DNA of 64,000 nucleotides from Spirochaetota bacterium (GTDB lineage: Bacteria > Spirochaetota > GWB1-36-13 > JAKPDD01). Of the stretch, positions 1 to 64,000 are shown one piece after another. The position numbers and the translations under genes are program-made. The notes below the pieces were generated by a model. The model did not search any database. It was not told the DNA's origin and was given only the letters and a program-made list of their open reading frames with translations. The stretch lies in the NCBI GenBank assembly GCA_029552945.1, contig JAKPDD010000046.1, forward strand, positions 72,366 to 136,365, written 5' to 3'. The first letter of the stretch is position 1. Each line of letters starts with the position of its first letter.

Positions 1-143
1 CTTGCTTCAGCTAAAAACTTAAGCATAATAAGGCTATCTTTGCCACCAGATACAGCAACAAGTATTTTATCATTATTTTCTATAAGATTATATTTAATAA
101 TTGCACTTGAAAACTTTTTTTTGACTCTTTTGGATAAACTCAT
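1..143 (-). CDS. ttcA: tRNA 2-thiocytidine biosynthesis protein TtcA (5' part only)
   Basis: Only the first 47 codons lie in the window, from an ATG at 141-143 to the left edge. The translation shows an N-terminal helix, the phrase YNLIENNDKILVAVSGGKDS and then LIMLKFLAEA. SGGKDS (residues 32-37) is the PP-loop that binds ATP in N-type ATP pyrophosphatases. SGGKDS rather than SGGxDS with V, and the preceding YNLI-D-ILVA context, match TtcA-type tRNA thiolases better than TilS. TtcA thiolates cytidine 32 in tRNA using an Fe-S cluster; the cluster cysteines are outside the window, so TilS or another PP-loop enzyme is not excluded. The gene starts 1 base after the folP stop and is surely cotranscribed with it. 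Confidence 0.72.
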   Translation of the reverse strand, partial: MSLSKRVKKKFSSAIIKYNLIENNDKILVAVSGGKDSLIMLKFLAEA

Positions 144-144
144 A

Positions 145-957
145 TTAATTATAATTTAAAAAACTTATTATTTTTTTTATTTCAACAGACTCTTTTACAT
201 CATGGACTCTTATTATATCAGCACCATTCATAAAAGATATTGTATTTAAAATTATTGAACCATTTTTTCTTTCTTCAACACTATTATTTAAAATTTGTCC
301 TATCATACTTTTTCTTGATAGTCCTATAAGTACCGGTAATTTAAACCTATCTTTAAAATATTTTATATTTTTTAAAATATTTATGTTATCTTCTAGCCTT
401 TTTCCAAAACCTATGCCAGGGTCAATTATTATTTTATCTCTCTTTATTCCTTTTTCTTCTGCTTCCCTTATTCTTTCTTCAAAAAAAGATGCGATTTCTT
501 CTACAACATTATCATAGTACGGATTTATTTGCATATTTTCAGGGTCGCCTTTCATGTGCATTATTATACAATATGAGTTATATTTTGCTATTATGTCAAT
601 CATTCCTTCTTTTCTAAGACCGTATATATCATTTATTATATCAGCCCCTTCCTCAAGAGCTATTCTGGCAACTTCTGGTTTATATGTGTCAATAGAGATT
701 ATAATATTGCTATAGTTTTTTCTTATTTCTTTTAGTACAGGAATAAGCCTTTTTAACTCTTCTTTAGCGTCTATTCTTTTTGAGCCTGGCCTTGATGATT
801 CAGCTCCAATATCAATAATATCAGCTCCTTCCGATATTATTGATTCTACTCTGTTTAATGCTAGGATTAAACTATTATATTTTCCCCCATCAAAAAATGA
901 ATCGGGGGTAATATTGATTATTCCCATTACATATTTTTTATTTTTAAAGTCTATCAT
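145..957 (-). CDS. folP: dihydropteroate synthase
   Basis: Condenses p-aminobenzoate with hydroxymethyl-dihydropterin pyrophosphate to make dihydropteroate in cytoplasmic folate synthesis. The 270-residue length is normal for the TIM-barrel enzyme. Visible signatures are GIINITPDSFFDGG (12-25, pterin/phosphate loop), DIGAESSRPGS (49-59), SIDTYK (88-93), DPGIGFGK (179-186), GLSRKS (212-217) and RVHDV near the C terminus. The ATG overlaps the stop of the upstream ferritin-like gene by 4 bases (ATGA), implying translational coupling, and ttcA follows after 1 base. No folK or folB is adjacent; the other folate-related genes in the window (purU, fmt) lie far away. Confidence 0.96.
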   Translation of the reverse strand: MIDFKNKKYVMGIINITPDSFFDGGKYNSLILALNRVESIISEGADIIDIGAESSRPGSKRIDAKEELKRLIPVLKEIRKNYSNIIISIDTYKPEVARIALEEGADIINDIYGLRKEGMIDIIAKYNSYCIIMHMKGDPENMQINPYYDNVVEEIASFFEERIREAEEKGIKRDKIIIDPGIGFGKRLEDNINILKNIKYFKDRFKLPVLIGLSRKSMIGQILNNSVEERKNGSIILNTISFMNGADIIRVHDVKESVEIKKIISFLNYN

Positions 958-1457
958 TTCTTTATTGTTTCTTCAAGAATATTTATTAGATGATTCTTTT
1001 TTTCCTGGTTGGAGTAATGATTTATAATAAAGTTTCTTAATGTTTTTAAATGTTTTTTATTGTTATCGAGTTCTTTTATAACCTGTTTAAACTCAGTATC
1101 TACATATTCGTAAAGTCTGTTTATCATCTTTGAGTAGTGTTCAGTTTCAATTTCTACAGCTATTTCCAGGCATCTATCTAATTTAAACTCTTTTTTAAGG
1201 CTTGATCTTATATATCTTATTAATTTTTCCATAACACATATAAACTCTTCTTCTTTATATTCATTTGTTATAAAGTCATTATTTCCTACCTGTTCGACAA
1301 GAGATAGAGCTTCAAATATACTTGATTTTTCAAGACTTCTACTTATCCAGAAGTTATGTATAACAGGTTCATCAAAACACTTAGCAAAGTTTATGTAGAG
1401 TATTTCAAGCTGTCTGTCAATTATTTCAAGATATTTTATTATTTTTCTTAATTTCAT
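954..1457 (-). CDS. ferritin-like (rubrerythrin-fold) helical protein, degenerate metal site
   Basis: A 167-residue, almost wholly helical protein. Helix 1 has the ELxYxxxA pattern (Glu18, Tyr21) and helix 2 the FWxSRSLEKSSIFEAL pattern (Trp37, Glu43) typical of rubrerythrin/ferritin-like four-helix bundles. A later helix carries ExETEHY (Glu103, Glu105, His107). The second-helix ExxH expected of a diiron site reads ExxS here, so metal binding may be altered or lost. Assignment rests on motif pattern only. It lies 2 bases after a small hypothetical gene and overlaps folP by 4 bases. No signal peptide is present, so it is probably cytoplasmic. Confidence 0.5.
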   Translation of the reverse strand: MKLRKIIKYLEIIDRQLEILYINFAKCFDEPVIHNFWISRSLEKSSIFEALSLVEQVGNNDFITNEYKEEEFICVMEKLIRYIRSSLKKEFKLDRCLEIAVEIETEHYSKMINRLYEYVDTEFKQVIKELDNNKKHLKTLRNFIINHYSNQEKKNHLINILEETIKK

Positions 1458-1459
1458 AT

Positions 1460-1819
1460 TTATTCCTTAGGATTTTTACCTATAATACTTTTTAATTTTT
1501 TTATTTTAGAATTGTCTATAATTGCTTCCTGGTTATTTTTCTTTATCTCATCAATTAATATATTTTCTCTAAAATTAGATAACCTATTTATTTCATTGTT
1601 TAATAATGGTTTTACATTTTCTGTTTTTATTTTATGTATATTTTTTGCGTTCTCATTTAGTTTATTTACTATACTTTCAATATCTGGTTTTTCTACCTTT
1701 TCTATCTTTATACTTTCAATATCCCTGTTTGAGTTTACAGTTTCTTTGTTATTTTCTTTTTTAAATATATTATTCTTACCTGTTCCAAATACTTTTGAAC
1801 CTATTTTATTAATAAACAT
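1460..1819 (-). CDS. small hydrophilic hypothetical protein
   Basis: I do not recognise this 119-residue protein. It is lysine-, asparagine- and glutamate-rich, without membrane segments or cysteines, and looks largely disordered or helical, with a lysine-rich C terminus. It is nevertheless probably a real gene: its ATG is preceded by a strong ribosome site (AAGGGAGGGG, about 3 bases upstream), and it sits in a tight same-strand series between the sensor-like gene (about 40 bases upstream) and the ferritin-like gene (2 bases downstream). A 118-codon open frame on the other strand over the same bases is its shadow. Confidence 0.55.
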   Translation of the reverse strand: MFINKIGSKVFGTGKNNIFKKENNKETVNSNRDIESIKIEKVEKPDIESIVNKLNENAKNIHKIKTENVKPLLNNEINRLSNFRENILIDEIKKNNQEAIIDNSKIKKLKSIIGKNPKE

Positions 1820-1859
1820 CTGCCCCTCCCTTAAAAATATCTCTTTAAAATTAATAAAA

Positions 1860-3368
1860 TTAACCTAAATTAATCAAATCATTTATTTCTCTTATTATAG
1901 ATTCGTTTATATTTTCTCCTAATAATATTATAAGCCCATTTATCAAATTATTGCCATCAATATTTTCTATTATTGGTGATATAAATAGTGATTTTAAGTT
2001 TTCAATTGGTTCATTATTGAAAAGTTCTTTAACAGGGGTTACACTATATGCATTGTCTGGTACAAATAAAGACTTTCCGTTTTCTATATAATATTTAAAT
2101 ATCCAATTTTCATTTTTTATATCCACATTTACGCTATTTTTTGAAAAGTGTGGGACAAAGTTTCCTATTTCATCTCGTAAAAATAACATTATTGAATAGT
2201 TTTGAACATTTTCAAGTAATGAGTTTATATTTTTCCATAGTGATTCATATTTTTTCGCTGATTCTTCCTGTTCTTCAACCTCCTCTATTATTGTAACAAG
2301 TTCTTTATCCTTAGGTTTTTTTTCTTCTCTGGGTTTGGTAAAATAATCATCAGGTATTTCATAAGTTTCTTCTTCCTCTTCATCTTCTTTATCAAGTGGT
2401 TTTTTAAACTCTTTTGGTTCATCTTCTTCGTCAGCAATGCTTAACATTTTTTCGCTTAAAAAGTCTTCTGTTTCATAATTTTCTATTTGTGACTTATCTA
2501 TCTCATACTTTATTCTTACTGCTGATATTATTGATATGAGTATAAGAAATGCACCTACTATTAATAGTATTATTTTATGAATTATATTAAGAGGAAACTC
2601 TTTTGGGTCACAGTAAACTAATAGAATTGTATTTAGTACTGGTTCTTCCCTCAGTTTAATATTTATATTTTTATACATAAGGTATGAACCTTCTATTTCA
2701 ATTTGATACATTTTGTTAGTTGATGATAATTGAGGTATTAAAGATATTAACAGATTTGTGTTTTTATTAAATGTTTCATTATCTAGATTAATAAATATAG
2801 CATTTGCTGATATTGTAAGCCCCTTATTTAAAAACTGGTAAATGTTTTTTACGTGATTATAAAAAAGATTAAAGTCTCCTACTAGAAAAAACATTTTGTC
2901 AGATATTTTTCTATAAAGTATTATTTTTTCTTTGTTTACAAATATTTTTGTAATATCATCTTTTACAAGATCAAGGTTGCTTGATAAAGCCCATTTAAGC
3001 CATTTTATTGTGTCAGGATGCGGTTCTGAAAAACTGTATTTTATATTTATTTCGTTGTCAGTTATTAATATATTTTCTAAAATTATTGAGTCAAATATCT
3101 GATTTTTTATAAATATTTTTATATCTTCTTCCTTTATCTCACTCTCTCTTTCTTTAAAAAATGTTTCAATAGTATTTATTTTTAAGATCAGGTCTTTTTT
3201 CAATATATTTCTAAACTCATTTGATATATTTTCAGTTATTGTATTAGCTTGGTTTAAAAAATCTTCCTTGAAAATAAAAACCCTTCTTTTTATCATGAAT
3301 ATTAGTGATGTGAGTATAATTATTGGTATTATTATAACAACTATCATTGGAAATATTTTTTTAAACAT
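1860..3368 (-). CDS. two-TM sensor-like protein with acidic linker and GAF-like C-terminal domain
   Basis: About 502 residues. There is a hydrophobic segment at about 5-25, an extracytoplasmic domain of about 230 residues, a second hydrophobic segment at about 255-280, a highly acidic and lysine-rich linker (runs of D and E around 305-360), and a C-terminal alpha/beta region that resembles a degenerate GAF domain. No kinase, GGDEF or chemoreceptor signalling domain follows, so its output is unknown. I place the start at the ATG whose 5' base is 3368, because GGAG lies 6 bases upstream; an ATG 12 bases further upstream has a poorer site. It leads the operon that ends in folP-ttcA. Confidence 0.6.
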   Translation of the reverse strand: MFKKIFPMIVVIIIPIIILTSLIFMIKRRVFIFKEDFLNQANTITENISNEFRNILKKDLILKINTIETFFKERESEIKEEDIKIFIKNQIFDSIILENILITDNEINIKYSFSEPHPDTIKWLKWALSSNLDLVKDDITKIFVNKEKIILYRKISDKMFFLVGDFNLFYNHVKNIYQFLNKGLTISANAIFINLDNETFNKNTNLLISLIPQLSSTNKMYQIEIEGSYLMYKNINIKLREEPVLNTILLVYCDPKEFPLNIIHKIILLIVGAFLILISIISAVRIKYEIDKSQIENYETEDFLSEKMLSIADEEDEPKEFKKPLDKEDEEEEETYEIPDDYFTKPREEKKPKDKELVTIIEEVEEQEESAKKYESLWKNINSLLENVQNYSIMLFLRDEIGNFVPHFSKNSVNVDIKNENWIFKYYIENGKSLFVPDNAYSVTPVKELFNNEPIENLKSLFISPIIENIDGNNLINGLIILLGENINESIIREINDLINLG

Positions 3369-3657
3369 ATTTTTCTCCATAAAACTCTTTTAATTGTTAT
3401 TTTAATAATAATCGTTTGTTTTAAATTTTAATTTATAATTTTTATTTGTACATATATTTTTTAATTTACAATAAAAATTAATATTAAACTTAATCAAAAA
3501 AATTTTAAGTTTTAAAATTTTAACTTTATTTAATACTTTCTTAAATTGAAGATAAAATACTCTAGAATTAATAAGAACTAGTTTTTTATAAATTGATTAA
3601 TGTAAATTTAATTTTTTATAAAAGTTTATTGGTTATAAATGAAAAATAATCTATTTT

Positions 3658-3948
3658 TTATAAATTATGATATTCTCTAGTAAATAATTCTACAGCTTCT
3701 TCTATTGCCTCTTCTGCATCTTTTCCTTTAGCGACTATTTTTATATTTGAATTGTATACAAGGCAGTTTGCTAACAGGTCTACAGTTGACTTTGCTCGTA
3801 TTCCATAATTTGAACCCTCTTTATATACAAGTATTTCTGAATCAAACTCCTGCAACTTTTTTGCAATATAAGCTGCAGGTCTTACATGAATTCCATTTTT
3901 ATTTGCTATTTTTACATATTTTTCTATAGATTTTTCCTCAGTGATCAC
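3658..3948 (-). CDS. HPr family phosphocarrier protein
   Basis: 96 residues covering a whole HPr domain. His21 in NKNGIHVRPAA is the phospho-accepting histidine of the PTS phosphocarrier. RAKSTVDLL places Ser54 at the position of the regulatory serine that HPr kinase phosphorylates in many bacteria. The C-terminal GKDAEEAIEEAVELF helix is typical. The start is GTG at 3946-3948, with AAGGGG 5 bases upstream; no in-frame ATG is available. It follows the second HPr-like gene by 9 bases. No EI, EII or HPr kinase gene is in the window, so whether it serves sugar uptake or regulation cannot be told. Confidence 0.88.
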   Translation of the reverse strand: MITEEKSIEKYVKIANKNGIHVRPAAYIAKKLQEFDSEILVYKEGSNYGIRAKSTVDLLANCLVYNSNIKIVAKGKDAEEAIEEAVELFTREYHNL

Positions 3949-3957
3949 ATTTTCCCC

Positions 3958-4365
3958 TTATTTAGGTTTATTATTAATAATAGAATCTACTAGGATTTTT
4001 TTTATTTCTTCATTCCAATTTTTATTTTTAATTATCTCTAACTCTTCATTAATATTTGTTTCTATGTGATATGGGTCTCTTGCCAATAAATATTCCATTA
4101 TATCAATTGCATTTTCAGCGTCTTCGCCTTCAGCTGTTAAAATTAGTTCGTCTCCTTTTATTATCTCTAATAGAATTATTTCTATTAGTCCATCTTTTTT
4201 TATATTTACTTTTGAGTTTTTTTTCTTTGAAAAAAGATGAATTTCTGATAAAAGTTTTTCTGAAATAGATTTTATTATCTGTCCAGGCCTTATATGTAAT
4301 CCGTTTTTATGACCAAAATTTATAGACTTTTCTAATTTTTTGCCCATATATTTAAAATTAATCAT
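3958..4365 (-). CDS. HPr-like domain protein with C-terminal extension
   Basis: 135 residues. Residues about 11-105 align with HPr: His24 lies in HKNGLHIRPGQ and the closing helix reads GEDAENAIDIMEYLL. Aligned with the neighbouring HPr, the regulatory serine position is glycine (Gly59, in KKDGLIEI), next to an aspartate, so this copy cannot be regulated by HPr kinase in the usual way. A lysine/glutamate-rich tail of about 30 residues follows the domain. It lies upstream of the canonical copy in the same operon. It may be a paralogue with a regulatory partner or an alternative phosphocarrier; the function is inferred from the fold only. Confidence 0.75.
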   Translation of the reverse strand: MINFKYMGKKLEKSINFGHKNGLHIRPGQIIKSISEKLLSEIHLFSKKKNSKVNIKKDGLIEIILLEIIKGDELILTAEGEDAENAIDIMEYLLARDPYHIETNINEELEIIKNKNWNEEIKKILVDSIINNKPK

Positions 4366-4454
4366 AAAATTGATTCATTTAAAATTTTTCAAATTTATGT
4401 TTTATAAAAAATGTTTATTACCGAAAAAGAAAAATAAAAAATTAGGATTATTGT

Positions 4455-5723
4455 ATGGATATATATGAGATAGAAGGTGGTTTTAAACTTAATGGTAATG
4501 TTGTTATAAGTGGTTCTAAAAATGCTGCTTTGCCTATTATGGCAGCAACAATTTTAACAGATGATAAGTGTATTATAGAAAATGTGCCTGATCTTAAGGA
4601 TATAAAGACTATGATAGAGCTTTTGGAAATTATTGGGAAAAAGGTTCAGTTTAATAATAATACTCTTATAATTGAACAGACAGAAAATATTAATACTAGG
4701 GCTCCATATGAGATAGTTAAGACAATGAGAGCATCAATTGCTGTCTTAGGACCTTTGCTTGCTAAATATAATAAAGCTGAAGTTTCTCTTCCAGGTGGTT
4801 GTGCAATAGGACCAAGGCCTGTTGATCTTCATATAAAAGCTATGAAAGAACTGGGTGCTATAATTAATATAGAGAAAGGTTATATTAATGCAAAGGCTCA
4901 AAAATTGATAGGTACTACTTTAACATTATTTGGACCTGCAGGACCTACAGTACTGGGGACTGAAAATGCAATGATGGCTGCAACTCTTGCTGATGGAGAA
5001 ACTATAATTGAACCTGCTGCAATGGAACCTGAGGTTACTGACCTTGGTAACTTTCTTATAAAAATGGGGGCTAAGATAGAGGGGCTTGGTACATCTACTA
5101 TCAAGGTTAAGGGCGTAAAAAAATTAAAAGGTGTTAAACACAGTGTTATACCTGATAGAATAGAGGCAGGAACTTTTATTACAATGGTTGGTGCATGTGG
5201 TGGTGAGGTTAGGTTAGATAATGTTTATGTGGCCCATATAAATAATATAATAGATAAAGCTAAAGAGGCTGGGCTTGAGATAGAAACTGAAGAAAATAGA
5301 GTGTATGTAAGAAAAAAATCAAGCCTTGAGGGAATAGAAATTTCAACATTACCTTACCCAGGTTTTCCAACAGATATGCAACCTCAGTTTATGGCTATGT
5401 TAGCTACTGCAAAAGGCTTATCTATAATTACTGAAAATATATTTGAAGATAGATTTATACATGTTGGAGAACTACAGAGGATGGGAGCAAACATAAGAGT
5501 TGAAAAAGGGACAACAGCTATAATAAAAGGTGTTAATAAGCTTAAGGGAGCATCTGTAATGGCAAGTGATCTTAGGGCAGGGGCTGGTCTTGTAATAGCA
5601 GGTTTATCAGCAGAGGGTATAACAAGGGTTCAGAGAATCTATCACATAGACAGAGGTTATGAAAAATTTGAAAATAAGATTACTTCTTTAGGTGGAAGAA
5701 TAATAAGAAAAAAAGAGGATTAA
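4455..5723 (+). CDS. murA: UDP-N-acetylglucosamine 1-carboxyvinyltransferase
   Basis: First committed step of peptidoglycan synthesis: transfers enolpyruvate from PEP to UDP-GlcNAc in the cytoplasm. The 422-residue length is standard. Signatures are SGSKNAALP (Lys22-Asn23), MRASIAVLGPLLA (Arg92) and LPGGCAIGPRPVDLH, where Cys116 is the catalytic cysteine attacked by fosfomycin. DLRAGAGLVIAGL near the C terminus is also characteristic. The ATG has AGGA about 7 bases upstream. It heads a plus-strand operon with the flagellar gene 10 bases downstream. Confidence 0.98.
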   Translation: MDIYEIEGGFKLNGNVVISGSKNAALPIMAATILTDDKCIIENVPDLKDIKTMIELLEIIGKKVQFNNNTLIIEQTENINTRAPYEIVKTMRASIAVLGPLLAKYNKAEVSLPGGCAIGPRPVDLHIKAMKELGAIINIEKGYINAKAQKLIGTTLTLFGPAGPTVLGTENAMMAATLADGETIIEPAAMEPEVTDLGNFLIKMGAKIEGLGTSTIKVKGVKKLKGVKHSVIPDRIEAGTFITMVGACGGEVRLDNVYVAHINNIIDKAKEAGLEIETEENRVYVRKKSSLEGIEISTLPYPGFPTDMQPQFMAMLATAKGLSIITENIFEDRFIHVGELQRMGANIRVEKGTTAIIKGVNKLKGASVMASDLRAGAGLVIAGLSAEGITRVQRIYHIDRGYEKFENKITSLGGRIIRKKED

Positions 5724-5733
5724 GGAGGTATTT

Positions 5734-6552
5734 ATGAACATAGGAATGTATAGTGCTGCATCAGGTATGCTTGCTCAATGGACTGCACTTGATATCGCAT
5801 CAAACAATCTGGCAAATGTAAATACTACTGGTTTTAAAAAAGATGAGGTTTTATTTAAAGCTTTTCCTGAAAGACTTATGTCAAGATTTTATGATAATGT
5901 TGTTAAAATACCTTTGGGTTCAATTGATAAAAGCCCTATTGTGGGAAAGATGGGGACAGGAGTTGAAGTAAATGAGGTTATAACACGGTTTGAAAAAAGG
6001 GATGGAGAGACTATAATACCTTTTAAAAAGACTGATAATAAGTTTGACCTTGCTCTTGATGGAGAGGGTTTTTTTACAATTGCAACTGATAAGGGAGAAA
6101 GATACACAAGAGCTGGAGCTTTTACTATAAATCAGGACGGAATACTTGTTGATATGAATGGATTTCCGGTTTTAGGTGAAAAGGGTATTATAAATGTAGG
6201 ATATGCTGACTTTAAGGTTGATGAGTTCGGTAATGTTGCTATAAAACAAGACCTTTCTATGGAGTGGGAGGTTATTGATAAACTTAAACTAGTTGACTTT
6301 TATGATAAGAGAGGAATTGTAAAAGAGGGAAAAAACTATTACTATTGGACAAAAGAGGCTGGTGAAATAAAAGAACCTGAAAATCTTAAAGTCTTACAGG
6401 GTTTTCTTGAGGGTTCAAATGTTAATCCAGTTATTGAAATGACAAAGCTTATTGAGATTCAAAGAGCTTACGAAGCATGCCAGAAAGCAGTTCAATCAGA
6501 GGATCAGTTGTTAGGTAGAGCTGTTAATGATATCTTAAACATGAGAGGATAG
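5734..6552 (+). CDS. flagellar rod/hook-basal body protein (FlgF/FlgG family)
   Basis: 272 residues. The N terminus (MYSAASGML, then SNNLANVNTTGFKKD at 23-37) and the C terminus (LEGSNVNPVIEMTKLIEIQRAYEACQK) are the paired helical segments of axial flagellar proteins; the middle contains the FlgE/F/G-type beta domain (LDGEGFFTI, YTRAGAF). It forms part of the periplasmic rod and is exported by the flagellar type III system without a cleaved signal. Size fits FlgF or FlgG; spirochaetes carry similar FlhO/FlhP proteins, so I leave the symbol empty. A perfect AAGGAGG lies upstream of its ATG. Only murA and yjbQ are adjacent, with no other flagellar genes. Confidence 0.92.
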   Translation: MNIGMYSAASGMLAQWTALDIASNNLANVNTTGFKKDEVLFKAFPERLMSRFYDNVVKIPLGSIDKSPIVGKMGTGVEVNEVITRFEKRDGETIIPFKKTDNKFDLALDGEGFFTIATDKGERYTRAGAFTINQDGILVDMNGFPVLGEKGIINVGYADFKVDEFGNVAIKQDLSMEWEVIDKLKLVDFYDKRGIVKEGKNYYYWTKEAGEIKEPENLKVLQGFLEGSNVNPVIEMTKLIEIQRAYEACQKAVQSEDQLLGRAVNDILNMRG

Positions 6553-6561
6553 TATATTGTT

Positions 6562-6963
6562 ATGATATATAAAGAGAGGATTAGAACATCGTCAAGAGAA
6601 GTACTTATAGATATAACTTCTATTATAAAAAATGTTGTTAAAAGATCAAATATTGTTTCGGGTATTGCATTTATTTATGTTCCGCATACTACATGTGGAA
6701 TAACTATAAATGAAAATGCAGACCCTGACGTTAAGAAAGATATTATAAACGCACTTGCAAATATAGGAATAGAGTCTATAAGTTTTTATCACCTTGAGGG
6801 CAACTCACCAGCACACGTTAAGTCTACTATAGTAGGTTCAAGTATAACTGTTTTTATTGAGAATTCTGATTTGGTACTTGGTAGATGGCAGGGGATTATG
6901 CTTGCTGAGTTTGATGGTCCACGTGAAAGAGAAGTATGGATTAAAATAATAAAAGAGTTATAA
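6562..6963 (+). CDS. YjbQ family protein (UPF0047, secondary thiamine-phosphate synthase type)
   Basis: 133 residues, full length for the family. Conserved blocks are YVPHTTCGITINENADPDV (39-57), HLEGNSPAHVKS (77-88) and LGRWQGIMLAEFDGPR (106-121), containing the histidines, aspartates and the WQ pair that define it. Family members have weak thiamine-phosphate synthase activity in E. coli, but the physiological role is not settled. It begins 9 bases after the flagellar gene and its last 6 bases overlap the 3' end of the convergent POTRA/barrel gene. Confidence 0.93.
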   Translation: MIYKERIRTSSREVLIDITSIIKNVVKRSNIVSGIAFIYVPHTTCGITINENADPDVKKDIINALANIGIESISFYHLEGNSPAHVKSTIVGSSITVFIENSDLVLGRWQGIMLAEFDGPREREVWIKIIKEL

Positions 6964-8178
6964 TCTACCACCTATCATAAAACCTATTGCATATTCTTTA
7001 TAAACAAGCCCATATGCAAAATATAGTTCCATTGCAGGTATTATTACTTTGTTTATAAAAAATCTTAATGATATTCCTGTACTATAATCAAGTCTCCAGT
7101 TATTACTTTTCTCTTTCCAGTAAGCAGAGTCAAAAAAAGGGACTACCAAAAAGTCAGTTGAAAACACTTTTGCCAATGGTATCCTGTATTCAATATTATT
7201 TGTTATTGCAGTCTCTGTTCTTATCTGATATTTTTTATAGCCTCTAAGTGGACCTACATAAAAAGTTGCATCCTGGCCTATTGTTTCTTCAAAAAAGTTA
7301 TCTATTTTAAAAGTATGAAACATATTAAAAGCTATATATATATTCTGTCTTTTGTATGGATTTATAAAACTTTCAAACTTAAGACCTGTGATACTTCTTT
7401 TAATATCACTGAACCATAAGTCTTTTTCATAAAATAGCCCTAAATAATTTCCCTCACAATAATAACCATCGTAGTTTGTCCAATCAAGTTTAAGGAATAG
7501 TCTTGTAAAAGAGTTTTTACCTTTCTCAATATAGGGTTCTTTGACTATTTTATAATAATAATTGTAATTTGACCACATAATATAGTGCTCTCCATAGAAC
7601 TGATATTTTAGTGTAATAAAGCCGCCATAGCTATCCTGGGAAAAATTATCTATAACACTGTTCATATCAAAAATATCTATATCTTTATATAGCCTGCTTG
7701 CCCCTATTACATAGGAGAAAAGTGAGTTTTTTACTCTTGGGTGAGAAAATAATGTGAAAAAATTAATTTTTTTATTTTCATATATTGGCGATATAACAAT
7801 ACTATTCTGATAACCAAATAGATTACTTTCTATAAATACCAGACCAAATGATGTATTCTCATTTTTATAAGCAAAGTAGGGTAGTAATATTATTGACCAC
7901 TTATCTTTAACCCTTATTATTATTTTAACATTATCTTCGGATAATTTTTCTGCCTTTACTTCAACTTCTTCAAACTTCCTTTGATTATCAAGATATCTTT
8001 TTATATTTTTTAAAATATCTTCATTAAACTCGTCACCGACTTTTACTCTTGCAATACCTAATATAACTTCGCTTCTTGTTTTTTGGTTGCCTATAACTTC
8101 TATTTCACTTATTATTGTTTTTGGATATATTATGTTCTGTATTAATAGAATAATTATTAATAATAATGTTTTTTTCAA
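6958..8178 (-). CDS. outer-membrane protein with POTRA domain and beta-barrel (BamA/TamA superfamily-like)
   Basis: 406 residues. A signal peptide (about 1-19) is followed by one POTRA domain (about 20-95: ISEIEVIGNQKTRSEVILGI, then a GDEFNEDILKNIKRYLDN loop and a VKIIIRVKDKWSI strand) and a strand-rich C-terminal region with alternating polar and aromatic residues, as in a 16-strand Omp85 barrel. A single POTRA and a short barrel differ from true BamA (usually five POTRAs, about 800 residues), so it is a reduced Omp85-type protein of unknown substrate. The start is TTG at 8176-8178, with AAAGGA about 6 bases upstream. It is transcribed alone, divergent from the ECF sigma operon. Confidence 0.75.
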   Translation of the reverse strand: MKKTLLLIIILLIQNIIYPKTIISEIEVIGNQKTRSEVILGIARVKVGDEFNEDILKNIKRYLDNQRKFEEVEVKAEKLSEDNVKIIIRVKDKWSIILLPYFAYKNENTSFGLVFIESNLFGYQNSIVISPIYENKKINFFTLFSHPRVKNSLFSYVIGASRLYKDIDIFDMNSVIDNFSQDSYGGFITLKYQFYGEHYIMWSNYNYYYKIVKEPYIEKGKNSFTRLFLKLDWTNYDGYYCEGNYLGLFYEKDLWFSDIKRSITGLKFESFINPYKRQNIYIAFNMFHTFKIDNFFEETIGQDATFYVGPLRGYKKYQIRTETAITNNIEYRIPLAKVFSTDFLVVPFFDSAYWKEKSNNWRLDYSTGISLRFFINKVIIPAMELYFAYGLVYKEYAIGFMIGGRL

Positions 8179-8243
8179 AATTATCCTTTTTAGATTATTT
8201 ATTTTGAATCTGTAAGAGTAAAATTTATCTAATTTAAAATTTC

Positions 8244-8273
8244 TTGCTTTTAAATTTTTACCTTTTTTAGAAT
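8244..8273 (+). promoter_or_regulatory. possible housekeeping promoter for the ECF sigma operon
   Basis: TTGCTT at 8244-8249 and TAGAAT at 8268-8273 are 18 bases apart, 40 bases upstream of the sigma-factor ATG. The -10 matches TATAAT in five of six positions; the -35 keeps only TTG. The 134-base divergent gap is so AT-rich that chance matches are expected. Confidence 0.3.
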
Positions 8274-8312
8274 TTTAATATCTAACTTTTTAAAAAATAA
8301 GAAAGAATATTT

Positions 8313-8816
8313 ATGGCCAATAAAGATAAAGAGTTTGATAAGATATTTTGGGAAAATAAAGATTTTGTTTTTAATATAGCAAGAAAGTTTTTTGATGAAC
8401 AAACTGCTGAGGATATACTTCAGGAGGTTTTTATAATTATATATGTAAATTATAAAAAGTTTAGGGGTCAAAGTAATATAAGAGCATGGATTTACAGAAT
8501 TACAATTAATGAGGTTTATAAAAGGATAAAAAAGATTAAAAGAGAGAAAAAGTTTGAGGAAATTTATGATATTAAAAAAAGTGAGTGTTTTGATATAAGA
8601 GAGATTGTTGATATTGTTAAAAGTATGCCTGAAAAGAGAGCTAAAATAATTATTTTAAGAGGTATTGATAACCTTGACTTTAAGACAATTGGAGAGATTA
8701 TGAATATATCTTCTGAGTCTGCTAAAACTTTATATTCTCTTGGTGTAAAAGATATTCGTGAAAAATTAGGTATAGAAAAAACTAAGGGGGTTTTAAATGG
8801 AGAGGGATTGGAATAA
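8313..8816 (+). CDS. ECF-type RNA polymerase sigma factor
   Basis: 167 residues with the two sigma regions of an ECF factor. Region 2 (about 9-75) includes DILQEVF (34-40), FRGQSNIRAWIYRI and the DNA-melting helix; region 4 (about 104-152) has the PEKRAKIIILRGIDNLDFKT and ISSESAKTLYSLGVKDIRE helix-turn-helix. It directs core polymerase to a dedicated regulon in response to an envelope signal. It is followed, with a 20-base overlap, by a small single-TM protein and then by a Spy/CpxP-like periplasmic protein, an arrangement like that of metal-responsive ECF systems of the CnrYXH type. Confidence 0.93.
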   Translation: MANKDKEFDKIFWENKDFVFNIARKFFDEQTAEDILQEVFIIIYVNYKKFRGQSNIRAWIYRITINEVYKRIKKIKREKKFEEIYDIKKSECFDIREIVDIVKSMPEKRAKIIILRGIDNLDFKTIGEIMNISSESAKTLYSLGVKDIREKLGIEKTKGVLNGEGLE

Positions 8817-9060
8817 TATACTTATAAATATTAAAAAGAGGGGGAAAAGAAAAATATTTGTAAAAAATCTTTTAAAAAGTACTTTTATTTTGCTTTTTGC
8901 ATTTATTTTCTTATCTATTTTTGTTGATAGGACTAAAGATAATCTAGAAATATCTAGAAAAAGCAATATTCAAAATCAAAAAAATATTAATGAGTTAAAA
9001 ATTATTCTTATTACAAACTATATATATGATGATGATCTTGGTCTTTTTATTGATAAATAA
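8797..9060 (+). CDS. small single-pass membrane protein, candidate anti-sigma factor
   Basis: 87 residues. A basic N-terminal stretch (KKRGKRK at 13-19) precedes one hydrophobic helix (about 28-43), predicting a short cytoplasmic N terminus of about 25 residues and a periplasmic tail of about 44 residues. The ATG lies inside the sigma gene (20-base overlap), so the two are translationally coupled. No zinc anti-sigma (HxxxCxxC) motif is present. CnrY-type anti-sigma factors also have a very short cytoplasmic helix plus one TM segment, so this is the obvious anti-sigma candidate by position; sequence alone does not prove it. Confidence 0.6.
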   Translation: MERDWNNILINIKKRGKRKIFVKNLLKSTFILLFAFIFLSIFVDRTKDNLEISRKSNIQNQKNINELKIILITNYIYDDDLGLFIDK

Positions 9061-9082
9061 AAAATTATTAGGAGGTATAAAA

Positions 9083-9571
9083 ATGAAAAGAAAGATTATT
9101 CTTTCTTTGATGCTTTTAGCATCCTTTTCTTTTGGGATGGGCCCTGGTAATAGGCCTGGTATGGGAATGAGAGGAGAGCCTGGCTTTCCTTTTATTGATA
9201 GGTTTATACTTAAAGACATAGGTGTTGATGAGAATGTTATAAAAGAAATTCTTGATATGACAATAGAGATAAGGAAACAGATATTTGATCTCCAATCTGA
9301 GGTAAGGAAGAATCAGCTTGATCTTCAGCTTGAACTTGAAAAACCAAACTATGATAGAAAAAAGATTAATGATCTTATAAGAAGCATAGTTGACCTTAGG
9401 GCAAAGCAACAGTATATAATTGAATCAAGAAAGTTTAGAATACTTGAAAAACTTACACCAGAGCAGAGGAAAAAATTGTTTGAATACATAGAAAACAGGA
9501 GAAAATTATTTTGGGGCAGAGTAATGAAAGGAATAGAAAATACACCACCAACAGAAGAAAAGTCAGAGTAA
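9083..9571 (+). CDS. Spy/CpxP-like periplasmic protein (LTxxQ family)
   Basis: 162 residues from the ATG at 9083, chosen because a strong AGGAGG lies 9 bases upstream and a signal peptide (about 1-18) follows directly. The mature protein has a Gly/Met/Pro-rich start (GMGPGNRPGMGMRGEPG) and then long amphipathic helices with LTPEQRKKL (124-132), the LTxxQ motif of Spy, CpxP, ZraP and CnrX-type proteins. These act in the periplasm as chaperones or metal/stress sensors. Position after an ECF sigma factor and a one-TM protein suggests it is the sensor or an inhibitor. The methionines near the N terminus could bind metal, but this is inference. Confidence 0.75.
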   Translation: MKRKIILSLMLLASFSFGMGPGNRPGMGMRGEPGFPFIDRFILKDIGVDENVIKEILDMTIEIRKQIFDLQSEVRKNQLDLQLELEKPNYDRKKINDLIRSIVDLRAKQQYIIESRKFRILEKLTPEQRKKLFEYIENRRKLFWGRVMKGIENTPPTEEKSE

Positions 9572-9580
9572 TATTCTAAA

Positions 9581-9600
9581 AAAGGGGGATATTCCCCCCC
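9581..9600 (-). terminator. rho-independent terminator of the RND/outer-membrane operon
   Basis: Read on the minus strand, a G6A/TC5 hairpin with a 3-base loop is followed directly by six T. It lies 7 bases beyond the 3' end of the DUF1302-like gene. The same hairpin may also help to stop the convergent ECF operon, which ends 10 bases away, although on that strand no T-run follows. It is the only clear intrinsic terminator and one of the few G/C-rich spots between genes in the window. Confidence 0.85.
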
Positions 9601-9607
9601 TAAATTA

Positions 9608-10960
9608 TTAAAAGAGATGTTCTAGTTTTAAGTAGATAAAGTCTTTATTGTTATATTGACCTATGTATGTATCTTTTTCACCGAATAATATGTAAGAGCC
9701 TATTATAAGTTTTGTCTGTGGTCCTAATTTCATATGAAATGAAGGTGATAGAAGGCCATCTTTATTTGTAAAACTATAGTTTCCTTTGAGTTCTATTCTA
9801 TATCTTAGATTATCAAATTCATAATAAACTGTGTATATTCCACTGTGGTTGTATTCTTTTAATTTGGTACCGTATCGTGAAAGTAGGCCCTCTTCATAGT
9901 CTTTTATATAGTTAAGGTTATATTGCAGGTTTATATATAGATTTGGTATCAGAAAGTCTGTTTTATCAATACCCAAAGTTAAGTCTAAATACTCTTTTTC
10001 TATATTGTTAATTACTTTTTTAAATAGCATTCCTTTTGTAAAATAGGCTACCTCACCTCTTACTACAAATGAGCCCAGTACTCTCTCAAAGTCAAAACCA
10101 ATAAACTCTATTCTGTTTAAAAATAGTTCTATTTTTTTTTCGGATAAATTAAATTCTGTAAATGGTGTCGGATCATATCCTCTGTAATATGATAATGATA
10201 TATCTGTATTGAATAGATTGAAATATAGCTTTCCTGCAAAGTCACTATCTGAAATTCTATCTTTTACTTTAATTTTCTCTATTGTTGTTAATGGATCTGA
10301 TTCCTTAATTTCTTTAATTATTGGAGATAGAAATGGAGAGTTTTCCTCTATAGGTAATAAGCTTTCTTTATGAATGGGGAAGAAGAATCCTTCTAACTTT
10401 AGGCTTTTATAACCTATTGAACCTTTTAATGCTATTCTTCCAAGTTTTCTATCATTTCTTTCTTCAAGTATAAGCAGCCTTAAGTCTTGTGGGCTTAATA
10501 TATCTGTTGGCCTTATTTCATCAGCTTTTCCCCAGTTTATTATTTGCTGACCTATTCTAAGATTAAGTTCAATTTGTGAGATAAATTTTGAGTAGTCTAT
10601 ATATGCTTCAACAAGATCTCCCCTAATATCTTCACCTTTTCTATTATCAGTATCAAGTGAAAAGTGGTTTATATTTCCTTTAATGTAAAAAAATAGGTCA
10701 CCGTAATTATCAGTAAACTCTATAGTGATTTTTGTTTTTTCGGCTAGATTCCCATTATCTGGAAAAGAGAGTAAGTAGGAGTTTATCTTCCCCTGTATCT
10801 TTTTACTATTTTGGGTCTGATATTGCTCTGTTGTTTTATTACTTTCCTGTTGATCTTTATAATCAACATCAACTTTAAATTCATCAAACTCATCTTCTCC
10901 CATTAAATTAAAGGGTAAAAGTAGTACAGAAAATATAAGAACTATTATTGTTCTTTTCAT
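9608..10960 (-). CDS. DUF1302-like outer-membrane beta-barrel protein of the RND exporter operon
   Basis: 450 residues with a signal peptide (about 1-21) and a barrel-like body of alternating hydrophobic and aromatic strands. The stretch LRIGQQIINWGKADEIRPTD, followed by ILSPQDLR, is the hallmark of DUF1302-type outer-membrane proteins. In other bacteria such proteins are encoded beside MMPL/RND exporters and LolA-like or DUF1329 proteins, and are thought to form the outer-membrane part of lipid or hydrophobic-compound export. It starts 12 bases after the LolA-like gene, with AAGGA upstream of its ATG. The last gene of the tetR-linked operon, it ends at a strong terminator. Confidence 0.75.
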   Translation of the reverse strand: MKRTIIVLIFSVLLLPFNLMGEDEFDEFKVDVDYKDQQESNKTTEQYQTQNSKKIQGKINSYLLSFPDNGNLAEKTKITIEFTDNYGDLFFYIKGNINHFSLDTDNRKGEDIRGDLVEAYIDYSKFISQIELNLRIGQQIINWGKADEIRPTDILSPQDLRLLILEERNDRKLGRIALKGSIGYKSLKLEGFFFPIHKESLLPIEENSPFLSPIIKEIKESDPLTTIEKIKVKDRISDSDFAGKLYFNLFNTDISLSYYRGYDPTPFTEFNLSEKKIELFLNRIEFIGFDFERVLGSFVVRGEVAYFTKGMLFKKVINNIEKEYLDLTLGIDKTDFLIPNLYINLQYNLNYIKDYEEGLLSRYGTKLKEYNHSGIYTVYYEFDNLRYRIELKGNYSFTNKDGLLSPSFHMKLGPQTKLIIGSYILFGEKDTYIGQYNNKDFIYLKLEHLF

Positions 10961-10972
10961 ATTTTTATCCTT

Positions 10973-11755
10973 TTACCATGGTTTATGTATGTTTTGAGGA
11001 TTAAACATAGTAGGATTTATATTTGGGTCTACAATAACATTTTTTACAACCATTTTTGTCTCTCTTTTTGTTTCAAGGTCTTTTGCATTTACAAAGTATG
11101 GCATATATATACCTTTTTTTATCTCTTTTACATTTGCTGATATACCTATTCTAACTGGTTTACCATCTTTTCCAAAAGACTGATATCTTACCGGAAGAAG
11201 TGTTGCCTTGTCTATCCACATTTTTATTTTTGGGAATTTTGCGTTTTTGTCTTTTGATGTTGCTTCAATTACATAACATTGAAAAGTCTCGTTACCATTT
11301 TTTACTTCCTGGTCTGGAAGTCTGTTGTAGTTATAATCATCTATTTTTCTTCCACCAAGGTCCTCGTTTGTAAAAACTGTATCTTCAAAATCATTTTGTT
11401 TTTCTGAACTTGCTATCTGTCTTGGTCTACCCACATTTGGTATATATATATACTGAATATTGTCTTTATCACCAGGCTGTTCTAAAGATAAAAATGTTAC
11501 ATCTCTTTTTAAACCAGATGTAAACCTGAATAGAACTTTATCCAGGTTATTTTCTCTGAGTGTTCTGATCCCTATACTTCTTGTTTCTATCTCTTTGCCA
11601 TTTTCAATTACAGTAAGTTCAGCTTCAACTATTCTACTTTTAGATTTGTTTGCATCTTTTGCCATCTCAGCGATCTGTCTACCAGTATAGTTATCATTTG
11701 CAATCAGCCCTATTGGTAATAAAAGGGCTAAAATTATTTTTTTTGCTTTTTTCAT
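10973..11755 (-). CDS. LolA-like outer-membrane lipoprotein-sorting protein (TP0789-type)
   Basis: 260 residues with a signal peptide (about 1-19). The body is a LolA/LppX-like lipid-binding fold: TGRQIAEMAKDANK, strands with YIYIPNVGRPRQI, FTNEDLGG, and a C-terminal PTMFNPQNI. This family is known next to MMPL exporters, where it probably shuttles a lipid or lipoprotein across the periplasm. Its ATG overlaps the stop of the exporter gene by 4 bases and lies just after AGGAGG in the exporter tail, so the two are coupled. It is distinct from the second LolA homologue at 23208, which is closer to the general lipoprotein carrier. Confidence 0.85.
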   Translation of the reverse strand: MKKAKKIILALLLPIGLIANDNYTGRQIAEMAKDANKSKSRIVEAELTVIENGKEIETRSIGIRTLRENNLDKVLFRFTSGLKRDVTFLSLEQPGDKDNIQYIYIPNVGRPRQIASSEKQNDFEDTVFTNEDLGGRKIDDYNYNRLPDQEVKNGNETFQCYVIEATSKDKNAKFPKIKMWIDKATLLPVRYQSFGKDGKPVRIGISANVKEIKKGIYMPYFVNAKDLETKRETKMVVKNVIVDPNINPTMFNPQNIHKPW

Positions 11756-14655
11756 TTTTCTCCTCCTAATATTTTTTTATCTATATTAAAAGTGCCTAAT
11801 AATACTGGCACCAGTGTTAAAGCAAGAAAGCTTGTTGTAATCATTGTCAATGCTATTATCCATCCTACATTTATAAGAGGTTTGAAGCTTGAAAAGCATA
11901 ATACGAGAAAGCCTGCTGCAACTGATATTGCGTTTATTAAAATTGCTTTACCATTTCTTAAACTTGTATTTATTATAGCTTTTTCTTTATCTTCACCTTT
12001 TTTTCTTAGAATAGTATACCCGTTAAGAAAGTGGATAGTATAATCAACCCCTGTACCAATTGCTATGTTTGAAATTATTGCAGTGGCGACATCGAGGTGA
12101 ACATTGAATATTGCCATTATTGCAAAATTGAATATTATTGCTACTATAAGTGGCAGTATTGATATAGATCCTATAAATATTGACTTAAACATTATAGCAA
12201 CAAGTATTGCAACCATTATTGCAGATGAGATAATACTCCATACTTGTCCATTTACTATAAGGTTATTTACCTCAAGATATAGTGGATTTACACCTGAAAA
12301 ACCAATATTATGTCTAAGTGTTTTTACTCTTTCTCTGATTTTTTCTGTAACATTTTTAGTTGCTATTGTGCTACCAGTTTTAAGTATTACTGATATTTTT
12401 AACATTTGTTTTTCTGAGTCCACAATAAGTCTTGTGTCTTCTCTGTCATACTGATCTATATAACTTAATATTATAGATTTTAGCTTATCTTTTTTAGTGT
12501 TTTCATCAAGGCTAATTAATTTTCCATTTTCATCAAATATTTCATCAGGAATTTTGTAGAATTCTTTTTTTCCATAATTCATTGTTTCATGCATTTTCTT
12601 TATAAAGTCAACTATTGATGTTACTTTACCAACGTTTTCATAACCCTCTATAGTTTCCTGAATTTTTTCAACCTCTTTAAGTAGGTCAACATCAAGTATG
12701 CCGTTCTGTTTATTGGTGTCTATTATTATATTTAGTGTCGAAGTCCCAGCAAAGTTTTCTCTTATAAACTTATCATCCTGATATATTTTTGTATCTTTTT
12801 TAAAATAATCAATTACATTTATTTCAACCTTTATAAAGTATGCACCAATAAAAGACACTATTATAAGTATAGTATAAACTAATATTATTTTTTTTCTCTT
12901 TTTAAAGAAAAATTCTGATAATTTTCTAAGGAAAGTTGTTGTTTTATCAATTTCTTTTTCAAGGTCATCTTCTGACCTAATATTCATCTCTTTTATTTTT
13001 TTTGGCAATCTACCAATTCTTAATAGTGCGGGAATAAGGATCATTGAGATTAAGAGTGCGTATAGCACACCTAAGGCTGCAAATATACCAAAGTCTCTAA
13101 GTGGAATAACAGAGTTTGTTGATAATGTAGCAAAACCTGCAAATGTTGTTAAACCAGCCATTATTACACCCATACCAAAGTCTTTTATAGTTTTCTTTAG
13201 TGCTTCTTCCTTATCCATGCCAAGTGCTCTATCTTCATAATAGTGATGTATGATATGAATCCCATATGCAGAACCTATTGCAACAAGTAATACTGGTAAT
13301 GCAGTTGAGACAATTGAAATTGATTTTCCCAGTATTGCTATTGTTCCAAGTGTCCATATTGTTGAAAGAACAACTGTGATTAAAGGAAGTATAACACCTC
13401 TTATATGCATGAATGAAAGATAAAGAAATATTATCAAGACTAACAGAACTATTGGGAAAAGTATAACAAGGTCTTTTAGCATAAAGTTTCCCATAGTTGT
13501 TATTATTACAGGCTCACCTGCTATATAGTATTTTATATTTTTATTGTCTTTTAATAACTCTTTTATTTCTCTTTCAACATACTGTATTACCTTTTCCCTC
13601 TCTTCTTTTAGTAACTGCGGATAAAGCTCAATTGTTATCAGTGTTGAGTTTGGATTTTTATTGCTGTAAAGGCTATCTTTATATAATTCCCAGGACTTCA
13701 GTCTTTCTTCTATTAAAAAGAGTGTTTTATCAGGATTTTCTGATAGTTTTTCAAAGTCAACAAGGTTGGATACTCTTATAAGTTTCTCACTTTTTATTAT
13801 AGTGTCCACAAGCTCTGTTATTTCTTTTTCATTTAATGACTTTAATATTTTTATCTCTTCTTCTGTAAGATTAAAATATTCTTTTATATTGTCAATTTTG
13901 CTTTTGATAAAATCAACTACTTTTTCTTTATCTGTGATACCTTTCTCAAGCATGTAGTTTGATAGCTCAACACCTTTTTTTTCATTAACCCCTATTTTAC
14001 TATAAAATCTTGTTATTTTTTCAGTTTCTGTAAACTCGGAAAATACTGCGTCAACATTTGTAAGTGATGTTACCTTTCTTATTCTTTTTTTATATTTGTT
14101 GTTTTCATCAGTATATGAGTTTAAGATACTAAATATTTGTTTTATTCTCTTACTATCATTTTTTATTTTTTCTATTTTGCTAAAGTCTCCACTATAATAC
14201 ATTGAAACTTCACTTTCTATGATTAAGTTTTTAAGCTCTTCTGGTGTTTGAAACTCAAATGATTTTTCATTAAGAAACTGAATAAATCCATCTCTTTCTT
14301 CATCTGTAAGATCATATAATATCTTATAAAGGCTCTCTTTCTCTATTTTGGAATCAATTTTTTCAATTGTTTTTGTAATATTATCAATAAGTTTTATACT
14401 TTCAATATTAAAGATACCATTACTATTTTCTATGGCTATTGCTATACCACCTGTTTCACCTAATATTTGAGATGTTTTTTCATCATATACTTTTACTGGA
14501 TTATCTTTTGGGATCATTGTTGTGACATCATTATCTATATTTGTCTTTATTATTGTAAAATAACTGAATAACAGTGTAAGTATTCCAAAGGTAAATACAA
14601 TTATAACTGGATGTTTTGCAAGTTTTGCTTCAAGTTCTGACAAGCTTATTTTCAT
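11752..14655 (-). CDS. RND superfamily (MMPL/SSD-type) exporter
   Basis: 967 residues with the RND layout: one TM helix near the N terminus (about 17-36), a large periplasmic loop, a block of five or six TM helices (about 395-545), a cytoplasmic loop, another TM helix (about 585-610), a second periplasmic loop and a C-terminal TM block (about 790-950). The TM blocks contain GSAYGIHIIHHYYED and GTGVDYTIHFLNGY, typical of MMPL/SSD transporters. It uses the proton gradient to move lipids or hydrophobic compounds. GGAGG precedes the ATG. A TetR-type regulator lies just upstream on the same strand, and a periplasmic carrier and an outer-membrane protein follow. Confidence 0.92.
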   Translation of the reverse strand: MKISLSELEAKLAKHPVIIVFTFGILTLLFSYFTIIKTNIDNDVTTMIPKDNPVKVYDEKTSQILGETGGIAIAIENSNGIFNIESIKLIDNITKTIEKIDSKIEKESLYKILYDLTDEERDGFIQFLNEKSFEFQTPEELKNLIIESEVSMYYSGDFSKIEKIKNDSKRIKQIFSILNSYTDENNKYKKRIRKVTSLTNVDAVFSEFTETEKITRFYSKIGVNEKKGVELSNYMLEKGITDKEKVVDFIKSKIDNIKEYFNLTEEEIKILKSLNEKEITELVDTIIKSEKLIRVSNLVDFEKLSENPDKTLFLIEERLKSWELYKDSLYSNKNPNSTLITIELYPQLLKEEREKVIQYVEREIKELLKDNKNIKYYIAGEPVIITTMGNFMLKDLVILFPIVLLVLIIFLYLSFMHIRGVILPLITVVLSTIWTLGTIAILGKSISIVSTALPVLLVAIGSAYGIHIIHHYYEDRALGMDKEEALKKTIKDFGMGVIMAGLTTFAGFATLSTNSVIPLRDFGIFAALGVLYALLISMILIPALLRIGRLPKKIKEMNIRSEDDLEKEIDKTTTFLRKLSEFFFKKRKKIILVYTILIIVSFIGAYFIKVEINVIDYFKKDTKIYQDDKFIRENFAGTSTLNIIIDTNKQNGILDVDLLKEVEKIQETIEGYENVGKVTSIVDFIKKMHETMNYGKKEFYKIPDEIFDENGKLISLDENTKKDKLKSIILSYIDQYDREDTRLIVDSEKQMLKISVILKTGSTIATKNVTEKIRERVKTLRHNIGFSGVNPLYLEVNNLIVNGQVWSIISSAIMVAILVAIMFKSIFIGSISILPLIVAIIFNFAIMAIFNVHLDVATAIISNIAIGTGVDYTIHFLNGYTILRKKGEDKEKAIINTSLRNGKAILINAISVAAGFLVLCFSSFKPLINVGWIIALTMITTSFLALTLVPVLLGTFNIDKKILGGEK

Positions 14656-14670
14656 TTTTAACCTCCAATT

Positions 14671-14708
14671 TTATACTTTAGGTTTTAAAATTAAACTAAT
14701 CAGTATAA
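14671..14708. promoter_or_regulatory. possible operator in front of the RND operon
   Basis: TTATACT (14671-14677) and AGTATAA (14702-14708) form an inverted heptamer pair 24 bases apart, with ACTAATCAGT (14695-14704) beside the right half. The same heptamer pair, more tightly spaced, occurs in front of the tetR gene at 15482-15511. Sharing between a regulator and the operon next to it is what one expects of a TetR operator, but the words are AT-rich and short. Confidence 0.25.
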
Positions 14709-14859
14709 AAATATAACAATTAAAATTTATGTTTCAAAATTTTTTTTAAAAATTTTTTAATATATTTTTAAAAACTTTTATAAATTGATTTTTAAAAAGA
14801 GATAATCTATAAAAATCTTATAAAAGATGAAACTTATTAATTGTTAAGCAAGTATTGAA

Positions 14860-15474
14860 CTATTTAATTTTTCTTAAAATATAAGGAATAAACTCTTTAT
14901 ATATCATCCTGCTTATGTATTTTATTGAATCTTTGTTCTGGTTATTTAATGTAACATTTAATATATGAAGGTAACCACTTCCCACCATACTTATTACAAG
15001 GTGCTCTTTCTCTTTTTCACTCATGTTAAAGCCTTCAAATATATTTTTTAAAACACTTATAAGTTCTAGCAAGCTCTCTTTTAATATTGAGATTGTATCT
15101 GTTTCTATTGTTCCAACATTCCCGTAAAATATAAAATGTATTATGTATGGTTCTTTTTCTATGTATGAAAATATATTATATATTATTTTCTTTATTTTTC
15201 TTATCCTATCCTTTATATCTAATTTTAATATTTTTTTTATTTCGGACTCTATTTTGTGTATTAGTTTTTTCTTTGAGTGTTTAAGTGTTTCAATAAATAG
15301 TGCCTCTTTATTTGTAAAATACTGATAAAATGTTGCTTTTGAAAGCAGGGCTTTATCTACTATATTATCTATTGTTGTGTTTCTATATCCCTGTTCTTTG
15401 AATAAAATTTTAGCAATATTTATTATATTTTCTCTTATTTTTTTTGCTTTAAGTTCTTTTTTACTAATTTTCAT
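14860..15474 (-). CDS. TetR/AcrR family transcriptional regulator
   Basis: 204 residues. The N-terminal TetR helix-turn-helix spans about 12-62 (ENIINIAKILFKEQGYRNTT, then IVDKALLSKATFYQYFTNKE), and the rest is the all-helical ligand domain. Such repressors usually sense a hydrophobic compound and control a neighbouring exporter. It lies 204 bases upstream of the RND operon on the same strand. An imperfect inverted repeat immediately upstream of its start is a candidate autoregulatory site. The 204-base gap to the exporter contains no other gene that I can see. Confidence 0.92.
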   Translation of the reverse strand: MKISKKELKAKKIRENIINIAKILFKEQGYRNTTIDNIVDKALLSKATFYQYFTNKEALFIETLKHSKKKLIHKIESEIKKILKLDIKDRIRKIKKIIYNIFSYIEKEPYIIHFIFYGNVGTIETDTISILKESLLELISVLKNIFEGFNMSEKEKEHLVISMVGSGYLHILNVTLNNQNKDSIKYISRMIYKEFIPYILRKIK

Positions 15475-15481
15475 TTTTTTT

Positions 15482-15511
15482 AACTCTAGTATGTATTTAT
15501 ACTTATGAGTT
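15482..15511. promoter_or_regulatory. inverted repeat upstream of tetR, candidate operator
   Basis: AACTC (15482-15486) pairs with GAGTT (15507-15511), and inside them AGTAT (15488-15492) pairs with TTATACT (15497-15503). The 30-base imperfect palindrome ends 7 bases upstream of the tetR start, the usual place for an autoregulatory TetR operator. Confidence 0.35.
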
Positions 15512-15546
15512 TAAATTTAATATTATAAATTATCAAATAAAAAATA

Positions 15547-15575
15547 TTGATTATTTTTTCATTTTATTTTATAAT
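15547..15575 (+). promoter_or_regulatory. sigma-70 type promoter of cdsA-purU
   Basis: TTGATT (15547-15552), a 17-base spacer and a perfect TATAAT (15570-15575) lie 35 bases upstream of the cdsA ATG. It is the best consensus promoter I found in the window. AAGGA follows at a proper distance before the ATG. Confidence 0.7.
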
Positions 15576-15609
15576 TAAATAGCATAAAATAGTTTTTAAG
15601 GAAAATATT

Positions 15610-16389
15610 ATGAGTGAAACACTAAAGAGAATAGTTATGACAATACTTTTTTTGCCTGTTTTATATTTTTCATTTGTTGAAGATAAAAGTATTATTTTTT
15701 CATTTTTAGTATCTATTATTTCTATTATTGGCTCTGTAGAATTATATCTTATTTTTAAAAATAAAGATTATAAAATAAACCTATGGTTTTTAATACCAGC
15801 TATTATTGTTATAGATTATTTTTTTTATAAAAGAAATTTTGAGTCTCTTATAATTGTTTTTCTTATTTTATTTATTATTGAGGTATTTCTTCTTGTTTTT
15901 AAAAAAGACTTTTTAAACTCTTTGATTGTTTTATCTTTAACTATTTTTTCATTAATTTACGTAGGTGTTATGCCAGCTTCTCTTATTATTGTGAGGCAGG
16001 TTTCTTATCAGTTACTTATAACATTAATATCTTTTACATGGTTTTGTGATATTGGTGCATACTTTATTGGTAAATATTTTGGTAAAAATAAACTTGGTCT
16101 TCCTATAAGTCCTCATAAAACTATAGAGGGTTTTATAGGTGGAGTTATAACATCTATTATTTTTGGTATATTAACAGCTTATATTTTTAATGTTGAACTT
16201 AAGTTTTATTTCTTTTTTATACCTTTTCTTACAATAATTGGTGATCTTTTTGAGAGTCTTATAAAACGTGCATTTTCAGTTAAAGATTCAAGTCATTTAA
16301 TACCAGGTCATGGTGGTATACTTGATGCTTTTGATTCACTTATATTTACAGGTTCTATTATTTTTATAATAACTTTGATAAAAGTATAA
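15610..16389 (+). CDS. cdsA: phosphatidate cytidylyltransferase
   Basis: Makes CDP-diacylglycerol from phosphatidate and CTP at the inner membrane, feeding phospholipid synthesis including PgsA at 26170. 259 residues with about eight hydrophobic segments. The family signature is at the C-terminal end: SPHKTIEGFIGG, then GDLFESLIKRAFSVKDSSHL and PGHGGILDAFDSL, containing the metal-binding aspartates. It lies behind a consensus promoter; purU follows after 10 bases. A second, more divergent CTP-transferase-like protein is at 48884. Confidence 0.96.
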   Translation: MSETLKRIVMTILFLPVLYFSFVEDKSIIFSFLVSIISIIGSVELYLIFKNKDYKINLWFLIPAIIVIDYFFYKRNFESLIIVFLILFIIEVFLLVFKKDFLNSLIVLSLTIFSLIYVGVMPASLIIVRQVSYQLLITLISFTWFCDIGAYFIGKYFGKNKLGLPISPHKTIEGFIGGVITSIIFGILTAYIFNVELKFYFFFIPFLTIIGDLFESLIKRAFSVKDSSHLIPGHGGILDAFDSLIFTGSIIFIITLIKV

Positions 16390-16399
16390 GGACTTTTAA

Positions 16400-17251
16400 A
16401 TGGATAAAAATATTGCAATTATTACTGTTGTTGGGCAGGATAAAAAGGGTGTTATTGCAAAAGTTACAAATTATCTTTTTAAAAATAGTATAAATATTGA
16501 GGATATTGAACAAAAAGTAATAAAAAACCTTTTTCAAATGATAATGAAGGTTGATATATCTGATATTACAATAAGTAGGGAACAGCTAAAAGATGGGCTT
16601 TTAAAAATAGGTAAAGAACTTAATATGGACATAAAGATAGAGTTTTATTCGAAAAAAGATAAACCAAATGTTCTTATTATGGTTAGTAAAGAGGACCATT
16701 GTTTAGAAGCTATAATTTCCAATATGAAGAGTAATAACATAGAGATTAATATTCCGCTTATTATAGGGAGTAGTTCTGACTTAAAGTATATAGCAGATAG
16801 AGAAAATATATCTTTTTATGTTTTTGATAATCCGGATAGGCAAAAAAATGAGATTGCAATGCTCGAGTTTTTAAAAAACTTTGATATTGATCTTATAGTA
16901 CTTGCTCGTTATATGAGAATATTATCACCTGACTTTGTTTGGAGATATGAACATAGAATAATAAATATTCATCCATCTCTTTTGCCATCTTTTCCTGGTG
17001 CTCAAGCATATAGACAGGCGTATGAAAAGGGAGTAAGATATGTTGGTGCAACAGCTCACTTTGTTACTATGGATCTTGATCAGGGCCCAATAATAGAACA
17101 GGTTGCATTGAGGATTAATCCAAGAATGAATCTTGATCAAGTAAAAAAACTTGGAAAAGAGGCTGAAGTTAAGGCACTTATCAGGGCAATAAAGATGTTT
17201 TTACAGGATAACATTGTTGTTTATTGGAACAAGGTTTATTTTAAAGATTAA
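16400..17251 (+). CDS. purU: formyltetrahydrofolate deformylase
   Basis: Hydrolyses 10-formyl-THF to formate and THF, balancing one-carbon pools for purine synthesis. 283 residues: an N-terminal ACT domain (about 1-82, IITVVGQDKKGVIAKVTNYL) and a C-terminal formyltransferase fold (about 88-283). Asn189, His191 (NIHPSLLPSFPGAQAYRQAY) and Asp227 (DLDQGPIIEQ) form the catalytic triad. The ACT domain and the length distinguish it from PurN; in well-studied members the ACT part mediates control by glycine and methionine. Cotranscribed with cdsA. Confidence 0.95.
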   Translation: MDKNIAIITVVGQDKKGVIAKVTNYLFKNSINIEDIEQKVIKNLFQMIMKVDISDITISREQLKDGLLKIGKELNMDIKIEFYSKKDKPNVLIMVSKEDHCLEAIISNMKSNNIEINIPLIIGSSSDLKYIADRENISFYVFDNPDRQKNEIAMLEFLKNFDIDLIVLARYMRILSPDFVWRYEHRIINIHPSLLPSFPGAQAYRQAYEKGVRYVGATAHFVTMDLDQGPIIEQVALRINPRMNLDQVKKLGKEAEVKALIRAIKMFLQDNIVVYWNKVYFKD

Positions 17252-17290
17252 AAGTATTGATTAATTCTTTATTAAAAAAATTTATTTTTT

Positions 17291-17320
17291 TTCAAATTTT
17301 TATGTTATTTTATATATAAT
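17291..17320 (+). promoter_or_regulatory. possible promoter of the lipoprotein gene
   Basis: A perfect TATAAT at 17315-17320 is preceded 18 bases upstream by TTCAAA (17291-17296), a four-of-six -35 match. It lies 56 bases in front of the lipoprotein ATG in a 125-base gap that has no other feature. Confidence 0.4.
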
Positions 17321-17376
17321 TTAGAGAATATAGAATATGTATTTATTAATTTAGGCCTTAAATAAGGGGGTAATAG

Positions 17377-18177
17377 ATGAGGTTTATAAAAATATTAGGC
17401 GTGTTTTTTATTATACTTTTTGTTTTATCGGCCTGTAATCTTAAGGATTATGCTAGTGTAAAAATAGCTCTTGATACAGGCATTACTGTGGGTAATGCAA
17501 GGCATGTTTATATAAGGGTTTTTGATTCTGATTTCAATCTTTTAGGAAGGAACTATAATGATTCTAATGGTTATGCTATAATTTCAGCGGGATCATCTGG
17601 TAAGGTTATAAATATTGTGAATTTTGATAGTAATTATTATCCTATAAATACTGATGCTGAGTTTAAAGAAGGAAATTATATAGTTCATATAGCTATTAAT
17701 GATAATGGAGACTTATCTGGCTCAAAGGCTAATTTTGAGATTGGAGAAAAAGTCTGTTTAAAAAGCTTCAACATAAAAACTCTTAATGATATTACTGTAA
17801 ATATTGGTCCTTCTGATCTTTTTAATTCTGTTTCCCCAGATACAGTTAATCTTACATCCACTGATTCTATTTCTGGCCCAAAGGATGCTTATTGTATTTG
17901 GTTGCCTTCTGGAATATATCCTCTTTCAGGTTATTTTCAGCCTTATCAACAACTTTCTGTAAGTTCAGGTACTTTTAATGGCACAACTGGAACTGTTAAC
18001 TCAAAATATGGCACATGGTTTGGTCTTGTCCCAAATATTCAATACTCAATATACTGTTTTGTTGATGTTAATGCTGATGGATTTATAAGTTATAATCTTG
18101 ATTATGAGGGAGGGGTGACAGAGACAGGTGGTAATGGCTCGACTCATACAATAAATGTTCAAAAGGTTATTCACTAA
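17377..18177 (+). CDS. predicted lipoprotein of unknown function
   Basis: 266 residues. The N terminus is a lipoprotein signal with lipobox LSAC (17-20), so Cys20 should be lipidated. The mature part is rich in Ser, Asn, Gly, Asp and aromatics, with beta-rich segments, and includes VRVF-like strands near residue 50 and DVNADGF near the C terminus, which resembles the dockerin/EF-hand type DxNxDG calcium loop. I do not recognise a family. It is probably anchored in the outer membrane or at the surface. Monocistronic, with AAGGGGG upstream of the ATG; it converges with the ABC ATPase gene. Confidence 0.7.
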   Translation: MRFIKILGVFFIILFVLSACNLKDYASVKIALDTGITVGNARHVYIRVFDSDFNLLGRNYNDSNGYAIISAGSSGKVINIVNFDSNYYPINTDAEFKEGNYIVHIAINDNGDLSGSKANFEIGEKVCLKSFNIKTLNDITVNIGPSDLFNSVSPDTVNLTSTDSISGPKDAYCIWLPSGIYPLSGYFQPYQQLSVSSGTFNGTTGTVNSKYGTWFGLVPNIQYSIYCFVDVNADGFISYNLDYEGGVTETGGNGSTHTINVQKVIH

Positions 18178-18235
18178 TTAAATTTCTTTATCAAATTAAA
18201 GACATGGTATTAGTTATGATATTGTTTTAGATTTT

Positions 18236-19000
18236 TTATTTTAGAAGACTTAGAGTCTGTTTATCTATATCTATCTCTTTTGATATTTTTATACTTGATA
18301 AAAACTCTTTTATCTCTTTATTATCTGAATATTTTAATTCGTATGGTTCACCCTCATATTTTATTGTTTTATTTATAAGTAACCCAACCCTGTCAACTAC
18401 ATTAAATATAAGGTCATTGTCATTTGATACAAGGAATATTGGTTTGTTTGAATCTTTGTAATCTTCAATTATGTCTATCATAACACTTTTTGTGTGTCTG
18501 TCAATAAGTGCTGTCGGCTCATCAAGTATTAATATATCTGGATCATTAATTACAGCCCTTGCAAAAGCACCGAGCTTTTTTTCACCAAGTGAAAGGTATG
18601 GAGGTGTTACGTCTTTTTTATCTATAAGGTCAAACTTTTTTAAAAAATACTCAACCTTATCTTTCATTTCTTTTTCTTTACTTTTTTCTGGGTTGTGATA
18701 TTTTAGTACAAGTTCTATATTTTCAAATAAAGTTAAGTTACTTATCAATGCTGAGTTTTGAAATAGAAATCCAATTCTTTCCATTATTTTTATCTTTTTT
18801 GTTCTTTTCAAATTATAAATGTTTATATTATTAAAATAGACATTACCAGAGGTAGGTTTCAATAGGCCACATGCTATATTTAATATCAATGACTTCCCAC
18901 TCCCATTTTTACCAATTATACAATATGTTTCTTCTCTTAATATTGATATATTTATGTTTTCTATTATATTCTGGAAATATATATTTTCTAGTTTAAGCAC
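18236..19000 (-). CDS. ABC transporter ATP-binding protein with atypical signature (MlaF-like)
   Basis: 254 residues, one ABC ATPase domain: Walker A GKNGSGKS (30-37), Q-loop Gln81, Walker B ILILDEP (156-162). The signature motif reads LSLGE (136-140) instead of LSGGQ, and the H-loop histidine is asparagine (Asn193, in VSNDND), so hydrolysis may be weak or unusual. The FQNSALISNLTLFENI stretch resembles the MlaF lipid-transport ATPase. No permease or MCE gene is adjacent; its partner in the operon is the membrane protein upstream, which it overlaps by 8 bases. The substrate is unknown. Confidence 0.75.
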   Translation of the reverse strand: MLKLENIYFQNIIENINISILREETYCIIGKNGSGKSLILNIACGLLKPTSGNVYFNNINIYNLKRTKKIKIMERIGFLFQNSALISNLTLFENIELVLKYHNPEKSKEKEMKDKVEYFLKKFDLIDKKDVTPPYLSLGEKKLGAFARAVINDPDILILDEPTALIDRHTKSVMIDIIEDYKDSNKPIFLVSNDNDLIFNVVDRVGLLINKTIKYEGEPYELKYSDNKEIKEFLSSIKISKEIDIDKQTLSLLK

Positions 19001-19973
19001 TTTTTTCCTCTTCTATAATTTTAAGGCTAAGATGGTATTTTAACATATAGAAGCCGCCAATTATTAGTCCCGGCAGTACTGTTATTAAGTGAAATATTAA
19101 TGTTATTGATATTGCTGTGTTAATATTAATATTTAAAAAATTACCAAATCCCTGTTTTCCTGCTATCTCAAACATACCTAAATCACCTGGTCCACTTGGG
19201 ATCATTATACCCATATTTATTATTAAAAGTGGTACAATTGATTTTATGAATATATCTTCAATGTTTATACTGAACGCTTTTAATATATAAACTATTGCAA
19301 GATTTTCTATTAACCATATTATTATGGATAAACTTAATGTATATAAAAACTTTTTTAAGTTTCCAAAAGTATGAGAACCATCTATTATCTTGTTTGCTAT
19401 TTTTCTTATTTTAAGATTTAGGTTTGATAATTTTTTATCGCTCTTTATATTCAATTTTATAACTTTTAAGAGATAGAATATTATAAAAAATATTATAAGT
19501 ATTAACATAAGAATCTTGGCAGTGTCTTTTAGAAAAGAGTTTTCTATATTAATAGAGGTAGTTAAGACTATGAATATAAATATTAAAGATAGCCCATCAA
19601 GTATTTTTTCCGCTAATACAGTACCTAAAAGATAAGAAGTTGATATATTTGACTTTGAGTTTAGAAAATAGATTCTTATTAATTCACCTATTCTAAAAGG
19701 CACAATATTATGTATAAAATAACCTATCATCATGGATTCATAAACATTTTTAAATTTTACATCATGTCTTATTAATAAAAACCATCTTATAGCTCTTGTA
19801 AAAAATACTAATACCATAATTATTATTGATATAAAAAAATAAAATATGTTTATTTTTGATATTTCTTCGATTACTTTTGATATATTTGCTTCTTTAAGTG
19901 TAAAAGCTATTAAAATCATACTTAATATTATTGCTAATATTTTTATGTATTTTTTGTTTATTTTTCCCCCCAA
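18993..19973 (-). CDS. UPF0104 / LPG-synthase-TM type integral membrane protein
   Basis: 326 residues with about eight hydrophobic helices. FTRAIRWFLLIRHD, FIHNIVPFRIGELIRIYFL, and IPSGPGDLGMFE are the conserved blocks of the flippase-like domain shared by MprF (lysyl-phosphatidylglycerol) and related lipid proteins. It lacks the C-terminal aminoacyl transferase of MprF, so only a flippase-like role in lipid or glycan handling is likely. The called start is TTG (19971-19973), part of TTGGGGGG; an ATA at 19959-19961, four bases after the G-run, would fit the family's usual N terminus better, so the true start is unclear. Confidence 0.8.
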   Translation of the reverse strand: MGGKINKKYIKILAIILSMILIAFTLKEANISKVIEEISKINIFYFFISIIIMVLVFFTRAIRWFLLIRHDVKFKNVYESMMIGYFIHNIVPFRIGELIRIYFLNSKSNISTSYLLGTVLAEKILDGLSLIFIFIVLTTSINIENSFLKDTAKILMLILIIFFIIFYLLKVIKLNIKSDKKLSNLNLKIRKIANKIIDGSHTFGNLKKFLYTLSLSIIIWLIENLAIVYILKAFSINIEDIFIKSIVPLLIINMGIMIPSGPGDLGMFEIAGKQGFGNFLNININTAISITLIFHLITVLPGLIIGGFYMLKYHLSLKIIEEEKSA

Positions 19974-20058
19974 AAATTATAATTCCCTTTTTAAGGGTTT
20001 AAAAAAATTTAAGAAATAATTTTTAAAAATATTAATTTTTTAATATTAAAATAATATT

Positions 20059-20064
20059 AAGAGG
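20059..20064 (+). promoter_or_regulatory. ribosome binding site that points to an ATA start codon
   Basis: AAGAGG sits 7 bases upstream of ATA at 20072-20074. The same TAAGAGGTTA context is used 5 bases upstream of the ATG of the lolA gene at 23208. It supports initiation near 20072 rather than at the first ATG (20162). Confidence 0.5.
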
Positions 20065-20071
20065 TTATACT

Positions 20072-23000
20072 ATAAATAACTTTAAACTTGACTTTATTTT
20101 ACCTCGTAGGGAAGAGAAAATTATTGAAAATCTTTTAAATTTAGGTGACTCTTTCTGTCTTATGATACAGGGGGCCTCAGGCTGTGGAAAAACAACACTT
20201 GTTAATAAATTGGAAAAGTTAAATAGTAATTTTAGAATTTTTAAATATAAAATGGCTGTTGCATTAAAAAACATACCTTTTGCACCTTTTATTTCGCTTG
20301 TAAACTCTTTTTCTGATTTTAGAAAGTTTAATTATAATTTTTCCATAAAAGATATAAATGAACTTGAGACTAATAAAAAAATATTTTTTGAAAATATTAA
20401 GTCTGTAGTGAAAAATATTCTTGAGAAAGATCGTCTTATGATAATACTTGAGGATTTTCAGTACATTGATTCAGATAGTCTTGAGGTTCTATTATTTTTA
20501 TTAAACTCTACTGATATTATAGATAAAAAACTTATGATAATACTTACATCAGATTATAATGTTAACTATGACAGTGTTTACTTTAGAGAACTTTTAAAAT
20601 TAAGTTTTTTTTACACAATAGAGCTCTCTTCGCTTGATATGAATGAAACTATATCTCTTATTAATGGTATATTAAATATAGATTATAATATATCTGATAA
20701 ATTTTATGAAAAAATTTTCTTTTATTCTAATGGGAATCCACTGTTTATTAAAAGTCTTATAAGGAACCTTATTGATTATGGTGTTATATATAGAGATGAT
20801 GAAGAGATAAAGATAAAATTTGATAGGTTTTATAATTTTGATTTTTCTGATGATATATATCAATTAATAGTTAATAAGATAGATTTTCTTGATGAAAAGA
20901 CTAAAAAAATTCTTGAAATAGCATCTGTTATTACACCTGAAACTATTTTTGATTTTAACATTTTAAAAAAAGTTGCGAAAGTATTGAGTTATGATTTTGA
21001 ATTTTTACCGGCTTTAAAGGAAGCAATTAAAGATGGTTTGATTGAGCAACAGGATAATGTTTATTTTAATTTTACTCATATAAAAATAAAGGAGGTTTTT
21101 TATAATTCATTAGATGAGCAGTATAGGATAGAACTTCATAATATAATAGCAGGTGTATTAGAAGACAATAAAAATGATATTTACAGTGTCTGTTATCACT
21201 ATAATCGTTCTGGTAATATTCAGAAATGTATAAAGTATAACAGATTATGTTATGAAGAATCTGTTAAAAACTTTTCTCTTTTTAATGCTTCCTATTTTAT
21301 ATCCAGGATTATTGAAATTAAGATATCAAATAGTATTATTGATGACTATTTTTTTGAAGAGGTATTGATATTTTCAAAACTAAGTTATTCTTCAGGTAAA
21401 TTAAGGGAAGCTATAGAATTTTTAAACAAAGCATTAGATTTTACTAACAAACCAGAACTTCTTATTGAGCTTTTTATAGAAAAGGGAAACTGTTTCTATT
21501 TTCTTAATGAAATGAGTACTGCCATATCTTTTTATAATAAAGCTTTTGAAATAGCAGACAAAAATAACATAAAAATAAACACATCTTACCCTTATGCTAT
21601 AATAGGGTCATTTTATTATTTTACTTACCAGCTTGATAAGGCTTACTTTTTTCTTAATAATGCATTGAATTATATAGAGACTGCTAATACTGAGACAAAA
21701 ATAAGAATATATGGTATAAAGGTTGCTGTTACTTTACTTATGGGTAGGTTTGAAGAGTCATATGAGTCTTTAGTTAAACTTGAATCTATTTTTGATTTGA
21801 CTTCCAATCCTTTTCTCTTATCATTAGCATATCATTATGCTTCTGTTTATTATGTCTTTTCAAGAAAAGATATGGATAAAGGAATTTTTTATAGTATAAC
21901 TGCTGAAAAAGTAGCAAGAGAGGTAGAAAATGAACTTATAATATATGCATCTTATGCACCAAGGGCTATAGGTTATTTTTATAAAAAAGAGTATGAAAAA
22001 GCACTTGATTGTATTGAAAAAGGTTTATTGCTTTCTAAAAAGTACAATATATATATAGGACTTAATATATTTTATGCTTATAAGGTTAATACTCTTTTGT
22101 ATCAATCCAAATTTGAAGAAGCATATGAACTTGCAACAGAAATTATTGAAAATAGAGTTGTTCCAGAAAACATGTGTAAGATATTTTTTATGAGGGCAAG
22201 GGCTATCTATTTTTATGTAAATTCAAATATAGAGGATGCTTTAAAAGAGTTAGATAAGGCTATTGAGATTGCTAAATCTAATTCTATAAATACTTTTTTA
22301 ATTGTACTTCTTAATGATAAAAAATTTATACTTGAGAAAAGCAGGGGTGATTTTAAAGATATATTAAAGTTATTAAATACAGAATATTCTAATGATAATT
22401 ATCTTCCATTTTTTGAAGAGTCCAGTATACTTCATATGAATATATTAAATATTAAAACACTAAAAAAAGATAAAAGTTTAAAGAATGTTTTAACTGATAA
22501 AAATATATTGTCAATTTTTGTTGCAATAAACAATCTATACAAATGGAATAACTATGATTCTGAGTTTATTATAATCAGTATACTTGAAAAAATACTTGAA
22601 CTTACTGATTCATATTATATAGCTTTAAGAATAAATGATAAAGATTATGAAAAATCAACAAAAGAAAAAGAGATAACTATTGATCTTATACCACATGCAT
22701 TTTTATTAAGAGTAAGTAGTTCTAAAAATTATATTTCTACAAATGTTATACTTAAAAATACAAAGAAAATAGAAAATGTTGTTTTTTTCCCTATAATAAT
22801 GAGTAACACTAATATTGGTTTTATAATTATTGTTTTTAAACAAAAAAGGGATGAAGATTATCTAGAAAAGATTTCTATTATTATTGATACTTTATCATTT
22901 TATTTCTTTAATGCTTCCAATAAGTTTGTTAAAAAGTCTGATATTTTCCAAAAATATGAAATTACTGATAGAGAAAAAGAGATTGTTGAATATGTACTTA

Positions 23001-23134
23001 AAGGTTTTAAAAATAAAGAGATAGCAAAAAAGCTTCATATATCAGAAATGACAGTAAAAATTCATATACATAATATATTTGATAAAATTGGGGTAAGAAA
23101 CAGAGTTGAACTTGTCAAAATGTTTAATGGATAG
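20072..23134 (+). CDS. LuxR/MalT-like large ATPase regulator (AAA/NACHT-like, TPR, GAF-like, HTH)
   Basis: About 1020 residues if begun at ATA (20072). Order of parts: ATPase with Walker A QGASGCGKTT, Walker B MIILEDFQYID; a winged-helix-like segment; TPR repeats across the middle; a degenerate GAF-like region; and a C-terminal LuxR helix-turn-helix (TDREKEIVEYVLKGFKNKEI, then MTVKIHIHNIFDKIGVRNR). Such proteins are signal-dependent activators. The first ATG, 20162, lies inside the N-terminal beta strand just before the P-loop, and no ATG, GTG or TTG occurs between the last in-frame stop (20033-20035) and that ATG, while the 30 extra codons (FILPRREEKIIENLLNLG) look like normal family N-terminal sequence. 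Confidence 0.85.
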   Translation: MNNFKLDFILPRREEKIIENLLNLGDSFCLMIQGASGCGKTTLVNKLEKLNSNFRIFKYKMAVALKNIPFAPFISLVNSFSDFRKFNYNFSIKDINELETNKKIFFENIKSVVKNILEKDRLMIILEDFQYIDSDSLEVLLFLLNSTDIIDKKLMIILTSDYNVNYDSVYFRELLKLSFFYTIELSSLDMNETISLINGILNIDYNISDKFYEKIFFYSNGNPLFIKSLIRNLIDYGVIYRDDEEIKIKFDRFYNFDFSDDIYQLIVNKIDFLDEKTKKILEIASVITPETIFDFNILKKVAKVLSYDFEFLPALKEAIKDGLIEQQDNVYFNFTHIKIKEVFYNSLDEQYRIELHNIIAGVLEDNKNDIYSVCYHYNRSGNIQKCIKYNRLCYEESVKNFSLFNASYFISRIIEIKISNSIIDDYFFEEVLIFSKLSYSSGKLREAIEFLNKALDFTNKPELLIELFIEKGNCFYFLNEMSTAISFYNKAFEIADKNNIKINTSYPYAIIGSFYYFTYQLDKAYFFLNNALNYIETANTETKIRIYGIKVAVTLLMGRFEESYESLVKLESIFDLTSNPFLLSLAYHYASVYYVFSRKDMDKGIFYSITAEKVAREVENELIIYASYAPRAIGYFYKKEYEKALDCIEKGLLLSKKYNIYIGLNIFYAYKVNTLLYQSKFEEAYELATEIIENRVVPENMCKIFFMRARAIYFYVNSNIEDALKELDKAIEIAKSNSINTFLIVLLNDKKFILEKSRGDFKDILKLLNTEYSNDNYLPFFEESSILHMNILNIKTLKKDKSLKNVLTDKNILSIFVAINNLYKWNNYDSEFIIISILEKILELTDSYYIALRINDKDYEKSTKEKEITIDLIPHAFLLRVSSSKNYISTNVILKNTKKIENVVFFPIIMSNTNIGFIIIVFKQKRDEDYLEKISIIIDTLSFYFFNASNKFVKKSDIFQKYEITDREKEIVEYVLKGFKNKEIAKKLHISEMTVKIHIHNIFDKIGVRNRVELVKMFNG

Positions 23135-23207
23135 TTATTTTTTTCCTTGAATTCAAATTTTAAAATTTTATTTTATAAATTTTATATAATTTTTCTAAGA
23201 GGTTAGT

Positions 23208-23864
23208 ATGAAAAAAATAATTTTTTTTACTGTTATTTTACCATTATTTATTTTTGGGAACGATATATTAAAAATATCAAATATTCTGTCAAAAATAGAT
23301 GACTATAATAAAAATAAATCTTTTAAAGGTTATATATCTCTGACTGTTGATAATGTAAACAGAAAGGGTTATTTTATATATCAATATCCTGATAAACTTA
23401 AAATATATTTTGGTCCTGAATCAGTTAAAGATGAAGACAAAGATAAGTATTCTTTTATTGTAACTAATGGAGAGATTTTGTGGGTTTATCTTCCCCAATA
23501 TATGGTTCTTATTGAACAGGTTATTCCTGAATATTTTAAGAGGGTTGGTTTTATCCAAGGTGATATAAAAAAACTTGTTTTGGGTTATAATAAAATAGAC
23601 TTGAAATATGAAAAAGATATTTATATATTATCTATTGAGGAACCTAAAGTTAATTCTCCATTTTATAAAGTTATTTTCAATATTACCTCAGAGGGTCTTA
23701 TAATTAGAGCTTATTATACTATTAAAACAGATAATAGATTCATAAATATATCGATTGAAAAATATAATATTAAACCTTATGAACCAGAACAGAACGATTT
23801 TGTAGTAAAACCTACCGGTGATATGCAGGTTTTAAGAAATGTGCTTTTCTCTTATAAAAAATAA
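23208..23864 (+). CDS. outer-membrane lipoprotein carrier LolA-like protein
   Basis: 218 residues with a signal peptide (about 1-17). The pattern of the mature part is LolA-like: a first helix, FKGYISLTVDNVNRKGYFIY strands, YPDKLKIYFGPE, ILWVYLPQYMVLI and a C-terminal run of strands. LolA takes lipoproteins from the inner membrane across the periplasm. AAGAGG precedes the ATG. rodZ follows after 14 bases, so it heads an envelope operon. A different LolA-like protein accompanies the RND exporter at 10973. Confidence 0.8.
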   Translation: MKKIIFFTVILPLFIFGNDILKISNILSKIDDYNKNKSFKGYISLTVDNVNRKGYFIYQYPDKLKIYFGPESVKDEDKDKYSFIVTNGEILWVYLPQYMVLIEQVIPEYFKRVGFIQGDIKKLVLGYNKIDLKYEKDIYILSIEEPKVNSPFYKVIFNITSEGLIIRAYYTIKTDNRFINISIEKYNIKPYEPEQNDFVVKPTGDMQVLRNVLFSYKK

Positions 23865-23878
23865 AGAAGGAGCAATAT

Positions 23879-24943
23879 ATGGCAAAGGAGGACTTTAAAA
23901 CTGTAGGTGCTATTTTAAAGTCAAAAAGAGAAGAAAAAAATTATTCTATTTCTGAAGTTTCTAAATTGACTAATATTCCAGAAAAACATATAATTGCTCT
24001 TGAAAAAAATGACTTTGAAAAATTACCTGCTCAAATCCATGTTAAAGGCTTTATAAGATTATATGCGGATTTTTTAGGAATAGATCAAAATTATATAATT
24101 GACCTACTTAATTTCCAGCTTAAAATGGAAGAAAAACCACCATTAAATGAGATTGCGTCTATTGTTAAAAATGATTCTTCTATAAATAGGAATAAGAAAT
24201 TAATAATTATTAGTGGATTTATAGTTATAACAATTATTTTTGTTATATTTATTATGTTTAATAAAGGGTCTACTATTGAAACAAGAAACTCTGATATAAA
24301 TACTACTGATGTTAATAAGGTATTTGACGAAGAACAACGCGAAATTCTTGTTGAAAAGGGAGAATTATTTAAAATAAAGTTTAAGGAAAAAGAGATCTCT
24401 ATCAAGTTAAATGAAATTTCTGAGAGTATAGTAAGTATATATTTTATTGGTGATAACAGAAATATTATTCTTAAAGTTAACGAATATCTTTTTTATGATG
24501 TTGATAATGATACATTTTTTGACTTGGGTATTTATATAAAAAATATTGATGATAATAGAGTAAGGTTAGGAGTAGATTATATTAATGAAAAAAGATTAGT
24601 TAAGGAAAACTTTTCAGTAGGGATAAAAAAAGAGACTAATCTTGTTTCTTCAAGTATAAAGTTAAAAATTCTCAATAAATCTAATACTAAAGTCTTTCTT
24701 TTTATTGATTCAGAAAATGGGGTAAATGAAACTGAATTAACAGAACAGATTGAGATTGACCTTATTAAAGATTCAAAACTTTCTGTATCCAGAATTGGGT
24801 TCTCTAACATCAGTCAGGTGGACTTGTTTTTAAATAATGAAAAACTTGTTTTTAGTGTGATCCCTGGTTCAATAGGTTATATTGAGTTCAAGTTGCAAGA
24901 TGTTAATAATGAAACTAGGCTGGTTTGGAGAGTCAATAGTTAA
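23879..24943 (+). CDS. rodZ: RodZ-like cytoskeletal/cell-shape protein
   Basis: 354 residues. A Cro/Xre-type helix-turn-helix (about 8-70, ILKSKREEKNYSISEVSKLT ... VKGFIRLYADFLG) is followed by one TM helix (about 107-127) and a periplasmic domain of about 220 residues, the RodZ layout. RodZ links MreB filaments to the elongation machinery. HVKGFIRLYADFLGID is the standard family block. Its stop codon is directly followed by the rimO ATG. No mreB gene is in the window. Confidence 0.85.
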   Translation: MAKEDFKTVGAILKSKREEKNYSISEVSKLTNIPEKHIIALEKNDFEKLPAQIHVKGFIRLYADFLGIDQNYIIDLLNFQLKMEEKPPLNEIASIVKNDSSINRNKKLIIISGFIVITIIFVIFIMFNKGSTIETRNSDINTTDVNKVFDEEQREILVEKGELFKIKFKEKEISIKLNEISESIVSIYFIGDNRNIILKVNEYLFYDVDNDTFFDLGIYIKNIDDNRVRLGVDYINEKRLVKENFSVGIKKETNLVSSSIKLKILNKSNTKVFLFIDSENGVNETELTEQIEIDLIKDSKLSVSRIGFSNISQVDLFLNNEKLVFSVIPGSIGYIEFKLQDVNNETRLVWRVNS

Positions 24944-26173
24944 ATGCAAAAAGAAAAGATATATTGTCTTAGTTTAGGGTGTCCAAAAAATATTGTTGAT
25001 AGTGAAAAGATTTTAGCAAAGTATTTTAAAGAATATAATATAGTGAAAGACCCTGAAGAAGCAACAGCAATATTTATAAACACTTGTTCTTTTATTTATG
25101 ATGCTAAAGATGAATCTGTAAATGCTATTTTAGAATCAATTGAACTTAATAAAAAGGTTTTTGTTTCAGGCTGTCTTATTGAACAGCATTATTCTGAAAT
25201 AAATGAAAATATTAAAGGGATTAATATTATTAAAGATGATATTTTGAATTTTGAAGATAGAGTTTTATATTTTAATGAATATACAAACTATATAAAAGTT
25301 TCTGAGGGTTGCAATAGAACTTGTAGTTTCTGTACTATACCGTCTTTTAAAGGTAGTTATAGAAGTAGATATATTGAAGATATTGTTAAAGAGGCTAGTT
25401 TTATTAAAAAGAGTAGACCTCAAACAAAAGAGTTAATACTTGTAAGTCAAGATACTTCCTATTATGGTATAGATATATATAATAGGCCTATGTTACCAAG
25501 GCTGCTTTATGAACTGTCTGATGTTGGTTTTGATTGGATAAGAGTAATGTATCTTTATCCTCAAACAGTTTCTGATGATTTAATAATGGCTATAAAAAAC
25601 TTACCTAATTTGGTAAAATACATAGATATTCCACTGCAACACCTTAGTAATAGTGTATTAAAACGAATGAATAGGTGGGGTAATTTTGAGGATTATTATA
25701 ACCTTATAAATAACATAAGAGAAACTATACCGGAAGTTTCTATAAGAAGTGCTTTTATTATTGGTTATCCTGGTGAATCTGAAAAAGAGTTTGAAGAGCT
25801 TTATAATGGCCTTGAAAAACTAAAGCTTGATAGAGTTGGCTTTTTTAAATATTCTGATGAAGATGGTACAGTATCTTATTCCCAAAGGCCAAAGATAAGT
25901 AAGAAACTAAAGGATGATAGACTTAAGATTGTTAGTGAATTACAAGAAAATATAAGTTTTGAGGTCTTAAAAAAGCGTGTTGGTAAAAAACTTAATGTTA
26001 TTATTGAAGAGTTTGATGGAAATGACTATATAGGCAGGTCAGAATATGATGCACCTGAAATTGATGGACTGGTTTATTTTAAATCAAAAAAAAGGCTTAA
26101 TATAGGCAATATTTATCCTGTTTTTATAGAAAGTTCTGATTATCATGATATTTATGGAGTTTATGCTGAATGA
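24944..26173 (+). CDS. rimO: ribosomal protein S12 methylthiotransferase
   Basis: 409 residues. Three domains are visible: N-terminal methylthiotransferase part with Cys13, Cys48 and Cys77 for the second Fe-S cluster (SLGCPKNIVDSE is RimO-specific); radical SAM core with CNRTCSFC (Cys123, 127, 130); C-terminal TRAM-like part. RimO adds a methylthio group to an aspartate of ribosomal protein S12. LGCPKNxVDSE separates it from the tRNA enzyme MiaB. Starts immediately after rodZ, and overlaps pgsA by 4 bases. Confidence 0.95.
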   Translation: MQKEKIYCLSLGCPKNIVDSEKILAKYFKEYNIVKDPEEATAIFINTCSFIYDAKDESVNAILESIELNKKVFVSGCLIEQHYSEINENIKGINIIKDDILNFEDRVLYFNEYTNYIKVSEGCNRTCSFCTIPSFKGSYRSRYIEDIVKEASFIKKSRPQTKELILVSQDTSYYGIDIYNRPMLPRLLYELSDVGFDWIRVMYLYPQTVSDDLIMAIKNLPNLVKYIDIPLQHLSNSVLKRMNRWGNFEDYYNLINNIRETIPEVSIRSAFIIGYPGESEKEFEELYNGLEKLKLDRVGFFKYSDEDGTVSYSQRPKISKKLKDDRLKIVSELQENISFEVLKKRVGKKLNVIIEEFDGNDYIGRSEYDAPEIDGLVYFKSKKRLNIGNIYPVFIESSDYHDIYGVYAE

Positions 26174-26817
26174 TAAAGAATTTACCTAATATTTTAACAG
26201 TATTTAGAATAATTTTAATAATTCCAGTAATAGTTCTCTTAAGAGGTAATTATGTTAATAAAATAATATCTTTTATATTATTCCTAATAGCAGGAATTAC
26301 TGATTATATTGACGGTAAAATTGCAAGAAAGTATAATATGTTAACTAGTTTTGGTAATTTTTTAGACCCACTGGCTGACAAATTACTTGTAATATCTCTT
26401 CTAATATCATTTTTAAGTATTGACCCTTCTATATTTCCTTACTGGATGGTATGGATTATAATTGTTAGAGAGTTTGTTATAACCCTTTTAAGAATTGAAG
26501 GTATTAGCAAAAATTCTGAGGTTAAAACTCTTTTTATAGGAAAATTAAAAACAGGTTTTCAGTTTTTTACTATAAGTATAATAATAATTTTTCTTATTCT
26601 CAAAGACTATCTTATAGAAAAGAAAACTATAAGAGCTGTTGAAGGATTAACAGATATAAGACTTGATGATGCACTTTTTTATTATTTTGGCGATATAAGT
26701 TATTTTATTGCTTACACTCCTTCTGTATTTTTATGTATAGTTGTTATTTTTTCTTTATATTCAGGTATAAAATATATTGTTAAAAACAAACATATAATAT
26801 TTTATAAAGATGAATGA
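26170..26817 (+). CDS. pgsA: CDP-diacylglycerol--glycerol-3-phosphate 3-phosphatidyltransferase
   Basis: 215 residues with several TM helices. The CDP-alcohol phosphatidyltransferase motif DG-x2-AR-x8-G-x3-D-x3-D is visible as DGKIARKYNMLTSFGNFLDP, then LADKL. It uses the CDP-diacylglycerol made by CdsA to start phosphatidylglycerol synthesis in the inner membrane. The N-terminal NLPNILTVFRIILIIPVIV is typical. The ATG overlaps the rimO stop, and its stop overlaps the SLBB gene by 8 bases. Confidence 0.95.
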   Translation: MIKNLPNILTVFRIILIIPVIVLLRGNYVNKIISFILFLIAGITDYIDGKIARKYNMLTSFGNFLDPLADKLLVISLLISFLSIDPSIFPYWMVWIIIVREFVITLLRIEGISKNSEVKTLFIGKLKTGFQFFTISIIIIFLILKDYLIEKKTIRAVEGLTDIRLDDALFYYFGDISYFIAYTPSVFLCIVVIFSLYSGIKYIVKNKHIIFYKDE

Positions 26818-27376
26818 TAAAAAAAGAATATTAACTTTTATACTATTTTTAGTATCAGGATTTATTATAGGCAGTTTATATCCTACTTTGAAAAGTAAAA
26901 TTGAAATAGATTCTATTTATAATAATATTGATAAAGAGAAAAAAGGTAATATTTTAAATCAGAATCTAAAATCAAATGATAATAGAAAATATTTCTCAAA
27001 AAATAATATTGATTTTTCGATTAAATATAGTAATCTTTATATAAGAGTTAAAATTTATGGCATGGTTGAAAAACCTGGTTTATATAAATTAGAAAAGGGA
27101 ACATCATTGAAAACTTTATTATCTTTAGCTGGTGTAAAAGATGGAGCATATATTGAAAATGATAGGGAATTAAAAGACAATGACTTTATATATGTAAAAC
27201 CTGCTATAAATGTATGTCTAGAAATAGAAAAGAAAAGTTGTTATGTTTTACCTAAAGGTTCAAGGCTCTATGACTTGTTTGATGTAGCTAATATAGATAA
27301 GAGTCAAGTTAATATGCCTAATTATTACTTGAAAGATGGGCAAACTTTTTTTATTTTTAAAAACAGAAAGAAATAA
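26810..27376 (+). CDS. membrane-anchored SLBB-domain protein
   Basis: 188 residues. One N-terminal TM helix (about 7-24) is followed by a Lys/Asn-rich spacer and two SLBB-like beta-grasp repeats: KIYGMVEKPGLYKLEKGTSL with AGV (80-131) and a more divergent VCLEI...YVLPKGSRLYDLF (137-184). SLBB domains bind soluble ligands or polysaccharide and occur in ComEA and polysaccharide-export proteins. No helix-hairpin-helix DNA-binding part is present, so it is not ComEA as such. The role is unknown; coupling to pgsA suggests an envelope function. Confidence 0.65.
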   Translation: MNDKKRILTFILFLVSGFIIGSLYPTLKSKIEIDSIYNNIDKEKKGNILNQNLKSNDNRKYFSKNNIDFSIKYSNLYIRVKIYGMVEKPGLYKLEKGTSLKTLLSLAGVKDGAYIENDRELKDNDFIYVKPAINVCLEIEKKSCYVLPKGSRLYDLFDVANIDKSQVNMPNYYLKDGQTFFIFKNRKK

Positions 27377-27387
27377 GGAGAAATTAA

Positions 27388-28290
27388 ATGTTTGATAAAA
27401 AAGATGATAATATGGTTAGTGGTTTTTTTGATGAGGAAGAGGATATAACATTATCAGAAAATGAACTTAATGATATTCTTTCATCCTCGAGTATATCAGA
27501 AACAGATGTTATTAGTGGTGGTGAAGATAATCTTATAGTTATTAGTAGTAAAGAACTTGAGTCTTTGTATCTTAGAGAAATAGAAAAACAATCACCTTTT
27601 GAAGAGTTTGAAGTATTGTCTGATAAAACTATTGAAAAAGAGGAACCATCTTTTGAAGATATTGAGACATCAGATGATTATATTCCATCAGAGGAGTCTA
27701 TTAAAGAAGAAATTGAAATAGGTAAAGAGGAAGAATTATCAGTTGAAAAACCAGAGACTGAAGAATTAATGATTGGGTCTGAATTAAGTTTAGATGAAAA
27801 AATTATGCAAGAAGGTGATGAAGACTTAAAGTTAGAGGAAGAGGTAGGGCCTGTAGTAGAGGAGGAGAGTGTGATAGGAGTAGAAGAAGTTGTGCCTGTT
27901 GGTGAGGAGATGATAGAAAAGGAAGTTGAAGAAATTAATGAGGTTCCAGTTTCTGAGAACTTGAGTGAGATGGAAGAGATAAAAACTGAAATAGAAGAAC
28001 CGACTAAACAGATAGTTTCTGAGGAAGAAGAGTTTTTTGAAGAGAGCATAAAAATAGAGGAAGAGGTTGAAAAAGTTGACCTTGGAGATAAAAAATATTT
28101 AGAGAAAAAAGAAGATAAGTCTGAAATTAAAGAAGGTAAATATAAAGAGTTAAATGTTGATGATGTTAAAAAAGTTCTTTCTTATCTTGATACGCTTTTT
28201 GGTTATTTACCAGAGGATAAAATAAAGGACTTTGCAAAGTCTGAATATTATGATTTATATAATAAACTTTTTGATGAATTAGGTATATAA
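27388..28290 (+). CDS. acidic low-complexity protein with conserved ends
   Basis: 300 residues, about a third Glu plus Asp. A recognisable N-terminal block (FDEEEDITLSENELNDIL) and a structured C-terminal block (VKKVLSYLDTLFGYLPEDKI then DFAKSEYYDLYNKLFDELG) flank a long Glu-rich disordered middle. I recall similar two-ended acidic proteins from spirochaetes, but no function is known to me. It begins 11 bases after the SLBB gene and ends 1 base before the GAF protein, so it probably works with it. A 123-codon open frame on the other strand inside it is an artefact of its repetitive codons. Confidence 0.65.
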   Translation: MFDKKDDNMVSGFFDEEEDITLSENELNDILSSSSISETDVISGGEDNLIVISSKELESLYLREIEKQSPFEEFEVLSDKTIEKEEPSFEDIETSDDYIPSEESIKEEIEIGKEEELSVEKPETEELMIGSELSLDEKIMQEGDEDLKLEEEVGPVVEEESVIGVEEVVPVGEEMIEKEVEEINEVPVSENLSEMEEIKTEIEEPTKQIVSEEEEFFEESIKIEEEVEKVDLGDKKYLEKKEDKSEIKEGKYKELNVDDVKKVLSYLDTLFGYLPEDKIKDFAKSEYYDLYNKLFDELGI

Positions 28291-28291
28291 T

Positions 28292-29704
28292 ATGTTTTTT
28301 GGACTTAGGGATAGGGCAAAGTTTTTTAGAGAAAACAGTTTACTTGCAAAGGCTAAAATAATAAGAGAGTCTATTAAAAAAGGGGATTATAAAGTAGAAA
28401 AAGTTTCTGATTTACAGAATGATTTTTCTAAAAAAAAAGATGGGATTAAAGATAGCCTTATCAATTTAGAAACAAGTCTATTAAAAAAAGAATATGATAT
28501 TAAAAATTTATTTGAAATAAGTAAAGAGATATATAATACACTTAATCCAAAAGAACTGGTGAATCTTTTATTACTTACCTTTATAGGATATACAAGAGCA
28601 AGTGCTGCGTGTTTCTTAATTAAAAAAAATGGTTTATCAGTATTTTTAAATAAAGACTTTAGTGATGATGATATCTTGTTTATTAAAGATAAGATTAATA
28701 ATAATCAGATTTTAACAAATAAAGATTTCTATATCTTTGAATTAAAAGCTAAAACTATAACAGGATATCTTGTATTAAAAAAAATTGGTCTTGAAAATAT
28801 TGATAAAGATATTGAGATACTTATTCCAATAATATCACTTGGTTGTAATGCACTTGAGAATGCTTTTTTACATGATAATCTTAGAAAAAGATTTAAACAA
28901 CTTGAAGCTATTCATGAAATAGGAGAAGTGTTAAAAACTTCAAGAAAACTTGATGAAATAATATTTTTAACATTTTCAACTCTAGAGTATGGCCTTGGAA
29001 TAAAAAAGATGTTACTTATTAATAAAAAGGATAATGTTTATAAAGTTTTTGATGGTTATGGCTTTAGAGAAGATACATATAAAAAATTATTTTTTGATGA
29101 AACATCAGATATTTTTAACATTGTTGCAAATAAAAAATATATTGATTTATTTACTAATAACAGTGATATTGTAAATAAGTATTTTTCTTTATATGATGTT
29201 AATGAAATGAACACTGCTTTATTTATACCTTTAAAAATTTACGATAAAATACTAGGTTTTTTTGTTATAGGTGGTGTTGATACACTTGATGAGTATGATT
29301 GGAGATTAAGTCTCTATAAGGTTTTATCTTCCTATTTTGCAACCTCTCTTTATACATTATCTGTTGCCCCGTTTGAAGATAGATACAATAATATTTTTAA
29401 CATTTCTTCAGTGTTAAAAAACATTATTGAAGAGCAGATTTTGGTTGCTAAAAATTTTAATCATAAAATTTTTTTTGCTTTTGTTAAAACTAACTCTTTA
29501 AATGAAACAAATAGTTTTAATCCTCAGGTTATAAATATATTAGGTCGATATAAAATTTTAGTATATATTTTTCAATATGATTCAGATTTTACTAAGTTTC
29601 TTGATACTTTGAAGAAAGAATCTCAAATAATATCATCATCTTTAATTATCGATTATAATAAGTCATCAGAAGAAGTTATATATGAACTTGAACTTATAAA
29701 CTGA
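28292..29704 (+). CDS. GAF-domain protein without output domain
   Basis: 470 residues. A basic, coiled-coil-like N terminus (about 1-70) is followed by a degenerate GAF-like region (about 75-190) and a clearer GAF domain (about 205-350, containing LEAIHEIGEVLKTSRKLDEI and TALFIPLKIYDKILGFFVIG), then an unassigned alpha/beta C terminus. No kinase, cyclase or HTH follows. It is translated with the acidic protein (1-base gap) and ends the lolA-to-GAF operon. A regulatory or scaffold role is an inference. Confidence 0.6.
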   Translation: MFFGLRDRAKFFRENSLLAKAKIIRESIKKGDYKVEKVSDLQNDFSKKKDGIKDSLINLETSLLKKEYDIKNLFEISKEIYNTLNPKELVNLLLLTFIGYTRASAACFLIKKNGLSVFLNKDFSDDDILFIKDKINNNQILTNKDFYIFELKAKTITGYLVLKKIGLENIDKDIEILIPIISLGCNALENAFLHDNLRKRFKQLEAIHEIGEVLKTSRKLDEIIFLTFSTLEYGLGIKKMLLINKKDNVYKVFDGYGFREDTYKKLFFDETSDIFNIVANKKYIDLFTNNSDIVNKYFSLYDVNEMNTALFIPLKIYDKILGFFVIGGVDTLDEYDWRLSLYKVLSSYFATSLYTLSVAPFEDRYNNIFNISSVLKNIIEEQILVAKNFNHKIFFAFVKTNSLNETNSFNPQVINILGRYKILVYIFQYDSDFTKFLDTLKKESQIISSSLIIDYNKSSEEVIYELELIN

Positions 29705-29712
29705 AATTAAAT

Positions 29713-30843
29713 TTATATATAATTACTTTTTAGTGTTATGCTAAATAATAGTATTGAGATGATAAAAGATATAAGGTACATATATTGATAATTAAATATA
29801 TCAGATATAAAGCCATAAAAAAAAGATGATATTCCCTGCCCAAGACTGAATAATAATATGAAAATTATTGTTGCTTTACTCCTTTCATGTGTTTTTTCAA
29901 CAAATACTGAACTGAATGTTGGATATAGTATAGAGTGACTTAACCCATATGTTACGGCTGTAAGCATTAAAAATATTAGTAGTTTTATTTTAGATAGTAA
30001 AAACTCTAAGAATAACGATATTATTGCTATAAAAAAGAAGATTTTTATTGTTTTTATTTTTTCCCATCTATTTATTTCGTTTACAAGGATTATTCTTATT
30101 AGTATTAAAGATATACTATAAGATATAAAGAACGCTGATACTGGTAAAACATTTATTTTTTTTGCATAATCGCTTATAAATGAGAAGTGTGCACCGAATA
30201 TTGAGCCAAAAATTATTGAGAGTATAATAATATACTTGTATTCCCTCAAATTGATTGGTTTATTGCTTACCTCATTATCTACTCTGTTGTATTCTTTTAT
30301 AATACTGAATATAATTAAAGAGAGTATTGACACAATTAACCCAAGAATAAATATATTTCTAAAATTATTAGTTATTTTAAATATATATTCAGCTATAGAT
30401 GGTCCAACAGCACTTGCTATAGAACCTGATACACCAAACATACCTAGGTATCCTACTCTTAATTCTGCGGGTATTATCTCTATTGCAATTGAAAAAATAA
30501 AGGAAAAGTTTATTGTGTATGTTATACCTTGTATTATTCTTATAAGTAATATTATTTTAAGGTTGTTATAATATATATAGCATAATAAATATGATACTAT
30601 TGAGAGGACAAGAGATACTATTATAAATCTTTTTTTATTTATCTTTTCTATGATGTTTAAAAATAATAGGTTTAAAAATACAAGAACAAACATAGGAGAG
30701 CCCATTATTATACCTATGTATGATGAACTTGCACCTAATTCTGAAAGATACATTGGAAATATATTTAGTACATTAAAACTTATAAAAGACAGAAGATTGG
30801 TAATAAATAATATTATAAAAGGTTTTAAACCTTCTTTATTCAT
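29713..30843 (-). CDS. major facilitator superfamily transporter
   Basis: 376 residues forming about 12 hydrophobic helices, with MFS loop signatures: IIEKINKKRFI after helix 2, RIIQGITYTINFSFIFSIAI in helix 4 and PAELRVGYLGMFGVSGSIA in helices 4-5, typical of drug/sugar efflux-type MFS proteins. The substrate cannot be told. Its start overlaps the end of the HTH-receiver regulator gene by 8 bases, so the two are translated together and the regulator may control or sense its substrate. Confidence 0.85.
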   Translation of the reverse strand: MNKEGLKPFIILFITNLLSFISFNVLNIFPMYLSELGASSSYIGIIMGSPMFVLVFLNLLFLNIIEKINKKRFIIVSLVLSIVSYLLCYIYYNNLKIILLIRIIQGITYTINFSFIFSIAIEIIPAELRVGYLGMFGVSGSIASAVGPSIAEYIFKITNNFRNIFILGLIVSILSLIIFSIIKEYNRVDNEVSNKPINLREYKYIIILSIIFGSIFGAHFSFISDYAKKINVLPVSAFFISYSISLILIRIILVNEINRWEKIKTIKIFFFIAIISLFLEFLLSKIKLLIFLMLTAVTYGLSHSILYPTFSSVFVEKTHERSKATIIFILLFSLGQGISSFFYGFISDIFNYQYMYLISFIISILLFSITLKSNYI

Positions 30844-31429
30844 AAAATAAATTATTTAGCAATTTTTGTAATCTTATTTCAAGTTCTTTTATTGAAAAAG
30901 GTTTTTTAATAAAGTCTAACGCTAACATAAGCCCCTTTTCAATAACTTCACTTCTATTTACTGCTGAGATTATTATAACTGGTATTTTTGCTGTTTCTGT
31001 ATTGTTCATTATTTTTTCAGCAATATCAAGCCCGTTTCCATCTTTTAAGTTAATATCAAGCAGTATAAGGTTATATTTGCTGCTTATCTTATTTAATGCT
31101 TCTTGATAGGATAAGATTATTTCAATATTATATTTATCTTTTAAACCCTCTTTTATTGAGTTTGCAAGTAGTTCATCATCTTCTATAAGTAAAATGTTTA
31201 GTTTTTCGGTCTCTTTTATTACTTTTTTAAGATTTTTACCCTGGATAAAAGAAATTAGATCATCTTTTTTTATTTTATAATGACCACCTGGTGTTTTATA
31301 GTTTTTTAAACCTTTAGCTTTAATCCAGTATATTACAGTAGTTGGGAAAACTCCAGCAATTTCTGCACACTCTTTTGGACTTAAATAGTGTTTATTTTTA
31401 TATTTTTCGAGATTTTCTTTTTTTAGCAT
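30836..31429 (-). CDS. response regulator with N-terminal excisionase-type HTH and C-terminal receiver
   Basis: 197 residues. Residues 14-66 form an excisionase/MerR-type helix-turn-helix (SPKECAEIAGVFPTTVIYWI, with the TPGGHYKI wing), and 77-195 a CheY-like receiver with Glu83-Asp84-Asp85, phospho-acceptor Asp125 (LILLDINLKDGNG), Ser155 and Lys176 (FIKKPFS). All receiver catalytic residues are kept, so it should be phosphorylated. The order HTH-receiver is the reverse of the usual response regulator. No histidine kinase is adjacent. It lies 47 bases downstream of the helicase-associated protein and overlaps the MFS gene. Confidence 0.88.
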   Translation of the reverse strand: MLKKENLEKYKNKHYLSPKECAEIAGVFPTTVIYWIKAKGLKNYKTPGGHYKIKKDDLISFIQGKNLKKVIKETEKLNILLIEDDELLANSIKEGLKDKYNIEIILSYQEALNKISSKYNLILLDINLKDGNGLDIAEKIMNNTETAKIPVIIISAVNRSEVIEKGLMLALDFIKKPFSIKELEIRLQKLLNNLFYE

Positions 31430-31476
31430 TGTTATACCCTTTAAATTAAGATTAAGTAAAAGTTTATGATTTAAAT

Positions 31477-33132
31477 TTATAAATTATCTATCTTAAAATA
31501 AACAGAAATATCTTCCATTATTCTTGTATTAAATATTTCTTTATCTACTATTGCATGTTTATCTGATATTTTTTCTATTACAATTTTTTTATATATTGGA
31601 TGTAATAATATTTCATCTAATATTTTAGGATCATCGAATTTTACAATAATAACATTTTTAATTTTTCCAAATCTTACCTTTTTTGCAAAGTTATTAATAT
31701 TTATTATTACATTTTCAGGTATCTCTTTTGATTTACTTTTAAGTACTTTTACGAGTTCTTCTACATTGTTACCAAAATATACAGCCCTCTTTATTGATTC
31801 AGGTGTAATGTTGTAAACACATATCTCTTCATATGACTCTATGTCAAGGAATATGTTTAATATATAAGATGTTGATAATTCAAGCTTATTAAGATAAGCA
31901 TATATTTTCATATTTGGTGTTACCATAATATTTTTTTCATTATTGTGTTTTTCATTACTTATATCTTTATATTTTTTGTTTAGTGAGTAGAATATATAAC
32001 TATCTGTTGTAATCTTTTTTATTAATATTCCAAGGTAAAATAATATTTCAATAGATTCTATAACTTTTCTTCTTGTCTCTCTTTTTAAAATAGATTCAGG
32101 ATTTGATTTTACTTTCTTTTTTACAATATGTGATAATATATCCTGGATCCCAAACTCTTCATTTTTTATTGTTTTTATAGTATTATAAATTTCTTTTATA
32201 TCTTCATCAGTTTCTATGAACATGTCATAGATTTTTTCTATACTGTTTTGAAAAAAACTGTATAGCTTTTCAGTAGGATATATATATGAATTTTCTTCAT
32301 TTATTTTGATAAAATTATATTTTGTTAACAGTTTGATAATAAAATTCAATACAACCTCAGATGATACTTCCTTTAGTAGTATTTCAAAGTGTTTTTTATT
32401 TATTTTTCCATTTTTATTTATTATTATGTTTGTTTTTATTATAGTATATATTATTTTTATTATATCATTGAATATTCTTGTATTATACGATATTGTTTTT
32501 ACAGTTTCATTTGGTTTTTCATATATTTTTTTGATGTCTATATGATAAACCTGATATATCTTATCGTTATCCACATAAAGTAAACCTTCATTTATTCCAT
32601 TATTTTTAAAATATTCAATTTCAGGCCCTGTAAAATACTGGTCTACAAATTCTTTTTTGACTATTCCCCCATAAGAATAAAAAAAATAGAACATATCCTG
32701 AGGCATATCAAGATATGAAACCTCTTTACTTGGCTTAAATTTAGATATGTTTTCTATTATACTGTCTATGTTGAAGAAATTATATTTACTAAGTATTTCA
32801 TGTATCTCATCAAATAAATATGTTTTTGTAATTGGTATTATATTTTGAACACTTACTCTTTTATATATTAAAAGCTTATTTTCTAGATTCTCTATTGCTT
32901 GGTCTATATTTGTTTTTTCTTTTGTTTTATCACTGTATGGATTAAAACCCTCTTTATTTATGAATGAGTGATAAAATATGAATGCTTCTGTTGGGTCAAG
33001 TTCTGTTAAAATTTTTATTATATTTTTCTTTAAATACTCTATTAATTCAGAATAAATTATATTTTCATCTTTAATTTCCTGGTTTTCTATAAAATCAACT
33101 TTTATATTTTTTAATACCTGCTTTATTTTCAA
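31477..33132 (-). CDS. helicase-associated-domain protein without helicase (PF13625-like)
   Basis: 551 residues. The C-terminal third (about 400-540) fits the domain found at the N terminus of some XPB/Ssl2-type helicases and in stand-alone bacterial proteins: VTPNMKIYAYLNKLELSTSY, YNITPESIKRAVYFGNNVEE, and IPENVIININNFAKKV. There is no Walker A or DEAD motif. The first 400 residues are helical with probable winged-helix repeats. A DNA- or protein-binding role is likely but unproven. The start is TTG at 33130-33132 with AGAGGA 5 bases upstream, 9 bases after the hisG stop, so it is in the his operon. Confidence 0.6.
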   Translation of the reverse strand: MKIKQVLKNIKVDFIENQEIKDENIIYSELIEYLKKNIIKILTELDPTEAFIFYHSFINKEGFNPYSDKTKEKTNIDQAIENLENKLLIYKRVSVQNIIPITKTYLFDEIHEILSKYNFFNIDSIIENISKFKPSKEVSYLDMPQDMFYFFYSYGGIVKKEFVDQYFTGPEIEYFKNNGINEGLLYVDNDKIYQVYHIDIKKIYEKPNETVKTISYNTRIFNDIIKIIYTIIKTNIIINKNGKINKKHFEILLKEVSSEVVLNFIIKLLTKYNFIKINEENSYIYPTEKLYSFFQNSIEKIYDMFIETDEDIKEIYNTIKTIKNEEFGIQDILSHIVKKKVKSNPESILKRETRRKVIESIEILFYLGILIKKITTDSYIFYSLNKKYKDISNEKHNNEKNIMVTPNMKIYAYLNKLELSTSYILNIFLDIESYEEICVYNITPESIKRAVYFGNNVEELVKVLKSKSKEIPENVIININNFAKKVRFGKIKNVIIVKFDDPKILDEILLHPIYKKIVIEKISDKHAIVDKEIFNTRIMEDISVYFKIDNL

Positions 33133-33141
33133 GAATATCCT

Positions 33142-34017
33142 CTATTGAACAAAGTAATCCATTTTAGATATTATTATTGCCTGAGCACCTATTTTTTTTA
33201 ATTCTTCTATTATTTTGTATTTTTCTTCAGATTTTATTACAGCTCTTATTGCAAACCATTCTTTATCTACCAGTGGTAGTATGGTAGGTGAGTTAAAACC
33301 AGGGGTTATTTTTTCGGCTTTTTCAAGATTATTTTTGTGAATATTATAATCTATAATTAAATATTTTTCTGCTGTAATTACACTATTGAATCTTTCCTTA
33401 AGTTTTTCCTTCCATTCATTTTCGTTGTTGTCAAGGTTTTTTTTACTGATAAATATAGCTTCTGTATTCATTATATTTTCTATTATAATAAGACCTGCTT
33501 CTTTTAAAGTTGAACCTGTTTCAACAATATCTACTACAAGGTCTGACACACTTAATGCTGGGGATATCTCAACTGAACCTGATATTTCATTTATAGTATA
33601 GTTTTTTATTCCTTTTTTTTCTAAAAATTTTTTAGTTATATTTGGAAAAGATGTTGCGATTTTTACATTTTCATAATTAAAAGATGAATAATCTATATTT
33701 TTTGGACCTGCAAGTGCTACCTTACACTTTCCAAATCCTAATTTTGTAACTATTTCTATCCTATTTTCGAGTTTATGCTCACTGATTATATCTTCCCCAG
33801 TTATACCATAAGCAACTTTACCGTTGGCAACATATAAAGGTATATCTGTTGCAGGAAGGAATATAAGTGCAATAGGGGTATTGTTACATAATGCAATATC
33901 AAGCCTCTCGTTCTTATGGAATGATAACCCAATTTTTGTTAAGTATGATAATGTTGGGTCCTTTAATCTTCCTTTTTTGGGTACTGCAAAAAGAATCCTA
34001 TCATCAAGTTCAATCAT
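33142..34017 (-). CDS. hisG: ATP phosphoribosyltransferase (long form)
   Basis: First step of histidine synthesis: joins ATP and PRPP. 291 residues fit the long HisG-L class, with its own C-terminal ACT-like regulatory domain (about 215-291), so no HisZ is needed. Motifs: LFAVPKKGRLKDPTL, GITGEDII, and ISPALSVSDLVVDIVETGST, the phosphoribosyl-binding block. It overlaps hisE by 8 bases. Histidine should inhibit it through the C-terminal domain. Confidence 0.95.
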   Translation of the reverse strand: MIELDDRILFAVPKKGRLKDPTLSYLTKIGLSFHKNERLDIALCNNTPIALIFLPATDIPLYVANGKVAYGITGEDIISEHKLENRIEIVTKLGFGKCKVALAGPKNIDYSSFNYENVKIATSFPNITKKFLEKKGIKNYTINEISGSVEISPALSVSDLVVDIVETGSTLKEAGLIIIENIMNTEAIFISKKNLDNNENEWKEKLKERFNSVITAEKYLIIDYNIHKNNLEKAEKITPGFNSPTILPLVDKEWFAIRAVIKSEEKYKIIEELKKIGAQAIIISKMDYFVQ

Positions 34018-34330
34018 CTTTTCTTCTCCTTTTCTCTTCTATACCAGATATATTCATTCTTTTTTCAAGTTCATTATATATATCTTCAAGTTTTATGGTA
34101 TGGTAATTTAGCATTACAAGTATATGATAAAAAAGGTCCGAAGTTTCGTGTATGATATTCTGTTTCTCATTTTTAAGAGATGCTATTATTAACTCTGATG
34201 CCTCTTCTCCTATCTTTTTTAGGATTTTTTCTATCCCCTTGTTTATAAGTTTTGCTGTATAAGACTCTTCTGGTGAATATTTTTTTCTTTCTTCTATTAT
34301 TTTTTCAAGTTTTTCTAGAGTGGTTTCCAT
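34010..34330 (-). CDS. hisE: phosphoribosyl-ATP pyrophosphatase
   Basis: 106 residues of the MazG-like HisE family. IGEEASELIIASLKNEKQN (40-58) and HETSDLFYHILVML (62-75) hold the metal-binding glutamates and aspartate. It hydrolyses PR-ATP to PR-AMP, the second histidine step. HisI is not fused, unlike in many bacteria. It heads the operon hisE-hisG-(helicase-associated protein). AAGAGG lies about 12 bases upstream of the ATG, rather far. Confidence 0.94.
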   Translation of the reverse strand: METTLEKLEKIIEERKKYSPEESYTAKLINKGIEKILKKIGEEASELIIASLKNEKQNIIHETSDLFYHILVMLNYHTIKLEDIYNELEKRMNISGIEEKRRRKDD

Positions 34331-34670
34331 TTATAATATTTTCCTCTTAAACTTTATAAAATTTTATGATTAAAATTTAATAGAATTTATTGATTTAACA
34401 TATTAAAAAAGAATCATATTTTCAAATAAATAGGATTTGTCTTGATTTTTATATTGGAGTAAAATATTAAGCATTATGATACAAAAAATTAAATTAAATG
34501 ATTAACTATAAAAAAATTAAAGATTTATTAACACAGGGATTTTATTATTTTAACAAATAAACTAATTTTAAATTAAAATCTATTTTTAGAATATTTTTAT
34601 AACTTTAATAATTAATTTTGATCTATTAGTTATATTTTAATGGTTAAAAATTTGTTTTTTGAGTTTTTTA
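34331..34670. other. divergent intergenic region of about 340 bases, no gene seen
   Basis: Separates hisE (minus) from nfnA (plus). It is nearly all A and T with many AAATTT-type tracts; no open frame with a ribosome site and no folded RNA is apparent. The best promoter-like sequence for the plus strand is listed separately. No riboswitch or attenuator for either side is visible, in particular no histidine-rich leader peptide that I could find. Confidence 0.6.
34437..34465 (+). promoter_or_regulatory. possible promoter upstream of nfnAB
   Basis: TTGTCT (34437-34442), 17 bases, TAAAAT (34460-34465). Four and five of six consensus positions match. It would leave a leader of roughly 200 bases before nfnA, so a nearer promoter is possible. 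Confidence 0.3.
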
Positions 34671-35504
34671 ATGTTTAAGGTTCTAAGAAAAAAGATATAT
34701 AATCAATATGTATTTGAACTTGAGATTGAAGCCCCTCTTATTGCAAGAGAGGCTAAAGCAGGTCAATTCTGTATTTTGATACCTAAAGAAAAAGGGGAGA
34801 GATTACCATTTACTATTGCTGACTTTGACAGAAAAAAAGGAACAATAACTTTTATTATTCAGGTTGTTGGTAAGTCGACTCAGATGATGTATGATGAAGA
34901 ATATGATTTTATTCCTGATATTTTAGGCCCCCTTGGTACTCCCTCAAAAATAGAGAAGAAAAATAATGTTCTTTTTTTATCAGGTGGGCTTGGGATTGCA
35001 GCATCATATCCAATAATGAAAGCTTATAAGGAGATGGGTTCAAAAATAATAAGTGTTGTAGGGTTTAGAAATAAGTCGTTGGTATTTTGGGAAGATAAAC
35101 TTAAGGATATATCCGATGAAATTATAATAACTACTGATGATGGGTCATACGGGTTAAAGGGAAATGTAGTGTCTGTAGTAGATCAGATATTTAAAAAATA
35201 CAATATAGATAAAGTCTATTCAATTGGTTCTCTTAAGATGATGAAAGCATCAGTTGATGCTATAAAAAAATATGGAGTTGAGATAATTGTAAGTCTTAAT
35301 CCAATTATGGTTGATGGGATAGGTATGTGTGGAGCTTGTAGGGTTGTTTTGGATGGTAAAATACATTATGCTTGTATTGAGGGACCTGATTTTGATGGTT
35401 ATAAGGTTGATTTAGATGATCTTATATTGAGATCTAACCAGTTTGCAAAGGAGGAGGGGGCCTGTCTTAGAGATTATCTTCTTAATAGAGGTAATAGGAG
35501 ATGA
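34671..35504 (+). CDS. nfnA: NADH-dependent ferredoxin:NADP oxidoreductase subunit A (NfnA/SudB-like)
   Basis: About 277 residues: an FAD-binding barrel (1-95, PFTIADFDRKKGTITFIIQV), an NAD-binding domain (LFLSGGLGIAASYPIMKAYK) and a C-terminal cysteine cluster for a [2Fe-2S] centre (DGIGMCGACRVVLDGKIHYA). The ATG at 34671 is preferred over a TTG four codons upstream. With NfnB it forms the electron-bifurcating transhydrogenase, coupling NADH and ferredoxin to NADP reduction in anaerobes; a sulfide dehydrogenase role is the family alternative. It overlaps nfnB by 4 bases. Confidence 0.88.
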   Translation: MFKVLRKKIYNQYVFELEIEAPLIAREAKAGQFCILIPKEKGERLPFTIADFDRKKGTITFIIQVVGKSTQMMYDEEYDFIPDILGPLGTPSKIEKKNNVLFLSGGLGIAASYPIMKAYKEMGSKIISVVGFRNKSLVFWEDKLKDISDEIIITTDDGSYGLKGNVVSVVDQIFKKYNIDKVYSIGSLKMMKASVDAIKKYGVEIIVSLNPIMVDGIGMCGACRVVLDGKIHYACIEGPDFDGYKVDLDDLILRSNQFAKEEGACLRDYLLNRGNRR

Positions 35505-36868
35505 AATCAAGAAATACATTTCCTGAAAGAGATCCTAAAGATAGAGTAAAGGACTTTGCATCTGTTATAAATGAGTTTAGTTTTGAACTTGCAAAAGCTG
35601 AAGCTGATAGGTGTTTGCAGTGTCCTACTAAACCATGTGTAAGTGGCTGTCCTGTTAACATAAATATTCCAAAGTTTATTAAGTTTCTTAGGGATGGTGA
35701 TATAAAATCAAGTTACCTTACTATAAGAGAAGATAATTTTTTACCATCTGTATGTGGTAGAGTATGTCCTCAGGAAAGACAGTGTGAAGCTAAGTGTGTA
35801 CTTGGGAAAAACTCTATTGCTATTGGTAAGCTAGAGATGTTTGTTGGTGATAATGCTTTAAAAAATGGATGGCATGAAGAGATAAATGAAATAAAAATTA
35901 ATAATAAAAATAATTTAAAAGTTGCTGTAATAGGTTCAGGACCTGCCTCTTTAGCTTGTGCAGGTGAGGTTGCAAGGGCTGGAATAGAGGTTGATGTTTT
36001 TGAGGCTCTTCATAGATTTGGTGGTGTACTTGTTTATGGTATACCAGCTTTTAGGCTCCCTAAAGATGTTATAGAAAAAGAGATAAAAGCTTTAGAAAAG
36101 ATGGATGTTAAGTTCCATAAAAATATTCTTATTGGAAGAACAATAAGTTTTGATTATTTGATTGAAAATTATAATGCTATTTTTATAGGGTCAGGTGCTG
36201 GTTTCCCAAAGTTCTTAAATATTCCGGGAGAAAGTTATAAAGGAGTCTTTTCAGCTAATGAGTTTTTAACTAGAGTAAATCTTATGAATGCTTATGATGA
36301 GTCATATGATACCCCTATAGTAAAGGGCAAAAAAGCTATAATTATTGGTGGTGGCAATACTGCGGTTGATGCTGCAAGGACATGTTTAAGACTTGGATAT
36401 AAAGATGTGTTTATAGTTTACAGGAGAGAGGAAAAAGACTTGCCTGCAAGAGAGGAGGAGATAAAACACGCAAAAGAAGAGGGTGTTCAATTCAGTTTTT
36501 TACTTGATCCAGCAGTAATAATTGGTAATAATGATGGATGGGTAACTGGAATTGAGTTTAATATAATGAAAATTAACGGAAAAAATGATAATGGTAAGTC
36601 AATTATAGAAAAAACAGGAAAAACAACTTTTATTGATGCTGATACTGTTATAATAGCTATCGGAACAACATCGAATCCTGTTTTAAGAAGTGTTAATGGT
36701 CTTGAGTTTAATGAAAGAGGATATATAAGAGTTGATAAAAATTATCAGACATCTATAAAAAATGTTTTTGCAGGTGGTGATATAGTGACTGGTTCTGCAA
36801 CTGTTATAGAAGCATTAGGTGCTGGAAAAATTGCAGGAAAAAATATAGTTAAATTACTTAGTTTATAA
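35501..36868 (+). CDS. nfnB: NADH-dependent ferredoxin:NADP oxidoreductase subunit B (NfnB/SudA-like, GltD family)
   Basis: 455 residues. The N terminus has two cysteine sets for [4Fe-4S] clusters: Cys38, 41, 46, 50 (RCLQCPTKPCVSGC) and Cys85, 89, 95, 99 (CGRVCPQERQCEAKC). Then an FAD site (VAVIGSGPASLACAGEVARAG region) and an NADP site (AIIIGGGNTAVDAARTCLRLG region) follow. It resembles the small subunit of glutamate synthase, but pairing with nfnA directly upstream makes it the large Nfn subunit. No gltB is present. It ends 1 base before the convergent slt gene. Confidence 0.88.
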   Translation: MKSRNTFPERDPKDRVKDFASVINEFSFELAKAEADRCLQCPTKPCVSGCPVNINIPKFIKFLRDGDIKSSYLTIREDNFLPSVCGRVCPQERQCEAKCVLGKNSIAIGKLEMFVGDNALKNGWHEEINEIKINNKNNLKVAVIGSGPASLACAGEVARAGIEVDVFEALHRFGGVLVYGIPAFRLPKDVIEKEIKALEKMDVKFHKNILIGRTISFDYLIENYNAIFIGSGAGFPKFLNIPGESYKGVFSANEFLTRVNLMNAYDESYDTPIVKGKKAIIIGGGNTAVDAARTCLRLGYKDVFIVYRREEKDLPAREEEIKHAKEEGVQFSFLLDPAVIIGNNDGWVTGIEFNIMKINGKNDNGKSIIEKTGKTTFIDADTVIIAIGTTSNPVLRSVNGLEFNERGYIRVDKNYQTSIKNVFAGGDIVTGSATVIEALGAGKIAGKNIVKLLSL

Positions 36869-36869
36869 T

Positions 36870-38873
36870 CTACTCTTCTATTCTATAAAGTGTTTTGTAA
36901 ACCTCTTTATAAAATAGAACTCTTTTTACATATTCTCTTGTTTCGGTTATAGGTATTGTATCTATAAAATGAATGTTATTTAAAACAGATGAAGAAACAT
37001 TAATAAAATGTTTTTTTATCCTTATAGGTCCCGCATTGTATGATGCAATAGCAAGTATTTCTTTATAGTCATTGTAATCTTTATATGTATTAAAAAGATC
37101 ATGTAGATAAAAAATACCCACCATTATATTAGTGTTTGGATCAAAAATATCAGTATTTTCTATTATTTTTTCTTTATATAGTTTTGTTATTATTGGTTTT
37201 GCAGTTGAGTCCATAAGTTGAGTAAGCCCCTTTGCCCCAGCTATTGAGACTGCTTTCTCATCAAAGACTGATTCCTGTCTTATAAGACCTGTGATAAGAT
37301 ATACATCAATATTATATCTTTTGCTTGCCTTAATTATAATTTCTTTATATTCATCAGGTAGAGGAACAAGATATTTTACAATATCTATATATGGTATTTT
37401 ATATTCTGTAAGATAATCATATATTTTATTAAGAAAATATAAAGCAAGTCTATACCTTTTTAAATTGAAAAGGTAGGAAAATAAGAAAAAGTTTATTTTA
37501 TTCTCATCCTCTATTTTTGTTTTAAGCATATTGATTGCTCTATTGTATTCTCCTATTTTTATAAAGAATTTTATATATTCTTCATTTGTCAGTTTTATAT
37601 TAGTCATTAGTTTTATTTTTTCTTTTATATTGCTTTTTGATTTTTCATATATTTCTTTTTGTCTTTTAATAACATCTTTTTTATCTTCATCGCTTAATTT
37701 TATGAATGACTGATAACCATAAAAAATAAAAGTATTTATTGCACACTCTTTGAGTATTTCTATAGCATCATTTTTTTTATTATTTATATTTGTGTAACCA
37801 GCGTAGTATAAAATCATTGTTTTAAAATATTGGTTTGAAATCTGGTCTTTTAAATTAATTGCATACTCATAAAGTTTTTCGTATTCTTTTTTTTCAAGAA
37901 GTATTAGTATTAATTCTCTTATGTATTTAATCTTTTTTGTTTTAACTATAATATCATAAAGCATCTCATAATTTTTTGTTTTTATATACCAGGTTGCAAG
38001 AATATCATATGATAGTTCCAGGTTATTTAGTGCTACATTAATATCATTTTCATCTGGTTTTTCCAGTGCTATTTTTGATAGTGAATAATAAATACTATCT
38101 TTATTAAGATAATTTAACGCTTCCTTATATTTTTTATTCTGAAAGTATAATTCCCCAAGTTCATTTTGAAGTTTAATATAAATTGCAACTTTTAATGCTA
38201 TTTCTATATTATTATTTTTAATAAAATCAAATATTTTTAGATATGTTGAAGCTGGTATTAATCTTATGTTTTCATAAAGAGAGTTTATTGCAAGTGAATC
38301 TTTTTGTTCTACTGCCTTTATAAGATAATTTTTATCTTTTGTTATTTCAAATCTATAAAAATAAAATCTCCCTTTATTTATTGATATATCTTCTCTATCA
38401 AGTCCTGCAACTATTTTTTCATAAAGGTCTATAAGATTATCTTTTTGTAATAATTCTTCGTCTTTTTCTATATTTTTAAACTCTTCTAAAGCTTTTTCAA
38501 ACTGTTTTAATTCTACCAGAGAATTTATTTTAAAGAAAGTTAAATATTTTCCCAATACAGGATCATCTAAATCAAAATTATTTTTTACAATTTTTTCATG
38601 CTCTTTAAGATGATAGAGAGCTCTTATATATATGTACTTTTGAAAATTATCATTAGGTATTGGTAAAATTACTATTTTAGAATATTCACCATTAAGGTAG
38701 AGTTTTTCTAATAATGAGAGTTCAATCTCTTCTTTATTTAATTCAAATCCAATCTCTATGAAATTATTAGCTAGTGTTAATCTTGTACAACTATTGGCTA
38801 AAATTAAAAAAATAAAAAGGATTTTTACTGTTCTTTTTCTTTTGCTATAAAGAACTTTGCTACTATAAAGCAC
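36870..38873 (-). CDS. soluble lytic murein transglycosylase (Slt-like) with TPR-rich N terminus
   Basis: 667 residues. A hydrophobic N-terminal segment ending in LANSC (spirochaete-like loose lipobox, Cys29) may make it a lipoprotein; otherwise a normal signal peptide. A long helical superhelix (about 40-500) precedes the lysozyme-like SLT domain (about 515-667): GLIRQESVF with catalytic Glu534, AKGLTQLMDSTA, SYNAGP. It cuts the glycan strand of peptidoglycan, leaving 1,6-anhydro ends. The ATG lies 49 bases inside the rlpA coding region, so they are coupled. Confidence 0.85.
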   Translation of the reverse strand: MLYSSKVLYSKRKRTVKILFIFLILANSCTRLTLANNFIEIGFELNKEEIELSLLEKLYLNGEYSKIVILPIPNDNFQKYIYIRALYHLKEHEKIVKNNFDLDDPVLGKYLTFFKINSLVELKQFEKALEEFKNIEKDEELLQKDNLIDLYEKIVAGLDREDISINKGRFYFYRFEITKDKNYLIKAVEQKDSLAINSLYENIRLIPASTYLKIFDFIKNNNIEIALKVAIYIKLQNELGELYFQNKKYKEALNYLNKDSIYYSLSKIALEKPDENDINVALNNLELSYDILATWYIKTKNYEMLYDIIVKTKKIKYIRELILILLEKKEYEKLYEYAINLKDQISNQYFKTMILYYAGYTNINNKKNDAIEILKECAINTFIFYGYQSFIKLSDEDKKDVIKRQKEIYEKSKSNIKEKIKLMTNIKLTNEEYIKFFIKIGEYNRAINMLKTKIEDENKINFFLFSYLFNLKRYRLALYFLNKIYDYLTEYKIPYIDIVKYLVPLPDEYKEIIIKASKRYNIDVYLITGLIRQESVFDEKAVSIAGAKGLTQLMDSTAKPIITKLYKEKIIENTDIFDPNTNIMVGIFYLHDLFNTYKDYNDYKEILAIASYNAGPIRIKKHFINVSSSVLNNIHFIDTIPITETREYVKRVLFYKEVYKTLYRIEE

Positions 38874-39796
38874 TCAATACCCTTTTTATTTATTTCTTCC
38901 ATTCTTTTTAATGCAGTGTTAAGATCTGTGTATACTTTATTTTCTCTTACTTTATGCAAAATAAGATTTTCTCTTTTTACTTCAGTTATGTATGTTTCTA
39001 TTCCAATTGATTCTAATTTTTTCTTAAAGTCTTGTGCTTTTTCTTCTGTTGTAAAAGCTCCTAGTTGTATAACAAATATTTTATATATTTTTTGTTCAAA
39101 TGTTTTTTTATTTTCATCTGCTATTTTATCTTTGTCTATTTTTATATTTTTTTCTAATTTTTCTTTAGGTTCGACCTCTTTTTTAGGCTCTATATTATCT
39201 TTTTTTTGTTCATCCTGAGGAGATTTAATCTCTTTTTTAAGGTTTGATATTATATCATCAATTTTTGTATCTATTTCATCTTCTTCATTTTCATCTTTAT
39301 TTTCAATAGGTACTATCTGTTCTTTATTACTTTTTTTCCATTCTTCAGTTTCTTTTTTTGTATCTTTTTTGTTATTACTATCTTTAGTATCAGGATTTAT
39401 TAACTCATCCTGGAAGTCAAAGTCTCTTTTTCCTTCCCCCGGCAATGATACTATTTCAACTTTTACATCAGTGATGCCTTCTTTTAAAAATCCTAATTCA
39501 AATGCTGCTTTTTGAGATAAGTCAAGTACTCTTCCTGCGACAAAAGGGCCTCTGTCATTTACTTTTACTATTACACTTTTGCCATTGTTAAGATTTGTTA
39601 CTTTAAGAATTGTTCCAAAAGGAAGATCTTTATGTGCTGCTGTGAGTTTATTTATATCATATATTTCACCACTTGCTGTCTTTCGCCCATGAAAATTACT
39701 ACCATACCAACTTGCTTTACCATAAAATACTTTTTTATCTTGCCCTAAGATTATTGTTGCAATTAAAAATAGTATTACTATTATTGTTTTTTTCAT
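38825..39796 (-). CDS. rlpA: RlpA-family septal/lytic transglycosylase with SPOR domain
   Basis: 323 residues: signal peptide (about 1-18), double-psi beta-barrel (GKASWYGSNFHGRKTASGE, VKVNDRGPFVAGRVLDLS, with the conserved Asp in NDRG), a charged, low-complexity Lys/Glu linker of about 110 residues, and a C-terminal SPOR domain (about 245-320, KIFVIQLGAFTTEEKAQDFK) that binds denuded glycan at the septum. RlpA acts in daughter-cell separation. It is directly followed by slt, a sensible pair of murein enzymes. Its start overlaps the hisC stop by 4 bases. Confidence 0.92.
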   Translation of the reverse strand: MKKTIIVILFLIATIILGQDKKVFYGKASWYGSNFHGRKTASGEIYDINKLTAAHKDLPFGTILKVTNLNNGKSVIVKVNDRGPFVAGRVLDLSQKAAFELGFLKEGITDVKVEIVSLPGEGKRDFDFQDELINPDTKDSNNKKDTKKETEEWKKSNKEQIVPIENKDENEEDEIDTKIDDIISNLKKEIKSPQDEQKKDNIEPKKEVEPKEKLEKNIKIDKDKIADENKKTFEQKIYKIFVIQLGAFTTEEKAQDFKKKLESIGIETYITEVKRENLILHKVRENKVYTDLNTALKRMEEINKKGIECFIVAKFFIAKEKEQ

Positions 39797-40848
39797 GTTA
39801 GTACCTCCGTAAGGGCTTTTATCATTTTTAGATTTTCCCTTTTTGTCCCTATCGTTATACGGTAATAATCGGATGATAAACCAAAAGAATAAGCATTTCT
39901 TATAAGTATTCCTCTTTTCTCAAGTTCTTTATCAAGATTTTCCTTTGCTTGTATAAGTATGAAGTTTGCATCAGACTTAAAAGTCTTAATATTTATATCT
40001 TTAAGTTTTTCAAATAGATTTTCTCTCTCTTTTTTAACAAAATTTGTAAGTTTTTTTATAAAATTCTTTTCTTCTAAAAGATTATAAGCTATATATTGAG
40101 CAAGAATATTGGTATTAAAAGGCGGCCTTACTTTGTTTAACTGGGCTATATTTTCACTATTTGATATACCATAGCCTATTCTTAGTCCTGCAAGTCCAAG
40201 TTTTGAAAATGTCCTTATTATAATTAAGTTTTCAAACTCTTCAATAAGTTTTCTGTATATTGAAGGATCGTAATTTTCAGAATATTCTATATATGCTTCA
40301 TCTAAGAGTACTTTTGTTTCTTTTGGTAGTTTTTTTAAAAATTGTAATATATCTTGATATTTATATGATTTACCAGTTGGATTGTTTGGGTTTGCAATAA
40401 ATATTGTTGTTTTATTATCCGCTTTTTCAAGTATGTCATTAAGGTCTATGTCAAGTCCATCAGTAAGATTGGTTTTAATTATTGTTGTATTTCCATTAAG
40501 TTTTGAATATATCTCATATAGAGAAAATGTTACCTGTGGGATTATAATTTTTTCATAACTTTCAACAAAACTTTCAATAAAAATTTTTATAATTTCTCCA
40601 GATCCATTGCCTAAAATTATGTTTTCTGGGATAATTTTTAATTCTTCTGCTATTTTTTCTCTTAAAAAAAGACCGGTGGGTTCATGGTATCTATTAAGAT
40701 TTTTAAGAGATTTAAGAGATTTTTTTATTATTTTTTTTGGTATATTAAAAGCTGATTCGTTTGAGTTCAATTTGATTGTTCTTTTGTTTATAATTGGTTT
40801 ACCGCCAACATATATTGGTATTGATTCTAATATTTTTCTTGGTTTCAA
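39793..40848 (-). CDS. hisC: histidinol-phosphate aminotransferase
   Basis: 351 residues of the PLP fold-type I class II aminotransferases: LNSNESAFNIP, NPNNPTGK, DEAYIEYS and TFSKLGLAGLRIGYG with the PLP-binding lysine (about 215). This is the HisC pattern; it converts imidazole acetol phosphate to histidinol phosphate. It is far from hisE/hisG and cotranscribed with rlpA and slt, an unexpected set, probably just an operon of convenience. An aromatic aminotransferase role is a lesser alternative. Confidence 0.88.
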   Translation of the reverse strand: MKPRKILESIPIYVGGKPIINKRTIKLNSNESAFNIPKKIIKKSLKSLKNLNRYHEPTGLFLREKIAEELKIIPENIILGNGSGEIIKIFIESFVESYEKIIIPQVTFSLYEIYSKLNGNTTIIKTNLTDGLDIDLNDILEKADNKTTIFIANPNNPTGKSYKYQDILQFLKKLPKETKVLLDEAYIEYSENYDPSIYRKLIEEFENLIIIRTFSKLGLAGLRIGYGISNSENIAQLNKVRPPFNTNILAQYIAYNLLEEKNFIKKLTNFVKKERENLFEKLKDINIKTFKSDANFILIQAKENLDKELEKRGILIRNAYSFGLSSDYYRITIGTKRENLKMIKALTEVLT

Positions 40849-40938
40849 TTTTTTATCCTTAAGACTTTTTATTAAAATTTTTTAAGATTAAAAATTTATA
40901 TCATACTTTTCTAAAATTGATTAACAAAAAACAAGTTT

Positions 40939-41751
40939 TTAAACTTTTTGATATATTGAATATTTAGTTAACTTAAATGGATGTTTTACACCTATAAGGC
41001 TTTCACCCAAACCTATAATTAAATATCCCCCCTCTTTTATATGGTTATACATATTATTCAATAGCAATTCTTTTTCTGGATTTGCAAAATATATCATTAC
41101 ATTTCTCAAAAAAACTATGTCAAATTGTCTTTTAAAAGGATAAGGGTTTGACTTTAAATTAAATTTTCTAAATGCAATAAGGTCTTTTACACTCTTTTTC
41201 ACAAGATACATATCATTATTAATATTATAGTCAAAATATTTTGCTATAAGATTAGGCGGTACATATTTTCTTATTTTTTCCCCTTCATATAATCCACTAT
41301 AGGCTCTTACCAGTACTTTTGTTGAGATATCTGTTGCCAGTATTTTAAAATCATAATTATAAATATTCATAGCCTCATGTGATGTAATAGCTATTGTGTA
41401 TGGTTCCTCTCCACTTGAGCATGCAGCACTCCATATCCTTATCTCTTTTTCTCTTTTTCCTTTATTTTGTAGATACCATTTTAAAAACTTGAAATGTATT
41501 GGTTCACGAAAAAAATAGGTAAAATTTGTAGTAAGTCTATTTATTATATCCTGTGTTATGGAGTCTTCTGGAAATTTATAAATATGTTCTACAAGTTCTG
41601 TAAATGAATTAAAAAAAGATCCAATTAGTGAAGATAAACGTGATTCTACAAGATATTTTTTATTATCTTTTATATTTAAACCTACTTTTTTGTAAACAAA
41701 ATCACTTATTTTTTTAAAGTCTTTATCATTTAATTCAGATTTTATTAACAT
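40939..41751 (-). CDS. cheR: chemotaxis protein methyltransferase CheR
   Basis: 270 residues: the small helical CheR N domain (about 1-80) and the SAM-binding methyltransferase domain, with IRIWSAACSSGEEPYTIAI, ILATDISTKVLVRA, FDIVFLRNVMIYF and GGYLIIGLGESL. It methylates glutamates of chemoreceptors to adapt the response. No other chemotaxis gene is next to it. AAGGACAAA precedes the ATG. Confidence 0.95.
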   Translation of the reverse strand: MLIKSELNDKDFKKISDFVYKKVGLNIKDNKKYLVESRLSSLIGSFFNSFTELVEHIYKFPEDSITQDIINRLTTNFTYFFREPIHFKFLKWYLQNKGKREKEIRIWSAACSSGEEPYTIAITSHEAMNIYNYDFKILATDISTKVLVRAYSGLYEGEKIRKYVPPNLIAKYFDYNINNDMYLVKKSVKDLIAFRKFNLKSNPYPFKRQFDIVFLRNVMIYFANPEKELLLNNMYNHIKEGGYLIIGLGESLIGVKHPFKLTKYSIYQKV

Positions 41752-41890
41752 TTTGTCCTTATATTAAGTTTTTTAGCTTTTTAAATTTAAAATAAGCATC
41801 TGTCATTTTATTTAATATTTCTAAAAATATATAAAATACTTGCTTAACCTGCGTGTTGATTTTTACTGTAAATTTTTTTAATTGATTGAA

Positions 41891-43882
41891 TTAAATTATA
41901 TTAATATCAAGTACTGTGGCATCAATACTTGTTTTATTATTATATGTGTTAAGACTCAGTGTATAAAATATGTCTATTATATTTCCTTTTATATTATCAT
42001 ATTCATAAGCTTTATTCCACCACAAAAAGTTTATTTTAGGATTTTCTTTTACTTTAAATTTTAAGTGTGATAAGTCCTGCCCAATTTTTGTTATTTCTAT
42101 TGGATGAACTGCAGGTGATTTAAAAACAGGTTCTTCATATTCGGGCCCAAAAGGTTCAAGCCTGTATATATATTCGATTATTTTTGTATTTATATCTTTT
42201 GGATTTATTGTCAGGTCATAATAATAGTAGTCTTCACTTTCAAAAAATTTTTCTAGGTTTTTATCTTTTTCCTTTATTATATTCATAAATTCTTCAAAGT
42301 AGTTTATTTTTATTGTCATTCCACATGCTTTATGATGCCCACCAAACCTTAAGAAAATATCTTGACAGTCATTAAATAATTTTATTAGATTTATGTTTAA
42401 CATTGTTCTACCTGAACCAACAACCTCTTCATTATTCTCGTCTATGAAAAATACAAATGATGTTTTCCCATATTTTTTAGATATCTTTGTTGCCATTATT
42501 CCAGTTATTCCTTTAATTATTTCATTAGAAGAATATGTTATTATGTTATTAGTAATACTTTTTTCTAGTTGACTTATTGCTTTTTTATATGCTGTTTCTT
42601 CTATCTCTTTTCTCTTTTTGTTTATTTCAGTTAATGTTTCATATATATTTTTTATATTTTCTCTGTTTTTTTCTATTATAAACTCTAATGATATGTTAGC
42701 ATTTCCTAATCTTCCACCAGAATTAAGTAACGGGCCCCATGTAAAGCTTATATCTTTTACATCTATAGTATCTTTCTTTATTGCAATTCTTATATTTTCT
42801 GGTTTTTCAGTATTTATTAAACTTATACCTTTTTTTATTAATGCTCTATTTTCCAGAGTATTAAATGGCATATAGTCACATATACTTCCAAGACATGCAT
42901 AGATTAACGCATTATTTATATTTTGATTTTTGCTTATTATTTTTTGGATTATGTATTTGTTAAAAAGTCCTGCTGCACTTTTAGTTTCAGCTTTTTTGGT
43001 ATAGTAAATATTATTGTCTCTTGCAAGTTCTCTTAGGGTTTTGTAGTTTATATCCTTTATTTCTTTATACAGTTCAAATATGTTTGGTTTATTTTCATGT
43101 TCAATGTTTATTATTGTTGGCTTCTTGTTTTTTATAAAATCTTCAATTTCTTCTTTATTTTTTAATCTTTTTTCTATAAAATTTTTTATAACTATTGATT
43201 CCTCTATATTTTTATTGTTTTTGATTAAAAAGTATTGATTGTAATAACTTGTTTGTGAAAACAGTAAAGCAAAAAATAATTTGTATGCTACACCTGCCCC
43301 AGAAAGTGAAGCAAGTTCTTTGTTATTGCCTATTTTAGGATTGACTATTGCATCAGCTTCAGGTAGTATATCTGGTGGTTCATGATGATCAGTTATAATT
43401 ATTTTTATTCCTAAGTTTTTTATTTTTTGGCAGAACTCACTCTCTTTTATCCCAACATCTACTGTTATTATAAGGTCTGGATTATATTTAATTATATTGT
43501 TATAAATTCTGTCTGAGATACCATATGATTCATTTTCAAGCGGTAGGTCATAGTTTATTTCAAAGCCAAGGTATTCAAACATTAATTTAAATATTGCTAT
43601 ACCTGTGATACCATCAACGTCTTTATCGCCTATTATAAATACTTTTGGTTTTTCTTTTTTATGTATTATTTTGTTTATTATACTGATTGCTTTATCGATA
43701 TATTGTATTTTAAAGGGTGATACTATACTATCATTATTTTCCAGAAAATTGTGTGCTTTTTCAACAGTATCAATAGACCTGTTGCATAATATTGTTGCTA
43801 TTTCTTCTGAAATATTTAATTTTTCTGCAATATATTTTGATTTTTTTTTGTCAATTTCTCTTTCTTTCCAATTTTTTTTCAT
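41891..43882 (-). CDS. recJ: single-stranded-DNA-specific exonuclease RecJ
   Basis: 663 residues, about 80 to 100 more than typical RecJ. DHH family: the first motif is FIIGDKDVDGITG (usually DYDVDGxTA), then VDVGI and ITDHHEPP (metal site), and a C-terminal DHHA1-like RNA-binding-fold domain with GGHHKACGMTI. It degrades ssDNA 5'-3' in repair and recombination. The tyrosine-to-lysine change in DYD and internal insertions make it a divergent member, and a different DHH/RecJ-like phosphodiesterase is the alternative. A 139-base gap without a gene lies between it and cheR. Confidence 0.85.
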   Translation of the reverse strand: MKKNWKEREIDKKKSKYIAEKLNISEEIATILCNRSIDTVEKAHNFLENNDSIVSPFKIQYIDKAISIINKIIHKKEKPKVFIIGDKDVDGITGIAIFKLMFEYLGFEINYDLPLENESYGISDRIYNNIIKYNPDLIITVDVGIKESEFCQKIKNLGIKIIITDHHEPPDILPEADAIVNPKIGNNKELASLSGAGVAYKLFFALLFSQTSYYNQYFLIKNNKNIEESIVIKNFIEKRLKNKEEIEDFIKNKKPTIINIEHENKPNIFELYKEIKDINYKTLRELARDNNIYYTKKAETKSAAGLFNKYIIQKIISKNQNINNALIYACLGSICDYMPFNTLENRALIKKGISLINTEKPENIRIAIKKDTIDVKDISFTWGPLLNSGGRLGNANISLEFIIEKNRENIKNIYETLTEINKKRKEIEETAYKKAISQLEKSITNNIITYSSNEIIKGITGIMATKISKKYGKTSFVFFIDENNEEVVGSGRTMLNINLIKLFNDCQDIFLRFGGHHKACGMTIKINYFEEFMNIIKEKDKNLEKFFESEDYYYYDLTINPKDINTKIIEYIYRLEPFGPEYEEPVFKSPAVHPIEITKIGQDLSHLKFKVKENPKINFLWWNKAYEYDNIKGNIIDIFYTLSLNTYNNKTSIDATVLDINII

Positions 43883-43971
43883 ATTTAAAATTTAAAGATA
43901 AAATTTAGAAAAATATATATTCTCTAAGTTAAATTTTAATTAGTTATTATTTTTATCTATTAGGGTATAGT

Positions 43972-44472
43972 ATGATTTTAGAAATAGTAAAATATCCTGC
44001 TAAAAGTTTGAGAGAAAAGTCTTCTCCTGTAAACAATATAGATGATATAAAAGAACTTGCAAGTAATATGTATGAAACAATGCTAAAAAAAGATGGGGTT
44101 GGACTTGCTGCACCCCAGGTTGGGCAAAATATACGTCTTATAGTGATAAACAAAGAGTATTCAGAAGATTGGGCTTTAGTTAATCCAGAGATAAGTTTTA
44201 TAGATGATGAACAGGATGTACTTCAGGAGGGTTGTTTGTCTGTGCCCGGTGTGTATGGAAGAGTAAAAAGATATAAAAGGGTTTTTTTGAAAGCTTTAAC
44301 TATTGATAATAAGGTTATTGAAAAAAGTGTTGAAGGATTTTTTGCACGAATACTTCAACATGAGATAGACCATTTAAACGGCATACTTTTTATAGATAAA
44401 GTCTTGCCCATTGACAAAAAAAAGGTTAATGAAGGTTTAAAAGAACTTAAGGAAATAAAAGTAGATGTTTAG
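43972..44472 (+). CDS. def: peptide deformylase
   Basis: 166 residues with all three motifs: GVGLAAPQVGQ (42-52), EGCLSVPG (Cys metal ligand) and QHEIDHLNG (two His ligands). It removes the N-formyl group from new proteins and belongs with fmt, which it overlaps by 8 bases; together they make and remove the initiator formyl group. AGGG lies 6 bases upstream of its ATG. Confidence 0.97.
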   Translation: MILEIVKYPAKSLREKSSPVNNIDDIKELASNMYETMLKKDGVGLAAPQVGQNIRLIVINKEYSEDWALVNPEISFIDDEQDVLQEGCLSVPGVYGRVKRYKRVFLKALTIDNKVIEKSVEGFFARILQHEIDHLNGILFIDKVLPIDKKKVNEGLKELKEIKVDV

Positions 44473-45394
44473 TTCTATCTTTTTTGGAAATTCTGATTTT
44501 TGTTTACCTTCACTTAATGTCTTATATCAAAAAACTAATCTTAAACTTATACTTACTGGTGAGGATAAACCAATAGGTAGGGGAATGAAGAGTTTAAAAG
44601 TTCCTGAACCTAAAAAATTTGCGTTGGCTCATAATATAGATTTTATACAGGGGTATGAATTTGATGATAATGTTTTGGATAGAATAAATAGTATTAAACC
44701 TGATATAATGATAGTTATCTCTTATGGTAAAATTATACCAAAGAATGTTTACGAGATACCAAGAATAGGTACTTTCAATATACACGCATCAATACTTCCT
44801 AAATATAGAGGTGCATCACCAATTCATGAAGCACTTATAAATGGTGATAAAAAGACAGGGGTAACAATCCAGAGAATAAATGATAAAATTGATAATGGAA
44901 ATATTGTATATTTAAAAGAGATAGATATATTGTCAGAGGATAATTATCTTACATTAAGAGATAAGTTAGCAGCACTTTCTGCAGACGCATTATCTGAGTT
45001 TTTAGATATTGCAGAGAATGGTAGTATTATAGAAAAAACTCAGGAAGGACCTGTAAGTTATTGTAGAAAAATAAAAAAAGAGGATGCTCTTATTTACTGG
45101 GATAGGGATACAACAGATATTATATTAAATAAATATCGTGCTTTTATTCTCTGGCCAAATATATATACCTTTTATAAAGGTAAAAAAATTATATTAACAG
45201 AAATAGGTAGATATAATAAGAAATTAAGTCTGGATATACCTGGATCTATAAGTATTGAGAATAAAAAAATGATTGTTAAGACAATAGATGGTGCCATATC
45301 TATTGAGAAGATAAAACCTGAAAATAGTAGAGAGATGAGTTCAGGTGAGTTTATAAATGGGTATAAGATTAAAAATGGAGAGGTTCTAGGATGA
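44465..45394 (+). CDS. fmt: methionyl-tRNA formyltransferase
   Basis: 309 residues. The formyltransferase fold shows FFGNSDFCLPSL, NIHASILPKYRGASPIHEAL (catalytic Asn-His) and TGVTIQRINDKIDNGNIVY (Asp), followed by the C-terminal tRNA-binding domain (about 210-309). It formylates Met-tRNA with 10-formyl-THF. Overlaps def upstream and the PASTA gene by 4 bases downstream. Confidence 0.97.
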   Translation: MFSSIFFGNSDFCLPSLNVLYQKTNLKLILTGEDKPIGRGMKSLKVPEPKKFALAHNIDFIQGYEFDDNVLDRINSIKPDIMIVISYGKIIPKNVYEIPRIGTFNIHASILPKYRGASPIHEALINGDKKTGVTIQRINDKIDNGNIVYLKEIDILSEDNYLTLRDKLAALSADALSEFLDIAENGSIIEKTQEGPVSYCRKIKKEDALIYWDRDTTDIILNKYRAFILWPNIYTFYKGKKIILTEIGRYNKKLSLDIPGSISIENKKMIVKTIDGAISIEKIKPENSREMSSGEFINGYKIKNGEVLG

Positions 45395-46335
45395 AAAAGT
45401 TTAATATTGAAATTGGTTTTAAAAACCTAAGACAATTTTTTATACTTGTTTTATTGTTTATTGTTTTAACAGGTTTTTTTACATTTATAACACTTATTAT
45501 ACTTATACATAGCGAGGACACTGTTAAAGTGCCGGATGTGAAAGGTTTAAATATTATAGATGCTGCCGAAAGACTTCAGAGTCTTGGTCTTAATTATTAT
45601 GTATCTTTAAAATCTTCAAATGATTATCCTAAGTTTACAGTTGTTTCTCAGGGAATAGAGCCAGATGAGGAGGTTAAAAAAGATAGGAAAATAATGTTGT
45701 TGGTAAGTTCTGGATCAGAGTTTTTAGATATACCAGACCTTGTTAATAAGAATATTAAACAGATTGAACAAATATTTACGAGTGATAGTAAAGTTTATAT
45801 AGAAAAAGTTGAGTTTGTTAATAGTGTAAAACCTGTTGGTACTATTATTGACCAATCACCAAAACCAGGTTCCTTTTCATCAGATAGAATAGGATTAAGG
45901 CTATGGGTAAGTAATGGCAGGGGACAAATAGATTTATCTCTTAATGGTCTTTATGAAAAAGAGGCATTAATAAAAGCAAAACAGGAGGGTTTTTCTACCC
46001 TTGTTGAATATAGTAATGTGGATGATCCAAAAAAAGATGGGAAGGTTATATCTTTTGAAGTTGTAAAAGGATATATAAATATTGTTAAAATTGTTGTTGG
46101 TAAATTATCAGATAAAGATTATAAAACAATTATATTTAATATTCCTGAAGAACTTGATAGAAAAATAGTAAGACTTGTTTGTTTTGATAATAGAGGGAAG
46201 ACAATACTTTTTGAAGGCCGTGCATATCCTGGAGAAGATATAATAGAAACTTTTAGACCTTTTGGCAATCCTAAAATTTACTTGTATACTGTTGAAAATA
46301 ATGAAGAAAAGTTTTATAAGGAGATAACAGATTGA
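45391..46335 (+). CDS. membrane-anchored PASTA-repeat protein
   Basis: 314 residues: one TM helix (about 16-40) and then three PASTA-like repeats outside the membrane; the first is clearest (KVPDVKGLNIIDAAERLQSL), then IPDLVNKNIKQIEQIF and a weaker third. PASTA repeats bind peptidoglycan or muropeptides. Unlike PknB-type kinases it has no kinase domain, and unlike PBP2x no transpeptidase. Placement between fmt and rpe resembles what I recall from spirochaetes. Overlaps both neighbours. Confidence 0.82.
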   Translation: MKKFNIEIGFKNLRQFFILVLLFIVLTGFFTFITLIILIHSEDTVKVPDVKGLNIIDAAERLQSLGLNYYVSLKSSNDYPKFTVVSQGIEPDEEVKKDRKIMLLVSSGSEFLDIPDLVNKNIKQIEQIFTSDSKVYIEKVEFVNSVKPVGTIIDQSPKPGSFSSDRIGLRLWVSNGRGQIDLSLNGLYEKEALIKAKQEGFSTLVEYSNVDDPKKDGKVISFEVVKGYINIVKIVVGKLSDKDYKTIIFNIPEELDRKIVRLVCFDNRGKTILFEGRAYPGEDIIETFRPFGNPKIYLYTVENNEEKFYKEITD

Positions 46336-46994
46336 TTTGTCCTTCAATTTTGTCTTATGACTTTACTCTGCTAAAAGATATTTTTGTAAAGTTAGAAAAT
46401 GCAGGGATTGAGGTAGTTCACTTTGATGTAATGGATAACCATTTTGTTCCTAATCTTACATTTGGTTACAAGTTTATTGATGACCTTAGAAAATACACAT
46501 CAAAAATTATTTTTGATACACATCTTATGATAGATAAACCAGAGGATAATATAATATTATATTCAAACTCAAGTGATATAGTAACTGTACATTTTGAAGC
46601 TATTAAAGATAGAAAAAAACTTATTAAAGAGGTTGAAAAATTAAAAAATAAGGGTAAAAAGTTTGGTATTTCAATTAAACCAAAAACCAAACCTAAGAAA
46701 ATAAAAGAGTATATTGATATAGTAGACCTTGTTCTTATTATGAGTGTTGAACCTGGTTTTGGTGGGCAGGAGTTGATACCTTATTGCCTTGATAAAGTTG
46801 AAGAGGTTAAGCTTTTAAGAGGCAATAGAAACATAATTATTCAAATGGATGGGGGTATAAACAAAAATAATTTTTATGATGTTTATAAAAGAGGGGTTGA
46901 GTGGTTTGTTATAGGGTCAGCTTTCTTTAAAGAGGATGACTTTAGTTTTTATAATAGATTATTAAAGGATATAAAAAATGGCAAATATATCTGA
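46332..46994 (+). CDS. rpe: ribulose-phosphate 3-epimerase
   Basis: 220 residues, TIM barrel. CPSILSYDFTLL, HFDVMDNHFVPNLTFG, FDTHLMI, VLIMSVEPGFGGQELIP and MDGGIN are the family blocks, including metal-binding His and Asp. It interconverts ribulose-5-P and xylulose-5-P in the pentose phosphate pathway. The start is TTG (46332-46334) overlapping the TGA stop of the PASTA gene; the next residues match the usual N terminus, so this start is well supported. Confidence 0.96.
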   Translation: MICPSILSYDFTLLKDIFVKLENAGIEVVHFDVMDNHFVPNLTFGYKFIDDLRKYTSKIIFDTHLMIDKPEDNIILYSNSSDIVTVHFEAIKDRKKLIKEVEKLKNKGKKFGISIKPKTKPKKIKEYIDIVDLVLIMSVEPGFGGQELIPYCLDKVEEVKLLRGNRNIIIQMDGGINKNNFYDVYKRGVEWFVIGSAFFKEDDFSFYNRLLKDIKNGKYI

Positions 46995-47754
46995 TGATGA
47001 AAGGAAAAAGATTTTAGAAAAGTTAAAACAACAGACTGCCAGAAAAGAGGAGGATACAGTATCAAAACTTGATTTATCTTATTATAGAGAAAATAAGGTT
47101 AATAGTGATCTTATATCAAAGAGAAAATATTTTCTCGAAGAGGCTCATTTTGAGAATGAAGACCTTAATGTTATTGAAGCTATTCAAAATAGTTTTAAAA
47201 ATAAAGATTATTTTACTTTTTTCTATGTTTATACCAATCTTGATTATTGTTCGTTTATTCAAAAAAGGTTTCCTTTTGATATAGCAATAGAACTTAAGAT
47301 TGAATATCTTGTAGGTACAAGGTTATCTAACTCTTTAAGAGAATCAAGAGACAAGGTTTTGTATAAAATTTTAGAAAAAATAACAAATAATATGGATTTT
47401 TATCGTAACGATTATGATAAAATTGAAACTTTAAATCATCTATTAGCAAGTTTGTCGGGATTTCTTTTTGCAATTCCATATAGTAAGACTCTTTTAGATA
47501 AAAACTTTGTTATTGGGTTTAAGTCTAATAATATATCTATGACAAGTGAGTACTGTGTTATAATACCTGACTTTTATGTTGAAAAGCCTGAGATAAAAGA
47601 GGTTTACGATTTTTATTATAGGGATATTAAGTCCTACTTTTCTTATTCCAGCAATGGCAGCATCAAAAAGAAGGAAGAAGAACATATATTTCATAAGAGA
47701 GAAATAAATCCAATGAACCTTAAACTTGAGAGCCTTAGGAGGAAAACATGGTAA
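46978..47754 (+). CDS. hypothetical protein
   Basis: 258 residues that I cannot assign. A charged N-terminal helix (DDERKKILEKLKQQTARKEE) is followed by a mixed helical body without membrane segments, cysteine motifs or P-loop; the C terminus is basic. It overlaps rpe by 17 bases and the HAD gene by 7, so it is certainly translated in this operon. Codon use matches its neighbours. Confidence 0.6.
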   Translation: MANISDDERKKILEKLKQQTARKEEDTVSKLDLSYYRENKVNSDLISKRKYFLEEAHFENEDLNVIEAIQNSFKNKDYFTFFYVYTNLDYCSFIQKRFPFDIAIELKIEYLVGTRLSNSLRESRDKVLYKILEKITNNMDFYRNDYDKIETLNHLLASLSGFLFAIPYSKTLLDKNFVIGFKSNNISMTSEYCVIIPDFYVEKPEIKEVYDFYYRDIKSYFSYSSNGSIKKKEEEHIFHKREINPMNLKLESLRRKTW

Positions 47755-48410
47755 AGGCAGTCAGTTTTGATCTTGATGGTACTCTTTATTCCTCTGAACC
47801 AGTTATAGAGGACGCATATAGAGATTCTGTAATTTATTTTAATAAAAATTATAATAAACAGATTGTTCCACCTACTTTTAAGGATATTGAAAAACTTATA
47901 GGCCAACCTGTATATTTTATTTATAAATCTCTCTTCCCAACTCTTAATGAAGATGAAATAAGAATAATTGGTTCAATTATAATAGAAAACTTATCTGATA
48001 AAATATTAAAGTATGGCGGTTTGCTTTTTGATGGTGTTAAAGAAGTATTTGATTATCTTAAAAATAACAATTATATGATTTTTATTGCTTCTAATGGTAG
48101 AAGGGAATATATTCAATCAGTATTGACAAAGTTTAAACTTGAGTGTATGCCATTTGTTACTATTGGGGATTATGGTATAACTAAAAAGTCAGAAATAATT
48201 TTATATTATATTAGAAGGTATAATATAGATCCTGAAAATATGATTATGGTTGGGGATAGGGCAAGTGATATTGAAGCTGCCAGAGAAGCTGGGGTAAAGT
48301 TTGTTGGCTGTAATTTTGGGCACGGGCATTTTGAAGAGATAAAGGATGCTAACTATATTATAGATGATATAAGAGATATAAAAAGGATTCTTGAAAGTGT
48401 CTATGCATAA
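47748..48410 (+). CDS. HAD-superfamily phosphatase (Gph/PpaX-like)
   Basis: 220 residues. Motif I is SFDLDGTLYSSE (nucleophile Asp8 area), motif II IFIASNGRREYI, motif III the KK around 150 (ITKKSEII), motif IV VGDRASDIEAAREAG. The helical cap between motif I and II is of the phosphoglycolate phosphatase type. The substrate is not known; phosphoglycolate or a pyrophosphate-type substrate are options. AGGAGG lies upstream of its ATG, inside the previous gene. Confidence 0.88.
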   Translation: MVKAVSFDLDGTLYSSEPVIEDAYRDSVIYFNKNYNKQIVPPTFKDIEKLIGQPVYFIYKSLFPTLNEDEIRIIGSIIIENLSDKILKYGGLLFDGVKEVFDYLKNNNYMIFIASNGRREYIQSVLTKFKLECMPFVTIGDYGITKKSEIILYYIRRYNIDPENMIMVGDRASDIEAAREAGVKFVGCNFGHGHFEEIKDANYIIDDIRDIKRILESVYA

Positions 48411-48783
48411 ATTTTCATTTATATCTGGCAAAGAAAATAGAGAGTCATTGGGGATTGAATATGTTTTTGATGGTGAGAGAATTAAAGGTTATTTTATACC
48501 CAAGTCTACTCATACAAGTCATAAGGATATATTTCACGGTGGGCTTTTGTCTGCAATTCTTGATGATGCAATGGCAACTTTATTGCTTGAAAAAGGGATA
48601 AAAGCTTATACAGGTAAACTTAACGTAAGGTTTAGAGAAAAAGTCTATATAAAAGATGTTATCTTTATTGAGGCCTGGATAGAGAAGTCAAGACCACCAC
48701 TTTTTATTACAAAAGGTGTTATTAAAAAAAATGATTTATTATGTGTAGAGGCTGAGGCAAGTTTTTTCAGTGATTTATCTTGA
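48403..48783 (+). CDS. hotdog-fold thioesterase (PaaI family)
   Basis: About 126 residues. FHGGLLSAILDDAMATLLLE is the HGG-D catalytic helix of acyl-CoA thioesterases in the PaaI/YbgC group. It overlaps the HAD gene by 8 bases. Start is uncertain: ATG at 48403 is used here, but GTG at 48397 has a better distance from AGGA at 48384-48387, and a TTG lies at 48391. The acyl substrate cannot be told from sequence. Confidence 0.8.
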   Translation: MHKFSFISGKENRESLGIEYVFDGERIKGYFIPKSTHTSHKDIFHGGLLSAILDDAMATLLLEKGIKAYTGKLNVRFREKVYIKDVIFIEAWIEKSRPPLFITKGVIKKNDLLCVEAEASFFSDLS

Positions 48784-48883
48784 TATTTATCCATAAAAAT
48801 TTTAAATCTAAAAATTTTGATTTTATCATAATTATTACTATTCCTATATGTTTCATAAATGTAGTAGAATTTTAATTAAACTT

Positions 48884-49525
48884 TTATATACTCATTGCCC
48901 AGATTGTTAGTGATGAAAAAAAGGGAATAGTAAAATTATCATCTATTCCAAGTGGTAGGGCTTCAAATATTGCTCCAACTACTGCGGATAAGAGAGCAGT
49001 TTTAATGTTAAGCCCAAATGTTATGCCTATAATTGTAGATACAACAACAAATCCAATACTACCTATAAAAGTTTTGTTTGTTTTAGGTATTTTGATACTT
49101 ATTTTTTTTGATAATTTTTGTCCAATTATTGCAGCTGATGTGTCACCGAATGAAAGGTATAGTATTCCTATTGCAGCTATACTTGACGGGAAAAACATTA
49201 ATGTTAACAGACACCCCATAAAATAAAAGTTTGCTGAGTTTATTTTATTTTTATCTCTCTCAACAAAAAGAAAATGAAAATATTTAAAAAAAAAATCATT
49301 TATATGGGTAAATGTAAGCCTTATGACATCTACTATAAGTGTAAGTATTATTACTGAACTTAGTATAAATATAAAAATATTTTCATATAATGGGAAAAAA
49401 TAGAATAAAATTGCTATTATACCTATAGTTGAATGAAGGAGTTTTCTTAATACTTTAAGTTCATATTTTTTTGTTTTAATATTTCCAATATCTCCTCTAT
49501 GTCTACCTTCCTGATTATATTCCAT
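48884..49525 (-). CDS. diacylglycerol/polyprenol kinase family membrane protein (Sec59/VTE5-like)
   Basis: 213 residues with about six TM helices. RKLLHSTIGIIAI, FGDTSAAIIGQKLSKK and FIGSIGFVVVSTIIG are the conserved blocks of the CTP-dependent dolichol/phytol/diacylglycerol kinase family, related to CdsA. It probably phosphorylates a lipid alcohol with CTP. The start ATG (5' base 49525) has AAGGA upstream and lies 79 bases inside the upstream zinc-site gene, an unusually long overlap. Confidence 0.8.
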   Translation of the reverse strand: MEYNQEGRHRGDIGNIKTKKYELKVLRKLLHSTIGIIAILFYFFPLYENIFIFILSSVIILTLIVDVIRLTFTHINDFFFKYFHFLFVERDKNKINSANFYFMGCLLTLMFFPSSIAAIGILYLSFGDTSAAIIGQKLSKKISIKIPKTNKTFIGSIGFVVVSTIIGITFGLNIKTALLSAVVGAIFEALPLGIDDNFTIPFFSSLTIWAMSI

Positions 49526-49812
49526 TTTCCTTTTTCACCTCTTTCATTTATTATTCCAAACTTCTTGCCACCTAAGTAAACTATTTTGAAGTTTTTTATT
49601 TTCATATTGTATGCTATTTCTTTTACATATTTTATCAAACATTCAAAGTGTATATATCCTTTTTCTTCTATATTAAATGAATAATATAAATCAGATACAT
49701 TCTTATCACATATTAAGCACTTACCTAATATATCTTTCTTGGGAAATTCTATCTGTATATTTGCAGTTTTTATTTCTTTATTTTTATTATACTCTTGATT
49801 AAAGTTTTTCAT
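49447..49812 (-). CDS. small protein with probable zinc site (CxxC ... HxxC)
   Basis: 121 residues. CLICDKNVSDLYYSF and IHFECLIKYV give C-x2-C and H-x2-C, a likely treble-clef or ribbon zinc site, followed by strands and YLGGKKFGIINERG. I recall small spirochaete proteins with a similar HFxC block but no known function. It sits 11 bases after the aminotransferase gene and overlaps the lipid kinase gene by 79 bases. Confidence 0.6.
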   Translation of the reverse strand: MKNFNQEYNKNKEIKTANIQIEFPKKDILGKCLICDKNVSDLYYSFNIEEKGYIHFECLIKYVKEIAYNMKIKNFKIVYLGGKKFGIINERGEKGKWNIIRKVDIEEILEILKQKNMNLKY

Positions 49813-49823
49813 ATTTTTTGACC

Positions 49824-50924
49824 TTAAATTGTTTTAACAATATTGTTTAATATCTGAATACCTTTTTTTATAGTTTCATCTTTTGCAGCAAACGATAATC
49901 TAAAGCACAAGTTTTTCTCTGAAAATACATTTCCAGGTATTATAAGTACCTTGTTTTTTATAGACTCTTCTACAAATTTTGATATCTCAATATTTTTTTT
50001 AGGTTTTGGAAAACAGTAGAATGCTCCCTGTGGTTTTATAAGATCAAAATTATCTTTAAGGCCCTCATAGACTATATTAGCTTTATTTTTGTATGCTTCT
50101 ATATACTTTGACATATCATAATCTAATGCTTTTATTGCTGCCTTCTGAGCAAAAGATGGAGCACATACAAAGGTATACTGCTGGAGTTTTATCATCTCCT
50201 TTATCAATAGTGAAGGGCCTGCAGCATATCCTATTCTCCAACCTGTCATTGCATATGTTTTTGAGAATCCACCTAATAGTAAGGTGTTTGGATAAAGTGA
50301 AGCAGGGGATGTAAACTCAGTTTCGTATACAAACTCATCATATATTTCATCTGATATTAATAATATTTTACCATCCAGTAAACTTGTTATCTCTTTTATT
50401 TCATCTTTTGAATATACTTTACCGGTAGGATTTGCTGGTGAGTTTAATAAAATTATTTTTGTTTTTTTATTTATAAGTTTTTTTAACTTATCAGGATCTA
50501 TTCTAAAGTCAGGATATGTATCCAGAAATACTGGTTGCCCACCAACAAGATTTACCAGATGTTTATACATTACAAAATATGGGTCTGGAATTATTACCTG
50601 GTCACCAGGATTTACTGTTGCAAGTATTGCAAGGACAAGTCCACCTGATACACCTGATGTTATAAAAACTTCTTCAAACTTTGCTTTTTTATCTTTTTCA
50701 ATCTTCTTTTTTAGAGGTTCAATAAGTTCTGGGATCCCACCTGTTAGTGTGTATCTATTAAATCCTTCTCTTATTGCTTTTATTGCTTCCTCTTTAATTT
50801 CATCTGGAATATCAAAGTCTGGTTGTCCTATGCTAAGATTAACTGGGTCATCTATCTTTGCTGCAAGGTCAAAAACTTTTCTTATTCCTGATGAATCTAT
50901 ATTTTTCATTCTATCTGCTATCAT
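49824..50924 (-). CDS. class I aminotransferase (aspartate aminotransferase-like)
   Basis: 366 residues. NLSIGQPDFDIPDEI, NSPANPTGKVYSKDEI, SDEIYDEFVY and GGFSKTYAMTGWRIGYAAG (PLP lysine about residue 230) are the PLP fold-type I signatures of the AspC/PatA group. It is likely to use aspartate, aromatic or LL-DAP-type substrates; the exact one is not readable. AAGGTGG lies upstream of its ATG. A 250-base divergent gap separates it from the CsgG-like gene. Confidence 0.85.
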   Translation of the reverse strand: MIADRMKNIDSSGIRKVFDLAAKIDDPVNLSIGQPDFDIPDEIKEEAIKAIREGFNRYTLTGGIPELIEPLKKKIEKDKKAKFEEVFITSGVSGGLVLAILATVNPGDQVIIPDPYFVMYKHLVNLVGGQPVFLDTYPDFRIDPDKLKKLINKKTKIILLNSPANPTGKVYSKDEIKEITSLLDGKILLISDEIYDEFVYETEFTSPASLYPNTLLLGGFSKTYAMTGWRIGYAAGPSLLIKEMIKLQQYTFVCAPSFAQKAAIKALDYDMSKYIEAYKNKANIVYEGLKDNFDLIKPQGAFYCFPKPKKNIEISKFVEESIKNKVLIIPGNVFSEKNLCFRLSFAAKDETIKKGIQILNNIVKTI

Positions 50925-51177
50925 TTAAACCACCTTCTAATAGTTTTTTATTTATTAGACTTTAACACTTATCTTAAAATTTACAAAAAAAATAAAATTG
51001 TTAGATATGATATTAATCTTAAATTTTTTTACTCCTCTTAATATCTTCAGAGAAAATAGGTTTTAAAAATAAAAATAATAAATAGTGGTATAAAAATTAT
51101 TTTAAGTTATATATTTATTTTGAGGCATTATTTTACGAAAATTTTATTAATAAAATTTTATCAATACAGAATTGTTA
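50925..51177. other. divergent intergenic region of about 250 bases, no gene seen
   Basis: Between the aminotransferase and the CsgG-like gene. It is AT-rich with repeated AAATTT tracts and a short TC-rich patch (ACTCCTCTTAATATC around 51031-51045). No convincing promoter pair at 17 bases and no RNA fold were found. Confidence 0.5.
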
Positions 51178-52524
51178 ATGAAAAAAGCATTAATTTTGTT
51201 TTCTTTTTTTTTATTTATGACTTTATTATATTCAGAAGATGATAGATCTAATTTTTTTGTAATATACTCACATGAATCATTATCTGATATAGCAAGTTTT
51301 TTTGTAAATGACATTTCTCTTGTATATAAGGATAGACAGATTAGTTCAATATTATCTTATGATAATTTGGATACTATAATTAAGAATTACAAAGAGGGTT
51401 TTTATATTGTTTTATCTTCAAAAAATAATATTACTGTAAATTATTTTTATGATGGTATGGTAAAGAAGAATTTAAAATATAACATATCAAGAGAGGTTTC
51501 AATAAAAGCAATAAAAAAGATTTTTGGCTATAATGTTCCTCTTGTCAAGAGTAGGGTAGTTATATTTGATTTTTATGATAAGTCTTTGAAAGATGAAAAA
51601 ATAGATGGTTTTTCAACAGTATTTTCTTTTAATATAGCTGATATTTTAATAAAATCAAACAATTTTAATGTTAAACTTGCAAATACTACTTATAAGGATA
51701 ATGTTTTTAAAAATTATGATGTTTTTATTTATGGTTCTTATATAAAAAGTGGCGAAGATGTGACAGTATATTCATACGTATACGATAATAATTCTGGTAA
51801 TATTAAGTTTTCTTTTAAAGATTCATTTAAATTTAATAAGAAGGATTACATATATTTTCTTGATAAAATAAGTTCGAAAATATCCACCGCTGTCATTAAA
51901 GAATATAAACCATCACCACCTAAAGTTGTTTTTAGAGAAAAGTATATATCTGTTGAGAGGAAAGAGGATGAGCCAAAAAAAGAGGAGATTAGAGAGGAAG
52001 AAGAAAAAAATATTACTGATTCACTTTCAATTTTTAGTGGTTTTAATATTGAAGGTGTAAAACCTAAGTTTGTAATAAATAAATATTATTCTGATAAAGG
52101 TGTTTTTGAAATTGGTTTTTATAGTGGTTCTTATATTAATGGATTCAATTCTGGCAAGTTTGATGAATTTCTTAATTTAAGTCATTTTATTAATATATTT
52201 TTTATTAATAGTTTTTATGTTGGCTACAGAGTTGACTTTAATTATTATTTTACAACTAAAAATTATAATTTAAAGGCTTTTATAACTCCTGGTGTAAGTG
52301 TAAAATTAGGTAAAAATCTTTTTCTTTCTTTTGGGCTATTATTTGGCTATTCTAAGAATGGTGTAAATTATTATCATTATGGTAATGAGTTGTGTTTTAA
52401 GATTGCTATTTTTGATAGTGCTCTGTTCTCTTTAGGTACATACTATATTTTTGTTACTGATATGTCGAAAATTTATTTTAATGATGTTTTTAAACCTTAT
52501 TTAGGCTTTTCAGTCTATTTTTAA
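51178..52524 (+). CDS. CsgG/TolB-N-like protein with C-terminal outer-membrane-type barrel
   Basis: About 448 residues. Signal peptide (1-18), then a domain (about 120-245) with VIFDFYDKSLKDEKIDGFST, NFNVKLAN and DVFIYGSYIKSGEDVTVYSYVYDN, like the CsgG/TolB N-terminal fold that binds peptidoglycan-associated or secretion partners. After a charged Lys/Glu linker (about 250-280) comes a strand-rich C terminus (about 300-448) ending in an aromatic residue, as in an outer-membrane barrel. The ATG at 51178 is preferred to TTG two codons upstream. Function unknown. Confidence 0.6.
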   Translation: MKKALILFSFFLFMTLLYSEDDRSNFFVIYSHESLSDIASFFVNDISLVYKDRQISSILSYDNLDTIIKNYKEGFYIVLSSKNNITVNYFYDGMVKKNLKYNISREVSIKAIKKIFGYNVPLVKSRVVIFDFYDKSLKDEKIDGFSTVFSFNIADILIKSNNFNVKLANTTYKDNVFKNYDVFIYGSYIKSGEDVTVYSYVYDNNSGNIKFSFKDSFKFNKKDYIYFLDKISSKISTAVIKEYKPSPPKVVFREKYISVERKEDEPKKEEIREEEEKNITDSLSIFSGFNIEGVKPKFVINKYYSDKGVFEIGFYSGSYINGFNSGKFDEFLNLSHFINIFFINSFYVGYRVDFNYYFTTKNYNLKAFITPGVSVKLGKNLFLSFGLLFGYSKNGVNYYHYGNELCFKIAIFDSALFSLGTYYIFVTDMSKIYFNDVFKPYLGFSVYF

Positions 52525-52534
52525 AGGAGTTTTT

Positions 52535-53398
52535 ATGATAGAGTTTATAGATTATCTTAAGTCAAAAGGTTTTTCAGAAAACACAATAAAATCATATTTA
52601 AACGATATTAATATTTATGTAAGATTTTGTAATAAAATGGGGTTTGATATATATAATAAAGAATCTATTTATAAGTTTTTTTCTTATTTGAAAACTAAAA
52701 AAATGGAAGATACATCTATTAAAAGAAAAAAGGCTTCATTAATAGTATTTTCAAATTTTCTTAAAGTTATTGGTAAAGAACTTATATTTAATAAAAATGA
52801 TATAAATGTAAGACCTAAAAAAAGATTGCCATCCTATATTAAGACAGAGAGGATAAGAGAGATTCTTAATATTCTAAATGTAAGTGATGAACTTGAATAC
52901 AGAGATTTTTTTATAATATTTTTTCTTTTTTCAACAGGGGTCAGAGTATCTGAACTTGTAAACATAAAGACATCTGATATAAATATTAAAGAGAGGAGTG
53001 TTATTATAAGAGGGAAAGGGAATAAAGAGAGAATTGTTGTTTTTCCTGAAACTCTTACTTTAGAATATGAAGATTATTATAATAGGTTTAAACACATTAT
53101 TGATAAAATAGGTTATATATTTTTTAACAATAGAGGTAAAAAAATTACCAGGAGAGGTATTGAGTTTATACTTGAAAAAATACATAGAAAAAAATATTAT
53201 TTTTTATCAGGTCAAAAAAAATTACACCCTCATTTATTAAGACACTCATATGCAACAGCTCTTATTGAAAATGGTGCTGATATAAAAACTATTGCTACCT
53301 TGATGGGGCATTCTTCACTTGATACTACAAGTAAATATACACACCTTTCTACTAAAAAATTGAAAGAGGTTTACCAGTTAAGCCACCCCCATGCATAA
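52535..53398 (+). CDS. tyrosine recombinase of the XerC/XerD type
   Basis: 287 residues. N-terminal SAM-like DNA-binding domain (1-95), then the catalytic domain with Arg137 (STGVRVSEL), Lys161 (GKGNKERIVVF), His233 and Arg236 (HPHLLRHSYATALIENG), His259 (MGHS) and Tyr268 (TSKYTHLS): all catalytic residues present. Size fits the chromosome-dimer-resolving Xer proteins rather than phage integrases. It follows the CsgG-like gene by 10 bases with AAAGGAG upstream. No clear dif-type site is seen nearby. Confidence 0.88.
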   Translation: MIEFIDYLKSKGFSENTIKSYLNDINIYVRFCNKMGFDIYNKESIYKFFSYLKTKKMEDTSIKRKKASLIVFSNFLKVIGKELIFNKNDINVRPKKRLPSYIKTERIREILNILNVSDELEYRDFFIIFFLFSTGVRVSELVNIKTSDINIKERSVIIRGKGNKERIVVFPETLTLEYEDYYNRFKHIIDKIGYIFFNNRGKKITRRGIEFILEKIHRKKYYFLSGQKKLHPHLLRHSYATALIENGADIKTIATLMGHSSLDTTSKYTHLSTKKLKEVYQLSHPHA

Positions 53399-53463
53399 GA
53401 TTAGGTCTATCATATAATATATAATAATATTTGATCAAAAAGGTTAAAAAAATTGTTTAAATT

Positions 53464-54375
53464 TTAAGTAAATACTAACATATTTATTGATGAGTTTTTA
53501 TTTTCTCTTAGCTTATTAAAATAGATAATTGTTATAAACTCTGTAAGTTTTTCTTTACTGTTTCTTTTTACAACAGATATTATTCTATCGAAACCTTTTT
53601 TCATTATCATTATACCCCTACCCCTTGGACCAGAATATACAGTTAATTTGTTTTCATTTGTTTTTTCTTTTACTTTTCTTATAAAACTTGAAAATAGACC
53701 TGCAAGTTCGGCATCACCAAAAAAATCTCTTACTCCAATTATAAGCTTTTCATTATCAAAGCCATAATCTATTACTATTTCAGGTTTTATTTTTTTTCTT
53801 ATCATGTGGTTTTCTACAAAGTTTTCTACCAGTTCACCAACACTTATCATGAAAATATCAATATCATCTATATTTTTATCTAAATTATTAGTTTTTAGAA
53901 ATTCTAATAATATTTTTTGTGCTTCTTCAATATAATTATCACTCTCTTTTAGCTTTTTTGTAAATATTTTTGCTGGTGGATTAAGGTATGTATCTATTTT
54001 TGTTAATTTATCTTCATCTCTTAATGTATTTATCATAAATATTAGGTCTCTTAATTTATAAGAGTTCTTATAAAAATCTTTTTCTTTATTCTTTTCTATT
54101 ATCTTTGATATAAAATCATCATTTAAAAAGTCAGTTAAAATGAATTTTATTCTATCTCTGTTTTTTATTTTATTTATATATTCATTGCTATATATATCTA
54201 TAGCTTCAATATCCCATATAAATATATCTATTTTTTCAAGAATAGATTGAGGTATAACAGAAAAGCTAAGAAATGGCAATACTGATAAACCCTCATCTAT
54301 TAATACAGATGTTATTGTGTTTAATAGTTTTTGCTCTGGTATTACAATTAATAAGTTTTCTTTATTTTTTTCCAT
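53464..54375 (-). CDS. pseudo-receiver plus RsbW-like histidine-kinase-type ATPase protein
   Basis: 303 residues. The first 125 residues look like a degenerate receiver (IWDIE with Asp55, but little else of the site), followed by a helical segment and an HATPase domain (about 145-290) with an N-box ELVENFVENH (181-190), VRDFFG (G1) and GRGIMIM (G2), as in RsbW/SpoIIAB anti-sigma kinases rather than histidine kinases, since no H-box is present. Probably a serine kinase or anti-sigma regulator. It follows purDE by 13 bases. Confidence 0.65.
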   Translation of the reverse strand: MEKNKENLLIVIPEQKLLNTITSVLIDEGLSVLPFLSFSVIPQSILEKIDIFIWDIEAIDIYSNEYINKIKNRDRIKFILTDFLNDDFISKIIEKNKEKDFYKNSYKLRDLIFMINTLRDEDKLTKIDTYLNPPAKIFTKKLKESDNYIEEAQKILLEFLKTNNLDKNIDDIDIFMISVGELVENFVENHMIRKKIKPEIVIDYGFDNEKLIIGVRDFFGDAELAGLFSSFIRKVKEKTNENKLTVYSGPRGRGIMIMKKGFDRIISVVKRNSKEKLTEFITIIYFNKLRENKNSSINMLVFT

Positions 54376-54388
54376 TTTATTTTAATAT

Positions 54389-56167
54389 TTATTTTTTTTG
54401 TCTCTCAAGGTATTCTTTATATCCTATCTCTTTAATTAACTTGTTTTTTTGGATTATTGATATAGCCTGTTTTTTCCTAAATTCTACTATTTTTTCTCTT
54501 ATATTATCGTTATTTATTGATAATATTTCAAGTGCAAGCATAGCAGCATTTTTAGCCCCTGCTTTTCCTATTGATACACTTGCAACAGGTATTCCTGGGG
54601 GCATCTGATTAATTGAATATAGAGCATCAAGACCATTAAGTGACGCATCAATAGGTACTCCTATTACTGGTAAAGTTGTATGACTTGCAATAACACCAGG
54701 TAGGTGTGCTGCCATACCAGCCCCAGCAATTACAACTTTTATATTTCTATATTTAAATCCTTTTACTATTTTTACAACCTCATCTGGTGTTCTATGAGCT
54801 GATAATACATTTATTTCGTAAGGGATATCAAACTCATCAAGTATCTGAAATGCACCAGACATTACTTCAAGGTCTGAGTCTGAACCCATAAATATTGAGA
54901 CTTTTGGTCTTTTTATCTCATTATTGCCAATATCTTTTCTATAATGCATATTTTCAAAAGATATTTTTTCTATATCTTTTAAAACCTTTTCTCTTGCCTC
55001 AATAATATTTTCACCTGTATTTACTACACTTAATACTCTTCCACCGTCAGTAACCCATTTGTTATTTTCTTCTTTTACACCAGCCGGAAATATTACTGAT
55101 GATACTCTTTCTATACCATATATCTCGTAGCCTTTTTTATAATCACCCGGATATCCACCAGATGCCAGAACTATACATACTGCTTTATCTTTAATTGTTT
55201 TTATCTCTATATTATCAAGTTTTTCTTCACAAACAGCTTCGATAATATCTACTATATCATTATGTAACAACATCATTAAAACTTGAGTCTCGGGATCGCC
55301 AAATCTGCAATTAAACTCTAATACATAGGGGCCGCTATTTGTAAGAATAAGTCCACCGTATAAAACACCCTTGTATAATATATTTTTTTTTCTTAAACCA
55401 TTGAGTACTGGTTTAAATATCTTTTCATCTATCTGATTAAGTAGTGTTTTGTTAACAAGTTCAGTAGGTCCATAAACTCCCATTCCACCAGTGTTAGGAC
55501 CTTTATCTCCTTCAAATACTTTCTTATGATCCTGGCATACTGGTAAATATTTTATTGTCTTTCCATCAGTTATTGCAAATACACTTATCTCCTCTCCTTC
55601 AAGGAACTCTTCTATCAATATTTTGGGTTTTTCACCAAATAACTTTTTATCAAATAGAGATGACAAAAATATTATTCCATCTTCTAAATTATTTGCTATA
55701 TGAACGCCTTTACCTGCTGCTAGTCCATCATATTTTATTACGATAGGGAATATGTTTTTAATTTTAAGGTAGTCTATAGCAGATTCTTTATCCTCAAATG
55801 TTTTGTAAAAAGCTGTTGGCACATTGTTTTCACTCATAATTTCTTTTGCAAAAACTTTACTTCCCTCTATCATTGCACCATTTTTTCGTGGCCCAAATAC
55901 TTTTATCCCTTTATCTTCAAGATAGTCTGTTATTCCATTTACAAGTGGATCTTCAGGCCCTATAACAACATAATCTACATTTTCTTTTTTTAAGAAAGAA
56001 GATAATTTTTCAAAATCGTTTGGATTAATATCAATAAATTGGCCGTATTTAGTTAGCCCAGGATTTTTTGAAAATACAAACAGTTTTTCAACTCTTTTAC
56101 TCTGTGCTATTTTCCATGCTAATGCTGCCTCTCTTCCACCTGAACCTATTAAGGCTATTTTAAACAT
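54389..56167 (-). CDS. purD-purE: fused phosphoribosylamine-glycine ligase and phosphoribosylaminoimidazole carboxylase/mutase (PurD-PurE)
   Basis: 592 residues in one frame. Residues 1 to about 415 are PurD with an ATP-grasp fold ([73 protein letters not shown]); residues 420-590 are PurE ([63 protein letters not shown]). PurD makes glycinamide ribotide and PurE carboxylates or isomerises AIR/N5-CAIR; they are non-consecutive steps, so the fusion is uncommon. AAGGACAGAC precedes the ATG. Confidence 0.95.
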
Positions 56168-56203
56168 TTTTGTCTGTCCTTTTTTTATAAAAAAATTTAA
56201 TTT

Positions 56204-56232
56204 ATTATATAATGATTATGAAAATTTTAAAA
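56204..56232 (-). promoter_or_regulatory. possible promoter of the purDE operon
   Basis: On the minus strand a perfect TATAAT (plus 56204-56209) is preceded by TTTAAA at a 16-base or TTTTAA at a 17-base spacing. It lies 37 bases upstream of the purDE ATG, in a 74-base gap. Confidence 0.4.
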
Positions 56233-56241
56233 TAAAAATTT

Positions 56242-57279
56242 TTATGATGTTGCATTTTCTTCATCCTGAAGTATATTAGTATCAAGTTTTTCATTATATC
56301 CTGTTGACGACCCTATTGTCTCTATTCTGTATATAGTTGATTTATACCATATTCTATCTGGTTGTTTCTTTATTATTAACGCTTTATAGGCTGGTGTATT
56401 TTCATGATAATCCCAGTTTTCATATTCATTAAAGTCTCGTATAATATCTGTAATTACTACATTAAAATCGTTTGATATTATTTTTTGAAAATTGTTCCAC
56501 TTATTAAGTGAAGCATCTACAAGTGTAATACCAAAATATCCTGCTCCACCATACTTTTTAAGTGCAAATATTCCTTTACCAATAAAGCTTTTAAATGCAT
56601 CTATTGTTTCTGGTGGATCTGAGAAAAATGTATCAAAGTATGATTCATAATAATCAGGTACTTTTTCTCTAAGGTCAAACTCTATTGGATTTATATTAAG
56701 TTTATACTCTTTTGATATATCTTTTATATAATTAACAATCCTTTTATCAATTTCAAATACAGTAATTTCATATGGCAGTGATGTTAATCCAAGTGCAATG
56801 CTTAATAGGTCATCATCTCCTAAAATTAATATTTTTTTATTTTTAATGTTTCCATAACTTTCAGCAAGACTTATTCTTAAAAAATTTGTTATTGGTGTGA
56901 CGTATCCTTGATCAAAGTTTTGAACTGGTTTTGGTCTATTTTTTGTTATTTCCTCAAATTTTATCATAAAATTTTTATATTTTTCAATATTTAAACCCTT
57001 ACCTTTACATAATGGACATTTATTATCAATAAGTTCAGTAACTCTTAGTTCTTCTACTATTTTTTTACCTTTATCTGTAATTTCTATTTTTTCATTGTTC
57101 ACTGAAATTATTTTTTCACTCTCCATTACCTTTATAATATTACATGCCTCCAAAAATGGTATGTATGATTTTTCTATTGTTGTGTATATATTATCATATT
57201 TAGTTAATATTGATGATAATAATCTTATTATTTTGTCTAGGGGATATTGAGATATTTTACTATTTTTATAGTTTTCCAT
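56242..57279 (-). CDS. bpsA: N4-bis(aminopropyl)spermidine synthase-like protein (branched-chain polyamine synthase)
   Basis: About 345 residues from the ATG with GGAGGG 7 bases upstream (5' base 57279); an ATG five codons earlier has no ribosome site. An N-terminal winged-helix-like part (about 1-85) with a CPLCKGKG motif is followed by the SAM-fold aminopropyltransferase domain: FDQGYVTPITNFLRI, LILGDDDLLSIALGL and FFSDPPETIDAF. GDDD and DPPE are the BpsA active-site motifs. Known members add two aminopropyl groups to spermidine in thermophiles. It is preceded by a nitrilase gene 148 bases away. Confidence 0.88.
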   Translation of the reverse strand: MENYKNSKISQYPLDKIIRLLSSILTKYDNIYTTIEKSYIPFLEACNIIKVMESEKIISVNNEKIEITDKGKKIVEELRVTELIDNKCPLCKGKGLNIEKYKNFMIKFEEITKNRPKPVQNFDQGYVTPITNFLRISLAESYGNIKNKKILILGDDDLLSIALGLTSLPYEITVFEIDKRIVNYIKDISKEYKLNINPIEFDLREKVPDYYESYFDTFFSDPPETIDAFKSFIGKGIFALKKYGGAGYFGITLVDASLNKWNNFQKIISNDFNVVITDIIRDFNEYENWDYHENTPAYKALIIKKQPDRIWYKSTIYRIETIGSSTGYNEKLDTNILQDEENATS

Positions 57280-57427
57280 GGTTCTACCCTCCATTTTAAG
57301 ATTAAGTTATTATTGAGAATTATCGTGGTATTTTTCAAAAACAGATGATTAGTACTTTTTTATTTAAACAATTGTTCTAAAAATTTAACTATTAAAATTT
57401 AAAATTAAAAATGTTAGGTGTTTGATT

Positions 57428-58153
57428 TTATTTTATCAATTTTAGACTAAAAACTTTAAATAATTCAGAGTTTTCAAGATAAAATGGTACTCTATATATA
57501 ATAGATTCTTTGTTACATATAAGGCTTCTTCCTTGAATAGGATATGGTAGTCCTTTTGTATTTACGCCACAGACCTTTACTATAAATGAATTTGTTTCCT
57601 CAGCTCTTTTTAGAAATATATTTTTGTCTCTTTTTATTTTTTCGTTTATTGTCTCTTTTTTATAAGGCGAGAAAGTTGGTATAAATATTATATCAGGCTT
57701 ATTTTCTTTTAAAAACTCAAAGTTTTTATCATGAAGTACATCTGCACATATTAATATCGCAAACCTTATTTTGTTATATTCAAAAACTTCAATAAGGTCC
57801 CCGGGTGTAATATCTCCTATCTCTCTTCCGAATAGGTTTATCTTTTTATGATATGCTATCTCTTCGCCATTTATCATTGCAAATCCAGTATTATAAAAAT
57901 TGCTATTTTCTTTTTTTATAAGTGTACCTATTATTATTATATCTTTTAGTTTTTTTGATATTTTTTTTATATATTTCAAAAAATACTCATAAAATTGACT
58001 ATTTTCAGATATTTTTTTTACATCAAATCTTGAGAAAAAGTATTCAGGTAGTACAAAAAAATTAATTTTGCTTTTTTTAGCAAGCTTTATTATAGATTCT
58101 GGTATATATCCTTTAAGCCTTGACTGATATATTCCAACCCTAACTCTTTTCAT
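57428..58153 (-). CDS. carbon-nitrogen hydrolase (nitrilase superfamily)
   Basis: 241 residues. The catalytic triad is visible: Glu37 (VLPEYF), Lys103 or 104 (YHKKINLFGRE) and Cys136 (ILICADVLHD). Amidases, N-carbamoyl-putrescine hydrolases and omega-amidases share this pattern, so the substrate is open; the nearby bpsA makes a polyamine role conceivable. The ATG overlaps the OppD stop by 14 bases. Confidence 0.85.
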   Translation of the reverse strand: MKRVRVGIYQSRLKGYIPESIIKLAKKSKINFFVLPEYFFSRFDVKKISENSQFYEYFLKYIKKISKKLKDIIIIGTLIKKENSNFYNTGFAMINGEEIAYHKKINLFGREIGDITPGDLIEVFEYNKIRFAILICADVLHDKNFEFLKENKPDIIFIPTFSPYKKETINEKIKRDKNIFLKRAEETNSFIVKVCGVNTKGLPYPIQGRSLICNKESIIYRVPFYLENSELFKVFSLKLIK

Positions 58154-59099
58154 ATAAAAAACACCTTACTTTTCTTTTATCAAACTCAAATACAGGAGGA
58201 TTTTTTTTACTACATATTGATATTTTTTTATCACACCTGTCATAAAAAATACACCTTTCTCTATTAATATTTTCGATTGATGGTACAGTCCCATATATCT
58301 GTTCAAGTTTTTTGGTGTGTGGTCCTGGTATTGCATTTAAAAGTTTAGTTGTATAAGGATGTAAAGGTTTGTTAAATATATCATAAGTTTGTCCCTCTTC
58401 TATAATGTTTCCAAGATACATTATTGCAGTTCTATGTGCAAAGTCTTTTACTAGCATAAGATTATGAGATATAAATAGAATTGAATTTCCCTGTTCTTTA
58501 AGGTCTCTAAATATATTCATTATCTGTTTTTGTACAGTAACATCAAGTGATGTTGTAGGTTCATCAGCAATTATAAGAGTTGGTTTACATGCTATTGCAA
58601 TACATATGACTATTCTCTGCCTCATTCCACCAGATAACTGATGGGGATAGTAATCATAAATTTCTTCAGCGTTTTTAAGATCTAATGACTTCATTATTTC
58701 TATTGTCTGTTTTTTAGCTTCTCTTTTATCCAGCTTTTTATGAGTTATCAATACTTCTGCTATCTGGTCTCCGACTTTAAAGACTGGATTTAATGAAGTC
58801 ATTGGTTCTTGAAACACAAAACCTATCTTTGAACCCCTTATTTTTCTTATCTCATTATCATTTATTTTATTAAGCTCTATCCCATCAAGTATTATTGAAG
58901 AGTTTGTGTCTATTTTTACTGCTGGACTTAGTAATTTTGGTATTGAAAGTGCAGTTATTGTTTTTCCACATCCACTCTCTCCTATTAATGCCAGGCTCTC
59001 TCCCTTTTTTATATTTAAGTCTATATTGTCTATTAATCTATATTTTTTATTTTTATATATTATGTCAACGTTTAGGTTTTTTACTTCTAAGACTTTCAT
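58140..59099 (-). CDS. oligopeptide/dipeptide ABC transporter ATP-binding protein (OppD/DppD family)
   Basis: 319 residues. Walker A GESGCGKT (40-47), Q-loop VFQEPMTSLNPVF, signature LSGGMRQR, Walker B LIIADEPTTSLD, H-loop FISHN. The C-terminal extension typical of OppD, with HPYTTKLLNAIPGP and the cysteine-rich CIFYDRCDKKISIC..C, is present and binds an Fe-S cluster in studied members. No permease or binding-protein gene is adjacent. AGGAACC lies upstream of its ATG. Confidence 0.92.
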   Translation of the reverse strand: MKVLEVKNLNVDIIYKNKKYRLIDNIDLNIKKGESLALIGESGCGKTITALSIPKLLSPAVKIDTNSSIILDGIELNKINDNEIRKIRGSKIGFVFQEPMTSLNPVFKVGDQIAEVLITHKKLDKREAKKQTIEIMKSLDLKNAEEIYDYYPHQLSGGMRQRIVICIAIACKPTLIIADEPTTSLDVTVQKQIMNIFRDLKEQGNSILFISHNLMLVKDFAHRTAIMYLGNIIEEGQTYDIFNKPLHPYTTKLLNAIPGPHTKKLEQIYGTVPSIENINRERCIFYDRCDKKISICSKKNPPVFEFDKRKVRCFLYEKS

Positions 59100-59161
59100 T
59101 TTGGTTCCTGAAATTTTTTGTTATATATAAATTATAAATAGGTCCATGTTAAATTTAAATA

Positions 59162-59190
59162 TTGATTTTCTTAATTTAATTTCTTATTAT
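59162..59190 (+). promoter_or_regulatory. promoter of the hybrid sensor kinase gene
   Basis: TTGATT (59162-59167), 17 bases, TATTAT (59185-59190), 47 bases in front of the ATG of the kinase gene. The -35 word is identical to that of the cdsA promoter. Confidence 0.55.
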
Positions 59191-59237
59191 TTTATTTGGG
59201 ATTTTAATTTTTATTATATACTTAAGGTATATTTTTT

Positions 59238-61415
59238 ATGAGAAAAAAATTATTTAAAAATTTTATATTATCATTCCTTTTTTTTCAGGTGATTACTCTA
59301 ATATCAGTTGTATTGATTTTTTCATTTAATAAAAAAAATAAAGTTAAGTCTTTTGAAGGTTTAAGAAATGAATATATAATTGATTTAAAAAATTACTATA
59401 AAGAGATAGAAATAATATCCAGTAAAATAAGAGAAATTAATCAAAAAGCTTTGAATAAACTTATATCTATAATAGAAAAAGATAAAAAATATAACCTTGA
59501 TTCTATTGCAAGAAGTGTTGGAGTTGATTATATCTACCTTATAGATGAGAAAGAACTTAAAGTATACGATTCTAATTTTGAACCAGATATTGGCCATACT
59601 TCTGAATATTTTGGAGGCAGAAAACTTGTTGAAAAAATTAGAGGAATAAAAGAGAACAAGGATCTTTTACACTTGAGACTCTCATTATCTACTCTTACTG
59701 GTATTGCTATAATATACTCATATATCTATTCTCCTAAAGGTTTTTATATTGAAGTTGGAACAGATTTTTTAAGCTATATTGAGAAAAATTATTCAAAAGG
59801 TTACAAAGATTATTTAACAAAAGACTTTTTTAAAAAATTTCAGTCTGATTTTATTATTGAAACAGAACTATTTTTTCAAAGTAATGATGAAAACTACTGG
59901 AGTTTATCTAAAAGAAAATTAGAACAAAACATTTTAGTTTTTTTAAAAGAAAAAGAGAGTTTTTATTATGAAAAAGATGATAAATTTTTTAGCTACCATA
60001 AAATTTATTTTGAAAATGATTATTACGTTATATTAAAAAACACTGCTGATTTTAAATATTTTAGTGAACTTAAAATTAAAATATTTTATGGATTATTTAT
60101 TTTTTCAATTATATTCTTGTTTTTGTTTTATGTTTTTTATATTAAAACAAACTCAAAATATATTTCTAGAATTGATGAAATAATATCTATTATCAAGTCT
60201 CTTTCTGACAAGTCTATAACAAAAGATCTTTACAAAGATGAAATCGATTACATTAAAGATGTAATAATTAAGGTTAAAGATAATATAGAAAAAAGAGAAA
60301 AGGAGCTTATTGAAGCAAATAAAAACCTGGAAGAAGCACTTGCTATAAAGACAGCGTTTCTTGCAAACGCAAACCATGAACTTAGAACTCCACTAACTGG
60401 TATACTTGGCATGTTATATATACTTTCTCAATCAGGGCTTACCAAGGAGCAGTTAGAGTATGTTAATATAATAGAAGAGTCGGCACATAATTTATATAAC
60501 ATAATAAAAAATATACTAACATTTTCAAAAATAAAAACTGGTGGGATTAAACCAGAGGCTAAAGAGATTGATATATTAGACTTTTTTAATAATACTGTTT
60601 TTAAGTATAAGCAGGAGGCAGAAAAGAAGGGTTTATATTTTAATATGCGGATAGATACTGAACATAAATCTATTTTATCTTATCCTTCTGAGATAAAAGA
60701 GATTTTAATACACCTTTTAAGTAATGCTATAAAGTTTACAAAAACTGGTGGAATAACTATTTATGTTTCTACTGAAAGTATAAATAATAATAGGCTTCTT
60801 GTTGTTAAAGTTTCTGATACAGGGGTAGGTATTCCAAAAGAGAAGATTAATTTTATATTAAAAGAGTTTGCTCAAGTTGACCTTAGTGATACAAGGAAGT
60901 ATGGTGGGCTTGGACTTGGACTTACAATAGTAAAAGAGATGGTAAATTTTCTTGGTGGATATACTTTGATTGATTCTGATAAAAATGGTACAACTATTAC
61001 TTTTAAAATTCCATACTATTTTAAAGAAAAAAAAGAGATTGTAAAAAATATAGAAGATTCAAATAATATTAATGTAATAGTTACAACTAAAGACCAAGTT
61101 ACCAAGTCTATACTTGTCTCATTTTTTAATTCTAACGAAATAAATTATATAATAACTGAAGACCCTAATGAGGTTATTACGTATGTAACTCAGATCAATG
61201 CTCATTTTATTATAATAGATTCTGATGTACTTAAAAATTATAAAGGCGATATAATAGTTGATATAAAGAAAAGAACTAAAGATATAAAAATTATTTTGAT
61301 AACTGATTTTTATAACGATAAATTATCTGATATCTTATACATAAGAGGTATATATAAAACTATTAAAAAACCGGTTACCATAAATATTATTTCTGATGTT
61401 TTTAAAAAAAAATAG
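59238..61415 (+). CDS. membrane-bound hybrid sensor histidine kinase
   Basis: 725 residues. A TM helix (about 8-31), an extracytoplasmic sensor region of about 240 residues with PAS/Cache-like features, a second TM helix (about 280-300), a coiled linker, a HisKA domain with His380 (ANHELRTPLTGILG), an HATPase domain (LLSNAIKFTKTGG, VSDTGVGIPKEKI, YGGLGLGLTIVKEM) and a C-terminal receiver-like domain (about 605-720) with IIIDSDVL but a poor acidic pocket. The receiver may be inactive. It is transcribed from its own promoter; glnE follows after 33 bases. Confidence 0.88.
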   Translation: MRKKLFKNFILSFLFFQVITLISVVLIFSFNKKNKVKSFEGLRNEYIIDLKNYYKEIEIISSKIREINQKALNKLISIIEKDKKYNLDSIARSVGVDYIYLIDEKELKVYDSNFEPDIGHTSEYFGGRKLVEKIRGIKENKDLLHLRLSLSTLTGIAIIYSYIYSPKGFYIEVGTDFLSYIEKNYSKGYKDYLTKDFFKKFQSDFIIETELFFQSNDENYWSLSKRKLEQNILVFLKEKESFYYEKDDKFFSYHKIYFENDYYVILKNTADFKYFSELKIKIFYGLFIFSIIFLFLFYVFYIKTNSKYISRIDEIISIIKSLSDKSITKDLYKDEIDYIKDVIIKVKDNIEKREKELIEANKNLEEALAIKTAFLANANHELRTPLTGILGMLYILSQSGLTKEQLEYVNIIEESAHNLYNIIKNILTFSKIKTGGIKPEAKEIDILDFFNNTVFKYKQEAEKKGLYFNMRIDTEHKSILSYPSEIKEILIHLLSNAIKFTKTGGITIYVSTESINNNRLLVVKVSDTGVGIPKEKINFILKEFAQVDLSDTRKYGGLGLGLTIVKEMVNFLGGYTLIDSDKNGTTITFKIPYYFKEKKEIVKNIEDSNNINVIVTTKDQVTKSILVSFFNSNEINYIITEDPNEVITYVTQINAHFIIIDSDVLKNYKGDIIVDIKKRTKDIKIILITDFYNDKLSDILYIRGIYKTIKKPVTINIISDVFKKK

Positions 61416-61448
61416 AAAGCTAAAGTATATTATATAAAGAGATTATAA

Positions 61449-64000
61449 GTGGATATTCAAGAATTATTTAGTAGTCGGATTGATAAAGATAGAGTCTATA
61501 ATATTTTAAAATCACTTAAGTTTAAAAATATAGATATTATTGATAGGGGGCTTGATAGATTAATATCAATTTTAGGTAAAGACTTATCATTTTTAAAACC
61601 CTTATTATTAAGAATGTTTAAAATAATTAAAAATCTTCCTGACCCTGATAGGGGATTTTTAAACCTATTGAAGTTTCTTGAAAATACAGCTTCGCCTTTT
61701 ATACACTTTAATTTTATAAACCAGGATTATAAGATATTAAAAACTGTATTAAAAATATTTTCAAACTCACAATTTCTTGCTGATATTTTAATTACAAAAC
61801 CAAATTATCTTGAATATTTTCTTTTTGAAAGTATTGATAAAAGAGTAGATTCATTTAATGACTTACTTAAAAGTGGATTAGATTTTATTAATAATTTTAG
61901 CAGTAAAGAATTAAAACTTAATGCTGTAAGAAGGTTTCAGAAAAGAGAGTTATTAAGGATAGGTGGTAATGATATACTTGGATTTTATAGTGTTGAGGAG
62001 ACAACTTATCAGTTATCTATATTAGCTGATGTTATCCTTGAGTTGATTTATAGAATTGAAAATTATAATAACAGTAAGGTTGCTATAATATCACTTGGGA
62101 AATTAGGTTCTCTTGAGCTTAATTACTCATCTGATATTGATCTTATATTTGTTTCTGAAAGTCTAGATAATAATGTTATTTCTTTAGCACAGAGGATTAT
62201 AAAAGATATTTCTGATTTTTCACAGGAAGGTTTTTTATACAGGGTAGATACAAGGTTAAGACCTGAGGGTAGTAAAGGATCCCTAGTAAATGATCTTGAT
62301 TTTTATAGGTTTTATTTTGATAATAGGGCAAGAATCTGGGAAAGGCAGGCATATCTTAAAGCAAGATTTAGTGCAGGTGATAGGGATTTGGGCGATGAAT
62401 TTATTGATATTGTAAAAAAGTTTGTTTATAAAAAATATATGAGTTATGATGAAATACAGAGCATTAAATTACTTAAAAAGTCTATAGAAGATAGGACTAT
62501 TTCAAATAATGAATGGAATAGGGAGGTAAAAACTGGTTTTGGTGGTATAAGAGATATAGAGTTTTTTGTGCAATTTATTCAGTTAATATTTGGTGGTTTG
62601 AATGATAGACTTAGAGAGAGTAATACATTTAAGGCTTTATATAAGTTATATGAGAATAGTTTTATAGATTATAATGAGTATAAGACTCTTTATAAGGCTT
62701 ACTCTTTTTTAAGAAAACTTGAAAACTTTTTACAGATTGCTGAGTATAGGCAGATACATTTACTTCCAGAAAATGAGCAAGAGAGAGAAATTATAGCAAA
62801 AAGACTTGATTTTAAAAGCTTAAAAGAGTTTGATAGTTATTATAAAGACATTACTTTAAAAGTAAGGTCTATATTTGATAAATATTTTAAAGAAGCGTTT
62901 AATTATAGCCCTTTAATAGATATATATTTTTTTGATGAAGATAAACCTTCACAAAAGTTTATTGAGACTTTAAATCAGTACGGTATTACTGATGTTAATT
63001 CGTTTTATGTGATTAAAGAGCTTGTTAATTCACTTAAAGATAAATATCTTTTTATTAATGCAATTAATTTAATACTTGGGGCTATAAAAGATTATGCATT
63101 TGATAATAATAAGGCTATTCGTAATATAGTTAGAGTAATAAATTCTTATAAGGGAGTTGATGCTTTCTTTAATTTAATAAAAAATAATCCTAATTTTACT
63201 AAAAATATCATAAAACTTGTTTCTTTTAGTGACTTTATAGTTGAAATTATTGAAAAGCAGCCTGCTGTTCTTGACCTTTTAACAGAAGATAATGTACTTA
63301 AAAATCCTACAACAGATGAACAGTTCGATAGTATTATTTCAAACCTTGCTGAAAATATTGAGTATAGGTCAGCAATAAAGATGCTTTATGAGATGGAGAT
63401 ATTTAAGATATCAAGTATGGATATAATAATGGATTCAAATATTACTGAAGTTTGTGGAATGTTGTCGCTTGCTGCAGAAAAGATATTATTGTATTGTATA
63501 AATTACCTTGGACTTAATACTGATGATCTTGCTTTTATATTTCTTGGAAAACTTGCTGGAAAGGAACTTTCATACAGGTCAGACCTTGATATTATTGTAA
63601 TATGTGAAGACGAAAATGTTCATAAAAATATTAATAAGATTTATAAACTTATAGACTTTATGAAAGATTCTTTTAATATTGACTTAAGACTTAGACCTGA
63701 TGGCAAAAACTCACCAATAGTTACCTCTATTAGCTATTTTGAAAAATATATGTCTACTAAAATTGAAGATTGGGAGAGATTGTTTTATTCAAGGTCAAGG
63801 GTTTTTTCATATTCTGAAGGACTGAGATATAGGGTAGAAAAAATTATATCCAATTTTGTTTATAAAACAGATTATAATAGACTTAAAAATAGTATTATTG
63901 ATATGAGGAATAAAATAGCAACTTCTTTTGATAAAAATGACTTTAAAAAAGGATATGGTGGTTTGATAGATATTGAGTTTGTTGTCTGCTACTATATAAT
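61449..64000 (+). CDS. glnE: glutamine synthetase adenylyltransferase GlnE-like protein (3' part missing)
   Basis: At least 850 residues; it runs off the right edge. GTG (61449-61451) is the start, with AAAGAGA upstream. Two nucleotidyltransferase domains are seen: the first with GKLGSLELNYSSDIDLIF and RLRPEGSKGS (about 215-285), and FGGIRDIEFFVQF; the second with GKLAGKELSYRSDLDIIV (about 700-717), RLRPDGKNSPI and GYGGLIDIEFVV. GlnE adenylylates and de-adenylylates glutamine synthetase with the nitrogen state, under PII control. No glnB or glnD is in the window. Confidence 0.88.
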   Translation, partial: MDIQELFSSRIDKDRVYNILKSLKFKNIDIIDRGLDRLISILGKDLSFLKPLLLRMFKIIKNLPDPDRGFLNLLKFLENTASPFIHFNFINQDYKILKTVLKIFSNSQFLADILITKPNYLEYFLFESIDKRVDSFNDLLKSGLDFINNFSSKELKLNAVRRFQKRELLRIGGNDILGFYSVEETTYQLSILADVILELIYRIENYNNSKVAIISLGKLGSLELNYSSDIDLIFVSESLDNNVISLAQRIIKDISDFSQEGFLYRVDTRLRPEGSKGSLVNDLDFYRFYFDNRARIWERQAYLKARFSAGDRDLGDEFIDIVKKFVYKKYMSYDEIQSIKLLKKSIEDRTISNNEWNREVKTGFGGIRDIEFFVQFIQLIFGGLNDRLRESNTFKALYKLYENSFIDYNEYKTLYKAYSFLRKLENFLQIAEYRQIHLLPENEQEREIIAKRLDFKSLKEFDSYYKDITLKVRSIFDKYFKEAFNYSPLIDIYFFDEDKPSQKFIETLNQYGITDVNSFYVIKELVNSLKDKYLFINAINLILGAIKDYAFDNNKAIRNIVRVINSYKGVDAFFNLIKNNPNFTKNIIKLVSFSDFIVEIIEKQPAVLDLLTEDNVLKNPTTDEQFDSIISNLAENIEYRSAIKMLYEMEIFKISSMDIIMDSNITEVCGMLSLAAEKILLYCINYLGLNTDDLAFIFLGKLAGKELSYRSDLDIIVICEDENVHKNINKIYKLIDFMKDSFNIDLRLRPDGKNSPIVTSISYFEKYMSTKIEDWERLFYSRSRVFSYSEGLRYRVEKIISNFVYKTDYNRLKNSIIDMRNKIATSFDKNDFKKGYGGLIDIEFVVCYYI

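Follow-up and report, generated by a model that had tools for sequence, protein, structure and literature searches.

Three consecutive plus-strand genes form one operon

The window, as we call the whole 64-kb stretch of Spirochaetota DNA analysed here, carries three consecutive genes on the plus strand which encode an ECF sigma factor, a one-TM protein and an exported protein, and which are one operon (Table 1). The three genes lie where the first-pass annotation had placed them. The sigma gene runs from the ATG at 8313 to the stop codon at 8814-8816, and its product matches Sigma70_r2 (5e-13) and Sigma70_r4_2 (1e-7), both above the curated Pfam cut-off, as well as the NCBIfam model sigma70-ECF (62.5 bits, cut-off 42.9); according to both databases, it consists of sigma2 and sigma4 only. 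The start codon of the second gene (ATG 8797, stop codon 9058-9060) lies inside the sigma gene, as had been claimed, with an overlap of 20 bp. This ATG is preceded by AAGGGGG and, immediately 5', by an in-frame TAA (8794-8796), which excludes a normal start further upstream and thus fixes the start. The third gene begins with the ATG at 9083, 3' of AGGAGGT, and its stop codon ends at 9571.

Table 1. Features of the operon and its flanks, numbered by window position.
Feature	Position	Strand	Evidence or details
Predicted autoregulatory ECF promoter	8256..8286	+	-35 TTTTACCTTT (8256-8265), -10 TATCTAAC (8279-8286)
ECF sigma factor, 167 aa	8313..8816	+	Pfam Sigma70_r2 and Sigma70_r4_2 above cut-off; member of seven-sigma clade
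One-TM protein, 87 aa, proposed minimal anti-sigma	8797..9060	+	Position and topology as in 46/46 loci; homologue in sister genome, E=1.8e-8
Cytosolic basic membrane-proximal helix, residues 1-24, proposed sigma-binding part	8797..8868	+	8 K/R vs 2 D/E
TM segment, residues 25-43	8869..8925	+	Hydropathy; AF2 model with a single helix spanning residues 2-74
Periplasmic C-terminal block YIYDDDLG, possible contact site for sensor or protease	9019..9042	+	YFYDDELG in sister; AF2 hairpin
Exported CpxP/Spy-fold protein, 162 aa, proposed periplasmic co-sensor	9083..9571	+	PF13801 above cut-off; family profile matches Spy; AF2 and Foldseek
Short GC inverted repeat GGGGGATATTCCCCCC, probable terminator	9584..9599		Between convergent genes; direct reading of the sequence

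The genome to which the window belongs (1.87 Mb) contains eight sigma-region-2 genes, three of them of ECF size including the window sigma, and a scan of its contigs with the window sigma returned a single distant ECF match; no rRNA was detected in this genome. A second ECF sigma gene of this genome (L046, G000:C41, 1366-3000) is followed by genes for a one-TM protein and for an exported protein that is charged and looks helical; the layout is similar to that of the three-gene operon, but lacks a CpxP match.

The exported protein has a predicted CpxP/Spy-type fold

The third protein starts with a hydrophobic, signal-peptide-like segment, and the Met/Gly/Pro-rich N terminus described earlier is real (FGMGPGNRPGMGMRGEPG). 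It matches Metal_resist (PF13801) at 8.6e-8, above the Pfam cut-off, and is the sole PF13801 match in the genome. The first-pass annotation had called it an LTxxQ-motif protein; its membership of the CpxP/Spy superfamily stands by virtue of PF13801, whereas the match to LTXXQ (PF07813, of the same superfamily) is itself below the cut-off (0.0076). A profile of the family searched against the PDB retrieved Spy (5e-13), CpxP (4e-9) and ZraP (5e-7), while CnrX was not matched by sequence in this search. In the AF2 model (pLDDT 81), a disordered N terminus is followed by three long helices, and the Foldseek list obtained with it is headed by CpxP, Spy, NccX, CnrX and ZraP with probabilities near 1 (~0.99 for CnrX and NccX) and E-values that are all >0.1. 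Judged by this model, the third protein has the CpxP/Spy/CnrX/NccX fold.

This fold raises the question whether the operon encodes a true CnrYXH-type metal sensor, in which the third protein would bind a transition metal, possibly Cu(I) or Ag(I) via the Met-rich N terminus, and relay this to the anti-sigma. The PF13801 match, the closeness of the fold to CnrX and NccX, the four Met among the first residues of the mature protein, the Met- or His-rich N termini of many relatives, and the RND pumps found behind the promoter motif in relatives (see below) all fit such a sensor. However, for the sensing of Co and Ni, CnrX depends on specific site residues including a conserved Met (PMC7689651), and when this His/Glu/Met site was sought in the mature window protein, zero His and zero Cys were found, unlike in nearly all relatives, most of which have several; a CnrX-like metal site is thus not there. 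Moreover, the window's genome has no metal pump with the motif. We therefore regard metal sensing of the CnrX kind as unlikely and a chaperone-type or other envelope signal as more likely; the Met-rich tail may still bind Cu(I).

The three-gene arrangement recurs across the phylum

A sister genome from another family (G001), the only other genome of the order that was examined, encodes a sigma factor, then a TM protein of 84 aa, then a CpxP protein; gene order and overlapping start are as in the window. When the CpxP-family profile was run over 393 genomes from 168 genera of the phylum, homologues were found in 148 genomes and 80 genera, and an ECF sigma gene adjoins the CpxP gene in 33 of 40 genus-distinct loci, all of them outside the training set of the profile. 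A one-TM protein is encoded directly after the sigma gene in 46/46 loci, mostly with a short overlap, a count which covers the loci where such a protein can be found, as the start was picked by a script that demanded a TM segment. Nine of these 46 proteins carry the zinc anti-sigma motif HxxxCxxC, which identifies the gene position after the sigma gene as the anti-sigma position.

Most of the phylum has the gene order CpxP-sigma-anti. The arrangement sigma-anti-CpxP is the mark of a sigma clade with members from seven genomes (98/88 support), in which the window and sister sigmas group together (100/99 support). The clade is also set apart by profile score (7e-56 or better, vs 9e-42 for the next sequence). 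Retention of the sigma gene without the two genes that follow it, which the first-pass annotation had named as the observation that would speak against a module, is not seen in this clade: the one-TM gene is present in 7/7 members and the CpxP gene in 6/7, and in the seventh member, which the profile search had brought up, the TM gene lies directly 3' of the sigma gene and is followed by the end of the contig before any CpxP position. The three-gene arrangement is conserved far beyond chance and is no chance array, and the window operon is a stripped-down form of a module that recurs in the phylum. At locus L029 (G043:C631, 3615-8838), what appears to be a single operon encodes a one-TM protein, a CpxP-like protein, an OEP and an AcrB-type RND transporter, and thereby links the module genetically and directly to an efflux pump.

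A one-TM protein with room for a single cytosolic helix

Profile searches of the 87-residue protein, proposed earlier as a way to place it in an anti-sigma family, returned no Pfam or NCBIfam match. It is homologous to the TM protein of the sister genome (Table 1; 34% identity), and the two have a conserved block at either end, W..(I/M)L.NIKK.GK and Y.YDD.LG. The cytosolic parts of the two proteins (~24 residues in the window, 26 in the sister) are the shortest among the 46 loci. A short cytosolic part is found in 34/46 loci, where it mostly measures 32-47 residues and follows the pattern I..RL.S..W[DN]..IA..V..[RK][RK]; a Trp stands 20 residues ahead of the TM segment in window and sister, and in 27 of the 34 short relatives a Trp lies at 18-25. 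The 87-residue protein was missed by an HMM built from these short relatives (E=2.3), so that its kinship with them rests on position and topology. Its helix does resemble that of one member of the same sigma clade (L034) better than 400 shuffles, as the best of 45 pairwise comparisons, a resemblance that is not repeated by the helix of the sister. In an AF2 model of moderate confidence, which had two sequences as input, residues 2-74 form one helix through the membrane and the C-terminal block forms a hairpin.

In solved ECF/anti-sigma pairs, the first anti-sigma helix lies on sigma4 and the last on sigma2 (PMC7406223), and CnrY makes this dual contact with only two helices (PMC7406223; PMC4598750). 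The 87-residue protein lacks the zinc motif HxxxCxxC of the ZAS type, and its cytosolic part has room for one helix, not for the two of the CnrYXH type; what it lacks is the first helix, the one that contacts sigma4 in the solved pairs (PMC7406223). Position and topology support its assignment as an anti-sigma well, whereas sequence does so weakly. Within the same sigma clade there are both a long zinc-type form (L023) and a short one (L024), which suggests that the length of the anti-sigma has probably changed more than once. We tentatively consider it possible, although the odds are against it, that ~24 membrane-near cytosolic residues would suffice to hold an ECF sigma through sigma2 contact and membrane tethering alone, and that the window protein would thus mark the short end of a size range that leads, within one phylum, from a zinc domain over two helices to one helix, accompanied by a CpxP-fold co-sensor.

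The same brevity could also be read in another way, namely that the CpxP-fold protein exerts most of the control, or that the TM protein acts as a tether or as a positive co-factor instead of inhibiting the sigma. The room for only one helix in ~24 residues and the missing sequence match to known anti-sigma domains are compatible with this, as is the report that periplasmic AabB alone lowered SigAb activity (PMC12153292). Nevertheless, clear zinc anti-sigma proteins hold the same position in nine loci, and the short N-terminal block of the TM protein is conserved in the sister, and we deem such a role improbable; an inhibitory one-TM anti-sigma remains our preferred reading.

The one-TM proteins of other loci (L031, L035, L078-L108) share a conserved motif of the type ID..L..R-COOH at the extreme C terminus, found in 20/34 short relatives vs <=2 in 1000 shuffles with a pattern that was written after seeing them. 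It is a possible sensor-docking or protease signal and is absent from the window protein, where YIYDDDLG is found.

A conserved promoter motif and its predicted targets

A scan in front of position 8313, as suggested by the first-pass annotation, did locate an ECF-type site. The motif AAC-N18-TCTA occurs in the upstream regions of 4/7 members of the sigma clade, vs 0.06 expected. A weight matrix trained on the five clade members outside the order picks TTTTACCTTT-N13-TATCTAAC in the window (p=0.005 vs shuffles), 57 nt ahead of the ATG; in the sister it selects TTTTACTTTT-N13-CATCTAAA (p<0.001), 59 nt ahead of the ATG. The spacing is equal in both and exceeds that of the training sequences by one base. 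Another candidate at 8206-8232 (GAATCT-N16-TCTAA) was discarded, as it has fewer matches in the genome than the reversed control and is unconserved in the sister.

The window's genome has two exact matches to the pattern, of which only the operon site precedes a gene, the other being located inside one. With one mismatch, 30 sites were counted vs 33 in the control, so that the genome does not reveal a larger regulon. No pump in it has a promoter site, and the operon alone is the only output recognisable by sequence. It is very improbable that the module is decaying in this lineage, with the TM protein as a remnant and the sigma unregulated, or the whole operon as a relic: the cytosolic part is indeed the shortest of 46 and the regulon seems reduced to the operon, but the short form is common to another family with the blocks at both ends conserved, frames, ribosome-binding sites and overlap are all intact, and 8256-8286 is by far the best site in the 64-kb window with the matrix of the order, a matrix that includes this site.

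Relatives offer a richer picture. The sister has four exact sites, each close before a gene, namely before the sigma operon, an ABC ATPase gene, a small lipoprotein gene, and an operon for HlyD/MacA-like, FtsX/MacB-like, ATPase and OEP proteins; in the last case, the frame as listed starts further upstream, and the ATG used here, ~24 nt behind the site, was picked by eye. G024 has exact sites in front of the sigma operon, of an operon for an AcrB-type RND protein and an OEP, and of an OEP-HlyD-MacB operon, and both sites of G012 precede genes, i.e. the sigma operon and an RND-OEP operon closely similar to that of G024. The other matches in G024, G032 and G035 lie inside genes or have no gene start close behind. 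Control counts for the pattern in relatives are small but nonzero, and single sites are therefore predictions, the weight being carried by the repeated link to tripartite pumps. The module thus appears to switch on export pumps in several relatives, where RND-TolC and MacAB-TolC operons are predicted targets of the sigma motif.

Several genes were considered as additional targets and rejected. A gene for a short BamA-like protein with one POTRA domain (6958-8178, minus strand) is divergent from the sigma operon and shares the intergenic region with it, and has no good site on its strand. The convergent exporter-like cluster at 9608-15474 (minus strand), which encodes a DUF1302 outer-membrane-type protein, a LolA-like protein, an MMPL/RND exporter and a TetR regulator, has no site and possesses its own TetR gene. 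Likewise, the sole AcrB operon of the genome lies 3' of a TetR gene and has no site, and the genome's homologues of the sister's MacB permease are distant and without a site. A one-mismatch site 29 nt upstream of a FeoA-domain gene (L201, G000:C41:162630-162659), which is followed by a gene for a DtxR-like regulator, is not clearly above chance. Elsewhere in the window (3658-4365, minus strand) there are two neighbouring HPr-like genes, the second of which is divergent in sequence as judged by eye.

Discussion

We consider it probable that the operon encodes an autoregulated, envelope-sensing switch of sigma factor, anti-sigma and co-sensor, in which the anti-sigma keeps only the membrane-proximal helix. 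The ECF sigma would transcribe its own operon from the promoter at 8256-8286, and the basic cytosolic helix of the 87-residue anti-sigma would bind the sigma next to the membrane and tether it there, most likely through the sigma2 surface where the clamp of RNA polymerase is met. The periplasmic CpxP/Spy-fold protein would bind the periplasmic tail of the anti-sigma and set the threshold. A misfolded envelope protein or other envelope ligand might then draw the CpxP-fold protein away or alter its shape, upon which the anti-sigma would let go of the sigma or be cut, and the freed sigma would induce the operon and with it a new supply of anti-sigma and CpxP-like protein. Where relatives carry the same promoter motif, RND-TolC and MacAB-TolC pump operons would be part of the output. 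The analysis itself establishes the gene identities, the operon layout, the conserved synteny, the fold of the third protein, and the promoter motif with the genes behind it in relatives; that the sigma is bound, by which domain, that the CpxP-fold protein makes contact, and how signal and release work are what we infer.

A tested precedent for this scheme is SigAb-AabA-AabB of Acinetobacter baumannii, which by its published architecture has the same order of sigma, short one-TM anti-sigma and periplasmic protein, again with overlap; there, the 107-aa TM protein AabA inhibits via its cytosolic part, and the system is autoregulated with a tiny direct regulon, as we also propose for the window operon (PMC12153292). 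The two systems differ in the length of the anti-sigma (107 vs 87 aa) and in the copper-related signal of SigAb (PMC12153292). An operon of a sigma factor, a hypothetical protein and a periplasmic heavy metal sensor is also mentioned for Azospirillum (PMC12826043).

The resemblance to CnrYXH put forward by the first-pass annotation holds for the logic (a conserved unit, a promoter, and the pump link in relatives) and for the fold, but not for membership. Like the CnrYXH/NccYXH systems of Cupriavidus metallidurans, the window operon combines an ECF sigma, a very short one-TM anti-sigma and a periplasmic sensor of the CpxP/CnrX fold, and the sigma family profile matches the CnrH chain 4cxf_A at 1.1e-19, among many ECFs. 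In contrast, the genes there are ordered anti-sigma, sensor, sigma (Y-X-H), a difference that had already been noted; CnrY has two cytosolic helices vs one in the window anti-sigma; the mature window sensor is without His and Cys; and RND pumps, the output of CnrYXH/NccYXH, are seen for this module only behind the motif sites of relatives, the window's genome being without a pump site.

With the ECF/class I anti-sigma pairs (ZAS/ASDI), the window pair shares the genetic position and one TM segment, and such proteins occupy this position in nine relatives, one of them a member of the window's own sigma clade; the window protein, however, has neither zinc motif nor three-helix bundle, and at most the last, sigma2-type helix would be left. 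CpxP-CpxA and Spy of E. coli likewise tie a CpxP-fold periplasmic protein to an envelope response, although the partner of CpxP is a histidine kinase there and a sigma/anti-sigma pair here.

The CnrYXH logic, sensors of the Spy/CpxP fold and small anti-sigmas are already known. A limited check, confined to open-access papers that could be searched, found neither the phylum-wide pairing nor the one-helix anti-sigma nor the pump-linked motif. If our reading is true, the 87-residue protein would rank with the smallest anti-sigma factors that work and would make it testable how little contact holds a sigma factor, a question that arises because the solved pairs touch both sigma domains (PMC7406223). 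Beyond this operon, the analysis connects a CpxP/Spy-fold protein with ECF control throughout a phylum, provides a promoter motif with named targets, and links the switch to export pumps of the RND and MacAB types in several lineages.
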